Positions 1 through 61,844 of a stretch of 61,844 nt of DNA are shown here, piece after piece (the first letter of the stretch is position 1; each line of letters starts with the position of its first letter). This DNA is from Candidatus Pacearchaeota archaeon. Lineage in GTDB: Archaea; Nanobdellota; Nanobdellia; Pacearchaeales; DTIR01. The stretch lies in the NCBI GenBank assembly GCA_018303805.1, contig JAGVXL010000001.1, positions 1 through 61,844 of the forward strand, in the 5' to 3' direction. The notes beneath the pieces are model-generated. The model was not told the origin of the DNA. It searched no databases and saw only the letters and a program-made list of their open reading frames with translations. The translations under genes and the position numbers were made by a program.

Positions 1-2
1 TT

Positions 3-275
3 GGTTCTGGGACAGATGTAGCAAAAGAGACTGGAGGGATAGTCCTTATAAAGGATGATTTAAGAGATGTTGTTCTTGGAATAAAATTAAGCAGGGCGGC
101 GATGAGAAAAATCAAACAAAATCTATTCTGGGCATTTGCATACAATACCTTGGCAATACCAATAGCTGCATTCGGCTTGCTTAATCCTATAATAGCCGCA
201 GCTGCAATGGCTTTAAGTTCGCTTACAGTAGTTGTAAATTCTGCACTTCTAAAAGGAGTTAAGGTAGAAATATAA
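3..275 (+). CDS. Heavy-metal P-type ATPase, C-terminal fragment (5' truncated by window start)
   Basis: Reads GSGTDVAKETGGIVLIKDDLRDVVLGIKLSRAAMRKIKQNLFWAFAYN..., the typical GTGTDVA hinge plus final TM pair of CopA/CopB-type ATPases. Confidence 0.9.
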   Translation, partial: GSGTDVAKETGGIVLIKDDLRDVVLGIKLSRAAMRKIKQNLFWAFAYNTLAIPIAAFGLLNPIIAAAAMALSSLTVVVNSALLKGVKVEI

Positions 276-398
276 AAAAAGAAGAAATATCATCAATGGC
301 TTCATCAAGCATAACTATTGTAACAAACGCTAATCTGCTGAGAAGAAGCAGGGAGATATAAAAAGGAAAGAAATACACCGTCCTGGGGAGAGATTAAA

Positions 399-554
399 AT
401 GAATAATGCGCTTGGCAAGATAGACGAAAAATTTTTTAATAAAGTAATTTACCCAAAGCTCGGAGCAGAAGACGACAAGGTGATTGTGAAGCCGCAGCAT
501 GGTGTTGATTTTGGCGTTGTTGATTTGGGTGAAAAGGTGAAGCAACTGCATTAA
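399..554 (+). pseudogene. N-terminal fragment of AIR-synthase/HypE-related protein
   Basis: MNNALGKIDEKFFNKVIYPKLGAEDDKVIVKPQHGVDFGVVDLGEKVKQLH*, N-terminus of the HypE-like AIR synthase family, ending abruptly. Confidence 0.65.
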
Positions 555-1078
555 TGGCAAACCAATTCTCAGATTATCTTGAAGCAGAATACGGAAAAGA
601 GTTTACTGAAAGAGCAAAAAATTTGTTTTATAAGATGTCTGTAGTTGAAGATGCTTTGACGATAGCTACTGCAGCAGGAAAAAATGTCACTGCAATGCAT
701 GACGCGACAGAATACGGTGTATTTGGAGCATTATGCGATATAGCCCAAACTGGAAATGTTGGTTTAAAAATAAATCTAGATGACATGATACTCCAAGAAG
801 AGGTTGCAGGAGTCTGCAGATTTTTTAATATGAATCCTTACGAAGCAATAAGTGAGGGAACATTGGTTGCGACTGTAAACAAAGATTATACAAATAAAGT
901 TATTAATGCTCTAAAGCAAAAAGGAATCCAAGGCAGTATAGTCGGAAAAATTGTAGAAAAGAAAGAAGGCCTTAAATACAGCAAGGCTGGTAAAGAGTAT
1001 AACCTTGAAAGGCCAAAATTTGACCCTTACTGGGCAAAATTTGAAGAGTACCTAAAGAAAGCAGAATTCAAATTATAA
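554..1078 (+). pseudogene. C-terminal fragment of the same AIR-synthase/HypE-related protein
   Basis: ...NLFYKMSVVEDALTIATAAGKNVTAMHDATEYGVFGALCDIAQ..., C-terminal AIRS domain, in a different frame from the N-terminal piece. Confidence 0.65.
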
Positions 1079-1080
1079 TT

Positions 1081-1860
1081 CTAGAAAATAAAATCTATGC
1101 CGGCAGATTTTAAGATTGTTCTCATGCTTAGGAGAATAACAATCAAGCCGACAAATATGCCCAATTTCTTGTGGTTTATTTTTCTTGTCATAAATGCGGC
1201 AATAGGCGCAGCAATCAAGCCGCCTATTATCAAGGGAACAGCAGATGCAAAATCTATCTTTTGCAGTGTAAGGAAAAAAGTTATTGAGATGCTGAGTGTA
1301 ACAAAAAATTCCGCAAAATTGACAGAGCCAATGGCTTTCTTGGGATGTGTGTTTGTTATTATTAACGATGGAGTTGCTATAGGCCCCCAGCCTCCGCCGC
1401 CAATTGCATCAACAAAAGCGGCAAAAAATCCGAGAGGGGCAAGTCTCCTTATTCTTGGCACTTTATAGTTTGTTTCACTGATATCTAACCGAATATTCTT
1501 TAAAATAATCAGGACACCCATCATAAGCAATATTCCAGAAACAAAAGGCCTTATTATTGCAGCATTTTGCAATTTAACTGATAAGTATGCTCCAAGAGCG
1601 CCGCCTATAACGCCTGATACGGCTAAATATTTGAATATTTTTTTGTCAACATTGCCTAATTTGAAATGTGAGATGCCTGATGCAAAGGTGGTGAATATCT
1701 CTGAGAAATGCACAATGGAACTTGCTAATGCTGTGCTGAATCCTACTGACAGAAGCAACGAAGTTGAAGTCACCCCATAGCCCATCCCCAGGCTTCCATC
1801 AACCATTTGCGCAATGAACCCAAAAAGCACAATTAGAATATATCTCAGAATTTTCTCCAT
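1081..1860 (-). CDS. TauE/SafE family sulfite/anion exporter
   Basis: Multi-TM protein with QMVDGSLGMGYGVTSTSLLLSVG and GGGGWGPIATPSLI motifs. Confidence 0.85.
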   Translation of the reverse strand: MEKILRYILIVLFGFIAQMVDGSLGMGYGVTSTSLLLSVGFSTALASSIVHFSEIFTTFASGISHFKLGNVDKKIFKYLAVSGVIGGALGAYLSVKLQNAAIIRPFVSGILLMMGVLIILKNIRLDISETNYKVPRIRRLAPLGFFAAFVDAIGGGGWGPIATPSLIITNTHPKKAIGSVNFAEFFVTLSISITFFLTLQKIDFASAVPLIIGGLIAAPIAAFMTRKINHKKLGIFVGLIVILLSMRTILKSAGIDFIF

Positions 1861-1876
1861 TTTTCACCTGTTTATC

Positions 1877-2617
1877 TTATTTAAGAATTCTGGTATGGAT
1901 GCCACATTCACCGCCGCACTTTGAGGTTCCCTGCCATCTTCCTGCTCTTTCAGGTTCATTGTCAGGAACAATTATTGAGCAGGGCTCACATCCCAAGCTC
2001 CTGTAGCCCTTTTTGTAAAGTGGATTAACCTTTATATTGTTCATGGCAAGATATCTCCAGATATCCAGTTCAGTAAACTGAAGAATAGGATTTATTTTTA
2101 CCAAGCCGCCCTTGACTTCAACTTCCTGATAATCCTCTCTTGTCTGCCCCTCTGTTTTCCTCAATCCAGTAATCCACGCATCCAAATCCTTGACTGCTTC
2201 TTTTGTCGGCTCTACTTTAAGAAGCCTGCAGCATTCATCAGGGTTGGTTTCATAAAGACTTTTCCCTGTTTTTTCTTTTACATAATCAAAATATTTATGA
2301 AAATCGTGTGCCGGCAGCAAAACTGTATTTATTTTATTCTCCTTGAAAATTTCTGGAATTTCATCTGCAACAATGTAAACTGTTGCGTCAAGATTCATTT
2401 CCCTGTTTATTTCAATAAGGTATTCAAGGGTTTCACTAGGTTTGTAAATTGTCATCACGGAAAAGATAGGCAGTTTTGGCTCAATGCTTCTCGAAAGATG
2501 CACAGCAACCATGCTGTCCTTGCCAAAAGAGCATGCCACTGCTATTCTCTTATATTTGCTTGCAGCATCTTTTATTATTAATTTTGCATGCTCTACTTTT
2601 TCATTCAGTGTTCCCAT
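1877..2617 (-). CDS. cysH: Phosphoadenylyl/adenylyl-sulfate reductase family
   Basis: PP-loop ACSFGKDSM, NPDECCRLLKVEP, LGCEPCSIIV...ERAGRWQGTSKCGGECGIH. Confidence 0.9.
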   Translation of the reverse strand: MGTLNEKVEHAKLIIKDAASKYKRIAVACSFGKDSMVAVHLSRSIEPKLPIFSVMTIYKPSETLEYLIEINREMNLDATVYIVADEIPEIFKENKINTVLLPAHDFHKYFDYVKEKTGKSLYETNPDECCRLLKVEPTKEAVKDLDAWITGLRKTEGQTREDYQEVEVKGGLVKINPILQFTELDIWRYLAMNNIKVNPLYKKGYRSLGCEPCSIIVPDNEPERAGRWQGTSKCGGECGIHTRILK

Positions 2618-2628
2618 TTTTTCTTTTC

Positions 2629-3066
2629 TTATTTCTTTTTAGCCTCAATCCCTAAAAGGTAATGCTCCTCCTGTTGTTTTAAGTATAGAATCTTATACCC
2701 TTCATTTTTTATGCTGCCTGTGACATTGCCGCACGATTCCTCATTAAGCAGGATTTCTAAAACTCCATCATCCATCTCTTCAAGTTTCAGTTTTGCCTTA
2801 ACAAAATTTAACGGGCAAGAAGTTTGCCGTAGGTCAAGCACCTCTCTATTGCAGCTTACAGAACCGCCGCCCATATAATAAACAAACTCAAGCCTGTCCC
2901 CATTCTTTATTTTAACATCATCATATTTGTTTTTATCAACAATTTGGGAATTCAATTCAACCGTGACAGTCTCTTTTTTTATATTCCTGTCTTCAAGCAA
3001 ATTTGATAGGGTTATTTCTCCTACCATCTGCTCTTTCTTGCCATTTACAAGAATATCTATTGCCAT
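2629..3066 (-). CDS. ThiS/MoaD-like ubiquitin-fold domain fused to TusA/SirA-like sulfurtransferase domain
   Basis: N-terminal beta-grasp ending LEFVYYMGGG, directly followed by LDLRQTSCPLNFVKAKLKLEEM, a TusA-like signature. Confidence 0.8.
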   Translation of the reverse strand: MAIDILVNGKKEQMVGEITLSNLLEDRNIKKETVTVELNSQIVDKNKYDDVKIKNGDRLEFVYYMGGGSVSCNREVLDLRQTSCPLNFVKAKLKLEEMDDGVLEILLNEESCGNVTGSIKNEGYKILYLKQQEEHYLLGIEAKKK

Positions 3067-3098
3067 TTTTTCCCCTAAATTTTAATCATTCCTGATTT

Positions 3099-4016
3099 TC
3101 AAAATTTAAACATTTCTGTGCTGAGGTATCTCTCACCTGTATCAGGAATTATCACAACAACCTTCTTGCCTCTGCCTAATTTTTTTGCCACTTGCAATGC
3201 CGCAAAAAGGTTTGCGCCAGAGGAAATACCTGCGAAGATTCCCTCTTTCCTTGCTAGTCTTCTTGCTGTCTGTATTGCTTCTTCATTTGAAACCTGGATT
3301 ATTTCATCAAGAATTCCTGTGTTAAGCACCTTTGGGATGAACCCCGCCCCAATGCCCTGGATTTTGTGCGGCCCTTTAGGGCATCCTGAAAGCACAGCAG
3401 AATCTTTCGGCTCAACAGCGATAATCTTTATGCTCTTGTCTCTTTTTTTCAGAACTTCACCAACTCCTGTTAATGTTCCACCGGTTCCAACACCCGCGAC
3501 AAATGCATCTAAATCAGGCACCTGCTTTAAAATTTCCTTTGCTGTTGTTTTCCGGTGTATTTCAGGGTTTGCAGGATTGTTGAACTGTTGCGGCTGGAAA
3601 TAGCCGTGCTTGTCTGCCAATTCCTGTGCTTTTTCAACTGCACCCGTCATGCCCTTTAGACCTTTTGTCAGCACTATCTCTGCCCCAAATGCCTTAAGAA
3701 TATCCCTTCTCTCAACACTCATTGTTTCAGGCATTGTCAGAATTAATTTATAGCCCTTGTATGCGCATACAAATGCCAAGCCAATTCCTGTATTTCCTGA
3801 TGTTGGTTCGATTATTGTGTCACCTGGCTTTATCTTTCCATCTTTCTCTGCCGTCTCAATCATCGCAAGACATATTCTATCCTTGACAGAACTCATTGGA
3901 TTAAAGGATTCAAGTTTTGCATACACCCCGGCTGAATCTTTCCCCACAATCCTGCTTATTTTGACAACAGGGGTGTCCCCAATCAATTCCAAAATGCTAC
4001 TCACAACCTTTGCCAT
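3099..4016 (-). CDS. cysK: Cysteine synthase (O-acetylserine sulfhydrylase family)
   Basis: [18 protein letters not shown] (PLP lysine), [29 protein letters not shown]. Confidence 0.95.
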
Positions 4017-4022
4017 TTCTTG

Positions 4023-4220
4023 TTAAATTGAATAATTATCAGAGCCTTCTATTGCCTTGACTTTCCTAACTTCAAAGCCCTCCTTTGTCTTTAAAATTTT
4101 AACTTCCTCATTTGCAGCAAGCTGGTATTTCCTTACCAATTCCTTTGGTATTCTCAAGCCAAGATTGAGCCCCCACTTAGTCAGCTTGACAAAAAATGAT
4201 TTTTTTAACTCCCCTACCAT
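4023..4220 (-). CDS. AbrB/MazE-like SpoVT domain regulator
   Basis: MVGELKKSFFVKLTKWGLNLGLRIPKELVRKYQLAANEEVKILKTKEGFEVRK. Start placed at the internal ATG because the longer ORF reads through a palindrome/promoter. Confidence 0.75.
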   Translation of the reverse strand: MVGELKKSFFVKLTKWGLNLGLRIPKELVRKYQLAANEEVKILKTKEGFEVRKVKAIEGSDNYSI

Positions 4221-4223
4221 TTT

Positions 4224-4239
4224 GATATCAATTGATATC
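4224..4239. promoter_or_regulatory. Perfect 16-bp palindrome GATATCAATTGATATC, candidate operator
   Basis: Self-complementary sequence between divergent abrB-like and nadA genes, next to a TATA-like tract (cttatatttaag). Confidence 0.6.
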
Positions 4240-4280
4240 TTATATTTAAGCCTTTCGGTTTTAGATTTCCTGTAGCATAA

Positions 4281-5252
4281 ATGCCTCAAAAGAGAAATGT
4301 TTTAAAAGAAGTGAATAAAACTCTTAATAAAATGGAACTTGCTTCTGGTCAAAAATCTCTCATTGCAAAAATAAAAAAGTTAAAGAAAGAAAAGAATGCA
4401 ATATGCCTTGTGCATAATTACCAGAGGCCCGAGATATATGAAGTGGCTGATTTTATAGGGGATTCTTTTGCATTGAGCCAGCAGGCAGGAAAAACTAATG
4501 CGGATATAATTGTTTTCTGCGGTGTCAAGTTCATGGCAGAGTCTGCTAAGATACTAAATCCCAGCAGGAAAGTATTGCTGCCTGTGTTGACTGCGGGCTG
4601 CCCTCTCGCAGAGATGATAAGCATTGAAGAGTTAAGAGAGCTCAAGAAAAAGTATCCAGCAGCAGCAGTTGTAAGCTATGTAAACACAACTGCCGAGATA
4701 AAGGCAGAAAGCGATGTTTGCTGCACTTCTGCAAATGCTGTAAAAGTGGTTGATTCATTGCCAAACAAGAAGGTTATTTTCGTGCCAGACTATAATTTAG
4801 CAAAATGGGTTGAGCTGCAAAGCAGCAAGAAAATAATTGCATGGGGAGGCTATTGCTATATTCATTCAAAAGTGCAATATGAAAACATAATCAAGGCAAA
4901 AAAGGCGCAGCCAGAAGCAAAGATACTTGCCCATCCTGAGTGCGATTTGAAAATATTGGAAATAGCTGATGCTGTTCTCGGAACAGAGGGCATGTTAAAT
5001 TATGCAAGGAACTCTGAAGCAAAAAAGTTTGTTATTGTCACAGAGGAGGGCATGACAACACGACTGCAGAAAGAACTGCCAGACAAAAAATTCTATAGTG
5101 CTGCTGGTGTGTGCATAAACCAGAAAAAGACACATTTAGAAGATGTTTATAACTCCTTAAAGGAAGAAAAATATGAGATTAATCCGGAAAAGGGAATAAT
5201 AAAAAAGGCTGCAATTGCCCTTGGAAAAATGATTGAGGCGGGGAGAGATTAA
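4281..5252 (+). CDS. nadA: Quinolinate synthase
   Basis: LVHNYQRPEIYEVADFIGDSFALSQ, FCGVKFMAESAKIL, HPECD, GTEGML. Confidence 0.95.
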   Translation: MPQKRNVLKEVNKTLNKMELASGQKSLIAKIKKLKKEKNAICLVHNYQRPEIYEVADFIGDSFALSQQAGKTNADIIVFCGVKFMAESAKILNPSRKVLLPVLTAGCPLAEMISIEELRELKKKYPAAAVVSYVNTTAEIKAESDVCCTSANAVKVVDSLPNKKVIFVPDYNLAKWVELQSSKKIIAWGGYCYIHSKVQYENIIKAKKAQPEAKILAHPECDLKILEIADAVLGTEGMLNYARNSEAKKFVIVTEEGMTTRLQKELPDKKFYSAAGVCINQKKTHLEDVYNSLKEEKYEINPEKGIIKKAAIALGKMIEAGRD

Positions 5253-5257
5253 CAAAA

Positions 5258-6106
5258 ATGCAGGATAAAAAGTTCATCAGGAAATTTGAGAAAAAAGTTA
5301 AGGATACTATAAATAAATACAAGCTGCTCAAGAGGGGAGAGAGGATTATCGTCGCAGCATCAGGCGGAAAAGACAGCATAACAATCCTTTATCTTCTCCA
5401 GAAATTTGGCTTTAAGGCTGAGGCACTGCACATAAATCTGCATTTAGGCAAGTATAGCGAGAAATGCCTTGAAAACGTGAGGGAGTTCTGCAAAAGAGGG
5501 GAAATCCGGCTACATGTTGTTGACATGAAAAAGGAATTTGGCAGCAGCATGTGCTACATTAGGGAGGAGATACAATCAAGGAACAAAATCACCAACTGCA
5601 TGGCTTGCGGGGTAATAAAAAAATGGGTATTGAACAGGTATGCAAGAAAACTGAAAGCAGACAAGATTGTTACAGGGCATAACCTTGATGATGAGGCACA
5701 GACAGTTCTTATCAATATAATGAGGGGCAATCCTGCTTTGAGCATTAACCTAGGACCAAAAACAGGCGTCTTGGAAGACAGAAAATTTGTTTCAAGAGTA
5801 AAACCTCTTTACTTTTCTGCTGAAAATGATATCAGAAAATATTCTGAATTGATAAATCTGCCTGTAAGTTATGAAAAATGCCCCTGCGCAATCGGCAGTT
5901 ACAGGGTTGAAACAAGAAAGTTCCTGAATGGCTTGGAAAACGCTGGATTCAAAGTTAAAAAGAATATAATAAGCAATTTTCTTGAAATTCTGCCTAGATT
6001 ACAGAATTATTTTCTTGACAAAACAGAAAAACTTGTTTACTGCAAGGTTTGCGGGGAGCCCTCAAGGAATAATGTGTGCAAGGCATGCCAACTGCTGGAA
6101 AGATAA
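5258..6106 (+). CDS. TtcA/TtuA/NcsA-family tRNA thiolation protein
   Basis: PP-loop SGGKDSITILYLL, NCMACGVIKKWVLN, GHNLDDEAQTVLIN, C-terminal CKVCGEPSRNNVCKAC zinc motif. Confidence 0.9.
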   Translation: MQDKKFIRKFEKKVKDTINKYKLLKRGERIIVAASGGKDSITILYLLQKFGFKAEALHINLHLGKYSEKCLENVREFCKRGEIRLHVVDMKKEFGSSMCYIREEIQSRNKITNCMACGVIKKWVLNRYARKLKADKIVTGHNLDDEAQTVLINIMRGNPALSINLGPKTGVLEDRKFVSRVKPLYFSAENDIRKYSELINLPVSYEKCPCAIGSYRVETRKFLNGLENAGFKVKKNIISNFLEILPRLQNYFLDKTEKLVYCKVCGEPSRNNVCKACQLLER

Positions 6107-6235
6107 ATTTTTATAATCAACAGCTTTATGATTTTTTTAATCTTTTTGCAATGCAGATAACATTTAAAAATTGTAATAGGATAACTATCGTTATCATGGT
6201 TATGGATATCTAAATCTAAAAAAGGGTGAGATGAG

Positions 6236-6763
6236 ATGAACAAACCAAAACTTGTTGGAAAACGAATAATATTAAGAAAAGCAATAGCGAAAGATATTAA
6301 AGATATAGTTGAGAATGCAAAAGACTTAGCAGTTGCTAAATATATGTATCTGCCACACCCTTACAAAACAAAAAATGCAAAAAAATGGGTAGCCAACCAA
6401 AATAAAAAAGATAGTTATGATTTTACAATAACTATTAAAAAAACAGGCAAGATTATTGGTGGAGTTGGTTTGTTTATTGATAAAAAAGAAAAAGGGAGAG
6501 CAGAGATAGGTTACTGGCTTGGCAAGAAATACTGGAGACAAGGCTATGGTAAAGAGGCTGCCACTCTCTTAATTGATTTTGGTTTCCAAAAACTTAAATT
6601 ACACAAAATAACTGCAGATGTTTTTATAATTAATAGAGCATCACAAAAATTATTAGAAGGCCTTGGCTTTAAGAAAGAAGGAAAATTGAGAGAACATTAC
6701 AAAAATCGTTTTGGTAAGGGTTATTTTGATGCTATACCTTTTGGTTTACTTAGGAAAGAATGA
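6236..6763 (+). CDS. GNAT acetyltransferase, RimJ/RimL type
   Basis: AEIGYWLGKKYWRQGYGKEAATLLIDFGF...LGFKKEGKLREHYK. Confidence 0.9.
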   Translation: MNKPKLVGKRIILRKAIAKDIKDIVENAKDLAVAKYMYLPHPYKTKNAKKWVANQNKKDSYDFTITIKKTGKIIGGVGLFIDKKEKGRAEIGYWLGKKYWRQGYGKEAATLLIDFGFQKLKLHKITADVFIINRASQKLLEGLGFKKEGKLREHYKNRFGKGYFDAIPFGLLRKE

Positions 6764-6784
6764 AAAAAAGGGGTGAGATGAAAA

Positions 6785-8314
6785 ATGGCTGAGATGATTA
6801 ATGACAGGCTTCAAAGCAAGCCATGCATGATTGGATTGCTTGGAAAATGCTGCAAGCATTGCTTGATGGGGCCATGCATTCTTGCGAAACCAAATGATAA
6901 AGGTGTATGCGGGGCAAACATTGATGTTGTTACAGCAAGGAACATTTTAAGATTTGTTGCAGGAGGGGCTGCTGCACATTGCGGGCATGCCTATCACATG
7001 CTTGAATATTCAGACAGGAAGTATTCTGCGAGATATATAGAGAAAAAAGCTCCAAGATATTTATATAAATTATGGGAAAGACTTGGAATTGTGCCAAAAA
7101 TCCATTTTGAGCATTTCAAGGACATTTCTGAAGCGCTTCATGCAAGCACCATGGGTGTTGATGCTAATTACGGGCATATTCTTGGTAATGCCATAAAGCT
7201 TGGCATAATTGACGGATACTTTGGCATGTATCTTGCAACAGAGCTTGAAGAAATGGAGTTTGGCCTGCCCTCCATCAGGAAGGGGATTGTTGATTTAGGC
7301 GTTATAAAGCCGGAAAAAATTAATATTGCTGTGCATGGGCATTTCCCGCCATTGGCAGAAGCTCTTGCCAAAGAAGTGAAGAAAAAGGAAAATTCTGACA
7401 TTAATTTGATAGGGGTGTGCTGCACAGGAACGGCATTGCTTGCAAGGCATGGAATTCCTCTTGCGGGGAATTTCATACTGCAGGAGCAGGTGATTGTTTC
7501 AGGGTGTGTTGATGTTCTTGCTGTTGACATGCAATGCATTATGCCTTCCTTGTCTGACTTGGCTGAATGCTATCACACAAAAATTGTAACTACAAACGAG
7601 CTTTGTAGGATTCCAAAGGCAATGCATCTCCCTGTCTCTGGCAGGAAGAGTGCCTCAGATGTTGCAAAAAGAATTATCGCCCTTGCAAGAATAAACAGGC
7701 ACAACAGGAATAAGGGAAAGATGAAGTTAAGCAATAATAAAACAGAGGCAGTTGTCGGATTTTCTGAAAATAATCTGCCTCTTGCAGAGTGGGCAAAGAT
7801 GCTTTCTGAGGGAAAGATAAAGGGAGTTGTTGCCGCAATCGGCTGCGAAAATCCTAGAGTGAAGGAAAACTGGGTTGATTTTTACAGGGAATTAAGCAAG
7901 GATTACATAATCCTAACGACTGGATGCATTGCCTTTAAACTGGCAGCTGCTGGACTGCTTGATGGAAAAAGATTTTTCCATCTTGGAAGCTGTGTGAATA
8001 ACTCGAGAGTTGCTGAAGTGTTCAGGAAAATAGCGGAAATCATTGACAAGCAGATAACAGAACTGCCTTTCTTGATATCCTGCCCAATGCCTATAACAGA
8101 AAAAGCCATAGCGATTGGCTTTTTTTTCGCAGCTTTGGGTGTTGATGTGCATTTTGGATATCCCTTCCTGCTGACTTCTGACACGAAGATCGCAGATTTT
8201 CTCAAAAATCTGCTCAAGAAAGATTTCAGAAGCAAGATTTTTGTTGAAACAAATCCAGAAATGTTGATTGCAAGAATAAGGAAAGAAGGGCTGAGCGATA
8301 AGGTAAAAAATTAA
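6785..8314 (+). CDS. cooS: Short Ni-dependent carbon monoxide dehydrogenase catalytic subunit
   Basis: CMIGLLGKCCKHCLMGPC...GVCGA (B/D clusters), GHFPPLAE, GVCCTGTALLARHGIP, DMQCIMPSL, AIGCENPRV, TTGCIAF, GSCVNNSR, EKAIAIG. Confidence 0.9.
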   Translation: MAEMINDRLQSKPCMIGLLGKCCKHCLMGPCILAKPNDKGVCGANIDVVTARNILRFVAGGAAAHCGHAYHMLEYSDRKYSARYIEKKAPRYLYKLWERLGIVPKIHFEHFKDISEALHASTMGVDANYGHILGNAIKLGIIDGYFGMYLATELEEMEFGLPSIRKGIVDLGVIKPEKINIAVHGHFPPLAEALAKEVKKKENSDINLIGVCCTGTALLARHGIPLAGNFILQEQVIVSGCVDVLAVDMQCIMPSLSDLAECYHTKIVTTNELCRIPKAMHLPVSGRKSASDVAKRIIALARINRHNRNKGKMKLSNNKTEAVVGFSENNLPLAEWAKMLSEGKIKGVVAAIGCENPRVKENWVDFYRELSKDYIILTTGCIAFKLAAAGLLDGKRFFHLGSCVNNSRVAEVFRKIAEIIDKQITELPFLISCPMPITEKAIAIGFFFAALGVDVHFGYPFLLTSDTKIADFLKNLLKKDFRSKIFVETNPEMLIARIRKEGLSDKVKN

Positions 8315-8366
8315 GAGATAAGATTTAAAAATAAGATTTTTATAAGGGATTAATAAGAGGCAAAAA

Positions 8367-8738
8367 ATGGTATTATTTTTATTATGCATTCCATGCCTGA
8401 CATTGATAGTGTATTTCCTTGTTCTGGGCATTTTTATCCCCCATTACCGTGTTTATATCAAAGAGGCATGGAGATGCTTTCTTGACAAGTTGAGAGGAAA
8501 AAGATGCTCTGTGAGCTTTGACAACAAGATGCATAAGGCATTTGTTTTATGGCTTGCAAAGCACAACAAAATCAAGATGGCAAGATTTTTCAACAAGAAA
8601 AGGAACTTTGATGTTTTTCTGGTGATTGTAATCGTGTTATTCACAATATTAACAACATGGCTTGCATGGCTCTTGTATAAGTTTTTGTTTATCAAGTCGC
8701 CTTGCGAAGGAAGCACACAGCCAATTTGCATTGGCTAA
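8367..8738 (+). CDS. Small two-TM membrane protein, unknown
   Basis: Hydrophobic segments at both ends. Lies between cooS and the thioredoxin gene. Confidence 0.6.
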   Translation: MVLFLLCIPCLTLIVYFLVLGIFIPHYRVYIKEAWRCFLDKLRGKRCSVSFDNKMHKAFVLWLAKHNKIKMARFFNKKRNFDVFLVIVIVLFTILTTWLAWLLYKFLFIKSPCEGSTQPICIG

Positions 8739-8795
8739 TGCAAAGAAAAATTTTAAATACAGGCTAAACAGCATAATAGGATAAAAGAAGTGAAA

Positions 8796-9182
8796 ATGGC
8801 AAAAAAAACCGAAAAAATTAAGGAGAAAACAGGCAAGGCTAAAAATGAAGAAAAATCAGGCAGTGGTGAAGTGAAAGAGATAACTGATGCTGAGTTTGAG
8901 CCCCTCCTGAAGGAGAATGATGCTATCTTGGTGGATTTTTTTGCAGAGTGGTGCATGCCATGCGTGATGATGGTGCCTGTTATGGATGAGCTTGCAAAAG
9001 ATTTTGCAGGCAGGGTTGTGTTTGCAAAAATGAATGTTGATGAGAACCATAACACCCCTGCAAAATTCAAGATTATGTCTATCCCAACCCTGCTGATTTT
9101 CAAGAAAGGTGAGCTTGTCCAGAGATTTACCGGAGCATTGTCTTATGACATGCTGAAAGAGAAAATAGATTCATGTTTGTAA
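8796..9182 (+). CDS. Thioredoxin (WCMPC active site)
   Basis: ILVDFFAEWCMPCVMMVPVMDELAKDF...MSIPTLLIFKKGELV. Confidence 0.93.
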   Translation: MAKKTEKIKEKTGKAKNEEKSGSGEVKEITDAEFEPLLKENDAILVDFFAEWCMPCVMMVPVMDELAKDFAGRVVFAKMNVDENHNTPAKFKIMSIPTLLIFKKGELVQRFTGALSYDMLKEKIDSCL

Positions 9183-9183
9183 A

Positions 9184-10539
9184 ATGGCTGAAATTAGTGA
9201 CGAGGACATAGGGCATATTGTAAGCAGCTTAAATGTGGAGGATTTGAAACCGCAGGAGCAATTTGAAGAGGTGGAGCCATACAGTTTTATCCTTGGGAAG
9301 ATTTTTATCCTTGCAAGAAATCTGAAAATTTCTCCAGGAATTGTTGATAGAATCTCCTTAAATGACAAGATTATTGAGATAGATGTCCCAGTTGTGCTGG
9401 AAAGTAAAGCCGGAGGCAAGGAGCTTGTGAAAATTTTTCCTGGTTTTTGGGTTGAGCACAACAGCGTGTTAGGCAAGTATAAGGGCAATGTAGATTACCT
9501 GTCTGGCTTAACCATGGAAAAAGCCAAGTTAAATGCGCTGAATGCAACACTGCAAAATTCATTGCTTGACCTGCCTTTCGGAGGCGCCTCTGGGGGGGTA
9601 TGTGTTGACAAGAAAATTTTAACGCCAAAAGAAACTGAAAGACTAGCAAAAAATTACGCAAACAGCCTTCGTAGAGCTGTCGGCTTTGACAAGAATATCC
9701 TGAGTTCAGGAGCTGGCTGTGATGAGAGATTAATGTCAATTATGTATAACCTATGCAAGGAGATGGGAAAAGAAACAAAAAAATCAAGCTTCTTGGGCAA
9801 GCAGATGCAGGATGGGGGGATAAAAGCAAGAAGCAATGCCGTTGCAGCTGGCATTTTTAATCTTATTAACGAGGCATTAAAAGGAATGGAAGTCAGCGGG
9901 ATTCCAGGCCTCCAGAAGCATGAAGACATAATTAAGAAATCACAAAAAGAGATGAATGTTGTTTTGATAGGATTCAATGCTGTTGAGAAAGAACTCGCAT
10001 TCCTGCTTTCTTCTGCAGGCTACAAGCTCCTTGCGGTATCAGATGCATTGGGGGGGGCAGCTTCTTCAACAGGAGTTCACGCAGAAGACGCAGCAAGATG
10101 GCAGCGCAATCATACAAGTGTTGTAGGGCTGCCTAAAACAGTAAAGGTAACAAATGAGCAGATGCTGCAGATAAAGGCAGATGTTCTTATTCTCGCCTCT
10201 GATGTCCGCATAAGCAGAAACAGCATGGGCAAGATAAAAGCCCCATTAATTGTTGAGCTTCTGCCTGCGATAAATCCAATGATTTTTGAAGAGCTTTCCA
10301 AAAAAAGGATGATTATACCTTATATCCTCACAAGTTCTGTAAGCGCTTATGTAGATTATCTTGAGTTTTTGCAGAACCAGGCAGACAAATATCTCGAAAG
10401 AAAAGAAATAGACAAGAGGATTGAAGAAAAATCAAAGGAGATTTTCCAGGTGATTTACAACACATCAAGGCAGTATGCAGTAAATCTGCATGATGCGTCC
10501 TATATTCTTGCCTTGCAGAATCTTGCCAGGCGTGTTTAA
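9184..10539 (+). CDS. Glu/Leu/Phe/Val dehydrogenase-fold protein, probably catalytically divergent
   Basis: EHNSVLGKYKGNVDYLSG...LLDLPFGGASGGVCVD... with Rossmann VVLIGFNAVEKELAFLL. The GGAKGG lysine is replaced by Ser. Confidence 0.8.
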   Translation: MAEISDEDIGHIVSSLNVEDLKPQEQFEEVEPYSFILGKIFILARNLKISPGIVDRISLNDKIIEIDVPVVLESKAGGKELVKIFPGFWVEHNSVLGKYKGNVDYLSGLTMEKAKLNALNATLQNSLLDLPFGGASGGVCVDKKILTPKETERLAKNYANSLRRAVGFDKNILSSGAGCDERLMSIMYNLCKEMGKETKKSSFLGKQMQDGGIKARSNAVAAGIFNLINEALKGMEVSGIPGLQKHEDIIKKSQKEMNVVLIGFNAVEKELAFLLSSAGYKLLAVSDALGGAASSTGVHAEDAARWQRNHTSVVGLPKTVKVTNEQMLQIKADVLILASDVRISRNSMGKIKAPLIVELLPAINPMIFEELSKKRMIIPYILTSSVSAYVDYLEFLQNQADKYLERKEIDKRIEEKSKEIFQVIYNTSRQYAVNLHDASYILALQNLARRV

Positions 10540-10578
10540 CGATAGCTTTTTATATTCTTGAAATTTTCCTTGGAAAGC

Positions 10579-10654
10579 GGACCCGTAGCTCAGCTTGGTT
10601 TAGAGCGCTAGCCTTTTAAGCTAGATGTCGCGCGTTCAAATCGCGTCGGGTCCA
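10579..10654 (+). tRNA. tRNA-Lys (TTT)
   Basis: GGACCCG...CGGGTCC acceptor, ctagc-cttttaa-gctag anticodon arm, cgcg-ttcaaat T arm. Confidence 0.93.
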
Positions 10655-10990
10655 TTGAACCCCTGGTTCGTATCGCGGATTTAATATAGAAGGAAAGGCA
10701 AAAAACTACAAATTTTTTTGCAAAAAAGTTTCACTCTTCTCTATGCCTAAATAAGGGAGAAAGAGATCCCCCTGCTTTTCGTAATTAAAGCCAAAAATTG
10801 ACTTAATATTCTTGCCTAGAATCATTTAAACTAATTGCTTACGCTACTATAAATATCGGGATCTTATATGACTCAATTAAATATTCTTTAAAATAGGATA
10901 TAAGAGAAGCAGCCCAAACCCAAGTAAATTAAACTTCCAAAGCAGAAGGAGATAAGAAAACCTTTTATACATGTTTTTCCTGCTGCAATT

Positions 10991-12226
10991 ATGATTGTGA
11001 AGGATGTGCAGGCAAGGACAATAAAAAATTCAAGAAGAGAGGACACAATAGAGGTTTCTGTTTTTAGTGATAAAGGCAAGTTTGTTGCATCTGCCCCAAG
11101 CGGAAAAAGCAAGGGCAGGCATGAAGCCAGAGATTTTTCTGTAAACGGCATAAACTTCAGCGTTAATTTTGTCACAGCCATAGGCAGAAAAATAGCCTCG
11201 GAACTTTTGCAATTGGATGATTTTTCTGACCTGGAGAAAATTGAAAAACTTGTAAGAAAAATTGACAAAACCCCCACATGGAGCCTGATAGGGGCGAATG
11301 CCCTTTATGCCCTCGAAGCAGCCTTATTGAAGGCAATTGCCGCTTCCTATGAGCAGGAATTGTGGCAGTTTTTCTGCGAGAAGCCAAAATTTACCCCAAT
11401 GCCCTTAGGAAATGCTATTGGCGGGGGCAAGCATGTGAAACAGGAAACAAAAACAGATTTCCAGGAATTCCTGTTTTTGCCGCAGACAAAAAATTTCTTT
11501 GATGCTTATTTTATGAATATGCAGGCATACAAGATTGCAAAGCAATTATTGATAGGGAAAGACAAAAGGTATGATGGGAATCTGACAGATGAGAATTCAT
11601 TTGCGGCAACGCTGTCAAATCTTGAAGTCCTGCAGATTATGAAAGAAACAAGGCAGATTGCACATGACAAATTCAATGTGGAAATACAAATCGGGATAGA
11701 TGCCGCAGCTTCTTCTTTTTTTAGGAATGATAAATATCATTACAACAATCCGGAGAAAAAACTTTCAAAGGATGAGCAGATAATGTTCATGATTAACCTG
11801 ATTAACGAGTATGGCCTGAATTATGTTGAAGACCCATTCCATGAAGACGATTTCGCAAGTTTCTCAGTCCTCATGAAAAAAATTTCCTCACATAACATGA
11901 AATGCCTGCTTGCAGCAGATGACTTGACTGCAACGCAGTTCAAAAGAGTGGAGATGGCTGTCAAGGAGAAGTGCATTAATGCCCTCATAGTCAAGCCAAA
12001 CCAAAACGGCTCCCTGCTTGAAACAAAAAGGATTGTTGATTTTGCAAAAGACAATAATATCACGCCGATTATTTCACATCGTTCAGGCGAGACAATGGAC
12101 AATACAATCGCACATCTCGCAGTAGGATGGCAATGCCCTATAATCAAAGCAGGAATTCTTGGAAAAGAAAGATTTGCCAAGCTGAATGAGATTCTAAGGA
12201 TAGAAAGGAAAGCAGCTGGCAAATGA
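10991..12226 (+). CDS. eno: Enolase
   Basis: APSGKSKGRHEARDF, LGNAIGGGKH, YVEDPFHEDD, ALIVKPNQNGSL, ISHRSGETMD. Confidence 0.96.
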   Translation: MIVKDVQARTIKNSRREDTIEVSVFSDKGKFVASAPSGKSKGRHEARDFSVNGINFSVNFVTAIGRKIASELLQLDDFSDLEKIEKLVRKIDKTPTWSLIGANALYALEAALLKAIAASYEQELWQFFCEKPKFTPMPLGNAIGGGKHVKQETKTDFQEFLFLPQTKNFFDAYFMNMQAYKIAKQLLIGKDKRYDGNLTDENSFAATLSNLEVLQIMKETRQIAHDKFNVEIQIGIDAAASSFFRNDKYHYNNPEKKLSKDEQIMFMINLINEYGLNYVEDPFHEDDFASFSVLMKKISSHNMKCLLAADDLTATQFKRVEMAVKEKCINALIVKPNQNGSLLETKRIVDFAKDNNITPIISHRSGETMDNTIAHLAVGWQCPIIKAGILGKERFAKLNEILRIERKAAGK

Positions 12227-12287
12227 CCATCAGATTCTTGAATTTTTATCAAAAACATTTAAAAACGCCCTATTCTAAAAATTGAAC

Positions 12288-13046
12288 ATGCCACGCAAGA
12301 AAAAAACTGAAATAGCTGAAAATACAGAAAAGGAAACAGGGCAATCTGCAGAAGGGGCAGATATTCAAGAAGAGCAAACAGGAAAGCATGAAGAAAAAAT
12401 AGAGAATAAATTAAGTAATCTTTTTGGGGAACTGAAGATGGAATTAGAGCCCCCAAAAAAGCAATTGCTTATCCCCCTTGAGGAATATGTGAAAGCAGGG
12501 GTTCATCTTGGCACCAAAATCATTTCTGGGGACATGAGGAAATATATTTACAGAAGGCGTGCAGACGGCTTGGCGATTCTGAATACAAATTTAATTGATG
12601 AAGGATTCAGGGAAGCTGTTAAATTGATGTCGAAATATAGCCCTGAGGAAATAATACTCGTTTGCAAGAGAGAAGCTGGATGGCGGGCAGCAAATCTCCT
12701 CTCAGAAACAACCGGCATAAGGGCCTTCCCAAAAAAATATCCCGCGGGTATAATGACAAATCCCGCATTAAAAGACTTTTTTCAGCCATCCCTGGTGATT
12801 GTCTGTGACCCATGGATCGACAGAAATGCAATGAACGATTCAAGTATAATAAATATCCCCGTTATTGGATTATGCGATACAAACAACTTAGTAAAAAATA
12901 TAGATTTAGTTGTGCCATGCAATAACAAGAGCAACAAAACTCTTGGCCTGGCAATGTACATTCTAGCTTCAGAATATTGCAAGGCAAGAGGCGTGCCTTT
13001 CAAGGCAAGAATTTCTGATTTTACCGGAGAGGAGGTTAAGGAATAG
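12288..13046 (+). CDS. rps2: 30S ribosomal protein S2 (uS2), archaeal type, with acidic N-terminal extension
   Basis: LEEYVKAGVHLGTKI...RRRADGLAILNTNLIDEGF...IPVIGLCDTNN. Linked to enolase as in many archaea. Confidence 0.95.
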   Translation: MPRKKKTEIAENTEKETGQSAEGADIQEEQTGKHEEKIENKLSNLFGELKMELEPPKKQLLIPLEEYVKAGVHLGTKIISGDMRKYIYRRRADGLAILNTNLIDEGFREAVKLMSKYSPEEIILVCKREAGWRAANLLSETTGIRAFPKKYPAGIMTNPALKDFFQPSLVIVCDPWIDRNAMNDSSIINIPVIGLCDTNNLVKNIDLVVPCNNKSNKTLGLAMYILASEYCKARGVPFKARISDFTGEEVKE

Positions 13047-13116
13047 TAAGTCAATCTTAGAGATTCTTAGAAATCCAAAAATATAAAAATAGCAGATTTC
13101 TATCTTTTTGGTAAAA

Positions 13117-13716
13117 ATGAAGAAGAATATATTGATTGCAGCCCTGTTAATATGCGTCATTGTTGCAGTAATTATCGTAACATCTGCTTTTTCTTTTAGA
13201 TATGCTTTGCCATTTTTCGGCGGTGTAATAGTTCAAAAAGCCGCAACGATGTGCAGCGAGAGCGATAATGGAGTTTTATTCTATACCAAAGGGACAATTT
13301 CCCTTTGCACAGGGAAAGATTGTGTTGTCAAAGGAGAAGACAATTGCAAAGATAGCAGCGCCTTAACTGAATATTATTGCACAGAAAAAAATGAGATAAA
13401 AACCGTTGAATTAAATTGCCCTTATGGCTGTGATGACGGCGCATGCATGACAAGAGGGCAAATACCAAAACCAAAAGTTCAGGAACAACCTTCCCTAGAA
13501 ATAGAACAGCCAGCAGAAAAAACTGCAGAAGAACAGGTTAAAGAGATTATCTGCGACGAGGGCTGGCAGTGCACAGGCAAGTCAAAAATTTACCAGAATT
13601 TGGATTGCTCATTAGCAAAAGAAACATACTGCAAGTATGGCTGTAATCAAGGAGACTGCAAGACTCCTGCATTCTGGGAGAAATTTCTGCTGTGGCTGAA
13701 TGGGCAGATAAAATAA
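13117..13716 (+). CDS. Secreted/membrane-anchored Cys-rich protein, unknown
   Basis: N-terminal TM followed by repeated Cys motifs (C..GCDDGAC, CKYGCNQGDC). Confidence 0.6.
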   Translation: MKKNILIAALLICVIVAVIIVTSAFSFRYALPFFGGVIVQKAATMCSESDNGVLFYTKGTISLCTGKDCVVKGEDNCKDSSALTEYYCTEKNEIKTVELNCPYGCDDGACMTRGQIPKPKVQEQPSLEIEQPAEKTAEEQVKEIICDEGWQCTGKSKIYQNLDCSLAKETYCKYGCNQGDCKTPAFWEKFLLWLNGQIK

Positions 13717-13745
13717 ATTCATCATCTGGTTTTCTTTGTGTAGAA

Positions 13746-13961
13746 ATGGTAGAAGAAATTAAGCTTGGCAGGTATAGGCACTTTAAAGGCAAAGATTATG
13801 AAGTTATAGGCATGGCAAAACATTCCGAGACATTAGAAAAATTTGTTGTTTATCGTGCTTTATATGGCAATAGGGAACTGTATATAAGGCCTAAGAAAAT
13901 GTTTCTTGAAAAAGTTGGGAAGGAAGGCAAACTTGTTAAGAGATTTGAATACACTGACTAG
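13746..13961 (+). CDS. DUF1653 family protein
   Basis: LGRYRHFKGKDYEVIGMAKHSETLEKFVVYRALYG...LYIRPKKMFLEKV. Confidence 0.88.
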   Translation: MVEEIKLGRYRHFKGKDYEVIGMAKHSETLEKFVVYRALYGNRELYIRPKKMFLEKVGKEGKLVKRFEYTD

Positions 13962-14203
13962 AAAAATTAGAAATTTATATTCGGAAAAATTATAGCAAGA
14001 TTTATAAACCTCTAAATGATAAATTTTTTACTCAAAATGATTATTGTCATTAGGATGAGTGCTCTAAATTTTAATGTTAGAGTATGATGTATGTAGGGCA
14101 GTCATACTAGTGATAGCAAATTTTTTTTAGATAGTGATTTTAAGTGAATTTTTATAATATGTGCTAAACCAATTCATAAGTTTATAGGAGTGGCTTTATT
14201 TCA

Positions 14204-15645
14204 ATTCTAGTTTATCCTGCTAGAGGCTGCTGCTCTTTGGTTTGGGCTAAGCCATGCAAGTTCCTCGTAAGAGTGCGAACTGCTCAGTAACACGTAGCTA
14301 ACCTACCTTCAAGCCGGGAATACCCTCGGGAAACTGAGGCTAAGTCCTGATAGGATATGGATACTGGAACGTTCCATATTTCAAACGCAAGGCTTAAAGA
14401 TGGGGCTGCGGCCGATTAGGTAGTTGTTGAGGTAATGGCCCAACAAGCCTGTTATCGGTAGGGGCTCTTAGTGGAGTTGCCCCGAGAAGGAATCTGAGAC
14501 ACTATTCCTAGCTCTATGGAGTGCAGCAGGCGCGAAACTTCTGCAATGCCCGCAAGGGTGACAGAGCAAACCAAAGTGTTTTCTCGCGAGAGAAAACTTT
14601 TCTCTATTGTAAAAAGACAGAGGAATAAGGACTGGGCAAGACTGGTGCCAGCCGCCGCGGTAATCCCAGCAGTCCGAGTAGCAGCCACATTTATTTGGTC
14701 TAAAACATTCGTAGCTAGTTGAGACAGTTTCCTGTCAAATCTTTCTGCTTAACAGAAAGGCGTGCAAGAAATACTACTCAACTTGAGACCGGAAGATGTG
14801 AGAAGAACAGCTGAAGTAGTAGTAAAATATGTTAATCTTAGCTGGACTAACAATAGCGAAGGCATCTCACAAGAACGGATCTGACAGTGAGGAATGAAAG
14901 CTAGGGGCGCAAAATGGATTAGATACCCATGTAGTCCTAGCCGTAAACACTGCTTACTAGACATTGTCTTCTCCTCGAGAGAAGGCAGTGCCGCAGAGAA
15001 GTCGAAGAGTAAGCTACCTGGGGAGTATAGCCGCAAGGCCGAAACTTAAAGGAATTGGCGGGGGGGCACTACCAGGAGTGACGCGTGCGGTTCAATTAGA
15101 TTCTACACCGTGAACCTTACCAGGAGCGACAGCAGAATGAAGGTCAGTCTAAAGGGCTTACCTAACACGCTGAGAGGAGTTGCATGGCCGTCGTCAGCCT
15201 GTGCCGTGAGGTGACCAGTTAAATCTGATAACAGGCGAGACCTACGTCTATAGTTGCTACGTTAAGAGCACACTATAGAGACTGCATTCGTAAGAATGAG
15301 GAGGGTGTAGGCTACGACAGGTGAGTACGGCCCGAATCCCCTGGGCTACACGCGCGCGGCAATGGCAGAAACAATGAGATGCGACTCCGAAAGGAGAAGC
15401 CAATCCCTTAAATTCTGTCTCAGTCCAGATTGAAGTCTGCAACCCGACTTCATGACGCCGGAATTCCTAGTAATCGTTCGTTAGCAGCGAACGGTGAATG
15501 AGTCCCCGCCCCTTGCACACACCGCCCGTCAAACCAACCGAGTTATATCTTGGTGAAACTCTTCTTGAGGTGAACCTCGGTATGACAAGGTAGGTTAAGT
15601 CGACACAAGGTATCCGTAGGGGAACCTGCGGATGGATCACCTCCT
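14204..15645 (+). rRNA. 16S rRNA
   Basis: attctagtttatcctgctagagg at 5' end, gtgccagccgccgcggtaa, attagatacccatgtagtcc, tgcacacaccgcccgtc, ggatcacctcct at 3' end. Confidence 0.97.
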
Positions 15646-15772
15646 AAATTTAAATTGGCAAAATTTCAGAAACTGAGTTTCTGATTGGCACATATATATA
15701 TATATCACCGACGAGAAAAGCAGCAACCGCCCAACAAAAGATATAAAAACAATCTAACAGTAAAAACAGAGT

Positions 15773-15920
15773 GGGCCCATAGCTCATCTGGTAGAGCGCT
15801 GCCCCTGCATACAGCTTTCTTTCTTTAGAAAAGAAAGAAACCTTGCTTGGGGAAGAAAGAAACTACAATTCCCCCTGTAATGAAAGGCAGAGGTATCGGG
15901 TTCGATCCCCGATGGGTCCA
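15773..15920 (+). tRNA. tRNA-Ala (TGC) with 75-nt intron at 37/38 (15810..15884)
   Basis: GGGCCCA/TGGGTCC acceptor with G3:U70, ctgcc/ggcag anticodon stem split by the intron, intron base tacag/ctgta, in the 16S-23S spacer. Confidence 0.9.
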
Positions 15921-16220
15921 TCAACCTTTCTTTCTCAAAGAAATAAATCTTGGCGAAAGAAAGATAAAATACTTCTGCCCCGAATCATTTTGGAGTTCAC
16001 AAGATCATATTCACAAATAAGGGCAAGCCCTTATCAACCCCTGTTTAAAACAGGATATGTGAAAATTATGACGCGAGTGTGCGAGGCACATTTGCCGACG
16101 CTGATAAACATATGCAAATTCAAATGAAAGTTGATAACCACGAAAATCTTCCAGATTTTCGGGGCATAGGAAATTATCAGATTTCCTCTGGAAAACCTTG
16201 GGTTTGCTTATATTCATATG

Positions 16221-16237
16221 AGGCAACATAGTGTAAA
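16221..16237 (+). other. Left arm of 23S precursor processing stem
   Basis: aggcaacatagtgtaaa pairs with tttgcactatgttgcct at 19050..19066 (one G-U). Confidence 0.75.
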
Positions 16238-19049
16238 GATCCTAAAGAAGCTGCCAGATGGATAGCTTGGTTTGGGTTGCGAGGAAGGACGTGGCAAGCT
16301 GCGATAAGCTTTGGGGAGCTGCATGCAAGCTTTGATCCGAAGATTTCCGAATTTGAAACATTTCACAAGAAATTCTTCGTAAGAAGAAAGTATACGCGGT
16401 AAATTGAAACATCTTAGTAGCCGCAGGAAAAGAAAGCAATAGCGATGCCCTTAGTAACAGCGAGTGAAAAGGGCGCAAGGCAAGCCGAATTCTTTTCTGA
16501 AAAGAAGAGAAGATGTGGTGCTGCTTATCCTAAGCTCACGAGTCAAACTTCCCTGGAACGGGAGGCCATAGAGCATGATAGCTGCGTAGATTAAGTGGGT
16601 ATGGATTGCAGTAAAGAGAGTAGTGTCTTCTGAATAGAAGGCATGAATACGGCAGAATTAACTGCCAACCTTAAACATGAGCCCAAGTCCGATAGCGAAA
16701 TAGTACCGTGAGGGAAAGCTGAAAAGTATCTCTGGCGAGAGGTTAAAAGACTTGAAATCTGGCAGCGATAATTGGTTACGGCGTTAGTCGTAACGTACGT
16801 TTCGAAGAACGGGCCAGGGAGTTTATTTTTGTGGCGAGGTTAACCAACTTTGTTGGGCAGCCGGAGCGAAAGCGAGTCTGAAAAGGCGTGAGTCACAGGG
16901 ATAAGACCCGAAGCCAGATGATCTATTCCTGGGCAAGGTGAAGTCTCCCTAACGGGGGATGGAAGCCTGAACAAACTCTGCGTGCATACGTGTTGATGAC
17001 CTGGGAATAGGGGTGAAAAGCCAATCTAATCTGGCGATAGCTGGTTCCTGTTGAAATATGCCATAGTATAGTCTTGCGTTAGATGCCTACGGGGTACAGT
17101 ACGGATTGAACTTGCAGAGCGTTTTTGCTACGGAGTTTTTTCCAACTCAGAATCTGTAGGTTTCATAGCAGGAAGCAGGGGCGCGGGGTAAGCTCGTGCT
17201 CCGAGACCGGAACAACGGAGCCTGAGGTTAAGGTCCTTAAATATCTGTTAAGTGCAAATCAAGTTAGTCTGGAATCTGAGACAGCAGGGATGTAGGCTCA
17301 GAAGCAGCCACCATTTAAAGAAAGCGTAACAGCTCACCTGTCGAGATTTTAGGCGACGTAAATGGACGGGGCTAAACAGATTACCGATACCTCAGTCATG
17401 CTCGGTAGAGCATTGAAGTAAACAGGCGTTCTGTCTGCGTAGAAGTTTTTTCGTAAGAAAGAATGGAGCGGGCAGGAATGAGAATCCTGGCGTTAGTAGG
17501 ATCAGACTTTTCTGAGAGAGAAAAGCGCCGCAAGAGCACGGTTTCCTTGGCAATGTAGATCAGCCAAGGGTTAGTCAGTATCTAAGCCATGCCTTAACTG
17601 AGCATGGCGACGAACAGATGGTTAATACTCCATCACCATACTGCTGTGTATCTGCTGCATACGCCTTGCGATAAGTATAATCTCGCAAGAGATTTGTGCA
17701 TATAAGCATATGGATTGTAATGAGATGAAGCATGCCAAAATGCATGACGAAGGTTTGCTGAATCGCAGGGCCAGTGAAAATTGCATCAGAATGCAGTGTG
17801 CCTGTACCTAGAATCGACACTGGTGCTCTGGCTTAGTAGGCTAAGGCGTGAAAGGACAAACCAGTTTAGGGAACTCGGCAATTTAGCCCTGTATCTTAGG
17901 TATAAGGGGTGCCTATATTCGTGTTTTGTCGAAAGGTGGAATGCGAAAGTAGGTTTCAATAACAAGGACTGCCGGACTGTTTACCAAAAACGTAGCCAAG
18001 TGCTGTGCCGAAAGGCAATGTATACTTGGTGAAACCTGCCCAGTCGTGGTGTTTCAAACTTCATTCCAATGAGGCTAAGACCCATGAAACGGCGGGCTTA
18101 ACTGTGAGGCTCTTAAGGTAGCGTAATACCTTGTCGTCTGAATGGCGACTCGCACGAATGGTGTAACTAGGTAGTCACTGTCCCAAACTGGGGCCTTCTG
18201 AATCCATTGTCTGGTGAAAAGACCAGAAACTTCTTATGGGAAGCGGAGACCTTGTGGAACTTTACTGCAACTTGTCATTGTAAACTAAAATTAGGTGCAT
18301 AGTGTAGGTAGGAGAATACGCGTAGTTTTGGCGAGGCGGCTCAACAATGTAACACTACCTATCTGTTTTTAGCTTACTCATCTCGCAAGAGAAACAGTGG
18401 CATGCGGGCAGTTCGGCTGGGGCGGCCCCCTCCCGAAAAGATATCGGGAGGGCTCAAAGACGAGCTCATCCCCTTCGGAAATGGGGAGTGGAGCGCAAAG
18501 GCAAAAGCTCGTCTGACTGTATTCCTAACAACACGGAATGCAGATGTGAAAGCAGGACTTAGCGAACCAACAAGCAGCTTTAATGGCCGCTGTTGATGTC
18601 AGAAAAGTTACCCCAAGGATAACAGGCTTGTCGCACCCGATAGTCCATATTGACGGTGCGGTTTGGTACATCGCCGTCGGCTCTTCCTATCCCGGCTGTG
18701 CATAAGCAGCCAAGGGTGTCGGAGTTCACGCATTAAAAGGGATCGTTAGCTGGGTTAAGAACGTCGTGAGACAGTTTGTATGATATCTATAAGAAGTGTC
18801 TTTGTGTGAGTGGAATGATTCGCTAGTACGAGAGGAACGCGAATTAGCAGCCTCTAGTGAGCTGTTCTCAAGTGGGAGGCAGCACAGCCACGCTGTATGC
18901 TGATAAGAGCTGAACGCATCTAAGCTCGAAGCAGCCCGCAAAAATACACAAAAAAGGCCGTCAAAAAACATGACGTTGATAGAGTTGGGGTGTAAGGTCC
19001 GAGGCAACGAGGATTTCAGCCCGCAACTACTAAAAGCCTTTTCAGGATA
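16238..19049 (+). rRNA. 23S rRNA
   Basis: aaggacgtggcaagctgcgataagc, ctcttaaggtagcgtaatacc, gctcttcctatcc, agtacgagaggaac. Ends approximated from the processing stem. Confidence 0.95.
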
Positions 19050-19066
19050 TTTGCACTATGTTGCCT
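19050..19066 (+). other. Right arm of 23S precursor processing stem
   Basis: Complement of 16221..16237. Confidence 0.75.
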
Positions 19067-19157
19067 TTGTGATACTTTTTTAGAAATCCTTTCAAGGCTT
19101 TTAGTAATCTTTTATTCTTCAGGATAATTTTAAATAATTCTTTTTACTGAGTAGCAT

Positions 19158-19918
19158 ATGCCATACCCCCGCGGAAAAAAGCGCCCTAAGAGCTACAGGC
19201 AGAAAATGAGAAAGTCCATGCTCTCTTTCTACAGAAACAAAACCAAGAGCAAGTCTGCAAGGCAGAGAATAAGCAGCTCACTGAAAAAATACGCAGGGCA
19301 GTTGCCAGATACTACAGAAAGAATCCCCAAGCCAAAAAGAGGATATCTGAAAGGGCAAAAGATAGATACAGGGCGAATCCTGAAATAAAAAAGAAAATAG
19401 ACAAATCAATGACAAACTGGTGGAAAGAGCATCCTTCTGCGAAAAAGGCAATGGCGGAGAAGATAAAGCGGTTTTTTATAGCTAATCCAAAAGCCCTTGA
19501 AGAGTTCATCAAGCACGGCAAAAACCTATTAAAAAAGCACCTCAGGACAAACCAGAAATTCCTCGTCAGAAGCAAAGGGGAACAGAAAATAGCCAATTTT
19601 CTTTATGAAAATAAAATCCCCTGCTCTTATGAATCAATCTCCCTGCCTATAACAACCAAGCCATATGCAGGAAACATCTGCCCCCCTGATTTTTACATCC
19701 CGAAATGGAATATCTTCATTGAGTTTTACGGCGGCTATCCCTCTGCATGGAAAAAGAAAGTCCTGAAGAACAAGCTCTATCCCGCCCATAAAATTCCTGT
19801 TCTTGCAATCACGCCTGCTGAACTCAAAAATCTGGGATATTACCCTCTGAAACAAGGAAAAACCCTTGGCGAAACCCCTATGGCTATGAAGTTTGAGATT
19901 GGGAAGTGGATAAAATGA
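19158..19918 (+). pseudogene. PD-(D/E)XK-like nuclease with Lys/Arg-rich N-terminus, split by one frameshift near 19277-19285
   Basis: Frame 1 MPYPRGKKRPKSYRQKMRK... continues after the A6 run in another frame as KIRRAVARYYRKNPQAKKRISERAKDRYRANPEIKKKIDKSMTNWW...GEQKIANFLYENKIPC...CPPDFYIPKWNIFIEFYGG. Confidence 0.65.
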
Positions 19919-19923
19919 AAATT

Positions 19924-20265
19924 TCAGTCCAGAACAATTACCTCTTTGCCTTTCAAAATCATGCCCTTTTTCATTCCATTCTTTAGAAAATTAATAATCT
20001 TGTCAGCAGTTTTCTTGTTGTGAGAATATGCAATTTTTACTTCCTCAATGACTGATTTTGTCGTTACCTCATCAAGAATTGCAAAACCACATTTCTTGCA
20101 CACACATCTTACTGATTTCAACTGGCAATGGTCTATATTGATTGTATCGCATTTCAAAATACCGCCGCAAAACCGGCATTTAAAGCCTTTCTTTTTAAAC
20201 CATCTTTCCATGTCTTTAGCTATACTCTCTTCAAATCCTTTTTGCATCTTTATTTTAGTGCTCAT
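19924..20265 (-). CDS. Zinc-ribbon-like hypothetical protein
   Basis: CRFCGG...CVCKKCG Cys pairs. Confidence 0.55.
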   Translation of the reverse strand: MSTKIKMQKGFEESIAKDMERWFKKKGFKCRFCGGILKCDTINIDHCQLKSVRCVCKKCGFAILDEVTTKSVIEEVKIAYSHNKKTADKIINFLKNGMKKGMILKGKEVIVLD

Positions 20266-20334
20266 TTCCTTTTAAGTTTTATCCCCAAATTCTAACTTAG
20301 TTAACTTTATAATATTCTATAGTTCATAAAGTTT

Positions 20335-20994
20335 ATGAAAATAAAAGAAATGAATGAAGATTCTAGACCGAGGGAGAGGTTAGTTAAATTCGGTGTTGAA
20401 AACTTAAGTGATGCTGAACTTTTAGCTCTAATCTTGGAAAAGGGCACAAAACAAGAGAATGTTATTGAAATGTCTAATCGCTTGATAAACAAACATGGTT
20501 TAAACAAACTTTCTGATTGCTCATTAAAGGAATTACAAGAAATAAAGGGCATAGGTTTTGCCAAAGCTTGCCAAATACTAGCTTTATTTGAGATAAATAA
20601 AAGAAATGTTCTCTCTGAAAAGCCTAGAACCTTCATTTCCTCTGCTAAATCTGTTTTTGATTTAATGAATGAAAAGCTAAAAGATGAAAAACAAGAACAT
20701 TTTATAGCAATTTTGTTGAATAATAGAAATTATTTTATTAAAGAACAACTTTTAACTAAAGGTGTTTTAGATGCTTCAATAATAGACCCGAGGGAAGTCT
20801 TTAAGCCAGCAATTAAAAATTCTGCATCAAGGATCATCTTAGTACATAATCATCCTTCAGGCAATCCCGAGCCAAGTAAGGAAGATTTAGAAGTAACAAA
20901 AAAACTCTTTGAGGCAGGAGAGCTTTTAGGAATAAAAGTTCTTGATCATGTTATAATTGGCAGAGATAAGTATTGGAGTTGGAAAGAACATTAA
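20335..20994 (+). CDS. radC: RadC/JAMM family protein
   Basis: SRPRERLVKFGVENLSDAELLALIL, LVHNHPSGNPEPSKED. Confidence 0.93.
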   Translation: MKIKEMNEDSRPRERLVKFGVENLSDAELLALILEKGTKQENVIEMSNRLINKHGLNKLSDCSLKELQEIKGIGFAKACQILALFEINKRNVLSEKPRTFISSAKSVFDLMNEKLKDEKQEHFIAILLNNRNYFIKEQLLTKGVLDASIIDPREVFKPAIKNSASRIILVHNHPSGNPEPSKEDLEVTKKLFEAGELLGIKVLDHVIIGRDKYWSWKEH

Positions 20995-22439
20995 ACAATC
21001 TTTTCAAGCTCTTCAAAACCTTCTAATAACTCTTTAATTTCTTTTTTAGCTTCTTTTATTATCTCTTTGCTGTCTCTATAAATTGTTTCTTCGTGTTTTT
21101 CTTTCCTGTATTTATTTATCGATAAATCCCAATCATTGTCCTTTATCTCTTGAATTGACACAAAAAAATGTTTTTTGGCCTTATCTTCATTATTTTCCTT
21201 TAATCGATTATTAAACCCTTTCAAAATGTCAGGTATATCATTTTGCTGAATTTCGTTTCTCTTGTCATCTAAGCTAAATCCGTCCGCTTCCATATCATAA
21301 AACCAGACTTTTTCTGTTGGTTCTCCTTTTGTGAAATATAAAACTGCTGTTGAAACTCCTGCATAAGGCTTGAATATTCCTGAAGGCATAGAAATAATCA
21401 TATCAAGCCTGCATTTTTCTAATAATAACTTTCTTACTGATTTATGGGCATTAGAATTGCCAAACAATACCCCATCTGGAACGATTACAGCACATCTCCC
21501 TCCAACAGATAGAGAATTATAGATTAATTCTAAGAATAATAATTCTGTCTTGCTTGTGCTTATTGTAAATTCGTCCGACTTCTCGCTTTCATTTATAGAA
21601 CCCTTGAAAGGAGGATTAGTTAAGATTAGGTCATAAGTTCCATTTTCATTATATCTCTTAGATAATGTATCCTCGCCCTTAATTTGAGGATCGGTTATTC
21701 CATGCATCATCAAGTTCATGACTGCAATTCTAACCATTGTTCGGTCTATATCATATCCATATAAGGATTCTTCATCAAGTATCTTCTTTTTCTGGGGAGT
21801 TAATGTGCTGACTCCATTTTTTTGATTAATTTTGAGAATGTGTTCATAAGCGTTTACTAAAAAGCCAGCAGTTCCACAAGCAGGATCTAAAATTCTATCG
21901 CCTAATTCAGGTTTTGCTAATTCAACCATCATTTTAATTATGTGTCTGGGAGTTCTAAATTGACCATTCTTACCCGCAGTTGTTAATTCAGATAGCAAAT
22001 ACTCATAGATATCTCCTTGTGTATCTTGGTTTTGTTCTTTGATATGCAAATCATTGATTATGTTTACCGCCTCAATTAAAAGAGAAGCTGTTGGCAGGGA
22101 GAAGCTTGCGTCTTTCATATATTTAGAATATAGGGAGTCTTCTTCTCCTAACCCCCTCATAAATGGAAATACTACATCTCTTACATGTGATAAGATTCTA
22201 TCTGAAGAATACTCGCTCCAAACAGACCATCTGCAGTTTTCATGTCCTGCAAATATAGATTTAAACTTAATGCCTTTTAAGGTTGCATTTTGCTGTTGCA
22301 AAACATCTTTATCTTGCATCTTTTTCATAAAGATTAAGTAGGATATTTGTTCAATTGCCTGCAGGGGATTAGAAATTCCTCCGCTCCAAAACTTATCCCA
22401 TAACTTTCTAATCTTTGATTTGAGTTCCGCGTGTAACAT
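20991..22439 (-). CDS. hsdM: Type I restriction-modification N6-adenine methyltransferase subunit
   Basis: GQFRTPRHIIKMMVEL, DPACGTAGFLVNAYEHIL, LTNPPFKGS. Confidence 0.96.
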   Translation of the reverse strand: MLHAELKSKIRKLWDKFWSGGISNPLQAIEQISYLIFMKKMQDKDVLQQQNATLKGIKFKSIFAGHENCRWSVWSEYSSDRILSHVRDVVFPFMRGLGEEDSLYSKYMKDASFSLPTASLLIEAVNIINDLHIKEQNQDTQGDIYEYLLSELTTAGKNGQFRTPRHIIKMMVELAKPELGDRILDPACGTAGFLVNAYEHILKINQKNGVSTLTPQKKKILDEESLYGYDIDRTMVRIAVMNLMMHGITDPQIKGEDTLSKRYNENGTYDLILTNPPFKGSINESEKSDEFTISTSKTELLFLELIYNSLSVGGRCAVIVPDGVLFGNSNAHKSVRKLLLEKCRLDMIISMPSGIFKPYAGVSTAVLYFTKGEPTEKVWFYDMEADGFSLDDKRNEIQQNDIPDILKGFNNRLKENNEDKAKKHFFVSIQEIKDNDWDLSINKYRKEKHEETIYRDSKEIIKEAKKEIKELLEGFEELEKIV

Positions 22440-22441
22440 GT

Positions 22442-23125
22442 TTATTGTTGTGAAGCCTCCTTTTTAGAGTGTTGTTTGTATCCTAGTTTTTCGAAAATCC
22501 AATCTGCACTTTGCGAAGCGGATTCTACTAAAACAGTTTTAATCGTCCAGTAAGCTCCGGACATAATCGTAGATGCACATGTTGGACATTTTAAAGCAAG
22601 GGAACCTATCCCAAGGGAATTAAAGACTCCCCCCACTAATCCAAATGTAACTTGATGAAATAATGTGGCAGATATAAAAGTTGCTTCTAAAGAAAATTTA
22701 CCCATTTCTTGATAGAATTTTTGATAGCTTTCATTTATGTGTTGTCTTTTATGATCTTTGGCACTTAGTATGACTGAGTTATAATTGTTAATTAGAGGGC
22801 TGTATTTTGTTATTGCCTTAGATGCCTTTGACCAATCTTCCTGAGCGGTTTTTAGTTTAGGAATATTTGTTCTCGTTTGCTCATTAACTATTGAAATAAA
22901 ATTATTTATATTATCTGCAAAATTTTTGTAATCTTCATAACTCTCTACCGAACTAAGATTTAGAGGTTTTAGAGTAGATATTTTGTCAACAAAAACATCG
23001 TTCTCCTTATTTTCACCAATTATAGAATAACCCGAGAATTTTGCAAAGAATAATCCGAAAACCACTAAGAGAATAATACCCACAACAATTAGCGGAGCCA
23101 TTGCTTTTTTGTTCTTCATCTTCAT
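22442..23125 (-). CDS. Unknown protein with N-terminal TM and later hydrophobic segment, inside the hsd operon
   Basis: MAPLIVVGIILLVVFGLFFAKFSG, helical middle, CPTCAS. Its start overlaps the hsdS end. Confidence 0.6.
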   Translation of the reverse strand: MKMKNKKAMAPLIVVGIILLVVFGLFFAKFSGYSIIGENKENDVFVDKISTLKPLNLSSVESYEDYKNFADNINNFISIVNEQTRTNIPKLKTAQEDWSKASKAITKYSPLINNYNSVILSAKDHKRQHINESYQKFYQEMGKFSLEATFISATLFHQVTFGLVGGVFNSLGIGSLALKCPTCASTIMSGAYWTIKTVLVESASQSADWIFEKLGYKQHSKKEASQQ

Positions 23126-24321
23126 AACTCCCCCCTAAACGCTTTCTGCGTCAAAGAATTAAATAACTCTTCTGAGTTCTGCTGAGTTTTCTTGATATCT
23201 TCTTTCATTTTTTCTACATGTTCAACAATTTTTGCAAATTTTTGCTGGAGAGGAAGAGGCGGAAGAGGGATTTTAAGGGAAGAATATTGTTTTGCATTAA
23301 TATTTGGCTGTGCAACTACTTTTTGTTTTGAATTTATCCATGCCAAATACAATGGGGTTTTAGTAAAATAATAAATGTATTCTGGAATAATTTTATGATT
23401 AAATCTATATCTAATTAAATATCCTGCATATTGATAATTAATTTTATCTGAATTATATAAATAAGTTTTCCCAACAGTAGCCCCTGAACGTGCAAACAAT
23501 AAATCTCCTTTCTGTAACAAATATTTTTCTTCCGTCTTAGAAGGAGAAACTTTTTCTTTTTTTAGAGTTCCATTTTCAGTTATATCGGTTATTCTTATAT
23601 ACCTTGTTTTTCCGTCATAATTTATCGCACTTGCTCCAGAACCATACTCTCCAGAGACAATGCAAATTTTCTTATCTCCCAATTCAATTTCTTCAAACCC
23701 TTTATTATAAAACATCTCATTAAACACACTCTTCAAGTACTCATCAAGTAAATCATTAGCATTCTTGCCTCTTTCCTTAAGTTTTTCTGCTTTTTCTAAG
23801 ATTTTGATGATTCTTTCTTGTTCTTTTAAATTTGGGGTGCCGTCTCGGAGGAATGGGAGGAGGATTTTTATTTTAATTATAAAAGAATTATTGATTCCTC
23901 TTTGAGTTGAACCAGTGCATAATTTATCTTTCTCTAAATTAAATCGCTTTGTAGTAAAATAAAGTCTGATATAATCTGGGGAAATGTTTTTGTTTAAACC
24001 AATTCCTGCAAAGCCTGTAGAAAGAATATATTGCTTTACTTCTTGATCATTATTTTTTGTAAAAGCATAAACCTTTAATGTTGCTTGCATTTTAGCAAAC
24101 CAGATAGAATTTATAACTGGTTGCATATTTGCTCTTGAAGGTCGATTATTATACTTAATTTTACATTCTATTTTTTCTATTTTTGTTCCTTTAATTGATT
24201 CTGTAGAAAGATAATCTTTTTCTCCTTCAAACTCTTTTATACCGCTTCCTAAAATTTTAAAATAATTTTTATTTCCGAGTTCTATCTCTTTCCAATTATT
24301 TGTTATTAGTTTAGTTTTCAT
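23122..24321 (-). CDS. hsdS: Type I RM specificity subunit
   Basis: Two target-recognition domains (LPLPPLPLQQKFAKIVEHVEKMKEDIKK; RIIKILEKAEKLKERGKNANDLLDEYLKSVFNEMF). Confidence 0.93.
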   Translation of the reverse strand: MKTKLITNNWKEIELGNKNYFKILGSGIKEFEGEKDYLSTESIKGTKIEKIECKIKYNNRPSRANMQPVINSIWFAKMQATLKVYAFTKNNDQEVKQYILSTGFAGIGLNKNISPDYIRLYFTTKRFNLEKDKLCTGSTQRGINNSFIIKIKILLPFLRDGTPNLKEQERIIKILEKAEKLKERGKNANDLLDEYLKSVFNEMFYNKGFEEIELGDKKICIVSGEYGSGASAINYDGKTRYIRITDITENGTLKKEKVSPSKTEEKYLLQKGDLLFARSGATVGKTYLYNSDKINYQYAGYLIRYRFNHKIIPEYIYYFTKTPLYLAWINSKQKVVAQPNINAKQYSSLKIPLPPLPLQQKFAKIVEHVEKMKEDIKKTQQNSEELFNSLTQKAFRGEL

Positions 24322-24835
24322 TTTTATTTAAATTACTTAGAATTTTATAGATATCATCTTTTAATAAATAAATTTTAATTCTTTTGTATCTTTTTTGTAG
24401 TCTATTTTTAAAATCTTTATCTTCTGTCACAACAATATCTATTTGATCTTTATAAGTTTCAATAGAGTGTGTCTGTAGGGTATCACTAAAATCTGTGCCA
24501 AATTTCAAAGCTATTTCTATTAATTCTTTTATAAAATCTCCAATTTTAAATTTTTCTTTAGGATTTGGAGGGATAGGTATAAAAATATTCTCCCAAGCAG
24601 ATTCTTTTTTAAATAAAAAAGCTTCGGCATCTTTTCTTGATTTTTTTCTTCTTAGAGCTGATGCGGTTTCAACCCCTGAAAATCTTGAAACGAAAAATCT
24701 TAGATTTTTCTTCTTTGAAAAATCTTTTACAATTTTATCTATAAATTTTTTACATTCGTTATGATTGTTATCTTTTTTAGAATAACTAACAAAAATGTTA
24801 GAATCTATAAAGATACCCTTAAAATTTTTATTCAT
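24311..24835 (-). CDS. PIN-domain protein (candidate toxin ribonuclease)
   Basis: IFIDSNIFVSY, SGVETASALRRK, DFSDTLQTHSIE, DIVVTEDKDFKNR, the PIN acidic pattern. Confidence 0.8.
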   Translation of the reverse strand: MNKNFKGIFIDSNIFVSYSKKDNNHNECKKFIDKIVKDFSKKKNLRFFVSRFSGVETASALRRKKSRKDAEAFLFKKESAWENIFIPIPPNPKEKFKIGDFIKELIEIALKFGTDFSDTLQTHSIETYKDQIDIVVTEDKDFKNRLQKRYKRIKIYLLKDDIYKILSNLNKNEN

Positions 24836-24999
24836 CTAAATCTCCTGCTCTTTTTTATTGCCCAGAAACTTACCTTTACCCTTCTTGGAACCTTTTTTGT
24901 ACCTGTAAAAGAAACTCTTCTTCCATATTTATCTCTAAAGCTAACTCTAACTCTTTTAGGGACTTTTTTCGTAGCCCAAAAACTTACTCTTCTAGCCAT
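24832..24999 (-). CDS. 55-aa basic repetitive microprotein, ATGA-overlapping the PIN gene
   Basis: MARRVSFWATKKVPKRVRVSFRDKYGRRVSFTGTKKVPRRVKVSFWAIKKSRRFR*, below the ORF-track cutoff. Confidence 0.7.
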   Translation of the reverse strand: MARRVSFWATKKVPKRVRVSFRDKYGRRVSFTGTKKVPRRVKVSFWAIKKSRRFR

Positions 25000-25000
25000 C

Positions 25001-25660
25001 TTAATCCTCCGCCTCCAAAATTTTAATCAATTCTGTATCTATAAGATCTATTTTGTTTACACTTCTTATAGTAATATCAACTTTTCCGCCAGTTCTCGGA
25101 TTAATAACTATATCTAAAGGTTCTTTTTTTCCGGTAATTTTATTATCAAAAATTTGTTTTTTCCACAACACTGCATTTTTATCTATAATAATTATCTTAT
25201 TGCCCAATACTTTTTCTGGGACTGAAATTATTCTATATCTATAATCTAATCTTGGATATTTTTCCTCATAATCAATTCTGTTCATTAATTTAGTAAATAT
25301 TTCTACATAAAACTTCGTAGAGATTAGAATACAAGCGTCATTAAATTCTATGTGCTTTGGAAATTCTTCAATATCCTCTCTTATTTCAGTCTTGTTTATC
25401 TCTTTTTTGTTCAAAAGAACATCGATTAAAAAATCTCTTTCTCCAATTGCTACTATTCTACCCGCACCAGGAAGCTCTGGATGAAAATTTGGCAAAATTA
25501 ACATATCATCATCAACTAATGGTCTTATTCCTATTTGAGTAAAAGACCTGTCTGTTTTTTCAGTCGCATCAACTTTTACAATGTCTTCAATAACTAAACT
25601 TCTACTATACTCCTCTATAGTATATTTATGAAATTGTTCGATTTTTTCTTTGTTATACAT
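25001..25660 (-). CDS. Hypothetical protein, co-operonic with RHH gene
   Basis: Intact 219-aa ORF overlapping the RHH gene by 8 nt. Confidence 0.6.
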   Translation of the reverse strand: MYNKEKIEQFHKYTIEEYSRSLVIEDIVKVDATEKTDRSFTQIGIRPLVDDDMLILPNFHPELPGAGRIVAIGERDFLIDVLLNKKEINKTEIREDIEEFPKHIEFNDACILISTKFYVEIFTKLMNRIDYEEKYPRLDYRYRIISVPEKVLGNKIIIIDKNAVLWKKQIFDNKITGKKEPLDIVINPRTGGKVDITIRSVNKIDLIDTELIKILEAED

Positions 25661-25940
25661 TATCCTTTTTCCTATTTATTTTAAAATTCCATTCTTTTTG
25701 TTTTAATCTTATTTTTTCCTCAGCCATTTCTTCATCTTCTTTCTTTTTTATCAATATATTTTTATTGAATGACTCTGGATTTTTTTCTATTTCTTCTCTA
25801 ATCATCTCTCTAAGTTTAGTATTAACTGTTTTATTTTCTGTTTGACATATTTTTATAAAATTAGCAAATTCACTTCTATATACTCTTGTAGAAACAATCT
25901 TTCTTTCTTCGCCTCTCAAGGGGTTTTTCTTAGTCATCAA
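25653..25940 (-). CDS. Ribbon-helix-helix-like small protein
   Basis: IVSTRVYRSEFANFIKICQTENKTVNTKLREMIREEIEKN. Confidence 0.5.
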   Translation of the reverse strand: MMTKKNPLRGEERKIVSTRVYRSEFANFIKICQTENKTVNTKLREMIREEIEKNPESFNKNILIKKKEDEEMAEEKIRLKQKEWNFKINRKKDNV

Positions 25941-25998
25941 ATCTGCAAGAATTCTGGCTTTTTAAAGTTTACTGAAAAAAGGTGTATACACCTTTTTG

Positions 25999-26355
25999 TT
26001 AATTATATACTAAAACTTCTGTTCTTGGCGACTTATGCCCTAAATCTAAGGTTAAAGGAATAGGCATATTAACCTCTTTATCTCCTTCTTTAAAGGCAAT
26101 TATAAGCAAAACGTAAACATGATTTGTTTTGTATGTAACAGACATTTTCATGCTTTGGATATGTTTTAGAACTTCTTTGTTAATCCCTAGGTTTTCGCTG
26201 GCATCCATAACTTCAATACCACAAATAAGGTTATTATGGCTTACATCTAAAACAAAATCTCCAATATCTAAAGAAGCCTTTACCTTTTCTCCATCAGATA
26301 TAAATAATATGTCACTATTTACATCATAATCTATTGTTTTAATTGGTCTTGCCAT
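25999..26355 (-). CDS. DUF2283-like protein, putative antitoxin partner
   Basis: IDYDVNSDILFISDGEKVKASLDIGDFVLDVSHNNLICGIEVMDASENLG. Confidence 0.7.
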   Translation of the reverse strand: MARPIKTIDYDVNSDILFISDGEKVKASLDIGDFVLDVSHNNLICGIEVMDASENLGINKEVLKHIQSMKMSVTYKTNHVYVLLIIAFKEGDKEVNMPIPLTLDLGHKSPRTEVLVYN

Positions 26356-26639
26356 TTTCTATCAGCATTCCAAGCACTGATTACTTTTAAACCTTTTGAG
26401 AGTTCAATCTCAATTATCAAAACTAAGGAATATTTTCTGCTCATTTTGAACCATAATTTAAACCTATCTTTTCCCTTTCCTTGTTCGATCCTCTCTAATT
26501 TGTCGATTTGCGATAAAAAGCTTCTGATCATACTCTCATTTACTGGTCTTTCTTCACTTCTTTTATAGAAATGAGAATCAAAAATAATGCTGTCTTGATT
26601 TAACTTTTCAAGAAACCCCTTAATTTCCTTTAATTCCAT
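26331..26639 (-). CDS. DUF4258-like small protein, putative toxin
   Basis: DSHFYKRSEERPVNESMIRSFL...LVLIIEIELSKGLKVISAWNADRKW, overlapping the DUF2283 gene. Confidence 0.6.
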   Translation of the reverse strand: MELKEIKGFLEKLNQDSIIFDSHFYKRSEERPVNESMIRSFLSQIDKLERIEQGKGKDRFKLWFKMSRKYSLVLIIEIELSKGLKVISAWNADRKWQDQLKQ

Positions 26640-26640
26640 C

Positions 26641-29388
26641 TTATTTCCACTTTAGCTTATTGCACTTTTGCACAATTACCTCCAGCTGTTCCTTAGTAAA
26701 AACATCTAAGGGTCTACCTTCTGCTAAAGGATGTTCTGCAAAGTTCTTTAACTCAACATGCTTCGCTCGGATAAAGACCTGCTCTAACAATCTCAAAAAC
26801 TTAAGTTGTTCAGAATTATAATGCTTATTTTTACTCGCTACAAATTTATCAAATTCCCATTTAATCATCTCTTGAGGATCGGGTAATCCCTTAATCTCTA
26901 CTAATTCTCTTAAAAACAAGACAAAATCCTTAGTTTGTTGAATATTCTCTATTGTGAAAGAAGGATTTAATTCTTTCAGTTGCTTTTCAATTTCTAAAAG
27001 TTCTTCAGAAGTAACTCCCTCACCATCTTTAATCTTCTTTAATAATTTGTTACTATTTATGAAATATTGATAGTCTGGATCTTCTTTTACTTGCATTATT
27101 TCTTTTTCTACTTTCAAAACAATATCTGGAGCATTAATTTTTATCATGTTCTTTCTATCAGGTTCATAGAAAATCATTAAGGGAGCAATCTCTCTAATCA
27201 AAAAATCAGCATCTTCAAAGGTAATTTCTTCCCAAAATGGCTCTTGCTGAATTTTTATTAAATCCTCTTGCTTTTGTTTTATTGCATCTAAATTTTTATC
27301 CCAGATTGATTCTACTTTGTTAACTACAAATTCTTCTATCTTCCCAATTTTTTCTTTATCATTTTCTTTAATATAATCAAATAGTTTAACACATTTAGAA
27401 ATAAATCCATAAACTTTGGCATTTTGAGAAGGGGCATAAATTAATAGGGGAGCAATTTCTTCTCTTAATTCTTTAACATGTTCCTTTAAATCAAACTTAG
27501 AAGAAACAATTTTTTTTATAATTTCTTTTTTTTCAATAACTAAGGGAGATTCTATATCAATCTCTTTAATTGTATCTCTAATTTGTTTTTCAACAATCTT
27601 TTTTTCTTTTTCATCTAATTTCCTTTCTAAAGTATCTACTTGTTCTAAAAATATTCTCGTCTTGGCATCTGTCCCAGAAGATTTTTGTTTTGAAGCATTT
27701 AATTTATGCATTAAGACATTAGACCAATCCCCAAACTTAAAATCTAATATCAAGAAATCTTCTTTTGTATGTTGCCCATCTTGATTAGTTGGGAGCCATT
27801 CTTTATATTTACAAGCAGAAATACTCCTTGTTCCTCTTCCAAGCATTTGCCAAAACCTTATTGGAGAAATAACTGGTTTAACAAAAACTAAATTCATTAT
27901 TTCAGGAATATCTATCCCTGTATCTAAAACACCAACAGATAAAGCGATTCTTGGACTATCTCTCTTTCCAAATCTTTTTACTTCATCCATATAACGAGAT
28001 TTATCTGAAGTAATTACTTTTACATCTTTAGCTAAAGTGGGATAAATTTTTTGAAAAAGTAATTCTAATGCCTCTGCATGTTTTACACTTGCACAGAAAA
28101 ATATGCTTTTGCATGGGCGATCGTCATCAGATTTATAGCATCTCTCAACAAACTCTCTTATGATTAATTCATTAGTTTTCTCATCTGTAAAAAATCTTTC
28201 AAATTTAGAGCCCGGTGTCTGGAATTTTTCAGGTTCTTCTTCTTGTAATCTTAAGGATTGTTGTAACTCCCTGCTTAATTTTTTTCCTTCAATCCCTAAT
28301 GATAAAACTTTGGTTTCAATAATATCTGAAACGTAAGGAACTAAAACCTTGTCATTTACGGCAGAGTCATAGTCATACTTAACAGTTGGTTCTCTCCCCT
28401 CACAGTTAAAGAGGTCAAAAGTGTCTCTTGTTTCTACTGTTGAGGGTGTGGCAGTCAATCCTATTTTAAGAGCATCAAAATATTTGAATATATCATTGTT
28501 CTTGTCATAGTAAGACCTGTGGGCTTCATCAAAGATAATTAAATCAAATGCTCCTGTTCCGAATTTTTCGTAGAATTTTCCTCTTGGTTTTTGAGGAGAC
28601 ATTAAAGTTTGAATAGTTGACACATAAAGCCTTGCAGTATCTGAATAACCTTCCTCATTTAATTCACAAACAGGATCATCTGGAAAAAATTCCTTGAAAC
28701 CTTTTTCTTTAGCCTGATTTCCTAAGGAAATTCTGTCAGTTACAAATAGCACTTTTTGAATATAATCTGCTTTTCTAAGTGCTTCAATAACTGCCATCGC
28801 AACTCTTGTTTTACCTGTTCCGGTCGCCATATTGATTAATGCTTCTCTGTAACCTTTAGAAAAATGTTCTAATACACCTTTTGCTGCTTCAACACCCCTT
28901 CTTCTGTCTACTATTCTTAAATTAATTTTAATTTTAGCAGGATCTCTTCTTTTTTGCATTAAACTAACAATTCTATGCAGATCTTTCTGAGAAAATGGAA
29001 GTTTTACTTGTCTTCTTCTATCCAGATCATCAACATAATACCAATTTGTTCCATTTGTCAAGAAAATAGGTATTTTTATTTTAATTTGTTTTTCAATATC
29101 CTCTCGGTAGGTTCTTGCTTGTATCTCTCCTTTTTCAACACTAACTGAAGTTTTCTTTGATTCTATTATTGCAATAGGGCTTCTATCTTCATCTAAAAGC
29201 AAGTAATCTATAAAACGGTCTACCCCTCTTTCAATTCCTGCTTCACGACCGATATATTCTTTAAGTTGAAATTTAGATCTGACTGGATTAACTTCTTCTT
29301 TAACATAATGCCCTCCAACTTTCCATCCTACCCTTTCTAAAACTGGATTAATCAGTTTTGTTCTTGTATCTGCTTCATTTAGACTCAT
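26641..29388 (-). CDS. hsdR: Type I restriction endonuclease R subunit (EcoEI-like)
   Basis: ALINMATGTGKTRVAMAVIEAL (Walker A), LIIFDEAHRSYY (DEAH), GLTATP, MLGRGTRS. Confidence 0.95.
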   Translation of the reverse strand: MSLNEADTRTKLINPVLERVGWKVGGHYVKEEVNPVRSKFQLKEYIGREAGIERGVDRFIDYLLLDEDRSPIAIIESKKTSVSVEKGEIQARTYREDIEKQIKIKIPIFLTNGTNWYYVDDLDRRRQVKLPFSQKDLHRIVSLMQKRRDPAKIKINLRIVDRRRGVEAAKGVLEHFSKGYREALINMATGTGKTRVAMAVIEALRKADYIQKVLFVTDRISLGNQAKEKGFKEFFPDDPVCELNEEGYSDTARLYVSTIQTLMSPQKPRGKFYEKFGTGAFDLIIFDEAHRSYYDKNNDIFKYFDALKIGLTATPSTVETRDTFDLFNCEGREPTVKYDYDSAVNDKVLVPYVSDIIETKVLSLGIEGKKLSRELQQSLRLQEEEPEKFQTPGSKFERFFTDEKTNELIIREFVERCYKSDDDRPCKSIFFCASVKHAEALELLFQKIYPTLAKDVKVITSDKSRYMDEVKRFGKRDSPRIALSVGVLDTGIDIPEIMNLVFVKPVISPIRFWQMLGRGTRSISACKYKEWLPTNQDGQHTKEDFLILDFKFGDWSNVLMHKLNASKQKSSGTDAKTRIFLEQVDTLERKLDEKEKKIVEKQIRDTIKEIDIESPLVIEKKEIIKKIVSSKFDLKEHVKELREEIAPLLIYAPSQNAKVYGFISKCVKLFDYIKENDKEKIGKIEEFVVNKVESIWDKNLDAIKQKQEDLIKIQQEPFWEEITFEDADFLIREIAPLMIFYEPDRKNMIKINAPDIVLKVEKEIMQVKEDPDYQYFINSNKLLKKIKDGEGVTSEELLEIEKQLKELNPSFTIENIQQTKDFVLFLRELVEIKGLPDPQEMIKWEFDKFVASKNKHYNSEQLKFLRLLEQVFIRAKHVELKNFAEHPLAEGRPLDVFTKEQLEVIVQKCNKLKWK

Positions 29389-29401
29389 TTTAAATCCTGC
29401 T

Positions 29402-29575
29402 TTACTTAATAACCCCAATCTCCTTTAATAAATTTAGCCTCTTCTGATGCTCTTCCTCACTAATCTCCTTCCCTTTCTCTTTTTCTCTTTGGTCTTGAAT
29501 AGCTTTGTTAACTCTTATCTCCCTTCCTCTAATAATATTAGCAATCATCTGCTTCTTTCTTCCCATTACAGCCAT
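29402..29575 (-). CDS. 57-aa charged helical protein preceding hsdR
   Basis: MAVMGRKKQMIANIIRGREIRVNKAIQDQREKEKGKEISEEEHQKRLNLLKEIGVIK*, apparently the first ORF of the RM operon. Confidence 0.5.
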   Translation of the reverse strand: MAVMGRKKQMIANIIRGREIRVNKAIQDQREKEKGKEISEEEHQKRLNLLKEIGVIK

Positions 29576-29634
29576 AATAAAGATAGAAATAAAGAATTTT
29601 TAACCCTTTTCCCACCCAACCTGCCAAACTTCGC

Positions 29635-31374
29635 CTAATCAAGCCCTGCCTGTAATCTATAAAGCTGGCAGTATTTTCCCTTTTTCTTCAGCAAATCCTT
29701 GTGATTTCCGACTTCAGCAATCTTCCCTTTGTCAAGCACAACTATTTTGTCTGCATCCCTCACTGTTGAGAATCTGTGAGCTATTATTATTGTCGTCCTT
29801 CCCTTTATCAGCCTTTTTATTCCCTGCTGGACTTTCCTCTCTGATTCAGCGTCAAGTGCGGAAGTAGGCTCGTCAAGAACAAGTATTTTTGGATTTTTTA
29901 GGAAAGCCATTGTCAATGCTATTCTCTGCTTCTGCCCGACTGAAAGCTTTATTCCCCTTTCGCCCACAACACTATTATACTTCTTCGGCAAAGAGATTAT
30001 GAAGTCATGGGCATTTGCAGCTTTTGCGGCATTTACAATCTCCTTGAAGCTTGAATTTGGGCTTGCATATTTTATGTTGTTTATCAAAGTGTCATTGAGA
30101 ATGCTTATTTCCTGAGGGACAATCGCAATCTGCTCCCTAAGCCATTGCAGCTTCAGTTTGGAAATTTCATCATTATCTAAATAAATTTTTCCCTTGGATG
30201 GCTTGTAATAGCCAAGAATCAGCTCTGAAAGTGTTGTTTTGCCAACTCCACTTTTCCCCACCAGCGCAACACTCTCCCCAGCATTAATTTTCAGGTTTAT
30301 GCCCCTTAAAGTTTTCTTGTTTCTTATATAGCCAAAATCAACTTTCTTGAATTCAATTTTGCCATTGAAATTTTCAATTGTTTTATTCCCATGCTTCATC
30401 GCCTCGGGAACTATTTTCTTCAGCCACATAAGCCTCTTGATTGCAATCATCGAGCGCCTGTACTGCTTGTAAACTGTGCTCAGCCTGAAAAAAGGGCTGA
30501 ATGACAGGTTGATATAGCCAAAAAACATCACAAACTCCCCCTGGGTAATTTGCCCGTTTCTCAAAAATAAAATCGCAATACCAAGAACAGCGACAAAGCT
30601 TATATTATAAATTATGCCCTGAATATGCGAAAGCCTTGCCGATTTATTGGCGCTTTCCCTGTATGACGGCGCTGCTTTTTTAATCAATGAATTGAAAAAA
30701 TTCTTCTTCTCGCTCTCCTCCATAGTGAAATTTTTTATGAGAAACACATTGTACAGCTTGTCATATATTGTTCCGTATTCCCTCTCAAACACCTTGTGCA
30801 TCTTTTGCTGGGCTTTAAGTATCGCAGGCGTCATCTTCAACGTTATCAGGCCGTATACCAAAAATGTAAACACGACAATCAATGCAAGCTGCCATTGTAT
30901 CAATGTCATTGCAATCAATGCAAAGGCAAGGAAGAGGATGGATGGCATGATATCCGAGGCAATCTCTATCATTGACTGCAGGTTCCATGAGCCTCTTGAA
31001 ACCTTCTCAAGAATCTCCCCTGTTTTCTTGGTTTTATGGAAAGATATAGGTAGTGTAAGAAAGTGGGAATATGCCTCTGCCTCTGACTGCAGGGAAACCT
31101 TCGCGCCAAGGGCATCGCCAATCGTGGCGGTTTTTGTTGAAGTGTAATTTGACACAAGCCCAAAAAAAGCCCACACGAAGATAAGTGATGCAAGAAGGGA
31201 TACTGTTGTGTTTGGGATAAGCGCAAGGTCAAACATCCTGCCATAAATGTAGGGGACAAACGCCGCGAGAATGGAGCCGAAGGCGGCTATCGCTATCATT
31301 GAGGACAATTCCTGTTTATAGTCCCTGAACAGCCCAAAAAAAAATTTGAGTGCTGGCCCCTCCTTCACTTTCAT
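29635..31374 (-). CDS. ABC transporter, fused permease-ATPase
   Basis: LVGKSGVGKTTLSELILGYYKP, LSVGQKQRIALTMAFLKNPKILVLDEPTSALD. ATG at 31374 preferred. Confidence 0.95.
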   Translation of the reverse strand: MKVKEGPALKFFFGLFRDYKQELSSMIAIAAFGSILAAFVPYIYGRMFDLALIPNTTVSLLASLIFVWAFFGLVSNYTSTKTATIGDALGAKVSLQSEAEAYSHFLTLPISFHKTKKTGEILEKVSRGSWNLQSMIEIASDIMPSILFLAFALIAMTLIQWQLALIVVFTFLVYGLITLKMTPAILKAQQKMHKVFEREYGTIYDKLYNVFLIKNFTMEESEKKNFFNSLIKKAAPSYRESANKSARLSHIQGIIYNISFVAVLGIAILFLRNGQITQGEFVMFFGYINLSFSPFFRLSTVYKQYRRSMIAIKRLMWLKKIVPEAMKHGNKTIENFNGKIEFKKVDFGYIRNKKTLRGINLKINAGESVALVGKSGVGKTTLSELILGYYKPSKGKIYLDNDEISKLKLQWLREQIAIVPQEISILNDTLINNIKYASPNSSFKEIVNAAKAANAHDFIISLPKKYNSVVGERGIKLSVGQKQRIALTMAFLKNPKILVLDEPTSALDAESERKVQQGIKRLIKGRTTIIIAHRFSTVRDADKIVVLDKGKIAEVGNHKDLLKKKGKYCQLYRLQAGLD

Positions 31375-31411
31375 AGCATAAAAACCAAAAAGAAATTTAA
31401 AAACCTTCGCT

Positions 31412-31450
31412 AAGGGGCTGATGCCCCTTCCGAACCCCCAGAACCCCCCC
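31412..31450. repeat. Copy 1 of G/C hairpin element AAGGGGCTGATGCCCCTTCC-AACCCC-AGAAC
   Basis: Near-identical to 33080..33113. Confidence 0.8.
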
Positions 31451-31491
31451 TGCACATCAAACAGAACCTTGATTAGAAACCTAAACTCCCT

Positions 31492-31683
31492 TCACTCTTC
31501 CTGCTCTTCTTCAAGCCTCTCAATCTCATCACTCATCCTGGCAACTTCTTTTCTCCAGTAGTCTTTTGTTGTGTCTTTTCTTCCTTCAAGAGTTTCTATT
31601 TTTTCAAGATGCTTCTCTCTTTGCTTTTTCAGCCCCTCAATTCTCTTTTCTATCTGCTTTCTTCGCTTTTTGCTTTTAACCAT
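31492..31683 (-). CDS. Small coiled-coil protein
   Basis: Charged heptad-like composition. Overlaps the end of the NTase gene. Confidence 0.45.
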   Translation of the reverse strand: MVKSKKRRKQIEKRIEGLKKQREKHLEKIETLEGRKDTTKDYWRKEVARMSDEIERLEEEQEE

Positions 31684-32453
31684 TCTTCCTGCTCCTTTAT
31701 CTTTTTGTTAACATAACTATAAATCTTTCTTGCCTGTTCTGTGCTTATTCTCTTTAAGCCGCTGGATTTTTCTTTTGATCTCTTGTAGGCATAATACGCT
31801 TCTTTGTCGCCAGAAAGCCTTACTATGAGCTTTAACAGCTCTTTTGTTGCAGGAATCTTATTCTTTGCCATGCAATCAACAATATGAACCTCCCTCAACC
31901 TCAAAATCAGGGAATACGCTATATTATCTGATATTTTATGCCTTCCTGTTTTTTTATCCTCTTCTAATTCTATAAACTTTTCAACAATCTTCATAGCAGA
32001 TTTTGTTGTTTTTATATGCCATTTGAGGTTCTTTTTGTTCAAATTCCATTTTGCATATTCCTTTATCAAATCCCCGTTGATTATTGCTTGGGCTTCTTTT
32101 ATCATTGGCAGAATTGGAAGCGCATTCTCGCTTAATTGCCTTTCAACCTCCCCCTTAGAAATGTAGGTTATATCATATTTCCCTTTCTTGATTTTCTTGT
32201 TTACATTCTCGGTTATTACCAATACATCAACATCACTGCCCTCTTCCTGCTCGTTTCTGGCGTAACTTCCTGCAACATAAACTCCTGCAATCCTGCTTAG
32301 ATAGCCCCCCACAATTCCCAGTATATCTCCTTTCAAATCAAGCGGTTTTTTAATTAGCTCTATCTTGGCATTGCCATTCAGCCAGTCCCTTGGCAGCAGA
32401 ACTCCCGCGGAATTCCCGACTTTTATTATGGGCTTAATCAACTCCTGTTTCAT
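31650..32453 (-). CDS. AbrB-like N-terminus fused to MNT-type nucleotidyltransferase and helical (HEPN-like?) C-terminus
   Basis: IIKVGNSAGVLLPRDWLNG (AbrB-like), VAGSYARNEQEEGSDVDVLVITE (NTase GS...DVD), helical C-terminus. Confidence 0.7.
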   Translation of the reverse strand: MKQELIKPIIKVGNSAGVLLPRDWLNGNAKIELIKKPLDLKGDILGIVGGYLSRIAGVYVAGSYARNEQEEGSDVDVLVITENVNKKIKKGKYDITYISKGEVERQLSENALPILPMIKEAQAIINGDLIKEYAKWNLNKKNLKWHIKTTKSAMKIVEKFIELEEDKKTGRHKISDNIAYSLILRLREVHIVDCMAKNKIPATKELLKLIVRLSGDKEAYYAYKRSKEKSSGLKRISTEQARKIYSYVNKKIKEQEEWLKAKSEESR

Positions 32454-32454
32454 A

Positions 32455-32473
32455 GTTATAACAATGTTATAAC
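32455..32473. promoter_or_regulatory. Tandem palindromes GTTATAAC-AAT-GTTATAAC, candidate operator
   Basis: Two perfect 8-bp palindromes directly upstream of the AbrB-NTase start codon. Confidence 0.6.
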
Positions 32474-32617
32474 ATTTAAAAACCTTTCGTCCTAGTTACC
32501 AAGAGATTAGCCCCTGCCAACCCTAACCCAATCCAAAATCTATCTCAAACCAAAAGAAATCCTTAAGCAAATCCATCCTGCAGAACCAATCCCTTCATAT
32601 ATCTGCTGAACTATTTT

Positions 32618-32995
32618 TTATTTCACGCACTTGCATGGCTTGTAGCCCTCATTCAGGGCTTTTGCCCTTGACTTGAATATAATCTTGTTCTTCGGCTTTA
32701 TGTTTTGTGCGAAAGGGCAGTTCTTTTCATGGAATAACTTTCCTCCGCGCTGCGCAACAAATGTTTTTCGCTTCTTTTTATGCACAGAAACAGAAGCAAT
32801 TTTTTTAACAGCCTTAATAACTTTCTTTTTTGTTTTCTTGACTTTCTTTGGCTTTATCTTTACTTTCCTGCTTACTTTTTTAAGAATCTCATCCTGCTTA
32901 CTTTTTATGGTTTCCAATTCGGCTATTATCTTGCTTACATCAAGCCTTACATTATTGAACGACTTGATAACATTCTTCTCAAGTTCCTTGTCCAT
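32618..32995 (-). CDS. Lys-rich protein with C-terminal Ada-like metal-binding motif
   Basis: GGKLFHEKNCPFAQNIKPKNKIIFKSRAKALNEGYKPCKCVK. Confidence 0.6.
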   Translation of the reverse strand: MDKELEKNVIKSFNNVRLDVSKIIAELETIKSKQDEILKKVSRKVKIKPKKVKKTKKKVIKAVKKIASVSVHKKKRKTFVAQRGGKLFHEKNCPFAQNIKPKNKIIFKSRAKALNEGYKPCKCVK

Positions 32996-33079
32996 TCTCT
33001 CCCCATTACTATTATATAATTACAATACCCCCCTTATTTAAATCTTTCTGAAATAATTTTTGAACTGTCTGCCCTCACC

Positions 33080-33113
33080 AAGGGGCTGATGCCCCTTCCA
33101 AACCCCTAGAACT
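33080..33113. repeat. Copy 2 of AAGGGGCTGATGCCCCTT hairpin element
   Basis: Matches 31412..31450. Confidence 0.8.
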
Positions 33114-33199
33114 CGTGCCTGATGGCACTCGCCCTAACCCGCCTGCCAGGAAAAAACGCTGCCGAGACCTTTAGATATACCTTGCCAATATTTAGGTGT

Positions 33200-33388
33200 A
33201 TGGAAATTAGTAAGGAAGTTCCGTTCATGGTAAACAGGGGATTTGGCGGCAACCTGAGAAGCGGCTCAAGCATTGATTTTGCCTTGGACCTGCAGAAGAG
33301 CAAAAAGCTGGGGGAATACAAGAAACTGGCTTACTTGATAAAAATCATGAGCATAATTCCCAGAATAAAAAACCCAATATGCCTATGA
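33200..33388 (+). pseudogene. Fic/DOC-like N-terminal remnant
   Basis: VNRGFGGNLRSGSSIDFALDLQKSKKLGEYKKLAYLI..., resembles the segment before the Fic motif. The catalytic HPFxxGN region is absent. Confidence 0.45.
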
Positions 33389-33446
33389 ACGAGACAAGGC
33401 TTACAACAAACGTGCTGAGCAGTATCCATGCAAGGGCATTAATCAT
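33345..33446 (-). pseudogene. ZIP metal-transporter-like N-terminal remnant
   Basis: MINALAWILLSTFVVSLVSFIGILGFLFWELCS*, first TM helix only. Confidence 0.4.
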
Positions 33447-33556
33447 CCTTAAATTAAAATCCAGGAATATAAAAAGCTAACTGCGGAGAAAAATCTTTCC
33501 CTGCTTCTGAACTTTTCCCTAGAAAATTATTTATACAACCCACGCTTATTATTAAG

Positions 33557-33874
33557 ATGCCCAGAAAAATTGTTGATTATCAAAGCCTGAGAAAATTATT
33601 AGATATAAGTGTTGTTGAGATAGCAACCGCTGTTGGCGTTACAGTCCCCTATCTGGAGAAACATCCAAAATCAGAGAAAATCCAGCAGGAGTTAAAGAAG
33701 ATATTCCGCATTTATGAAACGCTGAGCAAATTCGGCAATAAGGATATTTCTGTATGGTTAAGAAAGCCCAATGAGGATTATGAAGGCAAGTCCCTTCTTG
33801 AAATTATCTTGGCAGGCAAGGCAGAAAGTGTAGGGGGATATATAGACGAAATGAATAAAGGGGCGTTGTCTTGA
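33557..33874 (+). CDS. Helical protein with DUF2384-like (Xre/MbcA/ParS) C-terminus
   Basis: WLRKPNEDYEGKSLLEIILAGKAESVGGYIDEM. Confidence 0.5.
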   Translation: MPRKIVDYQSLRKLLDISVVEIATAVGVTVPYLEKHPKSEKIQQELKKIFRIYETLSKFGNKDISVWLRKPNEDYEGKSLLEIILAGKAESVGGYIDEMNKGALS

Positions 33875-33888
33875 ATATTCCCTAAGAA

Positions 33889-34167
33889 CTATTTATGGAT
33901 AAAAAATTCTGAAGGCATATAATATTCCATTCTTGCCTTATTTAGGAAAACCCTCTTCTCATTTACAATCAATGATTCCAAGTCCTTTGATTCCTGCTCG
34001 CTCAATCCAACAAGGCTGAGCACCTTATCTTTATGGACAGTAGGGACTTCTTTTAACTTGTCTATTGCATGAACCGCATTTTTGGCGTAAACATAAAGAT
34101 GAATCTCCCTTGCCTTACCTTTGCCGAAGTGCCCCTGAAGCGTTTGAATCTTATACCAGCATTCCAT
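33889..34167 (-). CDS. Hypothetical protein
   Basis: Intact ORF, 11 nt from the XRE-sigma4 gene. Confidence 0.5.
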   Translation of the reverse strand: MECWYKIQTLQGHFGKGKAREIHLYVYAKNAVHAIDKLKEVPTVHKDKVLSLVGLSEQESKDLESLIVNEKRVFLNKARMEYYMPSEFFIHK

Positions 34168-34178
34168 TTTGCTTTTGT

Positions 34179-34805
34179 TTAAACAAATTCTCTTAATTTT
34201 CTTGATCTAGAAGGGTGCCTTGAATTTCTTAATGCCCTTGCTTCTATCTGCCTTATTCTTTCTCTGCTTACCCCCATAACCTTTCCTGCCTCTTTAAGAG
34301 TGAGGGGTTTATTTCCATTCAAACCAAATCTAAGTTCCAAAACTTCTTTTTCCCTTATTGGCAGCGTGTTTAAGATGTTTTCTATAATACTCTTCCTGTC
34401 TAAATCCTCAGCCTGAGCCGGTTCATAAACCGGAAGCAGCTTCCTATCAATATAGCTCAAGGAAACAAGCTTTTCTTTTGGGATCTCTTTTTCAGCAATC
34501 ATCTTTTTGGTTTTTAGGTATCTTATCTCTTCAGGAAAAACATCCTCGTCCAGCATGAAATACCCTTTTTGCCTGTAAAATTCACATATTTTATTTTGGG
34601 TTTCCTCGCTAGGGTACATTCTGAGACTTTCGTAATGCAAAAAAACCCCGTAAGAAATACCAAGCTCTTCTGCAACCTGTTTAGCACTTAAACCAAGGCT
34701 TTCCCTTGCTCTAACAAGCTCTGCATTCTTTAATCTGGCTTCAAGCCGGAGATTAAAGCCGCCTTTTGTCCGGTATTCTTTAGTTTCCATAAAATAGAAT
34801 ATCAA
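34179..34805 (-). CDS. XRE-type HTH fused to sigma-70 region 4
   Basis: N: LVRARESLGLSAKQVAEELGISYGVFLHYES. C: LPIREKEVLELRFGLNGNKPLTLKEAGKVMGVSRERIRQIEARALRNSRHPSRSRKLREFV. Confidence 0.88.
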   Translation of the reverse strand: MIFYFMETKEYRTKGGFNLRLEARLKNAELVRARESLGLSAKQVAEELGISYGVFLHYESLRMYPSEETQNKICEFYRQKGYFMLDEDVFPEEIRYLKTKKMIAEKEIPKEKLVSLSYIDRKLLPVYEPAQAEDLDRKSIIENILNTLPIREKEVLELRFGLNGNKPLTLKEAGKVMGVSRERIRQIEARALRNSRHPSRSRKLREFV

Positions 34806-34964
34806 TCTTTGCTTTTAAACCTTTCTATCTGTAACCACTTATGAGTAACATATTATGCTAGAAGTACATACAGGAACCCAAAAGAAACAGTAAACTTCTT
34901 AAATCCCCATTGCCCTGAAACTGGAGAGGTGATTTCTGCTCAGGGAATTCCTGAGGATTTTTAA

Positions 34965-35228
34965 ATGAAAGATAATCTAGAATCAGGGCTTGAAACAGAA
35001 TCAGAATGCGGACTGGAATTTGATGTGCCTATTAATGCTTACAATGTGGCTGAAGCTCTTGAAAAAGACATAAAAAGGAAGAAGGCAAAATATTTCACAG
35101 GGCTGCCATTTCGAATTACAGGCTATAATGTCTCCCTGAACACTCTAGGAATCCATTGCAGAAAGCAGGATGAGGCAAAACTCAAGGAAATTCTCACAAA
35201 ATATTTTTCCATGCTCAAGGAAACCTGA
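34965..35228 (+). CDS. Hypothetical protein
   Basis: Intact ORF with structured leader. Confidence 0.55.
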   Translation: MKDNLESGLETESECGLEFDVPINAYNVAEALEKDIKRKKAKYFTGLPFRITGYNVSLNTLGIHCRKQDEAKLKEILTKYFSMLKET

Positions 35229-35266
35229 AGAATTAACTTTTTATATTATAATTTCCTTGTAAAATC

Positions 35267-35980
35267 ATGCATGCAGGCATTATGAAAAAAAGAGAGATGA
35301 TGGAGCAGCATAAAAAAGGCGCTGCTTTGTTCAGGGAGTTTATTCTAGGCGGGCAGGACGGGCTTGTAAATGTTCTTGGCATTATCCTGGGATTGGCAAT
35401 TGCAACGCATGACGCCAAAATTGTTATAATAGCAGGGCTGGCAGCTGCATTTGCAGAATCAATTTCTATGGGCGCTGTTGCATTCACATCAACAAGAGCC
35501 ATGGAGGATTATTACAGCAGCGAAGAGGCAAGAGAGAAATATGAAATGAAGCATTATCCAGAAGTTGAAAAATCTGAGATTTATGACATCTACAGGCAGA
35601 AAGGTTTCAAGGGAAAATTACTGGGTGATATTGTAAGGCATATAACCTCTAATAAGAAAAGATGGCTTGGCATAATGATGAAGGAAGAGCTGAACTTGAC
35701 AAAGGAACTTTTAAGCCCTGTAAAAGCTTCATTAATTGTTCTTGTGTCAGCGCTTGTCGGCTCATTCATCCCGCTCATGCCTTTTTTCTTCCTGCAGATA
35801 AAATTAGCAATAATCCTGTCATTGCTAATTTCTGCGATTGCCTTGTTTGTAACAGGGGCAATAGAGGCAAAATTGACAGTTGGAAATTTTGTAGCAAAGG
35901 GCACGCAGCTTATGTTTATAGGAATGCTTGCCGCCTTCGTTGGCTTTATTGTAGGCAAAATTTTTGGCTTTGCAGGCTGA
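35267..35980 (+). CDS. VIT1/CCC1-family Fe/Mn transporter
   Basis: FILGGQDGLVNVLGIILGLAIA...GLAAAFAESISMGAVAFTSTRA. Confidence 0.92.
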   Translation: MHAGIMKKREMMEQHKKGAALFREFILGGQDGLVNVLGIILGLAIATHDAKIVIIAGLAAAFAESISMGAVAFTSTRAMEDYYSSEEAREKYEMKHYPEVEKSEIYDIYRQKGFKGKLLGDIVRHITSNKKRWLGIMMKEELNLTKELLSPVKASLIVLVSALVGSFIPLMPFFFLQIKLAIILSLLISAIALFVTGAIEAKLTVGNFVAKGTQLMFIGMLAAFVGFIVGKIFGFAG

Positions 35981-36082
35981 ACATTGTGACATAAACATAT
36001 CCAAGAGACAATAATTAACAGCTAGAGATGTGCAAAGCCCTGAACAGAAAATTTTATTAATCCCCACAGCATAGTAATATCA

Positions 36083-36340
36083 ATGAGGATTTCATTTTTT
36101 ATGTCAGGATTTCTTGTCTTCTCTTTTGGCATATTGCTGATGCTCCCATCCATTGTCATGAACGCATCAGCTACAGAAATCAAGACAACAAACCAGGCAT
36201 TAAGCACAATAACAGGCAGGGTGATAAGGGAGGTTGGCAGCATAAACGCAGATGCCTCCACATTCAGCAAAATCTCTGCGTGGCTTGTTATAATTGGCTT
36301 AATTCTGATGGCAGTCTCCCTATTGTTTAAATTTGTCTAG
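36083..36340 (+). CDS. Two-TM membrane protein
   Basis: N- and C-terminal hydrophobic helices. Confidence 0.5.
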   Translation: MRISFFMSGFLVFSFGILLMLPSIVMNASATEIKTTNQALSTITGRVIREVGSINADASTFSKISAWLVIIGLILMAVSLLFKFV

Positions 36341-36370
36341 GATTTTATCTTTTTGCAGATAAATTAAATC

Positions 36371-36616
36371 TTACTCTAAAATTGTTTCGAGAAATCTTGG
36401 GACTTCTGCCCAGATATCCTTGGCATTGCCAATGAAAAAAAATCTCTTGTTGTAATGAACAAAAAAGAAAAAGCTTTCATCCTTGCCGCCGAAGAAAAAC
36501 GGCTCTTGAATCCTTAAACCATAATCAGGAAGCAGGAGCCTGCCTTTTTTTATGGCATCTTTCCTGTCTATTTTTAGCTCAGAGCTTCTTACTTGGCAGC
36601 TAAACTCATCTTTCAA
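36371..36616 (-). CDS. Hypothetical protein
   Basis: Intact ORF upstream of the ABC/GTPase-type strand block. Confidence 0.45.
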   Translation of the reverse strand: MKDEFSCQVRSSELKIDRKDAIKKGRLLLPDYGLRIQEPFFFGGKDESFFFFVHYNKRFFFIGNAKDIWAEVPRFLETILE

Positions 36617-36637
36617 GCCATTCTTGTCTATTTCTGC

Positions 36638-37486
36638 CTAAATCCTTACTTTGCCTTCCTGCCAATCCCTTAAGATTTTTCTGGCTGTCTTGTCAACGTC
36701 AACAAGATTTCCCTTGCTTATGAAATTCATTTTTCTTCCAAGCTTTTCAATCAGCATCTCCATATCGCCTGCAGAATCAATCCCGTAAAACTCCTCAAAT
36801 TCCCCTGGATATTTTTTAATTAAGCCAAAGACAGTTATATTTGGGTCTTTGACTTTGTCCCATGTTCTCACCCCAATTTGCGTATGTTTTTCCAGATTTC
36901 TCTTTTCAGAGCCTGTTTCCTTTTCAGGAATAACTCCTGGAGTGTCTAGAAGAAGCACGCCTTTTGCCAGCCTTATTTTTTGCATGCCTCTTGTGAATCC
37001 CGCCTCTGCGGCGGTTCTCGCGACAGGCCTTCCCACAAGCATGTTTATGACAGAACTTTTGCCTGTGTTAGGGTATCCTATCACGCCAACCTGAGCCCTT
37101 TCGTAATTCCTATCTGTTTCCCTGCCTGTTTTTTTCACTTCTATCTTTATCCTGTCCCTTAAGCCAGAAACCCCCTCTCTGCTTTTGCAGGACACAAAGA
37201 CATAGGGCTGCATGTGCTGCAGTTCAATTTTGCTTTTGGCTTCATTGACATCAATCAAGTCAGACTTGTTCAGGACATATATTATTTTCTTTCCGCTTTT
37301 TATTATGAGGTCTTCAAACTCCTTGTTCCTTGTTTCCTCAATGAATCTTGCATCCAGAATTTCAAGGACTATGTCAGAGATTCTTATAACTTCTCTTGCA
37401 ACAAGCGGATAGGATTTCCTGTGCTTGTTGGTGCCTTCAATCCTTCCTGTCCTTCTAGAAGAAAAAATATATTTCACCCGCATCAC
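36638..37486 (-). CDS. Circularly permuted YlqF-type GTPase
   Basis: G4 NKSD precedes G1 GYPNTGKSS and G3 DTPG. Confidence 0.93.
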   Translation of the reverse strand: MMRVKYIFSSRRTGRIEGTNKHRKSYPLVAREVIRISDIVLEILDARFIEETRNKEFEDLIIKSGKKIIYVLNKSDLIDVNEAKSKIELQHMQPYVFVSCKSREGVSGLRDRIKIEVKKTGRETDRNYERAQVGVIGYPNTGKSSVINMLVGRPVARTAAEAGFTRGMQKIRLAKGVLLLDTPGVIPEKETGSEKRNLEKHTQIGVRTWDKVKDPNITVFGLIKKYPGEFEEFYGIDSAGDMEMLIEKLGRKMNFISKGNLVDVDKTARKILRDWQEGKVRI

Positions 37487-37602
37487 TAAAGAAACAAAAT
37501 AAGGTTTAAAATTCTACCTAATCTGCGCTGTGCCGTGTGCAGGAGAATAGTTTCAAACAGGATTGAAACTTAAACAGAGTTTATAAATAAGTTCTTTCTT
37601 AT

Positions 37603-40032
37603 TTGAACATGGATGATAAATTCATTATAAGTTCCTTGAATGATGACAAATCAAGGGAGATAGCAGAAATTCTCGCAAACAAAACCGCAAGGAAGATTCT
37701 TGACTTCTTGTCAGAGCATGAGTCATCGGAAACAGACATTGCAAAATCTTTGAACTTGCCTATCTCAACAGTCCATTACAATATGCAAAAGCTTCTGAAA
37801 ACAAGGATAGTAGAAATCAAAGACCATTTCTGGAGCGAGAAAGGCAACAGAATAAATATTTATAGTGTTGCAAGGAAGATGATTGTCATTGCCCCAAAAT
37901 ACGCAAGAGGCTATAATGTTCTTAAAAGTATTATTCCCGTGATTATTGTTGCGATATTTGCAATAACACTTATTACTCTTATGTATAATACAAAAATACC
38001 GCCCTTGCCAGGCATCCAAAACTCTGCAGAGGAGATTTCAGATTTGAAGAAATTCTCCTCTCTAGGGGAGTTAAGGGATTTTGTAAGGAAAAATGCCGAA
38101 TTCAAATATTTTGGCTTGTATTATGCAAGAGAACTTACTACCGCTACAGGAACTACTGCTTCAGAATCAGAACCACAAAAAGCAACAGAATTCTCAACAA
38201 CAAACATACAGGTTGAGGGGGTTGATGAAGCCGATATAGTTAAGAATGATGGCAAATATATCTACACACTTTCTGGAAACAGCATTGTGATTGTTGATGC
38301 ATATCCGACTGAAAATGCAAAAATAGTTTCAAGGATAAATTTCACAGGAACAGCAAGTGAAATTTTCATAAACAACAACAAGCTTGTTGTTTTTGGCTTT
38401 GAGCAGGAGAGTTATGCATATATTGCTGGTTCAGAAGAGATAAAGACAGCAGAAGCAACCCAAAGCATGATTCCTCCGATTTACAGTTCCCCAACAACAT
38501 TTATGGAAATCTACAATGTTGAAGACAGGGCAAACCCGGTACTTGAAAGAAACCTTTCGTTCAGGGGAAGCTATTATGACTCGAGGATGATAGGGAATTA
38601 TGTTTATGCAGTGGTTAATCTGCCAGTTATAAACTATAACAATATAATAATGCCGGCATATGCTGAAACTGGCTTGATAAGAGAGGCAAAAGCAACAGAC
38701 ATATATTATTTTGACATTCCAGATGCATCATACAACTTTGTGACAGTTGCAGCAATAAACTTGCAGGATGAAGAAGAAATTTCAACTAAGGTCTTTATGA
38801 TGGGCAATACGCAGAATATGTATGTTTCTACCGATAACATTTATGTGACATACCAAAAAATCCTTGATGCAAAACACTATAATGAAAAACTCATTGCTGA
38901 TGTTTATCTTGTTGTTGCTCCAGATGAAATAGCAGACGAGATTCTTAAGGTAAAAGAATCAAATGAAACATATAGCAATAAAGTAGGGAAGATAGGCAAT
39001 ATTCTACAGGGATATATTGAAACTCTTGACACAGAAAATAGATATAAACTCCAGACAAAATTTGAAGAAAAGATGCAGGGATTCAATGAGGAAATAGAGA
39101 AGGAGAGGCAGAAAACAGTAATTCATAGAATTTCAGTCAATAAAAATAACATAGAACATGAGGCAGAAGGCGAAGTTCCAGGAAATGTGCTTAACCAGTT
39201 CTCAATGGATGAATACAACAATCATCTTAGGATTGCAACGACAACAAGCGGAAGATGGGGAGATAAACAGAGCAACAATGTGTATGTTCTCAATATGGAT
39301 TTGGAAATTACCGGTAAAATTGAAGGGCTTGCAGAAGGCGAGAAAATATACTCGGCAAGGTTCCTGCAGGACAGGGCATATCTTGTGACTTTCAAGAAAA
39401 TAGACCCTTTGTTTGTGATAAACCTTGAAAATCCTGAAAGTCCAGAAGTTCTTGGCTACCTAAAAATCCCCGGTTACTCAGATTACTTGCATCCTTATGA
39501 TGAGAATCATTTAATTGGAATAGGGAAGGAGACAGCAGAGGCAGAGTCAGGCAATTTTGCATGGTATCAAGGTGTAAAAATTTCATTGTTTGATGTGAGT
39601 AACGTATCAAATCCTGTTGAAATAGACAAATATGAAGTGGGGGACAGAGGAACAGATTCTTATGCATTGCATGAGCACAAGGCATTTTTGTTCAGCAAAT
39701 CAAAGAATCTGCTTGTATTGCCTATATTGCTTGCCGAGATAGATAAAAGTCAATACTCCGGTGAGATTTCAGCATGGGCGTATGGTAGGTATGTCTGGCA
39801 GGGGGCTTATGTTTTCAGCATCTCAGCAGAGGATGGAATAAAAGTAAAAGGCAGAATCACACATGAAGACAACAAAACAGCAGATTCAAGCAGATATTAT
39901 TACTGGAATTCAAATTTTGCAGTCAAAAGAAGCTTATACATGGAAAATACACTCTACACCATTTCAGACAGCATGATAAAGGCAAACAATCTGGAGTATC
40001 TTGAAGAGATTAACAAAGTCCAGATTTCTTAG
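37603..40032 (+). CDS. HTH - TM - extracellular beta-propeller protein
   Basis: N-terminal ArsR-like wHTH (KILDFLSEHESSETDIAKSLNLPISTVHYNMQKL), TM IIPVIIVAIFAITLITLMY, then beta-propeller domain with NIQVEGVDEADIVKNDGKYIYTLSGNSIVIVDAYP. Confidence 0.85.
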   Translation: MNMDDKFIISSLNDDKSREIAEILANKTARKILDFLSEHESSETDIAKSLNLPISTVHYNMQKLLKTRIVEIKDHFWSEKGNRINIYSVARKMIVIAPKYARGYNVLKSIIPVIIVAIFAITLITLMYNTKIPPLPGIQNSAEEISDLKKFSSLGELRDFVRKNAEFKYFGLYYARELTTATGTTASESEPQKATEFSTTNIQVEGVDEADIVKNDGKYIYTLSGNSIVIVDAYPTENAKIVSRINFTGTASEIFINNNKLVVFGFEQESYAYIAGSEEIKTAEATQSMIPPIYSSPTTFMEIYNVEDRANPVLERNLSFRGSYYDSRMIGNYVYAVVNLPVINYNNIIMPAYAETGLIREAKATDIYYFDIPDASYNFVTVAAINLQDEEEISTKVFMMGNTQNMYVSTDNIYVTYQKILDAKHYNEKLIADVYLVVAPDEIADEILKVKESNETYSNKVGKIGNILQGYIETLDTENRYKLQTKFEEKMQGFNEEIEKERQKTVIHRISVNKNNIEHEAEGEVPGNVLNQFSMDEYNNHLRIATTTSGRWGDKQSNNVYVLNMDLEITGKIEGLAEGEKIYSARFLQDRAYLVTFKKIDPLFVINLENPESPEVLGYLKIPGYSDYLHPYDENHLIGIGKETAEAESGNFAWYQGVKISLFDVSNVSNPVEIDKYEVGDRGTDSYALHEHKAFLFSKSKNLLVLPILLAEIDKSQYSGEISAWAYGRYVWQGAYVFSISAEDGIKVKGRITHEDNKTADSSRYYYWNSNFAVKRSLYMENTLYTISDSMIKANNLEYLEEINKVQIS

Positions 40033-40097
40033 AAATTAAAATAATCTTATCTTATTCTCATCTTGCTAATCGGAACCGCCTTGCCTCAAAACTTTGA

Positions 40098-40292
40098 TTA
40101 TATCTTCCCAGTCTCAATATCCCCGCCAACCCTGCCGAGCTCAAGATTCCCCTTTGCCTTCTCTTCATTCATCCTTGACACAATCACATTGGTCATCTTT
40201 TTGCCCCAAACGCCGTGCATGCATCTCTCGCACATGTCAACAACAGAATTGGAATCAACATCTGCCTTGCAGTAAACGCATCTCTTTGCCAT
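40098..40292 (-). CDS. Small double zinc-finger archaeal protein
   Basis: MAKRCVYCKADVDSNSVVDMCERCMHGVWGKKM. Confidence 0.75.
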   Translation of the reverse strand: MAKRCVYCKADVDSNSVVDMCERCMHGVWGKKMTNVIVSRMNEEKAKGNLELGRVGGDIETGKI

Positions 40293-40396
40293 TTTTCACT
40301 CCTTTTGATTTTTTAACTTTTAAATTCCTAATTTCAAATTTACGATTAAATCTCTCAACTCTCCCAGAAGTCTTTTGGTTTATTTTCCAAAGAAAA

Positions 40397-40445
40397 GGAC
40401 TTTTTAAATTTATTTGTTCTGGGCTATAATAAATTTAAAAAGTCC
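40397..40445. repeat. Perfect 18-bp inverted repeat with 13-nt loop
   Basis: ggactttttaaatttatt / aataaatttaaaaagtcc. Confidence 0.85.
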
Positions 40446-40599
40446 ATTAAATAAACAGCAAGGGCTTTTTTATGAAAATTATTGCAATAGGAATTATTAA
40501 AAGCCCTGCAAAATTATAAAAGGCCCTTGTAAGAGCCCACTTCTGCTGAAGCTTCGGCTTATGGAAACCCTTAAATTCTGATATTTCTCTTATATAAAT

Positions 40600-41829
40600 A
40601 TGAAAATAATTCCCATATTATTCTTTTCAATATCTATCCTCCTTCTTACTATCGGGGTTATAGACATCCCCCTATTAAAAAAATCTATATCCCTGCCAGA
40701 AGAGAACGCAACAAACATAACCATTAAACAGGATATAACAAATCTAACAGAAGAAAATAAAATAATAGCATTGCCAATTATAGAATATGAATGCCTGAAT
40801 GACTCTCATTGCAATGATTCAGAGATATGTGTTTACAATAAATGCAAGAATCTAACCTGCGAATTTCCTTATTACGCGCAGGACCATAAGTGCGAGAGAT
40901 TAGAGTGCATAATCAATGAGGAATGCAGATCAAACCAGTATTGCTCAAAACTCTACAATGTATGCATGAAATTGTATTGCGGTTTTTGCCAATACCCAGA
41001 GGATCACCATTGCAAAAGATATTTTTGCTGTGCTGATTATGAGTGTGGCACTAATGCTACTTGTTTTTATCATAAATGCCTGCAGAATCCCTCTGTTATA
41101 AAATTCCAAACATTGCTTGCAGGCAACAGGCGCACAACATACAGAACGATATTAGATTACAGCATATTAAGAAATTTTGACATTGGCTTGCTTTTAATCC
41201 AAAATCAGAAGGAACTTGACAATGTAAACAAAAATATTCTTTACCTGAATGACATGATTTTTGAAGATTTTCAAAATTATACTATTTTGGCGGTCGCCCA
41301 ACACGGCAAGATGCCTGCAGATGTCAATTTTAATAGGATATACCAGATTGATAATGTAGTTTATGTAAAGATTGACACTTCAGAAGGCGAGCAAGGATTT
41401 ACAGATGATGCCTGGCATGTGGTTAAGGTGAGAAGGGATGATTTTACAGAAAAAAACAATCTTATTTTCAAAATCACGCCAACTGGCAAGATGATTGTTG
41501 GGGGGGAGGAAATCACTTATACAAGTATCCTCTATCCTGCGGATAAAGATGGCGGGCCATATAGATGCACCAATATAACCCTCTATGAAGGAGAAAGCAA
41601 AACAATCAACCTTTACAATAGGGATTACACAATACAATTACTTTGGGTGGAGTCTGCTGGTGGCAAAGAATATGCTACAATTTCTCTAGATGGTAGTCCT
41701 AATGTAAGGATGGGAGAAGGCAACAGCACTAAAATAAATAACCTCCAAATTTATGCAGGGGAAATATTCTATACTGGAAAAGAGATACGTCTGTGGGCAA
41801 CATTAGGCTTATGCTATGAAGATCTTTAG
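40600..41829 (+). CDS. Secreted Cys-rich protein, unknown
   Basis: Signal/TM N-terminus, N-glycosylation-like sites, multiple Cys pairs. Confidence 0.6.
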   Translation: MKIIPILFFSISILLLTIGVIDIPLLKKSISLPEENATNITIKQDITNLTEENKIIALPIIEYECLNDSHCNDSEICVYNKCKNLTCEFPYYAQDHKCERLECIINEECRSNQYCSKLYNVCMKLYCGFCQYPEDHHCKRYFCCADYECGTNATCFYHKCLQNPSVIKFQTLLAGNRRTTYRTILDYSILRNFDIGLLLIQNQKELDNVNKNILYLNDMIFEDFQNYTILAVAQHGKMPADVNFNRIYQIDNVVYVKIDTSEGEQGFTDDAWHVVKVRRDDFTEKNNLIFKITPTGKMIVGGEEITYTSILYPADKDGGPYRCTNITLYEGESKTINLYNRDYTIQLLWVESAGGKEYATISLDGSPNVRMGEGNSTKINNLQIYAGEIFYTGKEIRLWATLGLCYEDL

Positions 41830-41863
41830 AAACCTTTAAATATCACAAATCCCTGATAAAATC

Positions 41864-42268
41864 ATGAATCTAAAAAGGGGCATTGCAGCAGGCATTTTGC
41901 TCTGGGTTTTGATTTTTTTTGAAGTCAGCATCCTGATGTTTGGCTTCAGGTTGAGCGCAGGAACTACCTACTACACAATCCACTACCTTCTGTTGGCAGT
42001 GATTGCATATCTTGCAGCATTGTTCTATTTCAAAGGCAAAGTGAAGAGAAGCGCAAAAGAAGGTTTCTTGGCAGGCATAATCATGCTTGTAACAAGTATC
42101 ATTCTTGATGCAGCCATAACAGTGCCTTTATTTGTCAAGAGCTATGCGTTTTTCCTTGACAAGTATTTGATTGCAGGGCTTGCTGAGACACTTGTGATAG
42201 CAATAATTGCCGGCGCAATAAAGCCAAAGAAAGCAAAGAAAACCCCAGCAAGAAAGAAGAGGAAATAG
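41864..42268 (+). CDS. Four-TM membrane protein
   Basis: Four hydrophobic helices, Lys-rich tail. Confidence 0.6.
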   Translation: MNLKRGIAAGILLWVLIFFEVSILMFGFRLSAGTTYYTIHYLLLAVIAYLAALFYFKGKVKRSAKEGFLAGIIMLVTSIILDAAITVPLFVKSYAFFLDKYLIAGLAETLVIAIIAGAIKPKKAKKTPARKKRK

Positions 42269-42420
42269 AGAGGTTAATCTCCATAATCTTAGGGATTTTG
42301 GGCAGTTTTATCTTTCATAATCTCCATGTATGTCACTTTCCCCCTGATTCTGGATTTTACTGCTTAATTTTTAGCTGAGTCTTTATATCCCAACCCTGCT
42401 TCATTGAAGGATTCTCCTAA

Positions 42421-42765
42421 TTATGCCCTTGTTTTCATTTCTTTAAAATATTTGTCCCTGCTCATCTCTTCATAATATTTTTTTTCCCTGTCCCTGAAGA
42501 ACTTGCATGCAATTCCCTTAACGCCATAAAAAACTCCTGCAGACAAGATGGCAAGAAACCCCCCTCTTTCTGGTTCAGAGAGGCTCATTTTATTCATGTA
42601 GTGAAAGTGATTTTCAGCATATGAGGAAACACCAATGGTTGCAAGGTAGGTTAATAGCAGCCCAGAGCCATCCCACACAACCTTGTTTGCGAAACTGTAA
42701 ATCTTTTCCTGCAATATTTCTGCCTTTGTAGGCTCTTTATCTAACCTCTTTTCAAGCCCTTCCAT
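42421..42765 (-). CDS. Hypothetical membrane protein
   Basis: Two hydrophobic segments. Confidence 0.5.
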   Translation of the reverse strand: MEGLEKRLDKEPTKAEILQEKIYSFANKVVWDGSGLLLTYLATIGVSSYAENHFHYMNKMSLSEPERGGFLAILSAGVFYGVKGIACKFFRDREKKYYEEMSRDKYFKEMKTRA

Positions 42766-42810
42766 CAGGAATTCACAGAACCCTAGTATAAATATATTTC
42801 TAAAAGAAAG

Positions 42811-43050
42811 CTATCTTCCTTTTTTCCTGCCTGTCCTCATCAGAACAAGCAGCGCCGCAATCAAGCTTGCCAAGTCCATCCATGGATTCTTGCCGCCGTT
42901 AACCAAGCCATTGACAACAAGAACCGCAACACCGATTATGTAAAGCAAGAGGAACAATGGCTTTATGTCTTTATTTCCCTTCCATGAATAAAAAAGCTGG
43001 ACGAGCCATGCCAGAACTATGACACTCAAGCCAATAGATGAAAGCTCCAT
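42811..43050 (-). CDS. Small membrane protein
   Basis: Three hydrophobic segments. Confidence 0.55.
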   Translation of the reverse strand: MELSSIGLSVIVLAWLVQLFYSWKGNKDIKPLFLLLYIIGVAVLVVNGLVNGGKNPWMDLASLIAALLVLMRTGRKKGR

Positions 43051-43149
43051 TCTGCCTCTTTTTAACTCTCTATAAAATCAGTAAGGATATTTAAATTTTC
43101 TCTTTTAGAGATTACAAAAATTTTTATATCAACTTGTCCTGTTTGATAT

Positions 43150-45150
43150 ATGGCAGCAGGCAGGAAAAAGCAGAAAGGGGGGATTGTAAACAACTCTGTG
43201 AAAATTTATAAGAAACACACAGCCATCCATGCCTTTGCATACCTCCTAGGGGCAATGCTCCTCTCATTGCTGGCAGTCCAGGCCTTTTTGTACATCCGTT
43301 TTGTGCTTGGAAATGACATTGTCCTGAGTTTGAGCGCAGACAAGAACGATATCTCACTTGAGCATGGCCAAAATGCAACTCTCAATCTGGACATAAAAGG
43401 CATCGCTAATCCCTTGTGCAGGATAGAGTGCAATTCAGAATTCTTTGACATAAGCGGGAATAAGAGTGTTGAGGCAGAGCAATTCAGGACAATCTCCCAG
43501 GTTGCCAGAAAAAAGGCATATACCCTGAAGGAAATGCCTATAGGAACAGGGCAGAAACTTTATAGGTTCAGCATTACGTGCGGCACTATAAAGGGCTTTC
43601 TCTGCCATACTAGGGGAATGCCAACAACGAGAAGCATTCTTGTTACAGCAGAATACAGCTTGAATGAAGAAGAAAAGGCAGTTAAGAACAAGCTGAAAAA
43701 AGAAATAGAAAGCAAGGCAGTTCTTTTTCTTGATGCAAATGAGAGCCTTGAAAAACTTGATTCTGAGATTGGCAGATACAGCAATACCTTGACAATAGCC
43801 GGCTTTGGAAAATCACTTGAAGAAGCAAGGGGCAGGGCAAGACAAACAGCAGAATTCCTTGACGATTTGCCTGGATTATGGCAGCAGCAGGACTTTTCAG
43901 CATTAAGCGGCAAAATCATCCAATTGATAAGCAGGATAAATGAATTCCAGTCAGCATCCACAGAATTGAATGAAATTTTTATTGCAAATATCTCCCTTTA
44001 CAATGCACTTGCTGAAAAACTTTTCCTGCAAAAGCAAAAACTTGAGATTTTGAAAGAGAAAGAGCTCAATGAGACGCATGCTTTGGAGCTTGCAGGAATC
44101 ATAAGGGATTTCAACCAGAATATCATTAGATTTGCATCTGAAACGGGCTTAGCAGAAAAAGGGAAAATAGCTGGAGATATCTCAGGAATCAATCTGCAGA
44201 AATTCAGCGATGCAGTTTATGGAAACGAAACCAAAGAAAAGGCAAATGAAACCATTATTTTCGGGATAGAAAAGATAACCCTGAACCTGACAGCAGAAAA
44301 ACAGCAATTCGTTCTTGAAGAGCCAAAAACAGAATGCTGCGTTTTTGGCAAGTGCAGGGAGTGCAGTTTCAGCAAAAAGGCATATCCTGTAATTTTCCTG
44401 CATGGGCATGATTTCAACAAGGGTGTTTCTGCATTCTACAGCCTGAATGCATTTTCAGAGCTGCAGAAAAAGCTTGAGGAAAATGGCTATATCAATGCTG
44501 GAGAAATCTCCCTCTCAACAGCAAAAAGAAAAGATTCTGGAATGCTTGGCTTGAGCGGGATGCCTGTAACATTCAGGGCAAGCTATTATTTTGATGTTTT
44601 CAAGATGAGGGGGACATACATCCCTGTGCAGACAAAAAGCGAGAGCATTGAGACATATTCAATAAAGCTGAGGGATATAATCGAGAATGTGAAATATGAA
44701 ACATCGCAGCAGAGGGTTATAATCATTGCCCACAGCATGGGCGGCTTGGTTGCAAGGAAATACATGCAGCTTTTTGGCAATTCCAGCATAGAGAAGCTTG
44801 TTCTTGTCAATGTCCCTAATAAGGGAATAACAGGCAACGCAGCAAAATATTGCTCAATGTTCGGGGCTGATTTGGAATGCAGGGACATGAATTCAGACAG
44901 TCTGTTCCTCAACAAGCTCAATGCAGAGGCAACAGAGGCGGGGATTTACAATATTATCGGAACGGGGTGCAAGATGGAAGAAAGCATTGGCGATGGAATT
45001 GTTCTTGAGGAGAATGCTTTTCTTGAAAATGCAGATAACTACATGATAAAAGGAACTTGTTCAGGCACAAACCTGCTGCATGGCGAGCTGCTTGATATAA
45101 GCAAGCATCAGGAATTCTATGACTTGATCCTTGACATATTAAAGGGCTGA
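43150..45150 (+). CDS. Membrane-anchored coiled-coil protein with C-terminal alpha/beta-hydrolase (lipase-like) domain
   Basis: TM, helical region, VIFLHGHDFNKG...VIIIAHSMGGLVARKYMQLFG. Confidence 0.8.
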   Translation: MAAGRKKQKGGIVNNSVKIYKKHTAIHAFAYLLGAMLLSLLAVQAFLYIRFVLGNDIVLSLSADKNDISLEHGQNATLNLDIKGIANPLCRIECNSEFFDISGNKSVEAEQFRTISQVARKKAYTLKEMPIGTGQKLYRFSITCGTIKGFLCHTRGMPTTRSILVTAEYSLNEEEKAVKNKLKKEIESKAVLFLDANESLEKLDSEIGRYSNTLTIAGFGKSLEEARGRARQTAEFLDDLPGLWQQQDFSALSGKIIQLISRINEFQSASTELNEIFIANISLYNALAEKLFLQKQKLEILKEKELNETHALELAGIIRDFNQNIIRFASETGLAEKGKIAGDISGINLQKFSDAVYGNETKEKANETIIFGIEKITLNLTAEKQQFVLEEPKTECCVFGKCRECSFSKKAYPVIFLHGHDFNKGVSAFYSLNAFSELQKKLEENGYINAGEISLSTAKRKDSGMLGLSGMPVTFRASYYFDVFKMRGTYIPVQTKSESIETYSIKLRDIIENVKYETSQQRVIIIAHSMGGLVARKYMQLFGNSSIEKLVLVNVPNKGITGNAAKYCSMFGADLECRDMNSDSLFLNKLNAEATEAGIYNIIGTGCKMEESIGDGIVLEENAFLENADNYMIKGTCSGTNLLHGELLDISKHQEFYDLILDILKG

Positions 45151-45190
45151 ATTGGGCAAAATATATAAAATGCAGGAATGGCATTCCTGA

Positions 45191-46219
45191 ATGGCTTCAT
45201 GCAGGAAAGTAGCTTTGGTTAAGGGGGAAAACAGATACAGCAATACATATAATGCATTAAACCTCATCAAGCCGGATTTGGAAAAACTGAAAAACGCAAA
45301 AAAAATCCTAATCAAGCCGAACCTTACTGCAAGTTCTAACGAATATGCCAACACTAACGCAAGGACTATTGAGGCAGTAATAGATTTCATAAATGAAAAT
45401 TTTCATGGAAAGGAAATTTCAGTATTTGAGGGCAGCGGAAGCGCGTATTACGAGCATATAACAACAAGAGACGTGTTTGAAAAATTTGGGTACGCTGAAC
45501 TTGAGAAAAAATACAAGAATGTAAGGGTTGAGGCAATTGAGGACTTTTCAGAATATGCGCCTCTTGAGATAAATTCAATTGCAGGAAAGGAAACTGTTAA
45601 TATTGTGAAGCATCTTTCTGATTTTGATTACAGGGTTTCTGTTGCAATCCCCAAGACGCATAATTATGCAATAGCCACTTTCGGCATAAAGAACATGGCT
45701 GGTCTGATAAGGCAGCAGGACAAGTCACTGATGCATGGGCTGAGAACTCCGAGCGCACCAAATGCCAAGACAATATTCACCTATGTTCCCACATCAGCAA
45801 TCTCGTGGATGAGAAGGAGGATGCCCGGGCTTGTAAACCTGCTTTTCAAGAACTCAATGTCTTATCTGAAGGCAACGAAGGTTATTCACCATAACATCGC
45901 TGCAATGGCAAAAATGACATGGCCTGACTTGGTTGTTCTTGATGGCTTATACTGCATGGACGGCAATGGCCCTGTTGACGGCTTTCCTGTAAAAATGGAT
46001 TTTGCAATAGCATCTGCAGATGCACTCAAGGCAGATTGTCTTGGAGCAAGAATAATTGGCTTGAATCCAGATAATATTGGCTATCTGCACTACTTAAGCA
46101 AGGAAAATCTTGGGGACATGTCACTTGAAGGGCTTGTAGGCAGCAAAATTGAAGATGTCAGGAAAAAATTCAAGATGCATCCAACATACCCAATCCAGAA
46201 AAGGTGGAATGAGCTGTAA
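45191..46219 (+). CDS. DUF362 family protein
   Basis: KKILIKPNLTASS, TKVIHHNIAAMAKMTWPDLVVLDGLYCMDGNGPVDG. Confidence 0.85.
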   Translation: MASCRKVALVKGENRYSNTYNALNLIKPDLEKLKNAKKILIKPNLTASSNEYANTNARTIEAVIDFINENFHGKEISVFEGSGSAYYEHITTRDVFEKFGYAELEKKYKNVRVEAIEDFSEYAPLEINSIAGKETVNIVKHLSDFDYRVSVAIPKTHNYAIATFGIKNMAGLIRQQDKSLMHGLRTPSAPNAKTIFTYVPTSAISWMRRRMPGLVNLLFKNSMSYLKATKVIHHNIAAMAKMTWPDLVVLDGLYCMDGNGPVDGFPVKMDFAIASADALKADCLGARIIGLNPDNIGYLHYLSKENLGDMSLEGLVGSKIEDVRKKFKMHPTYPIQKRWNEL

Positions 46220-46222
46220 AAT

Positions 46223-46531
46223 TCAGCTTTTCGGGTATGCAATTGTCAAAAGTTCTTTCAGCATTTCTGTATTCTCCTCTCTCAGCTCTGAAATATGATA
46301 TGCAATATCCTTGAATTTCTTGTCTGAGAAAACATCCTCATAGGCATCAAGAAGGCATTTTAACTCAGTTATCTTGCAGTAGTTGGAAAGGAGGAAATCT
46401 GCAGTAAAACTGTCAATCTTCCCTGTTTTATAAATGCCGGCTGTTATAGATTTCCTTAGTTCCTGGTTCTGCTCCATCTCGCCAACAAGCCTTAATATTT
46501 TTTCATCCAGATTTTTTTGGCAGTCTGTCAT
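46223..46531 (-). CDS. Hypothetical helical protein
   Basis: Intact ORF. Confidence 0.5.
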   Translation of the reverse strand: MTDCQKNLDEKILRLVGEMEQNQELRKSITAGIYKTGKIDSFTADFLLSNYCKITELKCLLDAYEDVFSDKKFKDIAYHISELREENTEMLKELLTIAYPKS

Positions 46532-46663
46532 CTTGTCCCTTTCTCCTTTGGCATTAGCTCTGTGATTATATCCCCTATTTTTTCAATGCAAAATAACATT
46601 CCAAATCTTTATAAACCACCAAAATCCCCCCTTAATACTTCTTTTAGACAATTGGAGATCAGA

Positions 46664-47518
46664 ATGAAGGTTTTTAAGGAATATTTGTCAAAGCTCGAAC
46701 ACAAGACGGAGTATGCAGAGGAGATTTTTCTAGAGGAGCATGTGCTTAATATGACTCCGGACATAAACAGGAAATTCTATAAACTTGCGCAGGCAGACAA
46801 AAAGCTGGCAGTTGCAATTGAGCATCTACATAATTATAATGATATCAAGGAGAATAAGTCCTTGACAGAACTGCTGCATATTGTTCTCTTGCCTTACAAC
46901 AACAGGACAATCCATATAGATAACAGGGAGCGTGATTATTCCGGACTTGCGAAAATGCTTTCATCCTGCAGGAACATGGATTTTGTCGCGGGATACAAGC
47001 ACAATCTCTTTGAGCCATTAAGCATTGAGATGTGGGAGAAATATAACCCATCAGTTGAGGAAAGGATGGTTTTGTATGCATTGGACACAAGAAACAAGGG
47101 AACGGAAAAAAATAAAAGGGAAATAGAGGCAATAGAAAATGCAACAGAAATGCTCGGCACTCTCGTAGCAAAGAAAAGGAAAAGATACAGCCAGTATGCT
47201 GCAAGGGATTATATTCTAGCAAGCAAAGACGGACTTCACGCAAGGCCTGCATCTTATATAGCAAACTTCATGAAAAAACTGCAAGGAGATGCATGGATAA
47301 GGACAGATAACATGGAAGTCAATGCAAGAAGCATTATGGGGCTGTTAATGCTTGCAGCAACAAAAGATAAGATGGTTACAATCCTTTACAAGCCAAAGCA
47401 GAATGCAGGAGAATTCTACAGAAAGTTTGAATCCGCACTGGTTGGCAGTTTGCTGAGAGAAGCAGATTGCAAACCCAGCACAACCCTGCTTGTTCCAGCT
47501 AAGATTGGGCAGGAATAA
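46664..47518 (+). CDS. Unknown N-terminal domain fused to C-terminal HPr-like domain
   Basis: ILASKDGLHARPASYIANFMKKLQGDAWIRTDNMEVNARSIMGLLMLAATKDKMVTI keeps the HPr His and Ser motifs. Confidence 0.85.
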   Translation: MKVFKEYLSKLEHKTEYAEEIFLEEHVLNMTPDINRKFYKLAQADKKLAVAIEHLHNYNDIKENKSLTELLHIVLLPYNNRTIHIDNRERDYSGLAKMLSSCRNMDFVAGYKHNLFEPLSIEMWEKYNPSVEERMVLYALDTRNKGTEKNKREIEAIENATEMLGTLVAKKRKRYSQYAARDYILASKDGLHARPASYIANFMKKLQGDAWIRTDNMEVNARSIMGLLMLAATKDKMVTILYKPKQNAGEFYRKFESALVGSLLREADCKPSTTLLVPAKIGQE

Positions 47519-47644
47519 ACTCATTTTTGCTATCATTAACGCAATTCCGCAATCTTTTTAAACAACAAGTGCATTTTAAGGATGAGGGGTGATTAGACAC
47601 CTCAGCGATTTCTGAGGAATTTTATTGAGCAAGGAGAGAAGAAA

Positions 47645-47887
47645 ATGAAGCCAGCAAAAGAAAACAAGGCAAAACTCGGCAAGAAAACAATTCTCGAAGC
47701 AATCAGGGGGAAAGTGACATACATGGACAGCATAAAGCCAAAACTCCAGGCATACAAAACAGGAACAAACAGGAAAGCAGACAAGATACTAAAAGAGACA
47801 TATGAGCTTGTTTCCAACTATGAGATGCAGATGCCAAGGAGAATAAAAATAGAGGAAGGCATACTTGGGCTCGAGGGCTTGCTGTAG
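47645..47887 (+). CDS. Hypothetical 80-aa protein
   Basis: Intact ORF with structured leader. Confidence 0.5.
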   Translation: MKPAKENKAKLGKKTILEAIRGKVTYMDSIKPKLQAYKTGTNRKADKILKETYELVSNYEMQMPRRIKIEEGILGLEGLL

Positions 47888-47933
47888 GCATTTATTAATG
47901 GTAAATCCTTGGGAGAGAAAATAAAATCTAAAA

Positions 47934-48848
47934 ATGATAAAGGCCGTTGTTCTTGCAGGCGGAAAAAGCAAAGCAACCCTGGACGACCTGCTTAACAGGA
48001 TTATAGAATACCCTTTCTATCATGAGTGGTACCTATTCGGCAAATACAAGCCATTAATAAAAGTGGGTGGGGAAATTGACGGGATTAAAAAAAGGCGCCC
48101 AGTGATAGAATACACACTGCATTCATTGACAGCATCAAGGAATGTTGACGGCATAATTGTTGTTGGCGACAAGGAAAAACTTGAAAGAGGATTGGATATA
48201 AGCCTGAAAACCTATGCGGAGAAATGCAGGTTTGTGCAGCAGGTTGGGACATTAAAGCAGAATGCATATCATGCCTACAACGCAGCAGGCAGGGCGGGGC
48301 ATACCCTTTTCATAACTGCAGATGCTCCATTGTCAACAAGGCAGGGCATTGACAATTTTATTAATGCATGTGAAAAAGATTCTGGAAATTATGACTTATT
48401 CTATCCAATAATAAGCAGAAAACATCTTCATAAATATGAAAAACTCTATAAATTGAGGGCATATTTTTGGGTTACTGACGACATAACAAACAATAAAGAT
48501 GAATTTATGATCAAGGGCATGAGGGGATTCAGGATTTCAAACATGGTTATCGCAAACCCTGAAAAAATACAAAATCCAGAGTTCATGGATTTTGCATACA
48601 GTGCGAGAAAATTAAGAAATCCGCTGAATGCGTGCAAGCTGGGCTTGCTGTGCTGGCGGGAAATTTTTAAATATGCAAAAGGCAAGCTGAAGCTGTCAGA
48701 CATACAGGAAAAAGTTTCGCAGGTTTTGGGCACAAGGTTCAAATTTGTAGAGATAGAAGATGCACTCTCCTCCCTTGATGTTGATGCCGAAGGCGATGAG
48801 AAAAATATAGAGCAGATAAACGGCTTCAAGGAGCCGCAATCATTTTAA
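47934..48848 (+). CDS. Nucleotidyltransferase family (MobA/NTP-transferase-like)
   Basis: MIKAVVLAGGKSK...HTLFITADAPLSTRQGIDNFI. Confidence 0.8.
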   Translation: MIKAVVLAGGKSKATLDDLLNRIIEYPFYHEWYLFGKYKPLIKVGGEIDGIKKRRPVIEYTLHSLTASRNVDGIIVVGDKEKLERGLDISLKTYAEKCRFVQQVGTLKQNAYHAYNAAGRAGHTLFITADAPLSTRQGIDNFINACEKDSGNYDLFYPIISRKHLHKYEKLYKLRAYFWVTDDITNNKDEFMIKGMRGFRISNMVIANPEKIQNPEFMDFAYSARKLRNPLNACKLGLLCWREIFKYAKGKLKLSDIQEKVSQVLGTRFKFVEIEDALSSLDVDAEGDEKNIEQINGFKEPQSF

Positions 48849-48870
48849 ATCCCCATGCATTATTGCAAAT

Positions 48871-50070
48871 ATGCCCCTGATAAATATTGAGCAGGCAATA
48901 GAAGATTTCAGAAAAGGAGGATTTCTTATTCTTGTGGATGATAAAAGCAGGGAAAATGAAGGCGATTTTGTTTTGGCAGCGGAATATGCAACAGCAGAAA
49001 AAATAAATTTCCTGACAAAGCATGCAAGAGGCTTGATCTGTGTGCCTGTTGAACAGGAAAGGGCGGCAAAACTCTGCCTGGAACAGATGGTTGAGAGAGA
49101 GAAGAACACATCAATGCATCATTCTGCATTTACTGTTTCTGTTGATGCAAGGCAAGGAACAACGACAGGCATTTCAGCATATGACAGGGCAGAAACAATT
49201 CTCAAGCTTGCAGACAAAAATGCAAAGCCAGAGGATTTCACAAAACCAGGGCACATTTTCCCATTGCAGGCAGAGAAAGGGGGTGTCCTGAAAAGGGCAG
49301 GGCACACAGAAGCGGCAGTTGACTTGGCAAACCTTGCCGGCTTGAAGCTGGCAGCAGTTATCTGCGAGATTTTAGCTGAAAATGGCAGAATGGCAAGGAT
49401 GCCTGAATTAAAAAAAATAAGCAGCAAGCACAACATTAAAATTGTTGCAATAGCCGATTTGATAAAATATCGCCTGAACAATCAAACACTTATTTACAGA
49501 ACTGCTGAAGGCATAAATTTTCCAACTAAATACAGCAAAGATTTCAAGTTAATGGCATATGGCACGACAATCGATGACAATATTCATTTTGCGTTGATAC
49601 ACAAGAAAAGCAATCTTGAAAATGCCCTTGTCAGGGTGCATTCAGAGTGTTTTACAGGCGAGACATTAAAGTCAGAAAGATGCGACTGCGGCAGGCAGCT
49701 TGAAATTGCCATGAATAACATTGCAAAGGAAAAAGGAATTCTATTATACATGAGGCAGGAGGGCAGAGGCATTGGCTTGTTAAACAAGTTAAAGGCATAC
49801 AAACTGCAGGATGCAGGCATGGACACAGTTGAAGCCAACAAGCATCTTGGCTTTGAGGCAGACTTGAGGGATTATGGAATTGGCGCTCAAATTTTAAAGG
49901 ACATAGGAGTTAAAAAAATCAGATTGCTGACAAACAATCCAAAAAAGATAGTTGGATTGGAGGGCTATGGCATTGAAATCACAGAGAGGATACCCTTAAC
50001 AACCAAGCCAAACAAATTTAACCGGGCATATCTTGAAACAAAAAAGAAAAAGATGGGGCATTTATTATAA
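48871..50070 (+). CDS. ribBA: Bifunctional DHBP synthase / GTP cyclohydrolase II
   Basis: DDKSRENEGDFVLAAE, RAGHTEAAVDL, VRVHSECFTGETLKSERCDCGRQL, RQEGRGIGL. Confidence 0.96.
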   Translation: MPLINIEQAIEDFRKGGFLILVDDKSRENEGDFVLAAEYATAEKINFLTKHARGLICVPVEQERAAKLCLEQMVEREKNTSMHHSAFTVSVDARQGTTTGISAYDRAETILKLADKNAKPEDFTKPGHIFPLQAEKGGVLKRAGHTEAAVDLANLAGLKLAAVICEILAENGRMARMPELKKISSKHNIKIVAIADLIKYRLNNQTLIYRTAEGINFPTKYSKDFKLMAYGTTIDDNIHFALIHKKSNLENALVRVHSECFTGETLKSERCDCGRQLEIAMNNIAKEKGILLYMRQEGRGIGLLNKLKAYKLQDAGMDTVEANKHLGFEADLRDYGIGAQILKDIGVKKIRLLTNNPKKIVGLEGYGIEITERIPLTTKPNKFNRAYLETKKKKMGHLL

Positions 50071-50125
50071 CCCCCTAAAAACAATTTTCATCCAAAAATC
50101 TTGCAAGAGATTTTCTGATACACAG

Positions 50126-50632
50126 ATGGCAGATAAAAAAAGGAGTGAGGATATAGGTGACATGAGTGCAGGAAACATTATCCAATTTCTCAAAGAGAAT
50201 AATATAGATGATTTTGAGTATTGCGAAAATGACAGGAAAATTGCAGTAAAATATCAGGCTGCTGGAAAAACAGCCCAGAAAGAACAGGCAAAACAGCAGG
50301 AGACAAAACCAGAAAAGATGCAGGCAGAAACAAAAAACCTTCCTGAATTTTACATCCTGAAATCCCTGCATGTTGGCTACTGCCATCTTCAAGGCAGAAG
50401 TAAGGGCAGTGAGGAAATTGAGCAATTTGCAGAGCCATGCAAAAAGGGGGGCTTAGAGGATATTCTTGGGATAGTAAAATGCATGAAAGGGCAAATCCAA
50501 TATGAAATCAAACTTTGCGATTATAAAGATTTTTCAGGCAGTTATGGAATAGTTGAGGAAATTTTTGTTGAACATGAACAGGCAGTTGAATACGGAATGC
50601 CATTGATGAAAATCAAGCCATGCTTGGAATAG
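50126..50632 (+). CDS. Biotin/lipoyl carrier (BCCP)-like protein
   Basis: AccB-like layout; C-terminus ILGIVKCMKGQIQYEIKL...GSYGIVEEIFVEHEQAVEYGMPLMKI. The canonical AMKM is CMKG. Confidence 0.65.
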   Translation: MADKKRSEDIGDMSAGNIIQFLKENNIDDFEYCENDRKIAVKYQAAGKTAQKEQAKQQETKPEKMQAETKNLPEFYILKSLHVGYCHLQGRSKGSEEIEQFAEPCKKGGLEDILGIVKCMKGQIQYEIKLCDYKDFSGSYGIVEEIFVEHEQAVEYGMPLMKIKPCLE

Positions 50633-50642
50633 TTAATCTTTC

Positions 50643-50903
50643 TTATTTTCTTGTGGCAAGAGCATATAATGCATGCCCTTGGCATAAGCCAGTGTCATAA
50701 ATTGCCTTTCCCACCCTTTCTTTTATTGTGTATGTTGTTTTACACACCCAACAGTCATCTTTACAAAAAACAGGATGTCTTATCAGATGCAGGGCTCTTT
50801 TATGCTCTTCTTTGGTCAGCCCAATTTCAATATAGGCATTCTTATAAAGAATCTTTTCAAGTTCAGAATTCTCCTCTTTGACAAGTATAGGATTGATTGG
50901 CAT
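50643..50903 (-). CDS. Hypothetical Cys-containing protein
   Basis: FCKDDCWVCK motif. Confidence 0.5.
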   Translation of the reverse strand: MPINPILVKEENSELEKILYKNAYIEIGLTKEEHKRALHLIRHPVFCKDDCWVCKTTYTIKERVGKAIYDTGLCQGHALYALATRK

Positions 50904-50996
50904 TTTTAATCTCCGAAGATTTTATTTCTTAGTCTTAAGATCTTTATTAATCTTGTGGAATAGTTAATCTTTTAAATGATCAATTCCTGCTTTTTT

Positions 50997-51473
50997 AGGC
51001 AAGCGGGTTAGCTGGCTTTCGGAGCCCTGCTGTAACAGGCAAGTTTTTCCTTGAATGAAAAACGGGTTTCTGAGGAAGGTCCGCCCACACTGTCTCTGCG
51101 GAGACAGCAGCAGCCAATCATTAAATGGTGTGGGGGTGATTTCACATCGTGAGGGATATGCCGTGAGGTATGGCTCTGGCACAGAAACGGCACAGCTGCT
51201 TTTGAGCAATGAACCTGAAGTGAGCAAAGAAAAGGCAGAATTGATGAAACGGCCACCCTTGGCTTGTGCAAGTGCGAAGCACGCTCAGTCAAATGTCAGC
51301 AATAAAGAACCAAGGTTCCCAAGAAAATCCAAGGGATTTTCTGGGCCCGAAAATCAGGCAAGGCTCACCGAGGTGAGAATCACAAGATTTTCGTGGCTTT
51401 AGAATTCCTAGATACAGGAGTTCTTTAGAACTCCTATTCTTTATACAAAAGGCGGCCTATTGCCCGCTTGCCC
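50997..51473 (+). ncRNA. rnpB: RNase P RNA
   Basis: Terminal helix aggcaagcggg / cccgcttgccct, gaggaaggtccgccc (CR I), cacagaaacggcacag and tgaaacggccaccc conserved elements, followed by a T-rich tract. Confidence 0.88.
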
Positions 51474-51556
51474 TTTTTTTCTTTTATGCGGGAGAATTGT
51501 TAACTTATAATTTTCCAGATAAAAATATTTTTATACCATCCTGCCATGCAAAAAAC

Positions 51557-52015
51557 ATGAAATTAGCAAAAATAATTAGAAGCCAGGGCATAACGAGCGC
51601 GGTTGCGATAGGGCTGTTGCTTTCCTCATACCTGTTCACGGTTGCCTATAACATCTCAGCGGGCAAGTTCGGAGAGATATCTGCAATGGCAAGAACCTTC
51701 ATGTTTCTCACAATCCTTTTTTTATTCCTCTTTCTGATAGGATTTATAGCATTTCTGGTTTCTGTTTTCAAGCTCAATGAAGTCAGCGATATATTCATGA
51801 ATCCCGGCAAGGTAAGCACAATATCCATAATCCTCCTTTTATGCTCCTACCTTTCAACAGTGATGAACAATTTCACAGCCAGGATTTTTGGGGAGCTCTC
51901 GTCACTAGCCCAGATTTTCTTCTATTTAGGCATAGTTTTTATTGTCTTTTTTGTTGTGGCTTTCTTGGCAATGCTTGTCTCTCTTTCAAACAAGTTCCTG
52001 TACAGGAAGATATAA
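51557..52015 (+). CDS. Four-TM membrane protein with internal duplication
   Basis: LLLSSYLFTVAYNISAGKFGEISAMARTFMFLTILF vs LLLCSYLSTVMNNFTARIFGELSSLAQIFFYLGIVF. Confidence 0.7.
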   Translation: MKLAKIIRSQGITSAVAIGLLLSSYLFTVAYNISAGKFGEISAMARTFMFLTILFLFLFLIGFIAFLVSVFKLNEVSDIFMNPGKVSTISIILLLCSYLSTVMNNFTARIFGELSSLAQIFFYLGIVFIVFFVVAFLAMLVSLSNKFLYRKI

Positions 52016-52024
52016 AGAATCAGC

Positions 52025-52348
52025 TTACAGCAGATGGTTTTCAGCCAGGTAATTCTTCACTGCCCTGTCAAAAGATTCAGCCAATTTTTCCTCTCTCCTT
52101 TTCTCCCTTCTTTTTATAGAATCGCAGTTAGGAATAAGGGAGAATTCCACCCCTTCATAAAAAGCAACGGCAAATTTTGAATTCCTGCACAATGAAGAGC
52201 CAATCTTATACTCAAAAATCCCAGCAGAACCGAGATATTGTTTTACATCCTTCAGATTGGGGAGAACTCTCTCATCGCTCTTGGCAATGTTTTTGCAAAT
52301 ATTAAATATATCCTCAAGTATTTCCTGTGTCAATTCATCAATCCTCAT
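52025..52348 (-). CDS. Hypothetical protein
   Basis: Intact ORF. Confidence 0.5.
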   Translation of the reverse strand: MRIDELTQEILEDIFNICKNIAKSDERVLPNLKDVKQYLGSAGIFEYKIGSSLCRNSKFAVAFYEGVEFSLIPNCDSIKRREKRREEKLAESFDRAVKNYLAENHLL

Positions 52349-52488
52349 CTTAATCAGTCAGAAATTGTCAAGAAACTAAAAGTTATAAACCTTCTTGATT
52401 AATGTTCAATTTGATAAATTCAAGCAATCCTCAGGAATATCTTTAAATTAGGAAGATTTAAAACTTTATTCTCTCTGATTTTTTAGAT

Positions 52489-52605
52489 GGAGCAGTAGCT
52501 CAATGGGAGAGCACATGGCTGAAGCTTTCTCTTGACAAGAGAAACCTTGGAAAGAGAACATAAGCAGATACCATGGGGTTCGGGGTTCGATCCCCCGCTG
52601 CTCCA
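52489..52605 (+). tRNA. tRNA-Phe (GAA) with 45-nt intron at 37/38 (52525..52569)
   Basis: GGAGCAG/CTGCTCC acceptor, catgg/ccatg anticodon stem split by the intron, cgggg-ttcgatc-ccccg T arm. Confidence 0.88.
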
Positions 52606-53174
52606 TATTTATATGCTCATTTCTCCAGGATTTAATAACCAGTGTGCTTTCCTTGATTTCAGCCTTCAATTCCTGCCCCTCTTTTCACTTCAATCTTTCT
52701 ACAATGTTTGGATGTACAACCAAGACCGGCTTTGCGTATTCTACCTCACCTACTTTTCTAGAAAGTTGTATCAGCTTACCAATCAGCCTATATCCTCTTT
52801 CTGATGAAAGCATCTTGTCTTCACCCCCATAGCCATTATAATAATAGAAAATAATAACACAAAAAGTATGTAAAATCTCGCTTTCTATACCAAATCTTGC
52901 TATAAAACGAATGTTTATCTCGCTTAATAGTTGTTAAACTCAATCGTGAGCCAAAGATAAAGAGTAAAAAGTTAGTAAAGAGGACACTTTAAATTAATAT
53001 GGCTCACAACTTTGATTTTTTGCCTTCGGCATCGTTGCACTAAAACTCAATCCCCAAGTATTCTGGAGAAACTAACAGCTACGCATATGTTATCCCAGAC
53101 GCTAACTTTACAGCCCAGGATTTAGCAAATTTTATAAACACCATTTTCCTTCAAGAGGAAGAAAAAGAGGGAAA

Positions 53175-53963
53175 ATGGCAGACTATAAGGCGCTTGCAGA
53201 AAGAGTGGATTTATCTAAGTTAAGGTGGCTTGAAAGGAGATTTCTGCAGCTTGCCGATCCTGTAAATCTCTTTTTGCATCTTATTGGCATAATAATCATT
53301 GTATATGGATTGTGGATAAATGTTTTGTGGTGGGTTGTTATAGGCATAATCATCCTTCTTATCGGGCATGCATATGTAGAAAGTAAAAGGAAACAACCAG
53401 CAAAAAAAGGCAAGAAAGCTGCATTAGAACTCAGTATAAGCACAATTGTTATAATAGTTATGGCAGTGACAATGCTGATTTTAGGCCTGGTTCTTATAAG
53501 GACAATAATGTGCGGGGCATTAGTCACATCTTTGGATTTGACGCAGAAAATGAAGGACCAAATCAACAAGCTGTTCCAGGAGACAGGGAATGATGTTATA
53601 TTGCTGCAAGGGCCAAACAATCTTGTCAGCATCCCTCCAGGAGAGCCATCTGCGGTGTGGTTTGCATTCAAGCCAAGTGTAGAGACAGAATACAATTACA
53701 GGTTTGAGATAACCCTGCCTGATAGATACAAGAGAGCCCCTTATAACCTCAGGGAAACAACAGTAGAATCCTGGTTTACTACGCCTTTATCTGGAAAAGA
53801 TGTCGTGGGTGTTCTTGGAAAGGAAAAGAACCTGATGATAAAGCCGCCAAAAGACACCCCTAGCTTTGAATTCACCTTAAAGCTTAAGGTAGGCAACCTT
53901 GACAGGGTAGAAACCCAGATTGAAGTCAAGAAGCAGGACTGGGCTTATAAGGCATTCTGCTAA
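53175..53963 (+). CDS. Membrane protein with extracellular beta-rich C-terminus, unknown
   Basis: Three TM helices then soluble domain. Confidence 0.6.
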   Translation: MADYKALAERVDLSKLRWLERRFLQLADPVNLFLHLIGIIIIVYGLWINVLWWVVIGIIILLIGHAYVESKRKQPAKKGKKAALELSISTIVIIVMAVTMLILGLVLIRTIMCGALVTSLDLTQKMKDQINKLFQETGNDVILLQGPNNLVSIPPGEPSAVWFAFKPSVETEYNYRFEITLPDRYKRAPYNLRETTVESWFTTPLSGKDVVGVLGKEKNLMIKPPKDTPSFEFTLKLKVGNLDRVETQIEVKKQDWAYKAFC

Positions 53964-54038
53964 ATCATGCCTTGTAAATTCTAGGATTTTATTCTTCAAT
54001 CAGCTAACATTTTTAAATAAATTTAGATTAACAGCAGT

Positions 54039-54866
54039 ATGAAAATTCTCGCAATCGGCGATTTCCATGGAAAATTTCCTGCAAAATTGAAAGCAAGAAT
54101 CAGGAAGCTGGATTATGATTTAGTTTTATGCACAGGAGATTTAGCAGACACAAACAAGTTGAGAGATTTAATATTCAAAAATTGGGATACACTTAAAGAT
54201 AAAGAGCTTGAGGACATTTTACCAAAAAAATTCTTTAAACAGATAACGGTAAAAGCGATAAACTCAATGCAGCCAATAATAAACCAGCTTTCCTCCCTTA
54301 AAAAACCAGTTTATCTTGTCTATGGCAATGGGGATTACCCTTCATCCAAAACAGGCAAATTCAAAGCTAAGTCATTGAATTCAAGGTTAAAAAAGAGCAG
54401 AAAAATAACCCTTCTTACCAGAAAATTGCTGGTTATTAGCAATTACGGAATTTTAGGCTTTAGCGGATACAAACCCTTTGAGGCTGAAAAGAAAAAGAGA
54501 AAATCAAAAAAAGAGAAAATCAGGATTAAGAGAGCAAAAAAAGAATTTGAAAATCTATTTAAGAAATTCAATAATAAGAGAAGATTAATAGTTCTTTTTC
54601 ACGACCCGCCATATAATTGCAAGCTAGACAAGATTACAAACAAAAAAAGCCCGCGTTACGGGAAGCATTATGGCGACAGAATATTAAAAAAAGCAATCAG
54701 GAAATACCATCCATTGATTGTAATCTGCGGGCACATGCATGAATATCAAGGAAAATGCAAAATAGGAAAAACAACAGTGATAAATCCTGGAGTGGCCTAT
54801 GAAGGCAAGGCTGCATTGATAGAACTGGAAAATGAAAGGATTAAAAATATAAAATTCCTCAAATAA
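54039..54866 (+). CDS. Metallophosphoesterase
   Basis: ILAIGDFHGKF, CTGDLAD, YGNGD, VLFHDPPY, ICGHMHEYQG. Confidence 0.92.
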   Translation: MKILAIGDFHGKFPAKLKARIRKLDYDLVLCTGDLADTNKLRDLIFKNWDTLKDKELEDILPKKFFKQITVKAINSMQPIINQLSSLKKPVYLVYGNGDYPSSKTGKFKAKSLNSRLKKSRKITLLTRKLLVISNYGILGFSGYKPFEAEKKKRKSKKEKIRIKRAKKEFENLFKKFNNKRRLIVLFHDPPYNCKLDKITNKKSPRYGKHYGDRILKKAIRKYHPLIVICGHMHEYQGKCKIGKTTVINPGVAYEGKAALIELENERIKNIKFLK

Positions 54867-54874
54867 AATCTTTT

Positions 54875-55192
54875 CTATGCAACAATCTTCTCTGCAAGCA
54901 TCTTGTCAGTTTCTCTTGAAATGACTTTCCAGTACAGTTTCATAAAAATCTGAATTTCGGGATTTTCTGCATTCAGCTTGAACATCTTCGCCTTTCCCAC
55001 AACACGGGTTTGTTTTACTATTCCTCTCTTCACAAACTCCTGCCAGAATTGTTTTAGCGTTGTGTAGCCTATTTCAGAGTTCTTTGCTATTTCTTTCATA
55101 CTGTAGTCATACTCCTGAAATGTTATAAGAAAATCCAGAACCCTGAGTTTGGGATTGTCCCCATATACCTGCAAGAATATTGATTTTGCCAT
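54875..55192 (-). CDS. Winged-helix transcriptional regulator
   Basis: LRVLDFLITFQEYDYSMKEIAKNSEIGYTTLKQFWQEFVKRGIVKQTRVVGKAKMFKLN. Confidence 0.75.
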   Translation of the reverse strand: MAKSIFLQVYGDNPKLRVLDFLITFQEYDYSMKEIAKNSEIGYTTLKQFWQEFVKRGIVKQTRVVGKAKMFKLNAENPEIQIFMKLYWKVISRETDKMLAEKIVA

Positions 55193-55232
55193 ATTTTCTA
55201 TAAAAAACAGGAGTTTATAAAGTTTTTGGTAA

Positions 55233-55248
55233 TGTCCCTTAAAGGACA
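55233..55248. promoter_or_regulatory. Near-perfect inverted repeat TGTCCCTTAAAGGACA, candidate operator
   Basis: One mismatched pair. Located between divergent wHTH gene and 55283 gene. Confidence 0.5.
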
Positions 55249-55282
55249 GTTAGATTTATATGCCAAAAAACCATAAAATCTT

Positions 55283-55570
55283 ATGGTTAAAATATTAAGG
55301 AGTGAATATATAAATATCTCGAGGGTTCTCATCAGAAAGCTTTACAAATCTGGATGCTGGGGCAAAGGCTCTCTTTATGAGGATGAACTTAAAGACGGCT
55401 TTCCGCAAGAAGAAAAGGGCAAGGTGCTTGTTGTTGCACATGCTCTCATCAAGCAGGGAATCCTATGCAAAAAACCAAAAAAGTATGGCTTTAAGTATTA
55501 TCTTAATATGGAAAGAAAAAATAAAATAGATGAAATTTTAGGTTTGAGGAAGATGCAAGGAAAAGAATAA
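55283..55570 (+). CDS. Hypothetical small protein (wHTH-like)
   Basis: Intact ORF. Confidence 0.55.
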   Translation: MVKILRSEYINISRVLIRKLYKSGCWGKGSLYEDELKDGFPQEEKGKVLVVAHALIKQGILCKKPKKYGFKYYLNMERKNKIDEILGLRKMQGKE

Positions 55571-55595
55571 AAAAGGTTAAATTCCTTAAATAAAA

Positions 55596-57080
55596 ATGCC
55601 CAAATTAACAGAAAAGAAAAAGACAAGCCAGAAATTGCCAAAGGAAGCGAGAAACTCCCTGAATAAAAGGCAGGAGGAAATAAAGCAGCTTTCAAAAGCA
55701 ACAGAGAAAAAAGAATTAATTTATCTCTACAACACGCTGACAAGAAAAAAACAGCCATTCAAGCCAATCCAGAAAGGCAAGGTGGGGGTGTATTCATGCG
55801 GGCCGACTGTCTATGATTACGCCCATATAGGCAATTTAAGGACATACATCTTCAACGACATCCTCAAAAGGGTCCTGGCTTACAATGGCTATGAAGTGAA
55901 GCATGTCATGAACATAACAGATGTTGATGACAAGATAATCAAGAAAGTCCAGGAAGAAAAAATTTTCCTGCAGGAGCTTACCCATAAATATGAAACAAGC
56001 TTCTTCAATGATTCAGCAGAATTGAATATCGTAACCCCGGACATAAAGCCAAGAGCCACAGAGCACATTCACGAAATGGCAGAACTGATAAAAAAACTCC
56101 TAAAGAAGGGCTATGCATACAAGACAGATGACGGAATATATTATTCTATTTCAAAATTCAAGAAGTATGGCAAGCTCTCAAACCTGAAATTGAAAAATCT
56201 CAAGGCAACATCAAGGATAGAAGCAGACACTTATGAAAAAGAGCAGGCAAATGATTTTGCATTATGGAAATTTTTCCAGGAAAAAGACGGCAATATCTCC
56301 TGGAACACAGAATTTGGAAAAGGCAGGCCAGGCTGGCATATTGAATGCTCGGCAATGTCAATGCGCTATTTAGGGGAGCATTTTGACATCCATACCGGAG
56401 CAGTAGACTTGGCATTTCCCCATCATGAAAATGAAATTGCGCAGAGTGAAGCTGCTACTGGAAAAAAATTTGTGAATTACTGGCTGCATGCAGGATTTTT
56501 GAAACTTGCAGAAGGCAAGATGTCAAAATCTCTGGGCAATATAATAACACTGCAAATACTGAAGGACAAGAATTTTGAGCCCCTGCATTACAGATACCTC
56601 TGTTTGACGACACATTATAGGGATGAGCTTGCGTTCACATTTGAAAACCTGCAGAATGCAAAAAATTCATATAACAGCATTAAGAATAAAATCAAGGAAA
56701 TCAAGAGAAACATGGATATAACAGGAATAAGAAGCCAGGAAGTGCAGAAATCCAAGCAGGAATTTTTGAGAGTGATAAACAATGATTTGGACATGCCAAA
56801 AGCAATTGCATTGCTTCATGCAATGCTTAAAAATGAGAACTTAAAAAATTCAGAAAAATATGCCCTGCTTCTTGATTTTGACAAGGTTTTTGGCTTGCAG
56901 CTTGACAAGGAGGAAAAACCAATAACAGTCCCGGATGAAATCAAGAAGATTGTTGAGGACAGGGAAAAATCAAGAAAGGCGGGGATGTGGCAGGTTGCGG
57001 ATTCTCTCAGAGAAAAACTCAGGGAAAAGGGCTATGCTGTTGATGATACTGAAAAAGGGCCTGAAATAAGGAAGGTGTAA
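55596..57080 (+). CDS. cysS: Cysteinyl-tRNA synthetase
   Basis: [58 protein letters not shown]. Confidence 0.97.
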
Positions 57081-57094
57081 AACAAGAAAGAAAA

Positions 57095-57460
57095 ATGGAG
57101 GAAGATAAAGAGAAAAAAGAGCTGGAAATTTACCAAGGGAAAAATCTGCTTAGGGAGAAAGTGCTTTACAAGTCTAGGGGGATTATTGTGACTGAATTGA
57201 AAGATAGCTATTTAGCAAGGGTTCATATATTGCCTGAAGCAAAAAATAATTTTAAGTTTAAGACGAGGAAGAACAGTTTGGAAGTAAGTATCAGCAAGAA
57301 GGCAGAGAGAAAGGAAGAGGATGATGGCTATCTTTTTATGGAAAGGATAGAAGGAGGCATGAGCAGCAGTATTTATCTTGATAGGGATATTAATGTGGAA
57401 AAAGTAAAGTCAGATTACAGAAATGACATTATGACAATAACAATGCCAAAGAAAAAATGA
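57095..57460 (+). CDS. Hsp20/alpha-crystallin-like protein
   Basis: LARVHILPEAKNNFKFKTRKNSLEVSISKKA...SSSIYLDRDINVEKVKSDYRNDIMTITMPKKK. Confidence 0.7.
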   Translation: MEEDKEKKELEIYQGKNLLREKVLYKSRGIIVTELKDSYLARVHILPEAKNNFKFKTRKNSLEVSISKKAERKEEDDGYLFMERIEGGMSSSIYLDRDINVEKVKSDYRNDIMTITMPKKK

Positions 57461-57876
57461 ACTGGCTGAAGCATATTTTAATAAGTTTTATTTTTGCATT
57501 TTTATATTCACTAATTTCATGGAGCATAAATCCAAAAGCGATTTTTATCCTGATTTTTGGTGCAATACTAATTGATGCAGACCACATAATAAATGATATT
57601 GCCGCAGGCAGAATCAAGAAGCCAAGAAAGATGATTAAAAGATGGTTTAGGAATGCAGACAGGCACACAGGGGAGTTCCATTTCCTGCACAACATAGAGT
57701 TTCTTCTAGCAATCTTCATGCTTGCCCTATACAGCAGGATATTCCTCTATTTTTTCCTTTCCTTTGCCTTGCACATAGCAGCAGATTACTACATGAAAGT
57801 CAGGCAGACAAAATCTTTCGGCATCAAGGATTTTTCAGTAGTTCTCCGGCTTCTTAATATGGAAAACAAGAAATAA
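57457..57876 (+). CDS. Membrane protein, metal-dependent hydrolase-like
   Basis: AILIDADHIINDI, HTGEFHFLHNIEF, LHIAADYY His/Asp motifs. Confidence 0.6.
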   Translation: MNWLKHILISFIFAFLYSLISWSINPKAIFILIFGAILIDADHIINDIAAGRIKKPRKMIKRWFRNADRHTGEFHFLHNIEFLLAIFMLALYSRIFLYFFLSFALHIAADYYMKVRQTKSFGIKDFSVVLRLLNMENKK

Positions 57877-57894
57877 TAGAAAAATACCCCTTGT

Positions 57895-58206
57895 CTATAA
57901 TTTCCCTTCCAAACCTTTGTCAATCTTTTCTAACTTTTCTTTTGCATAATTTATTACTCTCTTGCTTATATCCTTAAACCCGAGCTTGGATGCAACCCAT
58001 GTAATGCCAGCTAATGCTGTTGACGTCTTGGGATGTTGCTGGAACATTCCGCTTTCAATGCTGCCGGAAGGAATGTGGTTCATTCCCCAAAGCAAAATGT
58101 CATAGGATTTGTTAAGCAGAAAGGGATAAATGCCGCTTCCAGCATTCGCGAGTTCAATAATTTTCTTAGGGATATAATCGTCTATATTCATATAAACATA
58201 AAGCAA
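57895..58206 (-). CDS. Hypothetical protein
   Basis: Intact ORF. Confidence 0.5.
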   Translation of the reverse strand: MLYVYMNIDDYIPKKIIELANAGSGIYPFLLNKSYDILLWGMNHIPSGSIESGMFQQHPKTSTALAGITWVASKLGFKDISKRVINYAKEKLEKIDKGLEGKL

Positions 58207-58334
58207 ACAACCTTTAAAAAAACTTTCTTAGAGCCTTCTTGGAAAGAAGCCTCTGGAAGAAACGAAAGAAACCTTGGAAAGAAAGAAAAATAATTCACAA
58301 GAATTAAAAAGAACACTTTTTCTAACCTTTTATT

Positions 58335-59114
58335 ATGAAGCTTGGGGCAAAAATATTCTTGAAAAGGGACATAGATTTTCTTGAAAAGGTAATAGACCAA
58401 ATTGATTTCATAGAGACAATAGCCATCCACAGCCAGGATTACAGCTTTCTAAAAAAATACGGCAAGAAGATTGTTATCCACGCAGAGCACCAGAGCTTTG
58501 GCCCAAATCCTGCAGACAGCATGAAATCCAAGAGGAATTTAGAATCAATCACCTTTGCTTTGGAACTTGCGGATGAATTAAAAGCAAGCAAGGTAATATG
58601 CCATCCGGGGATTATATCAAATAAAAACTGCAATGAAAAAACCGCAATAAATTTTTTTAAGAAAATAAATGATGAGAGAATCCTTATAGAAAATCTGCCC
58701 TTGCTTGATTACAGAGGCAGGGCAATAGATGCTTTATGCTCTTTGCCAGAACCAACTGCAGCATTCTTGGAAAAAAGCAGCAAAAAACTCTGTTTTGATA
58801 TTTCACATGCGATAATATCAGCTCTTGCAAAAAACAGGGCAGATTACAATGAATTTTTAACTCCCTACCTTGCCCTTAACCCTTCACATTTCCACTTTTC
58901 AGATATTCTATTAAACAAAAAGAGAGACCACCTGCATTTTGGTGAAGGCAATCTCGACACAGATTATTACAGGAAACTCTTTCAAAATAATGCAGAAGTA
59001 ACGCTTGAAACGAGAAATAACGCAGCAAAATTGCTTGACGACATAAAAATCCTAAATCCTAGGGAAATCAGCAACCGTCTATATATACACGAGATTCTCC
59101 CAGATAGTTCTTAA
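58335..59114 (+). CDS. Xylose-isomerase-like / AP-endonuclease-2 TIM barrel
   Basis: ASKVICHPGIISN, ILIENLPL, LCFDISHAI, FHFSD, HFGEGNLD. Confidence 0.8.
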   Translation: MKLGAKIFLKRDIDFLEKVIDQIDFIETIAIHSQDYSFLKKYGKKIVIHAEHQSFGPNPADSMKSKRNLESITFALELADELKASKVICHPGIISNKNCNEKTAINFFKKINDERILIENLPLLDYRGRAIDALCSLPEPTAAFLEKSSKKLCFDISHAIISALAKNRADYNEFLTPYLALNPSHFHFSDILLNKKRDHLHFGEGNLDTDYYRKLFQNNAEVTLETRNNAAKLLDDIKILNPREISNRLYIHEILPDSS

Positions 59115-60174
59115 ATGATATCTCCCCTGTCTTTTTGTTGTAATCTTGCATATACTGGGGCAGAACAGGAACCTTCCCCCCCCCTTCAGGCAAATCAACG
59201 ACATAATGGGGAACAGCCATTCCAGAGATATACCCCCTCAGACCCCCCATAATCTCCATCCCATCCCTGACTTTTGTCCTGAAATGATTTGTGCCCCTTG
59301 TCAAATCTGCCTGGTAGATGTAGTAGGGCTTTACCCTCATCACGAGCAGTTTTTTCATTAATTTAGCCATGATTTTCCCATTATCATTGACGCCTTTCAA
59401 CAGCACAGTCTGATTTCCAAGCGGGATTCCAGCATCAGCAAGCATCTCGCATGCTTTCCTGCTTGCTTCAGTTATTTCGTTTGGATGATTAAAATGCGTG
59501 TTGATGTATAGGGGGTGATATTTTTTCAGCATCTCGCATAGAGAGGAAGTTATTCTTTGCGGCAGGGTGCAAGGCACTCTTGTGCCTATACGAATAATCT
59601 CAATGTGCCTTATTTCCCTTAAGCTTTTCAGTATCCATTCCAACTCATCGTCTTTGAGCAGCAGTGGGTCTCCTCCAGAAAGGATAACATCCCTCACTTC
59701 AGGATGCTCCCTGATGTAATCTATCCCTTTAAGTATCTGTTCTCTTGTCATTGTCATATAAGGCCTGCCAACCTTTCTTTTTCTTGTGCAGAATCTGCAA
59801 TACATCGCGCATTTATTTGATACGAGCATTAGTACCCTATCAGGATATCTGTGAGTCAAACCAGGAAAAGGAGAAAATTTCCTGTCATCTTCATGAAGCG
59901 GGTCATCAAATCCAAAGTCATCCTCAACCTCAAGAATGTTCGGGATGCATTGTTTCCAGACCGCATCATTCTTCCTCCTTACAAGGGAGAGATAGTAAGG
60001 GTTGATAAACAGGGGATATTTTTTTGAAACAACATCAATTTGCTGCTTATCAATCTCTATCTTGCATATTTTTACAAGCTCTTCGCTATTGCTGATTCCT
60101 TCTTCTAGAATTTCCTCCCAAAATTCCTTCTCTATAGAAACTTGTTTGTGAGAAAAACTTCTGCTATCCTTCAT
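59068..60174 (-). CDS. KamA-family radical SAM (lysine 2,3-aminomutase-like)
   Basis: CAMYCRFCTRKRK, DVILSGGDPLLL, RIGTRVPCTLPQRIT. Confidence 0.94.
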   Translation of the reverse strand: MKDSRSFSHKQVSIEKEFWEEILEEGISNSEELVKICKIEIDKQQIDVVSKKYPLFINPYYLSLVRRKNDAVWKQCIPNILEVEDDFGFDDPLHEDDRKFSPFPGLTHRYPDRVLMLVSNKCAMYCRFCTRKRKVGRPYMTMTREQILKGIDYIREHPEVRDVILSGGDPLLLKDDELEWILKSLREIRHIEIIRIGTRVPCTLPQRITSSLCEMLKKYHPLYINTHFNHPNEITEASRKACEMLADAGIPLGNQTVLLKGVNDNGKIMAKLMKKLLVMRVKPYYIYQADLTRGTNHFRTKVRDGMEIMGGLRGYISGMAVPHYVVDLPEGGGKVPVLPQYMQDYNKKTGEISFKNYLGESRVYIDGC

Positions 60175-60364
60175 TGGTGAGTATACTGGCCCTGGAAAAA
60201 CAAAGAACCATTAATGGTAAATTCATTTTTTATTTGATTATGATATCTTTATTCTATTGATTAGAGCTATTTTTTAAATCTTTTTCAATTATAATCGGAA
60301 ATAAAATGCATAACTTATATATAAACTTTGTTTTTTAACTTTGCAATGATTAAAACAAGGATTT

Positions 60365-61314
60365 TTATTTCTTTTTATAAATTTTCTTCAATTTCTGGTA
60401 TCTTTCAGCTGCAGAATCAACGATTGTGTTGATTAAATCAGCATATGTCATGCCTGCGAGGTTTGCCTGCCTTGGCAGGATATATGAAGGGTCAATGCCT
60501 GCGATTGGATTCAGCTCAAGGACATATGGCTTTCCTGTCTTTTTATTCACCCTTATTTCCATTCTGCACCAGTCCCTGCAATTGCATGCATTGTATGATG
60601 CAACCGCCATGTTTTCCAATTTAGCTTTAAGTTCATCTGAAATCTGCGCCAATCTTGCGCCGCCCTTACCAGCGCGCTCTACATTGTATTTCCTGTGCAT
60701 TTTCTTCAGCAGGGGAATAACTGCCTCATCAGGCTCAAACAATGCAATCCCCTTGGGATCGAGATAAAATCTTTCCATTATAGGGAGAACTTTACTCCGG
60801 CTGCCATTGCCTAATATCCCGATTGAATATTCTGTCCCTTCAATGAACTCCTCAACCAGAACTTCCTGCCCGTATTCCCTGACAAGAAACGCAGCCTGCT
60901 TTCTCAGTTCAGATTTATTATACACAACAGATTTTATCTGGGAGTTGGAATGCCATGATACAACAAAACTCTCTTAGTCATAATCTTATCAAGGCACAAA
61001 GCTAAGGAAAGGGGGTCAGAGCCAGTGTAGGGAATCTGCATCATCTCAAGCATAGAGGGAATCTCTGATTCCCTTGACTCTCCATGCAAGCCCTCAAAAA
61101 TATTAAACACCATGTCTATTTTGCCCCTCATATTGTATAATTTTCCATAGGCATTCTTATTGCAGTTTACCGCAAATGCTTTATGCCCCATTGATTCCAG
61201 GGACTTTTTAATTGCGTTTATTGTTGTCATGTTGTCCAGCTCGGCAATTACATCTATCTTGCTGCCCTTGAGCAATCTGCCTGTTATCAGATTAAAAGTT
61301 ATGGCTACTCTCAT
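60365..61314 (-). pseudogene. D-Ala-D-Ala-ligase-like ATP-grasp gene split by one frameshift near 60940
   Basis: MRVAITFNL...KIMTKRVLLYHGIPTP(frameshift)QIKSVVYNKSELRKQAAFLVREYGQEVLVEEFIEG...LELNPIAGIDPSYILP. Confidence 0.8.
60837..60935. repeat. 99-bp exact repeat, copy A
   Basis: Identical to 61746..61844. Confidence 0.95.
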
Positions 61315-61321
61315 TTTTTAA

Positions 61322-61844
61322 TTAAATTTTTATTCCACACCTCTTTAGTGAAACCTCAACCATCTTTTTTATCAGCTCATTGTAAGAAATTCCAGCGAGT
61401 CTTGCTGCCTTTGGAAACAGCGAAATGCTCTCCATGCTTGGCGAGAGCCCGGGTAAGGGATTTAATTCAAGAACATATGGCTTTCCATTCTTGTCAAGCC
61501 TGAAGTCAATCCTGCAGAAATCCCTGCACTTGGTTGCCCTGAATGCCCTGCCTGCAATCTCATAAATCTTTCTGCGTGCAGAGGCACCAATAGCCGCATG
61601 CCCGAAATATGCATCATCCTGCCCTATGTTTTTGGCCTCATAAGTTAAAACCCTGAACTTTTTAGGATACCTGTGAAGATAGGTTTCGAGGATAGGAAGG
61701 AACTCAAGTTTTTCATTCCCAATTACCGCAACAGTCAGGTCCTTGCCTTCAATGAACTCCTCAACCAGAACTTCCTGCCCGTATTCCCTGACAAGAAACG
61801 CAGCCTGCTTTCTCAGTTCAGATTTATTATACACAACAGATTTT
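61322..61844 (-). CDS. D-Ala-D-Ala-ligase-like ATP-grasp protein, truncated at window end
   Basis: VLVEEFIEGKDLTVAVIGNEKLEFLPILE...FCRIDFRLDKNGKPYVLELNPLPGLSP. Confidence 0.88.
   Translation of the reverse strand, partial: KSVVYNKSELRKQAAFLVREYGQEVLVEEFIEGKDLTVAVIGNEKLEFLPILETYLHRYPKKFRVLTYEAKNIGQDDAYFGHAAIGASARRKIYEIAGRAFRATKCRDFCRIDFRLDKNGKPYVLELNPLPGLSPSMESISLFPKAARLAGISYNELIKKMVEVSLKRCGIKI
61746..61844. repeat. 99-bp exact repeat, copy B, ending at the window end
   Basis: Identical to 60837..60935. Confidence 0.95.

Follow-up and report, generated by a model that had tools for sequence, protein, structure and literature searches.

The closest described relative of the enzyme discussed here is ChCODH-IV of Carboxydothermus hydrogenoformans (PDB 6elq), a nickel-containing CO dehydrogenase (Ni-CODH) of 633 aa that was its best match in both sequence and structure. 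Compact members of the family have also been described. The mini-CooS of Thermosinus is a short CODH-like protein with the full ligand motif, assigned to clade G, and clade H is a deep clade that appeared once the length limit was dropped from 550 to 400 aa (PMC8776680). Compact CODHs are nevertheless poorly covered, since a 2019 survey discarded sequences shorter than 550 aa (PMC6344411) and a 2026 survey of genome context left out clades G and H (PMC13056359). Our search of the open-licence literature found no paper on a short CODH in DPANN archaea. A CODH scaffold is not by itself proof of CO turnover, because one such scaffold, with an altered active-site motif, is known to hold a different cluster (PMC9311411).

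The gene that we describe lies in a window (by which we mean the whole stretch of DNA analysed, 61,844 nucleotides) from a Candidatus Pacearchaeota archaeon, the genome of which is one contig of 575,132 bp with a single prismane gene. Re-reading the open reading frame (ORF) returned exactly the coordinates and length given in an earlier note on this DNA: 6785–8314 on the plus strand, encoding 509 aa. The gene was identified by ORF, profile, fold and structure matches. Its product scores 348.9 bits against the Pfam Prismane family and 322.6 bits against TIGR01702, the NCBIfam CooS model, which is below that model's equivalog cut-off of 478 bits, an annotation threshold rather than a biochemical criterion. 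A score of this size is what would be expected of a shortened, divergent member, the deletions themselves being part of the cause. Hybrid-cluster models, by comparison, reach 50.3 bits, and the NCBIfam hydroxylamine reductase matches are weak. Sequence comparison thus confirms the ORF as a genuine homologue of Ni-CODH.

The ligands of the D, B and C clusters, and the acid–base His and Lys, all map onto ChCODH-II when the two proteins are aligned. The Cys residues of the D cluster (C14 and C22; a type II D cluster) and of the B cluster (C23, C26, C31 and C42) form one motif, C14-x7-C22-C23-x2-C26-x4-C31-x10-C42, at 6824–6910 (this and the other features of the gene are on the plus strand). The C-cluster ligands are one His and five Cys: H186 (7340–7342), C212 (7418–7423, with C213 adjoining), C251 (7535–7537), C354 (7844–7846), C381 (7925–7927) and C403 (7991–7993). 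H186 is the second His of a VHGH motif, and is assigned as the ligand because the CooS of R. rubrum has Asn at the first. The acid–base pair comprises H65, which with H68 and H71 occupies a helix (6977–6997) equivalent to H93, H96 and H99 of ChCODH-II, and K440 (8102–8104), the counterpart of K563. The earlier note had held that the B- and D-cluster Cys, the C-cluster His and Cys, and the Lys of EKAIAIG are retained, and had named loss of C-cluster ligands as the result that would overturn this; all six are present. Ligands and acid–base pair are kept, moreover, in 17 of 17 sequences (the window copy and 16 short relatives), while neighbouring positions of the His helix vary in a few. The sole deviation seen in the window copy is a Glu at the position of ChCODH-II D219, which is Asp in ChCODH-II and in the 16 relatives.

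Two main segments are absent relative to ChCODH-II: about 52 aa (residues 104–155), at 7013–7030, and 28 aa (residues 489–516), at 7964–7975, both sites being placed by alignment and structure match. An 11-residue stretch, the N-terminal 17 residues and smaller gaps make up further losses. None of the absent segments contains a ligand. ChCODH-IV, whose fold, metal ligands, His and Lys are shared by the short enzyme, is ~33% identical to it and contains one stretch of about 55 aa and another of about 27 aa that the short enzyme lacks. The earlier note had proposed a structural model as a way of finding what is missing. An AlphaFold2 monomer, built from 37 sequences and no templates, has a mean pLDDT of 89.8 and a pTM of 0.92; its top Foldseek match is 6elq (TM 0.89 by query length), and the matches listed are CODHs throughout. 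We are confident, on the strength of this model, that the predicted fold is that of a CODH.

Comparison with other genomes supports shortness as a family trait. Sixteen relatives of 489–567 aa, 47–66% identical, group with the window copy in one clade of 17 rows, with 100% support in three trees, which supplies the placement in CODH phylogeny that had been suggested as a check. Thirteen are archaeal, mostly DPANN, and three are bacterial (two from Elusimicrobia and one from a Fibrobacter MAG). The clade is discrete: identity within it is at least about 47% and length at most 567 aa, whereas sequences outside are at most 35% identical and mostly at least 611 aa long, fragments and a 470-aa Anaerospora protein being set aside. 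Within the order, 11 of 135 sampled genomes have a match, ten to the short form and one (G005) to a longer CODH; the other 124 have none. Short forms in the order are 55–66% identical to the window copy, a strong conservation. A phylum-wide draw of genomes added no short members outside the order. A scan of named genomes with two peptide patterns located at least 15 short loci under the record labels Pacearchaeota, Aenigmatarchaeota, Diapherotrites, Nanoarchaeota, unnamed archaeon, Elusimicrobia (two) and Fibrobacter (one), most of these genomes being MAGs. Truncation or a frameshift, which the earlier note had raised as a possible undoing of its claim, is ruled out as the cause of shortness by the same-length form in ten genomes. 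Viral origin was also considered, and is rejected; viral contigs contain no relatives. The first description of the protein as short, stand-alone, ligand-complete and from a DPANN-like archaeon is supported on each count. It says too little, in that the enzyme is no one-off but belongs to a clade that spans many genera and some bacteria. Among the roles that it put forward (CO detoxification, redox balancing or another small-molecule reductase activity), sequence does not discriminate.

The place of the clade among other CODH clades is uncertain because its stem is long. It may be part of published clade H, or may be related to mini-CooS and clade G, and it is perhaps already in the published tree. 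The likeness to clade H is that of a deep clade surfacing at a lower length limit. It resembles mini-CooS in being short and CODH-like and in carrying the whole ligand motif; the proxy that we used for mini-CooS comes from Anaerospora hongkongensis (Sporomusaceae, L125), has 470 aa and is 23% identical to the short CODH. An AU test did not reject a tree that joins this proxy to the short clade (p 0.419), which, the proxy being distant and on a very long branch, speaks neither for nor against such a grouping. The longer CODH of the same order, in G005 (L033, 8567–10765), is full-length and carries an N-terminal FeThRed_B domain, the catalytic domain of ferredoxin:thioredoxin reductase (FTR). 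It shares the prismane core, but at 732 aa and 33% identity it falls on another branch of the tree. A DUF1858-like protein adjoins it.

The genes flanking the window CODH are ordinary archaeal genes. The order TtuA-like, CODH, 123-aa protein, thioredoxin (8790–9182, plus strand, by profile match), glutamate dehydrogenase-like recurs in a genome of the same family (G004, L027), and together these argue against contamination. A functional link to this thioredoxin, two genes downstream of the CODH, is putative. Across the clade there are zero constant neighbours, and a conserved operon partner is rejected; recurrent ones are a thioredoxin reductase (TrxR)-like flavoprotein (three genomes), Pta with AckA (two genomes of one genus), and small DUF1858 and DUF6485 proteins. 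Elsewhere in the window, the minus strand carries a group of genes (1877–4016) for a CysH-like reductase, a ThiS–TusA-like fusion and a cysteine synthase-like, PLP-dependent enzyme, which suggests a small sulfur assimilation cluster. Between 24001 and 28000, GC content drops to 0.28 and the GC skew is strongly negative; in most of the window GC is about 0.37–0.45.

Genome-wide, the absence of ACS subunits next to the gene, remarked on earlier, extends to the whole window genome. Profile searches of 11 genomes, including the ten short-CODH carriers, found neither acetyl-CoA synthase (control genomes were positive) nor the large subunit of energy-converting NiFe hydrogenase. The short-CODH genomes thus lack the ACS subunit that marks a CODH/ACS complex and the NiFe large subunit that marks a hydrogenogenic CODH/ECH system. 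The gamma subunit of 2-oxoacid:ferredoxin oxidoreductase (Por) occurs in all ten carriers, and in the window genome a PorD-type ferredoxin adjoins it. CooC was not identified among three CbiA-type matches in the window genome, which are an archaeal MinD, a RadB-like recombinase and a long frame that recurs in related genomes.

We favor, with a probability of roughly 0.6, a compact Ni-CODH that is stand-alone and catalytically competent, acts as a homodimer and trades electrons with the ferredoxin pool of the cell. CO and CO2 would be interconverted at a nickel-loaded Ni–Fe–S C cluster, and electrons would reach ferredoxin, probably the pool that Por also uses, by way of the B and D clusters in the presumed dimer. 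The proposed physiological direction is CO oxidation rather than CO2 reduction. Supporting this are the ligands and acid–base pair in 17 sequences, the 55–66% conservation, the AlphaFold and Foldseek results, the lack of ACS and NiFe hydrogenase, and the presence of Por gamma; against it stand the CooC result and the score under the CooS cut-off.

An unlikely rival reading wires the short CODH to thiol redox, with electrons from CO passing by way of ferredoxin and a flavin TrxR devoid of NADPH motifs to thioredoxin. The TrxR-like gene lies 1 bp from the CODH in L024, ~40 bp in L029 and one gene away in L028, which is suggestive, from gene order, of such a link. Chance would place a TrxR within two genes in 3 of 9 genomes with a probability of about 2e-5 to 3e-5 if the genomes were independent and the hypothesis preset, but neither holds: the adjacency was spotted after the fact, the three genomes are one family, and most short-CODH loci lack a TrxR. 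The FTR-fused CODH of the same order also fits. The CODH-adjacent TrxRs lack HRRxxxR, a criterion for non-NADPH reductases (PMC10880999). The strict motif is missing, however, from all 9 carriers and from all 12 readable non-carrier sequences alike (the controls drawn from 17 non-carrier genomes), an order-wide loss independent of CODH, and we reject it as a CODH-specific signal. The chain is also incomplete in the window genome, where neither a Pyr_redox_2 match nor an FTR catalytic chain was found; its thioredoxin gene stands without either reductase, unlike those of the nine other carriers, each of which has one Pyr_redox_2 match. In a broader and most improbable reading, the clade would be a lineage of compact CODHs that has gone unrecognised in DPANN archaea and drives the reduction of thioredoxin by CO-derived electrons; if true, this would provide an NADPH-independent thiol system for reduced-genome symbionts or fermenters.

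Operation in the opposite direction is also very unlikely. The enzyme would then be an electron sink that makes CO from CO2, using ferredoxin reduced by the oxidation of 2-oxoacids in a fermenter devoid of hydrogenase. Pta, short CODH and AckA are consecutive genes of the same strand in L025 (5271–8617) and L026 (8585–11940), as such a role would have it, and all carriers have Por and no NiFe hydrogenase. That gene order comes from one genus only, though, the hydrogenase search covered the NiFe type, CO2/CO is a couple of very low potential, and with 124 of 135 genomes of the order lacking a match, a sink of this kind is no general need. Departure from CO chemistry altogether, for example towards reactions of the hybrid-cluster protein type, in which hydroxylamine or NO is reduced, is very unlikely, for although the Pfam family is common to both and weak hydroxylamine reductase matches occur, the CooS score is far above those of the hybrid-cluster models, and every Ni-CODH C-cluster ligand is kept along with the His and Lys.

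The stand-alone, ferredoxin-coupled CODH that we favor would be a natural compact Ni-CODH, ~120 residues below the studied enzymes with its metal sites intact, from which the requirements of the scaffold could be learned. Its occurrence indicates CO chemistry in DPANN archaea, organisms whose metabolism is mostly unknown.

Follow-up and report, generated by a model that had tools for sequence, protein, structure and literature searches.

A rare archaeal protein family joining an XRE-type helix-turn-helix to a bacterial sigma-70 region 4, a probable two-headed transcription regulator

Our analysis implies that a chromosomal gene of a Candidatus Pacearchaeota archaeon probably encodes a two-headed transcription regulator, in which an XRE helix-turn-helix (HTH) would serve as the anchor and a divergent sigma-70 region 4 (sigma4) would be carried on a flexible tether. 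What is new is the collinear XRE-sigma4 family, of which eight members were found; no report of a fusion of XRE and sigma4 was found in the open-access literature. Sigma4 in an archaeon is, taken alone, already known: the first description of archaeal sigma factors is credited to Rinke et al. 2013 (review PMC6126073), and sigma-70 genes were found to be "particularly prevalent in Woesearchaeota", with mis-binning ruled out, with no anti-sigma factors found for them in DPANN and with their control called unclear (Castelle et al. 2021, PMC8204110, fam00359). A sequence-only reading of this DNA had found an archaeal sigma4 surprising, and this surprise was over-rated, since DPANN sigma-70 is published and about a quarter of the sampled genomes of the phylum match: our XRE-sigma4 query was matched in 90 of 371 (E<=0.001), nearly all via sigma4 alone.

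Results

Gene and genomic setting

The gene is encoded by the minus strand of the analysed stretch of 61,844 nucleotides (the window), which is part of one contig of 575,132 bases. Its listed open reading frame (ORF) opens with an upstream TTG at 34805, and the ATG at 34790 is the start position of the homologues in the alignment. We prefer the ATG because the homologue starts coincide with it and a TATA-like box stands just ahead, so the true product is most likely the 203-residue protein read from 34790 to 34179. The archaeal BRE/TATA-like box GAAAGGTTTAAAAGC (34811..34825, minus strand) ends 20 nt ahead of this ATG, similar boxes precede the neighbouring genes, and the promoter appears to be of the leaderless type. 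The GC content of the gene (0.387) and its codon use fall within the range of the neighbours; together with the archaeal-type promoter box, this typical composition points to a resident, expressed gene.

A 92-residue ORF on the same strand (33889..34167, minus) follows 11 nt downstream and is a possible co-transcribed partner; it has no family match and is not conserved beside the homologues. Further along, a 105-residue protein (33557-33874) shows a weak HTH together with the pattern WLRKPN...G...L, which is somewhat reminiscent of Xre/ParS-type antitoxins; no family exceeded its cut-off there and no adjacent toxin was recognised. Elsewhere in the window, positions 37603-40032 encode an 809-residue protein with an N-terminal winged HTH and a large beta-propeller domain (PF09826), and positions 20991-29418 hold a type I restriction-modification system (HsdM, HsdS and HsdR-like) with a PIN protein. 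The GC content of the latter segment, about 0.29-0.34, is clearly below that of the rest of the window, and it is a probable imported island.

The archaeal setting claimed by the sequence-only reading is confirmed by archaeal SSU and LSU rRNA and an archaeal RNase P RNA in the window, and by a TFB gene at 514841-515383 of the same contig. The assembly is estimated to be 77% complete and 0.4% contaminated.

Domain architecture and structural model

The N-terminal XRE (Cro/C1) HTH comprises residues 23-84 (34539..34724, minus strand) and was delimited by Pfam and AlphaFold2: HTH_31 scores 35.3 bits and HTH_3 scores 35 bits (each E 1.5e-8), both above their cut-offs, that of HTH_3 being 23 bits. 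It is followed by a linker, residues 85-125 (34416..34538, minus strand; homologue alignment and AlphaFold2), which is mostly disordered by prediction and keeps the motif FP...L(I/V)(S/A)L...LLP across four close homologues. Residues 126-203 (34182..34415, minus strand) form sigma-70 region 4, as indicated by Pfam, a PDB match and Foldseek. Sigma70_r4 (PF04545) scores 71 bits (E = 5.9e-20; cut-off 24.1 bits), and the region is nearly complete, with a full-length alignment to solved RpoD/SigA region 4 that includes the HPSRS tail (E 6e-21).

In the AlphaFold2 model, computed from an eight-row alignment, residues 23-84 and residues 126-190 each form a helical unit of good confidence, with a low-confidence linker between them. 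The XRE unit has five helices with pLDDT of about 74-93, and Foldseek on the model retrieves sigma region 4 structures, among them 4g6d with 61% identity over 61 columns and an rmsd of 2.0. Because the mean pLDDT is 69 and the pTM 0.42, the model does not fix the mutual placement of the two domains. The sequence-only reading had proposed precisely this order, a C-terminal sigma4 behind an XRE-like HTH, on the basis of a peptide which is indeed present on the minus strand; the profile search and structure prediction that it had suggested bear the order out, with both profiles over their curated cut-offs and both units compact in the model. The fusion is not an accident of frame or assembly, since the homologues hold both halves collinearly.

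Absence of the remaining sigma regions

Sigma70_r2 (PF04542) was found neither in the protein nor in the whole genome (an assembly of an estimated 77% completeness), even at E<=1, and genome-wide Sigma70_r4 exceeds its cut-off in this gene alone. A sigma profile made from 29 complete factors aligns with the protein only from about residue 126; over the N-terminal 105 residues, where regions 2-3 were sought, the score is at background. Thus, region 4 of a sigma factor is present, while regions 2 and 3 were not detected. Judged by its domains, the protein is not a working sigma factor, and it should be unable to open promoters because no region 2 is detectable in the protein or the genome. The earlier suggestion of a stand-alone sigma4 agrees with this lack of region 2 and with the presence of TFB. 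The TFB ORF itself matches Sigma70_r4 weakly (22.8 bits, just below the cut-off); a kinship of the sigma and TFB folds has been proposed, and this weak score agrees with it.

The XRE-sigma4 family

All eight members, this copy included, are collinear arrangements of XRE, linker and sigma4 of about 190-230 residues. The seven relatives align over their full length (tblastn E 3e-50 to 5e-15); Sigma70_r4 exceeds its cut-off in all seven and HTH_3 in five, with L017 below the cut-off and L047 having no listed HTH_3 match and only sub-threshold matches to other HTH models. Three of the relatives come from separate MAGs, namely L047 (Woesearchaeota), L017 (identical with L048, Nanoarchaeota) and L018 (identical with L049, Woesearchaeota), and the genes on the homologue contigs include some that we take by eye to be archaeal EF-2, EF-1alpha, DnaG-like and archaeosine TGT-like genes.

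Two N-terminal peptide patterns, which may miss bacterial XRE-sigma4 proteins of other sequence, were scanned against 84,980 species genomes and returned only these three archaeal loci and one Bacteroidetes sigma match. A profile of the N-terminal half, run against 200 genomes from the order of this archaeon and 103 from one further order of the class, recovered the known members as well as L053, L054, L055 and L061, which were recognised by reading the ORFs of the profile matches. Any match to this profile was confined to 8 of the 200 genomes of the order, several of the matches being ordinary XRE proteins. The family is rare, sporadic and chromosomal. The survey of DPANN genomes proposed in the sequence-only reading has thus yielded seven relatives in related archaea with differing neighbours; no gene neighbour was shared among the members, and therefore the neighbourhood gives no hint to a regulon.

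The two halves have diverged to different degrees. Over the N-terminal 124 residues this protein is 42-54% identical to three close homologues, whereas the identity in the sigma4 half is about 30-40% among the four close members and 32-34% to L017 and L047; the sigma4 of L018 carries an additional insert. These values suggest that the XRE half is under the tightest selection. As far as the alignments tell, it is the XRE half that stays constant across the family, whereas sigma4, as a reader, has diverged in most of the relatives.

Other arrangements of these domains were also observed. L028 (G162:C25) and L033 (G146:C1) encode sigma4 followed by an RNA polymerase alpha C-terminal domain (PF03118, E 5.5e-22 and 1.8e-17, respectively), and L035 (G364:C33) reads as the same fusion by inspection of its sequence; each combines two bacterial polymerase-recruitment parts in one protein of an archaeal genome that is presumably without that polymerase. 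L036 (G096:C3) combines all of sigma-70 (regions 1.2-4) with an XRE-like HTH at its C-terminus (HTH_31 E 5.7e-5, below the cut-off), a domain order reverse to that of XRE-sigma4. A tandem pair of complete sigma-70 genes occupies positions 343-2190 of a small contig in a same-order genome (L008, G029:C22). Finally, an 877-codon open frame (L060, G128:C1:352000-357500), which presumably encodes the archaeal release factor aRF1, contains an intein-like insert bearing an XRE-type HTH.

Recognition helix and search for TTGACA sites

The recognition helix of sigma4, SRERIRQIEARALRN (34221..34265, minus strand; helix 176-190 of the model), was assigned by residue comparison. This copy keeps R584, E585, R586, R588 and Q589 (E. 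coli numbering), which we take, in role and in numbering, to be the residues that read the −35 element in bacterial sigma. The four base-contact positions R584/E585/R588/Q589 are also intact in L053 and L055 and are lost or altered in the other five of the seven relatives, reading G,A,G,Q in L017, K,E,R,M in L047, R,E,R,R in L018, G,S,R,Q in L054 and G,E,R,Q in L061. The −35-type reader proposed earlier is thus possible for this copy, given its intact contact residues, but is not a common property of the family.

The hexamer TTGACA occurs 68 times in the window against 40.8 expected from dinucleotide shuffles, mostly within genes, where 54 copies stand against 28.9 expected from codon shuffles. 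In intergenic DNA, three further hexamers made of these letters equal or exceed it in frequency, and it lies within 120 nt upstream of only 3 of the 55 genes of the window. These counts give TTGACA no specificity as a promoter signal in the window: it is over-represented, but so are other same-letter hexamers. Neither a −35/−10 pair of the form TTGACA-N15-19-TATAAT nor an operator or other target site for XRE-sigma4 was found in the window.

Discussion

The reading as a regulator rests on both domains exceeding their cut-offs, the lack of region 2, the genome's own TFB, the conserved XRE half and the intact contact residues. The XRE domain would anchor the protein to an operator at or near archaeal promoters, and the tethered sigma4 would add a second contact that varies between lineages, either to DNA (TTGACA-like here) or to a protein; the sigma4 of this copy has probably kept the ability to read DNA resembling TTGACA. 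In this way XRE-sigma4 would repress or modulate how a small number of genes, its own perhaps among them, are transcribed by the TFB/RNAP machinery. Against this, the search of the window gave no target site, the members share no neighbours, XRE and sigma4 folds can bind proteins too, and there are only eight members, scattered sporadically across genomes. In its most specific form, which we put forward tentatively and hold to be rather doubtful, the protein would be a bacterial −35 reader without a sigma factor, steered by XRE to control TFB-dependent promoters through TTGACA-like operators beside TATA boxes. If true, it would be a cross-domain regulator, a bacterial −35 reader at work on archaeal promoters. 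One could argue instead that XRE picks the promoter while sigma4 touches the archaeal RNAP or competes with TFB, and so recruits or blocks the machinery. Contact with RNAP is one of the usual jobs of sigma4 in bacteria, the core fold of TFB resembles sigma4, and the weak Sigma70_r4 match of the genome's TFB (22.8 bits) speaks in the same direction, as do L017 and L054, which keep the sigma4 fold despite the loss of DNA contacts and thereby fit a protein-contact role. However, the DNA-contact residues of this copy are intact and, archaeal Rpb2 is generally considered to lack the flap-tip helix that sigma4 grips in bacteria, so we consider such a co-regulator unlikely.

The origin of the sigma4 half raises the question whether it was recently imported or swapped in, with a bacterial RpoD as donor, and still lacks a settled function. 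It is 56% identical to RpoD of the Listeria/Enterococcus type and 32-34% identical to the sigma4 of L017 and L047; however, these identities are explained just as well by slow, constrained evolution, the composition is native, and a single clade of the four close members is not rejected (p-AU 0.36) in a sigma4 tree of 75 columns that has no resolved branching. A recent import is thus distinctly improbable in our view. Carriage by an archaeal virus or plasmid, the element-borne origin named as one option by the sequence-only reading, would be in line with the frequency of XRE proteins among phage regulators and with the low-GC restriction-modification island 5-14 kb away. Against it stand the chromosome-like GC, the chromosomal homologues and the lack of any recognised adjacent integrase, capsid or other mobile gene; pattern searches of limited sensitivity in IMG/VR viral contigs found no XRE-sigma4, and neither did phage searches, whose candidates were rejected as RpoD-like or as XRE alone; two plasmid "sigma factor-like HTH" proteins were set aside as well, HTH_3 being undetected in them. 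We regard such carriage as highly improbable. An assembly chimera or bacterial contamination can be set aside almost entirely: rRNAs and RNase P RNA of archaeal type share a single 575-kb contig with the gene, its promoter box is archaeal and its composition and codon use native, and homologues stand among archaeal-looking genes in three independent archaeal MAGs, so that a chimera is very unlikely; contamination was rejected on the same markers, composition and homologues.

The two-headed regulator, present in a genome without detectable region 2, would draw a line between sigma that initiates transcription and a sigma4 that has been borrowed to read DNA. It bears on the question of why bacterial sigma-70 parts have been retained in DPANN archaea alongside TBP/TFB, and its size of 203 residues suits in vitro work. 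With the DPANN sigma-70 genes it shares the clade, a region 4 of bacterial type that contains the RERIRQIEAKAL helix and coexistence with archaeal TBP/TFB; in contrast, the full genes (e.g. L006, L008 and L021) have region 2, and XRE-sigma4 has region 4 only, with XRE in front. Compared with bacterial RpoD/SigA (S. aureus sigmaA, 4g6d), it retains 61% identity over 61 residues and R584/E585/R586/R588/Q589, but is devoid of regions 1.2-3, has E574 changed to K, T583 to S and K593 to R, is fused to XRE and resides in a host whose RNA polymerase is presumably archaeal. The XRE (Cro/C1, HTH_3) regulators have in common with it HTH_3 and HTH_31 scores over the cut-offs and the five-helix fold of the model, to which XRE-sigma4 adds sigma4 and the conserved FP...LISL...LLP linker. 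An analogous design is found in the DPANN fusions of sigma4 with the RNA polymerase alpha domain (L028 and L033), which likewise join a stand-alone sigma4 to another DNA- or RNAP-binding domain; there, however, it is the C-terminal domain of bacterial alpha (PF03118) that is attached, at the C-terminus.
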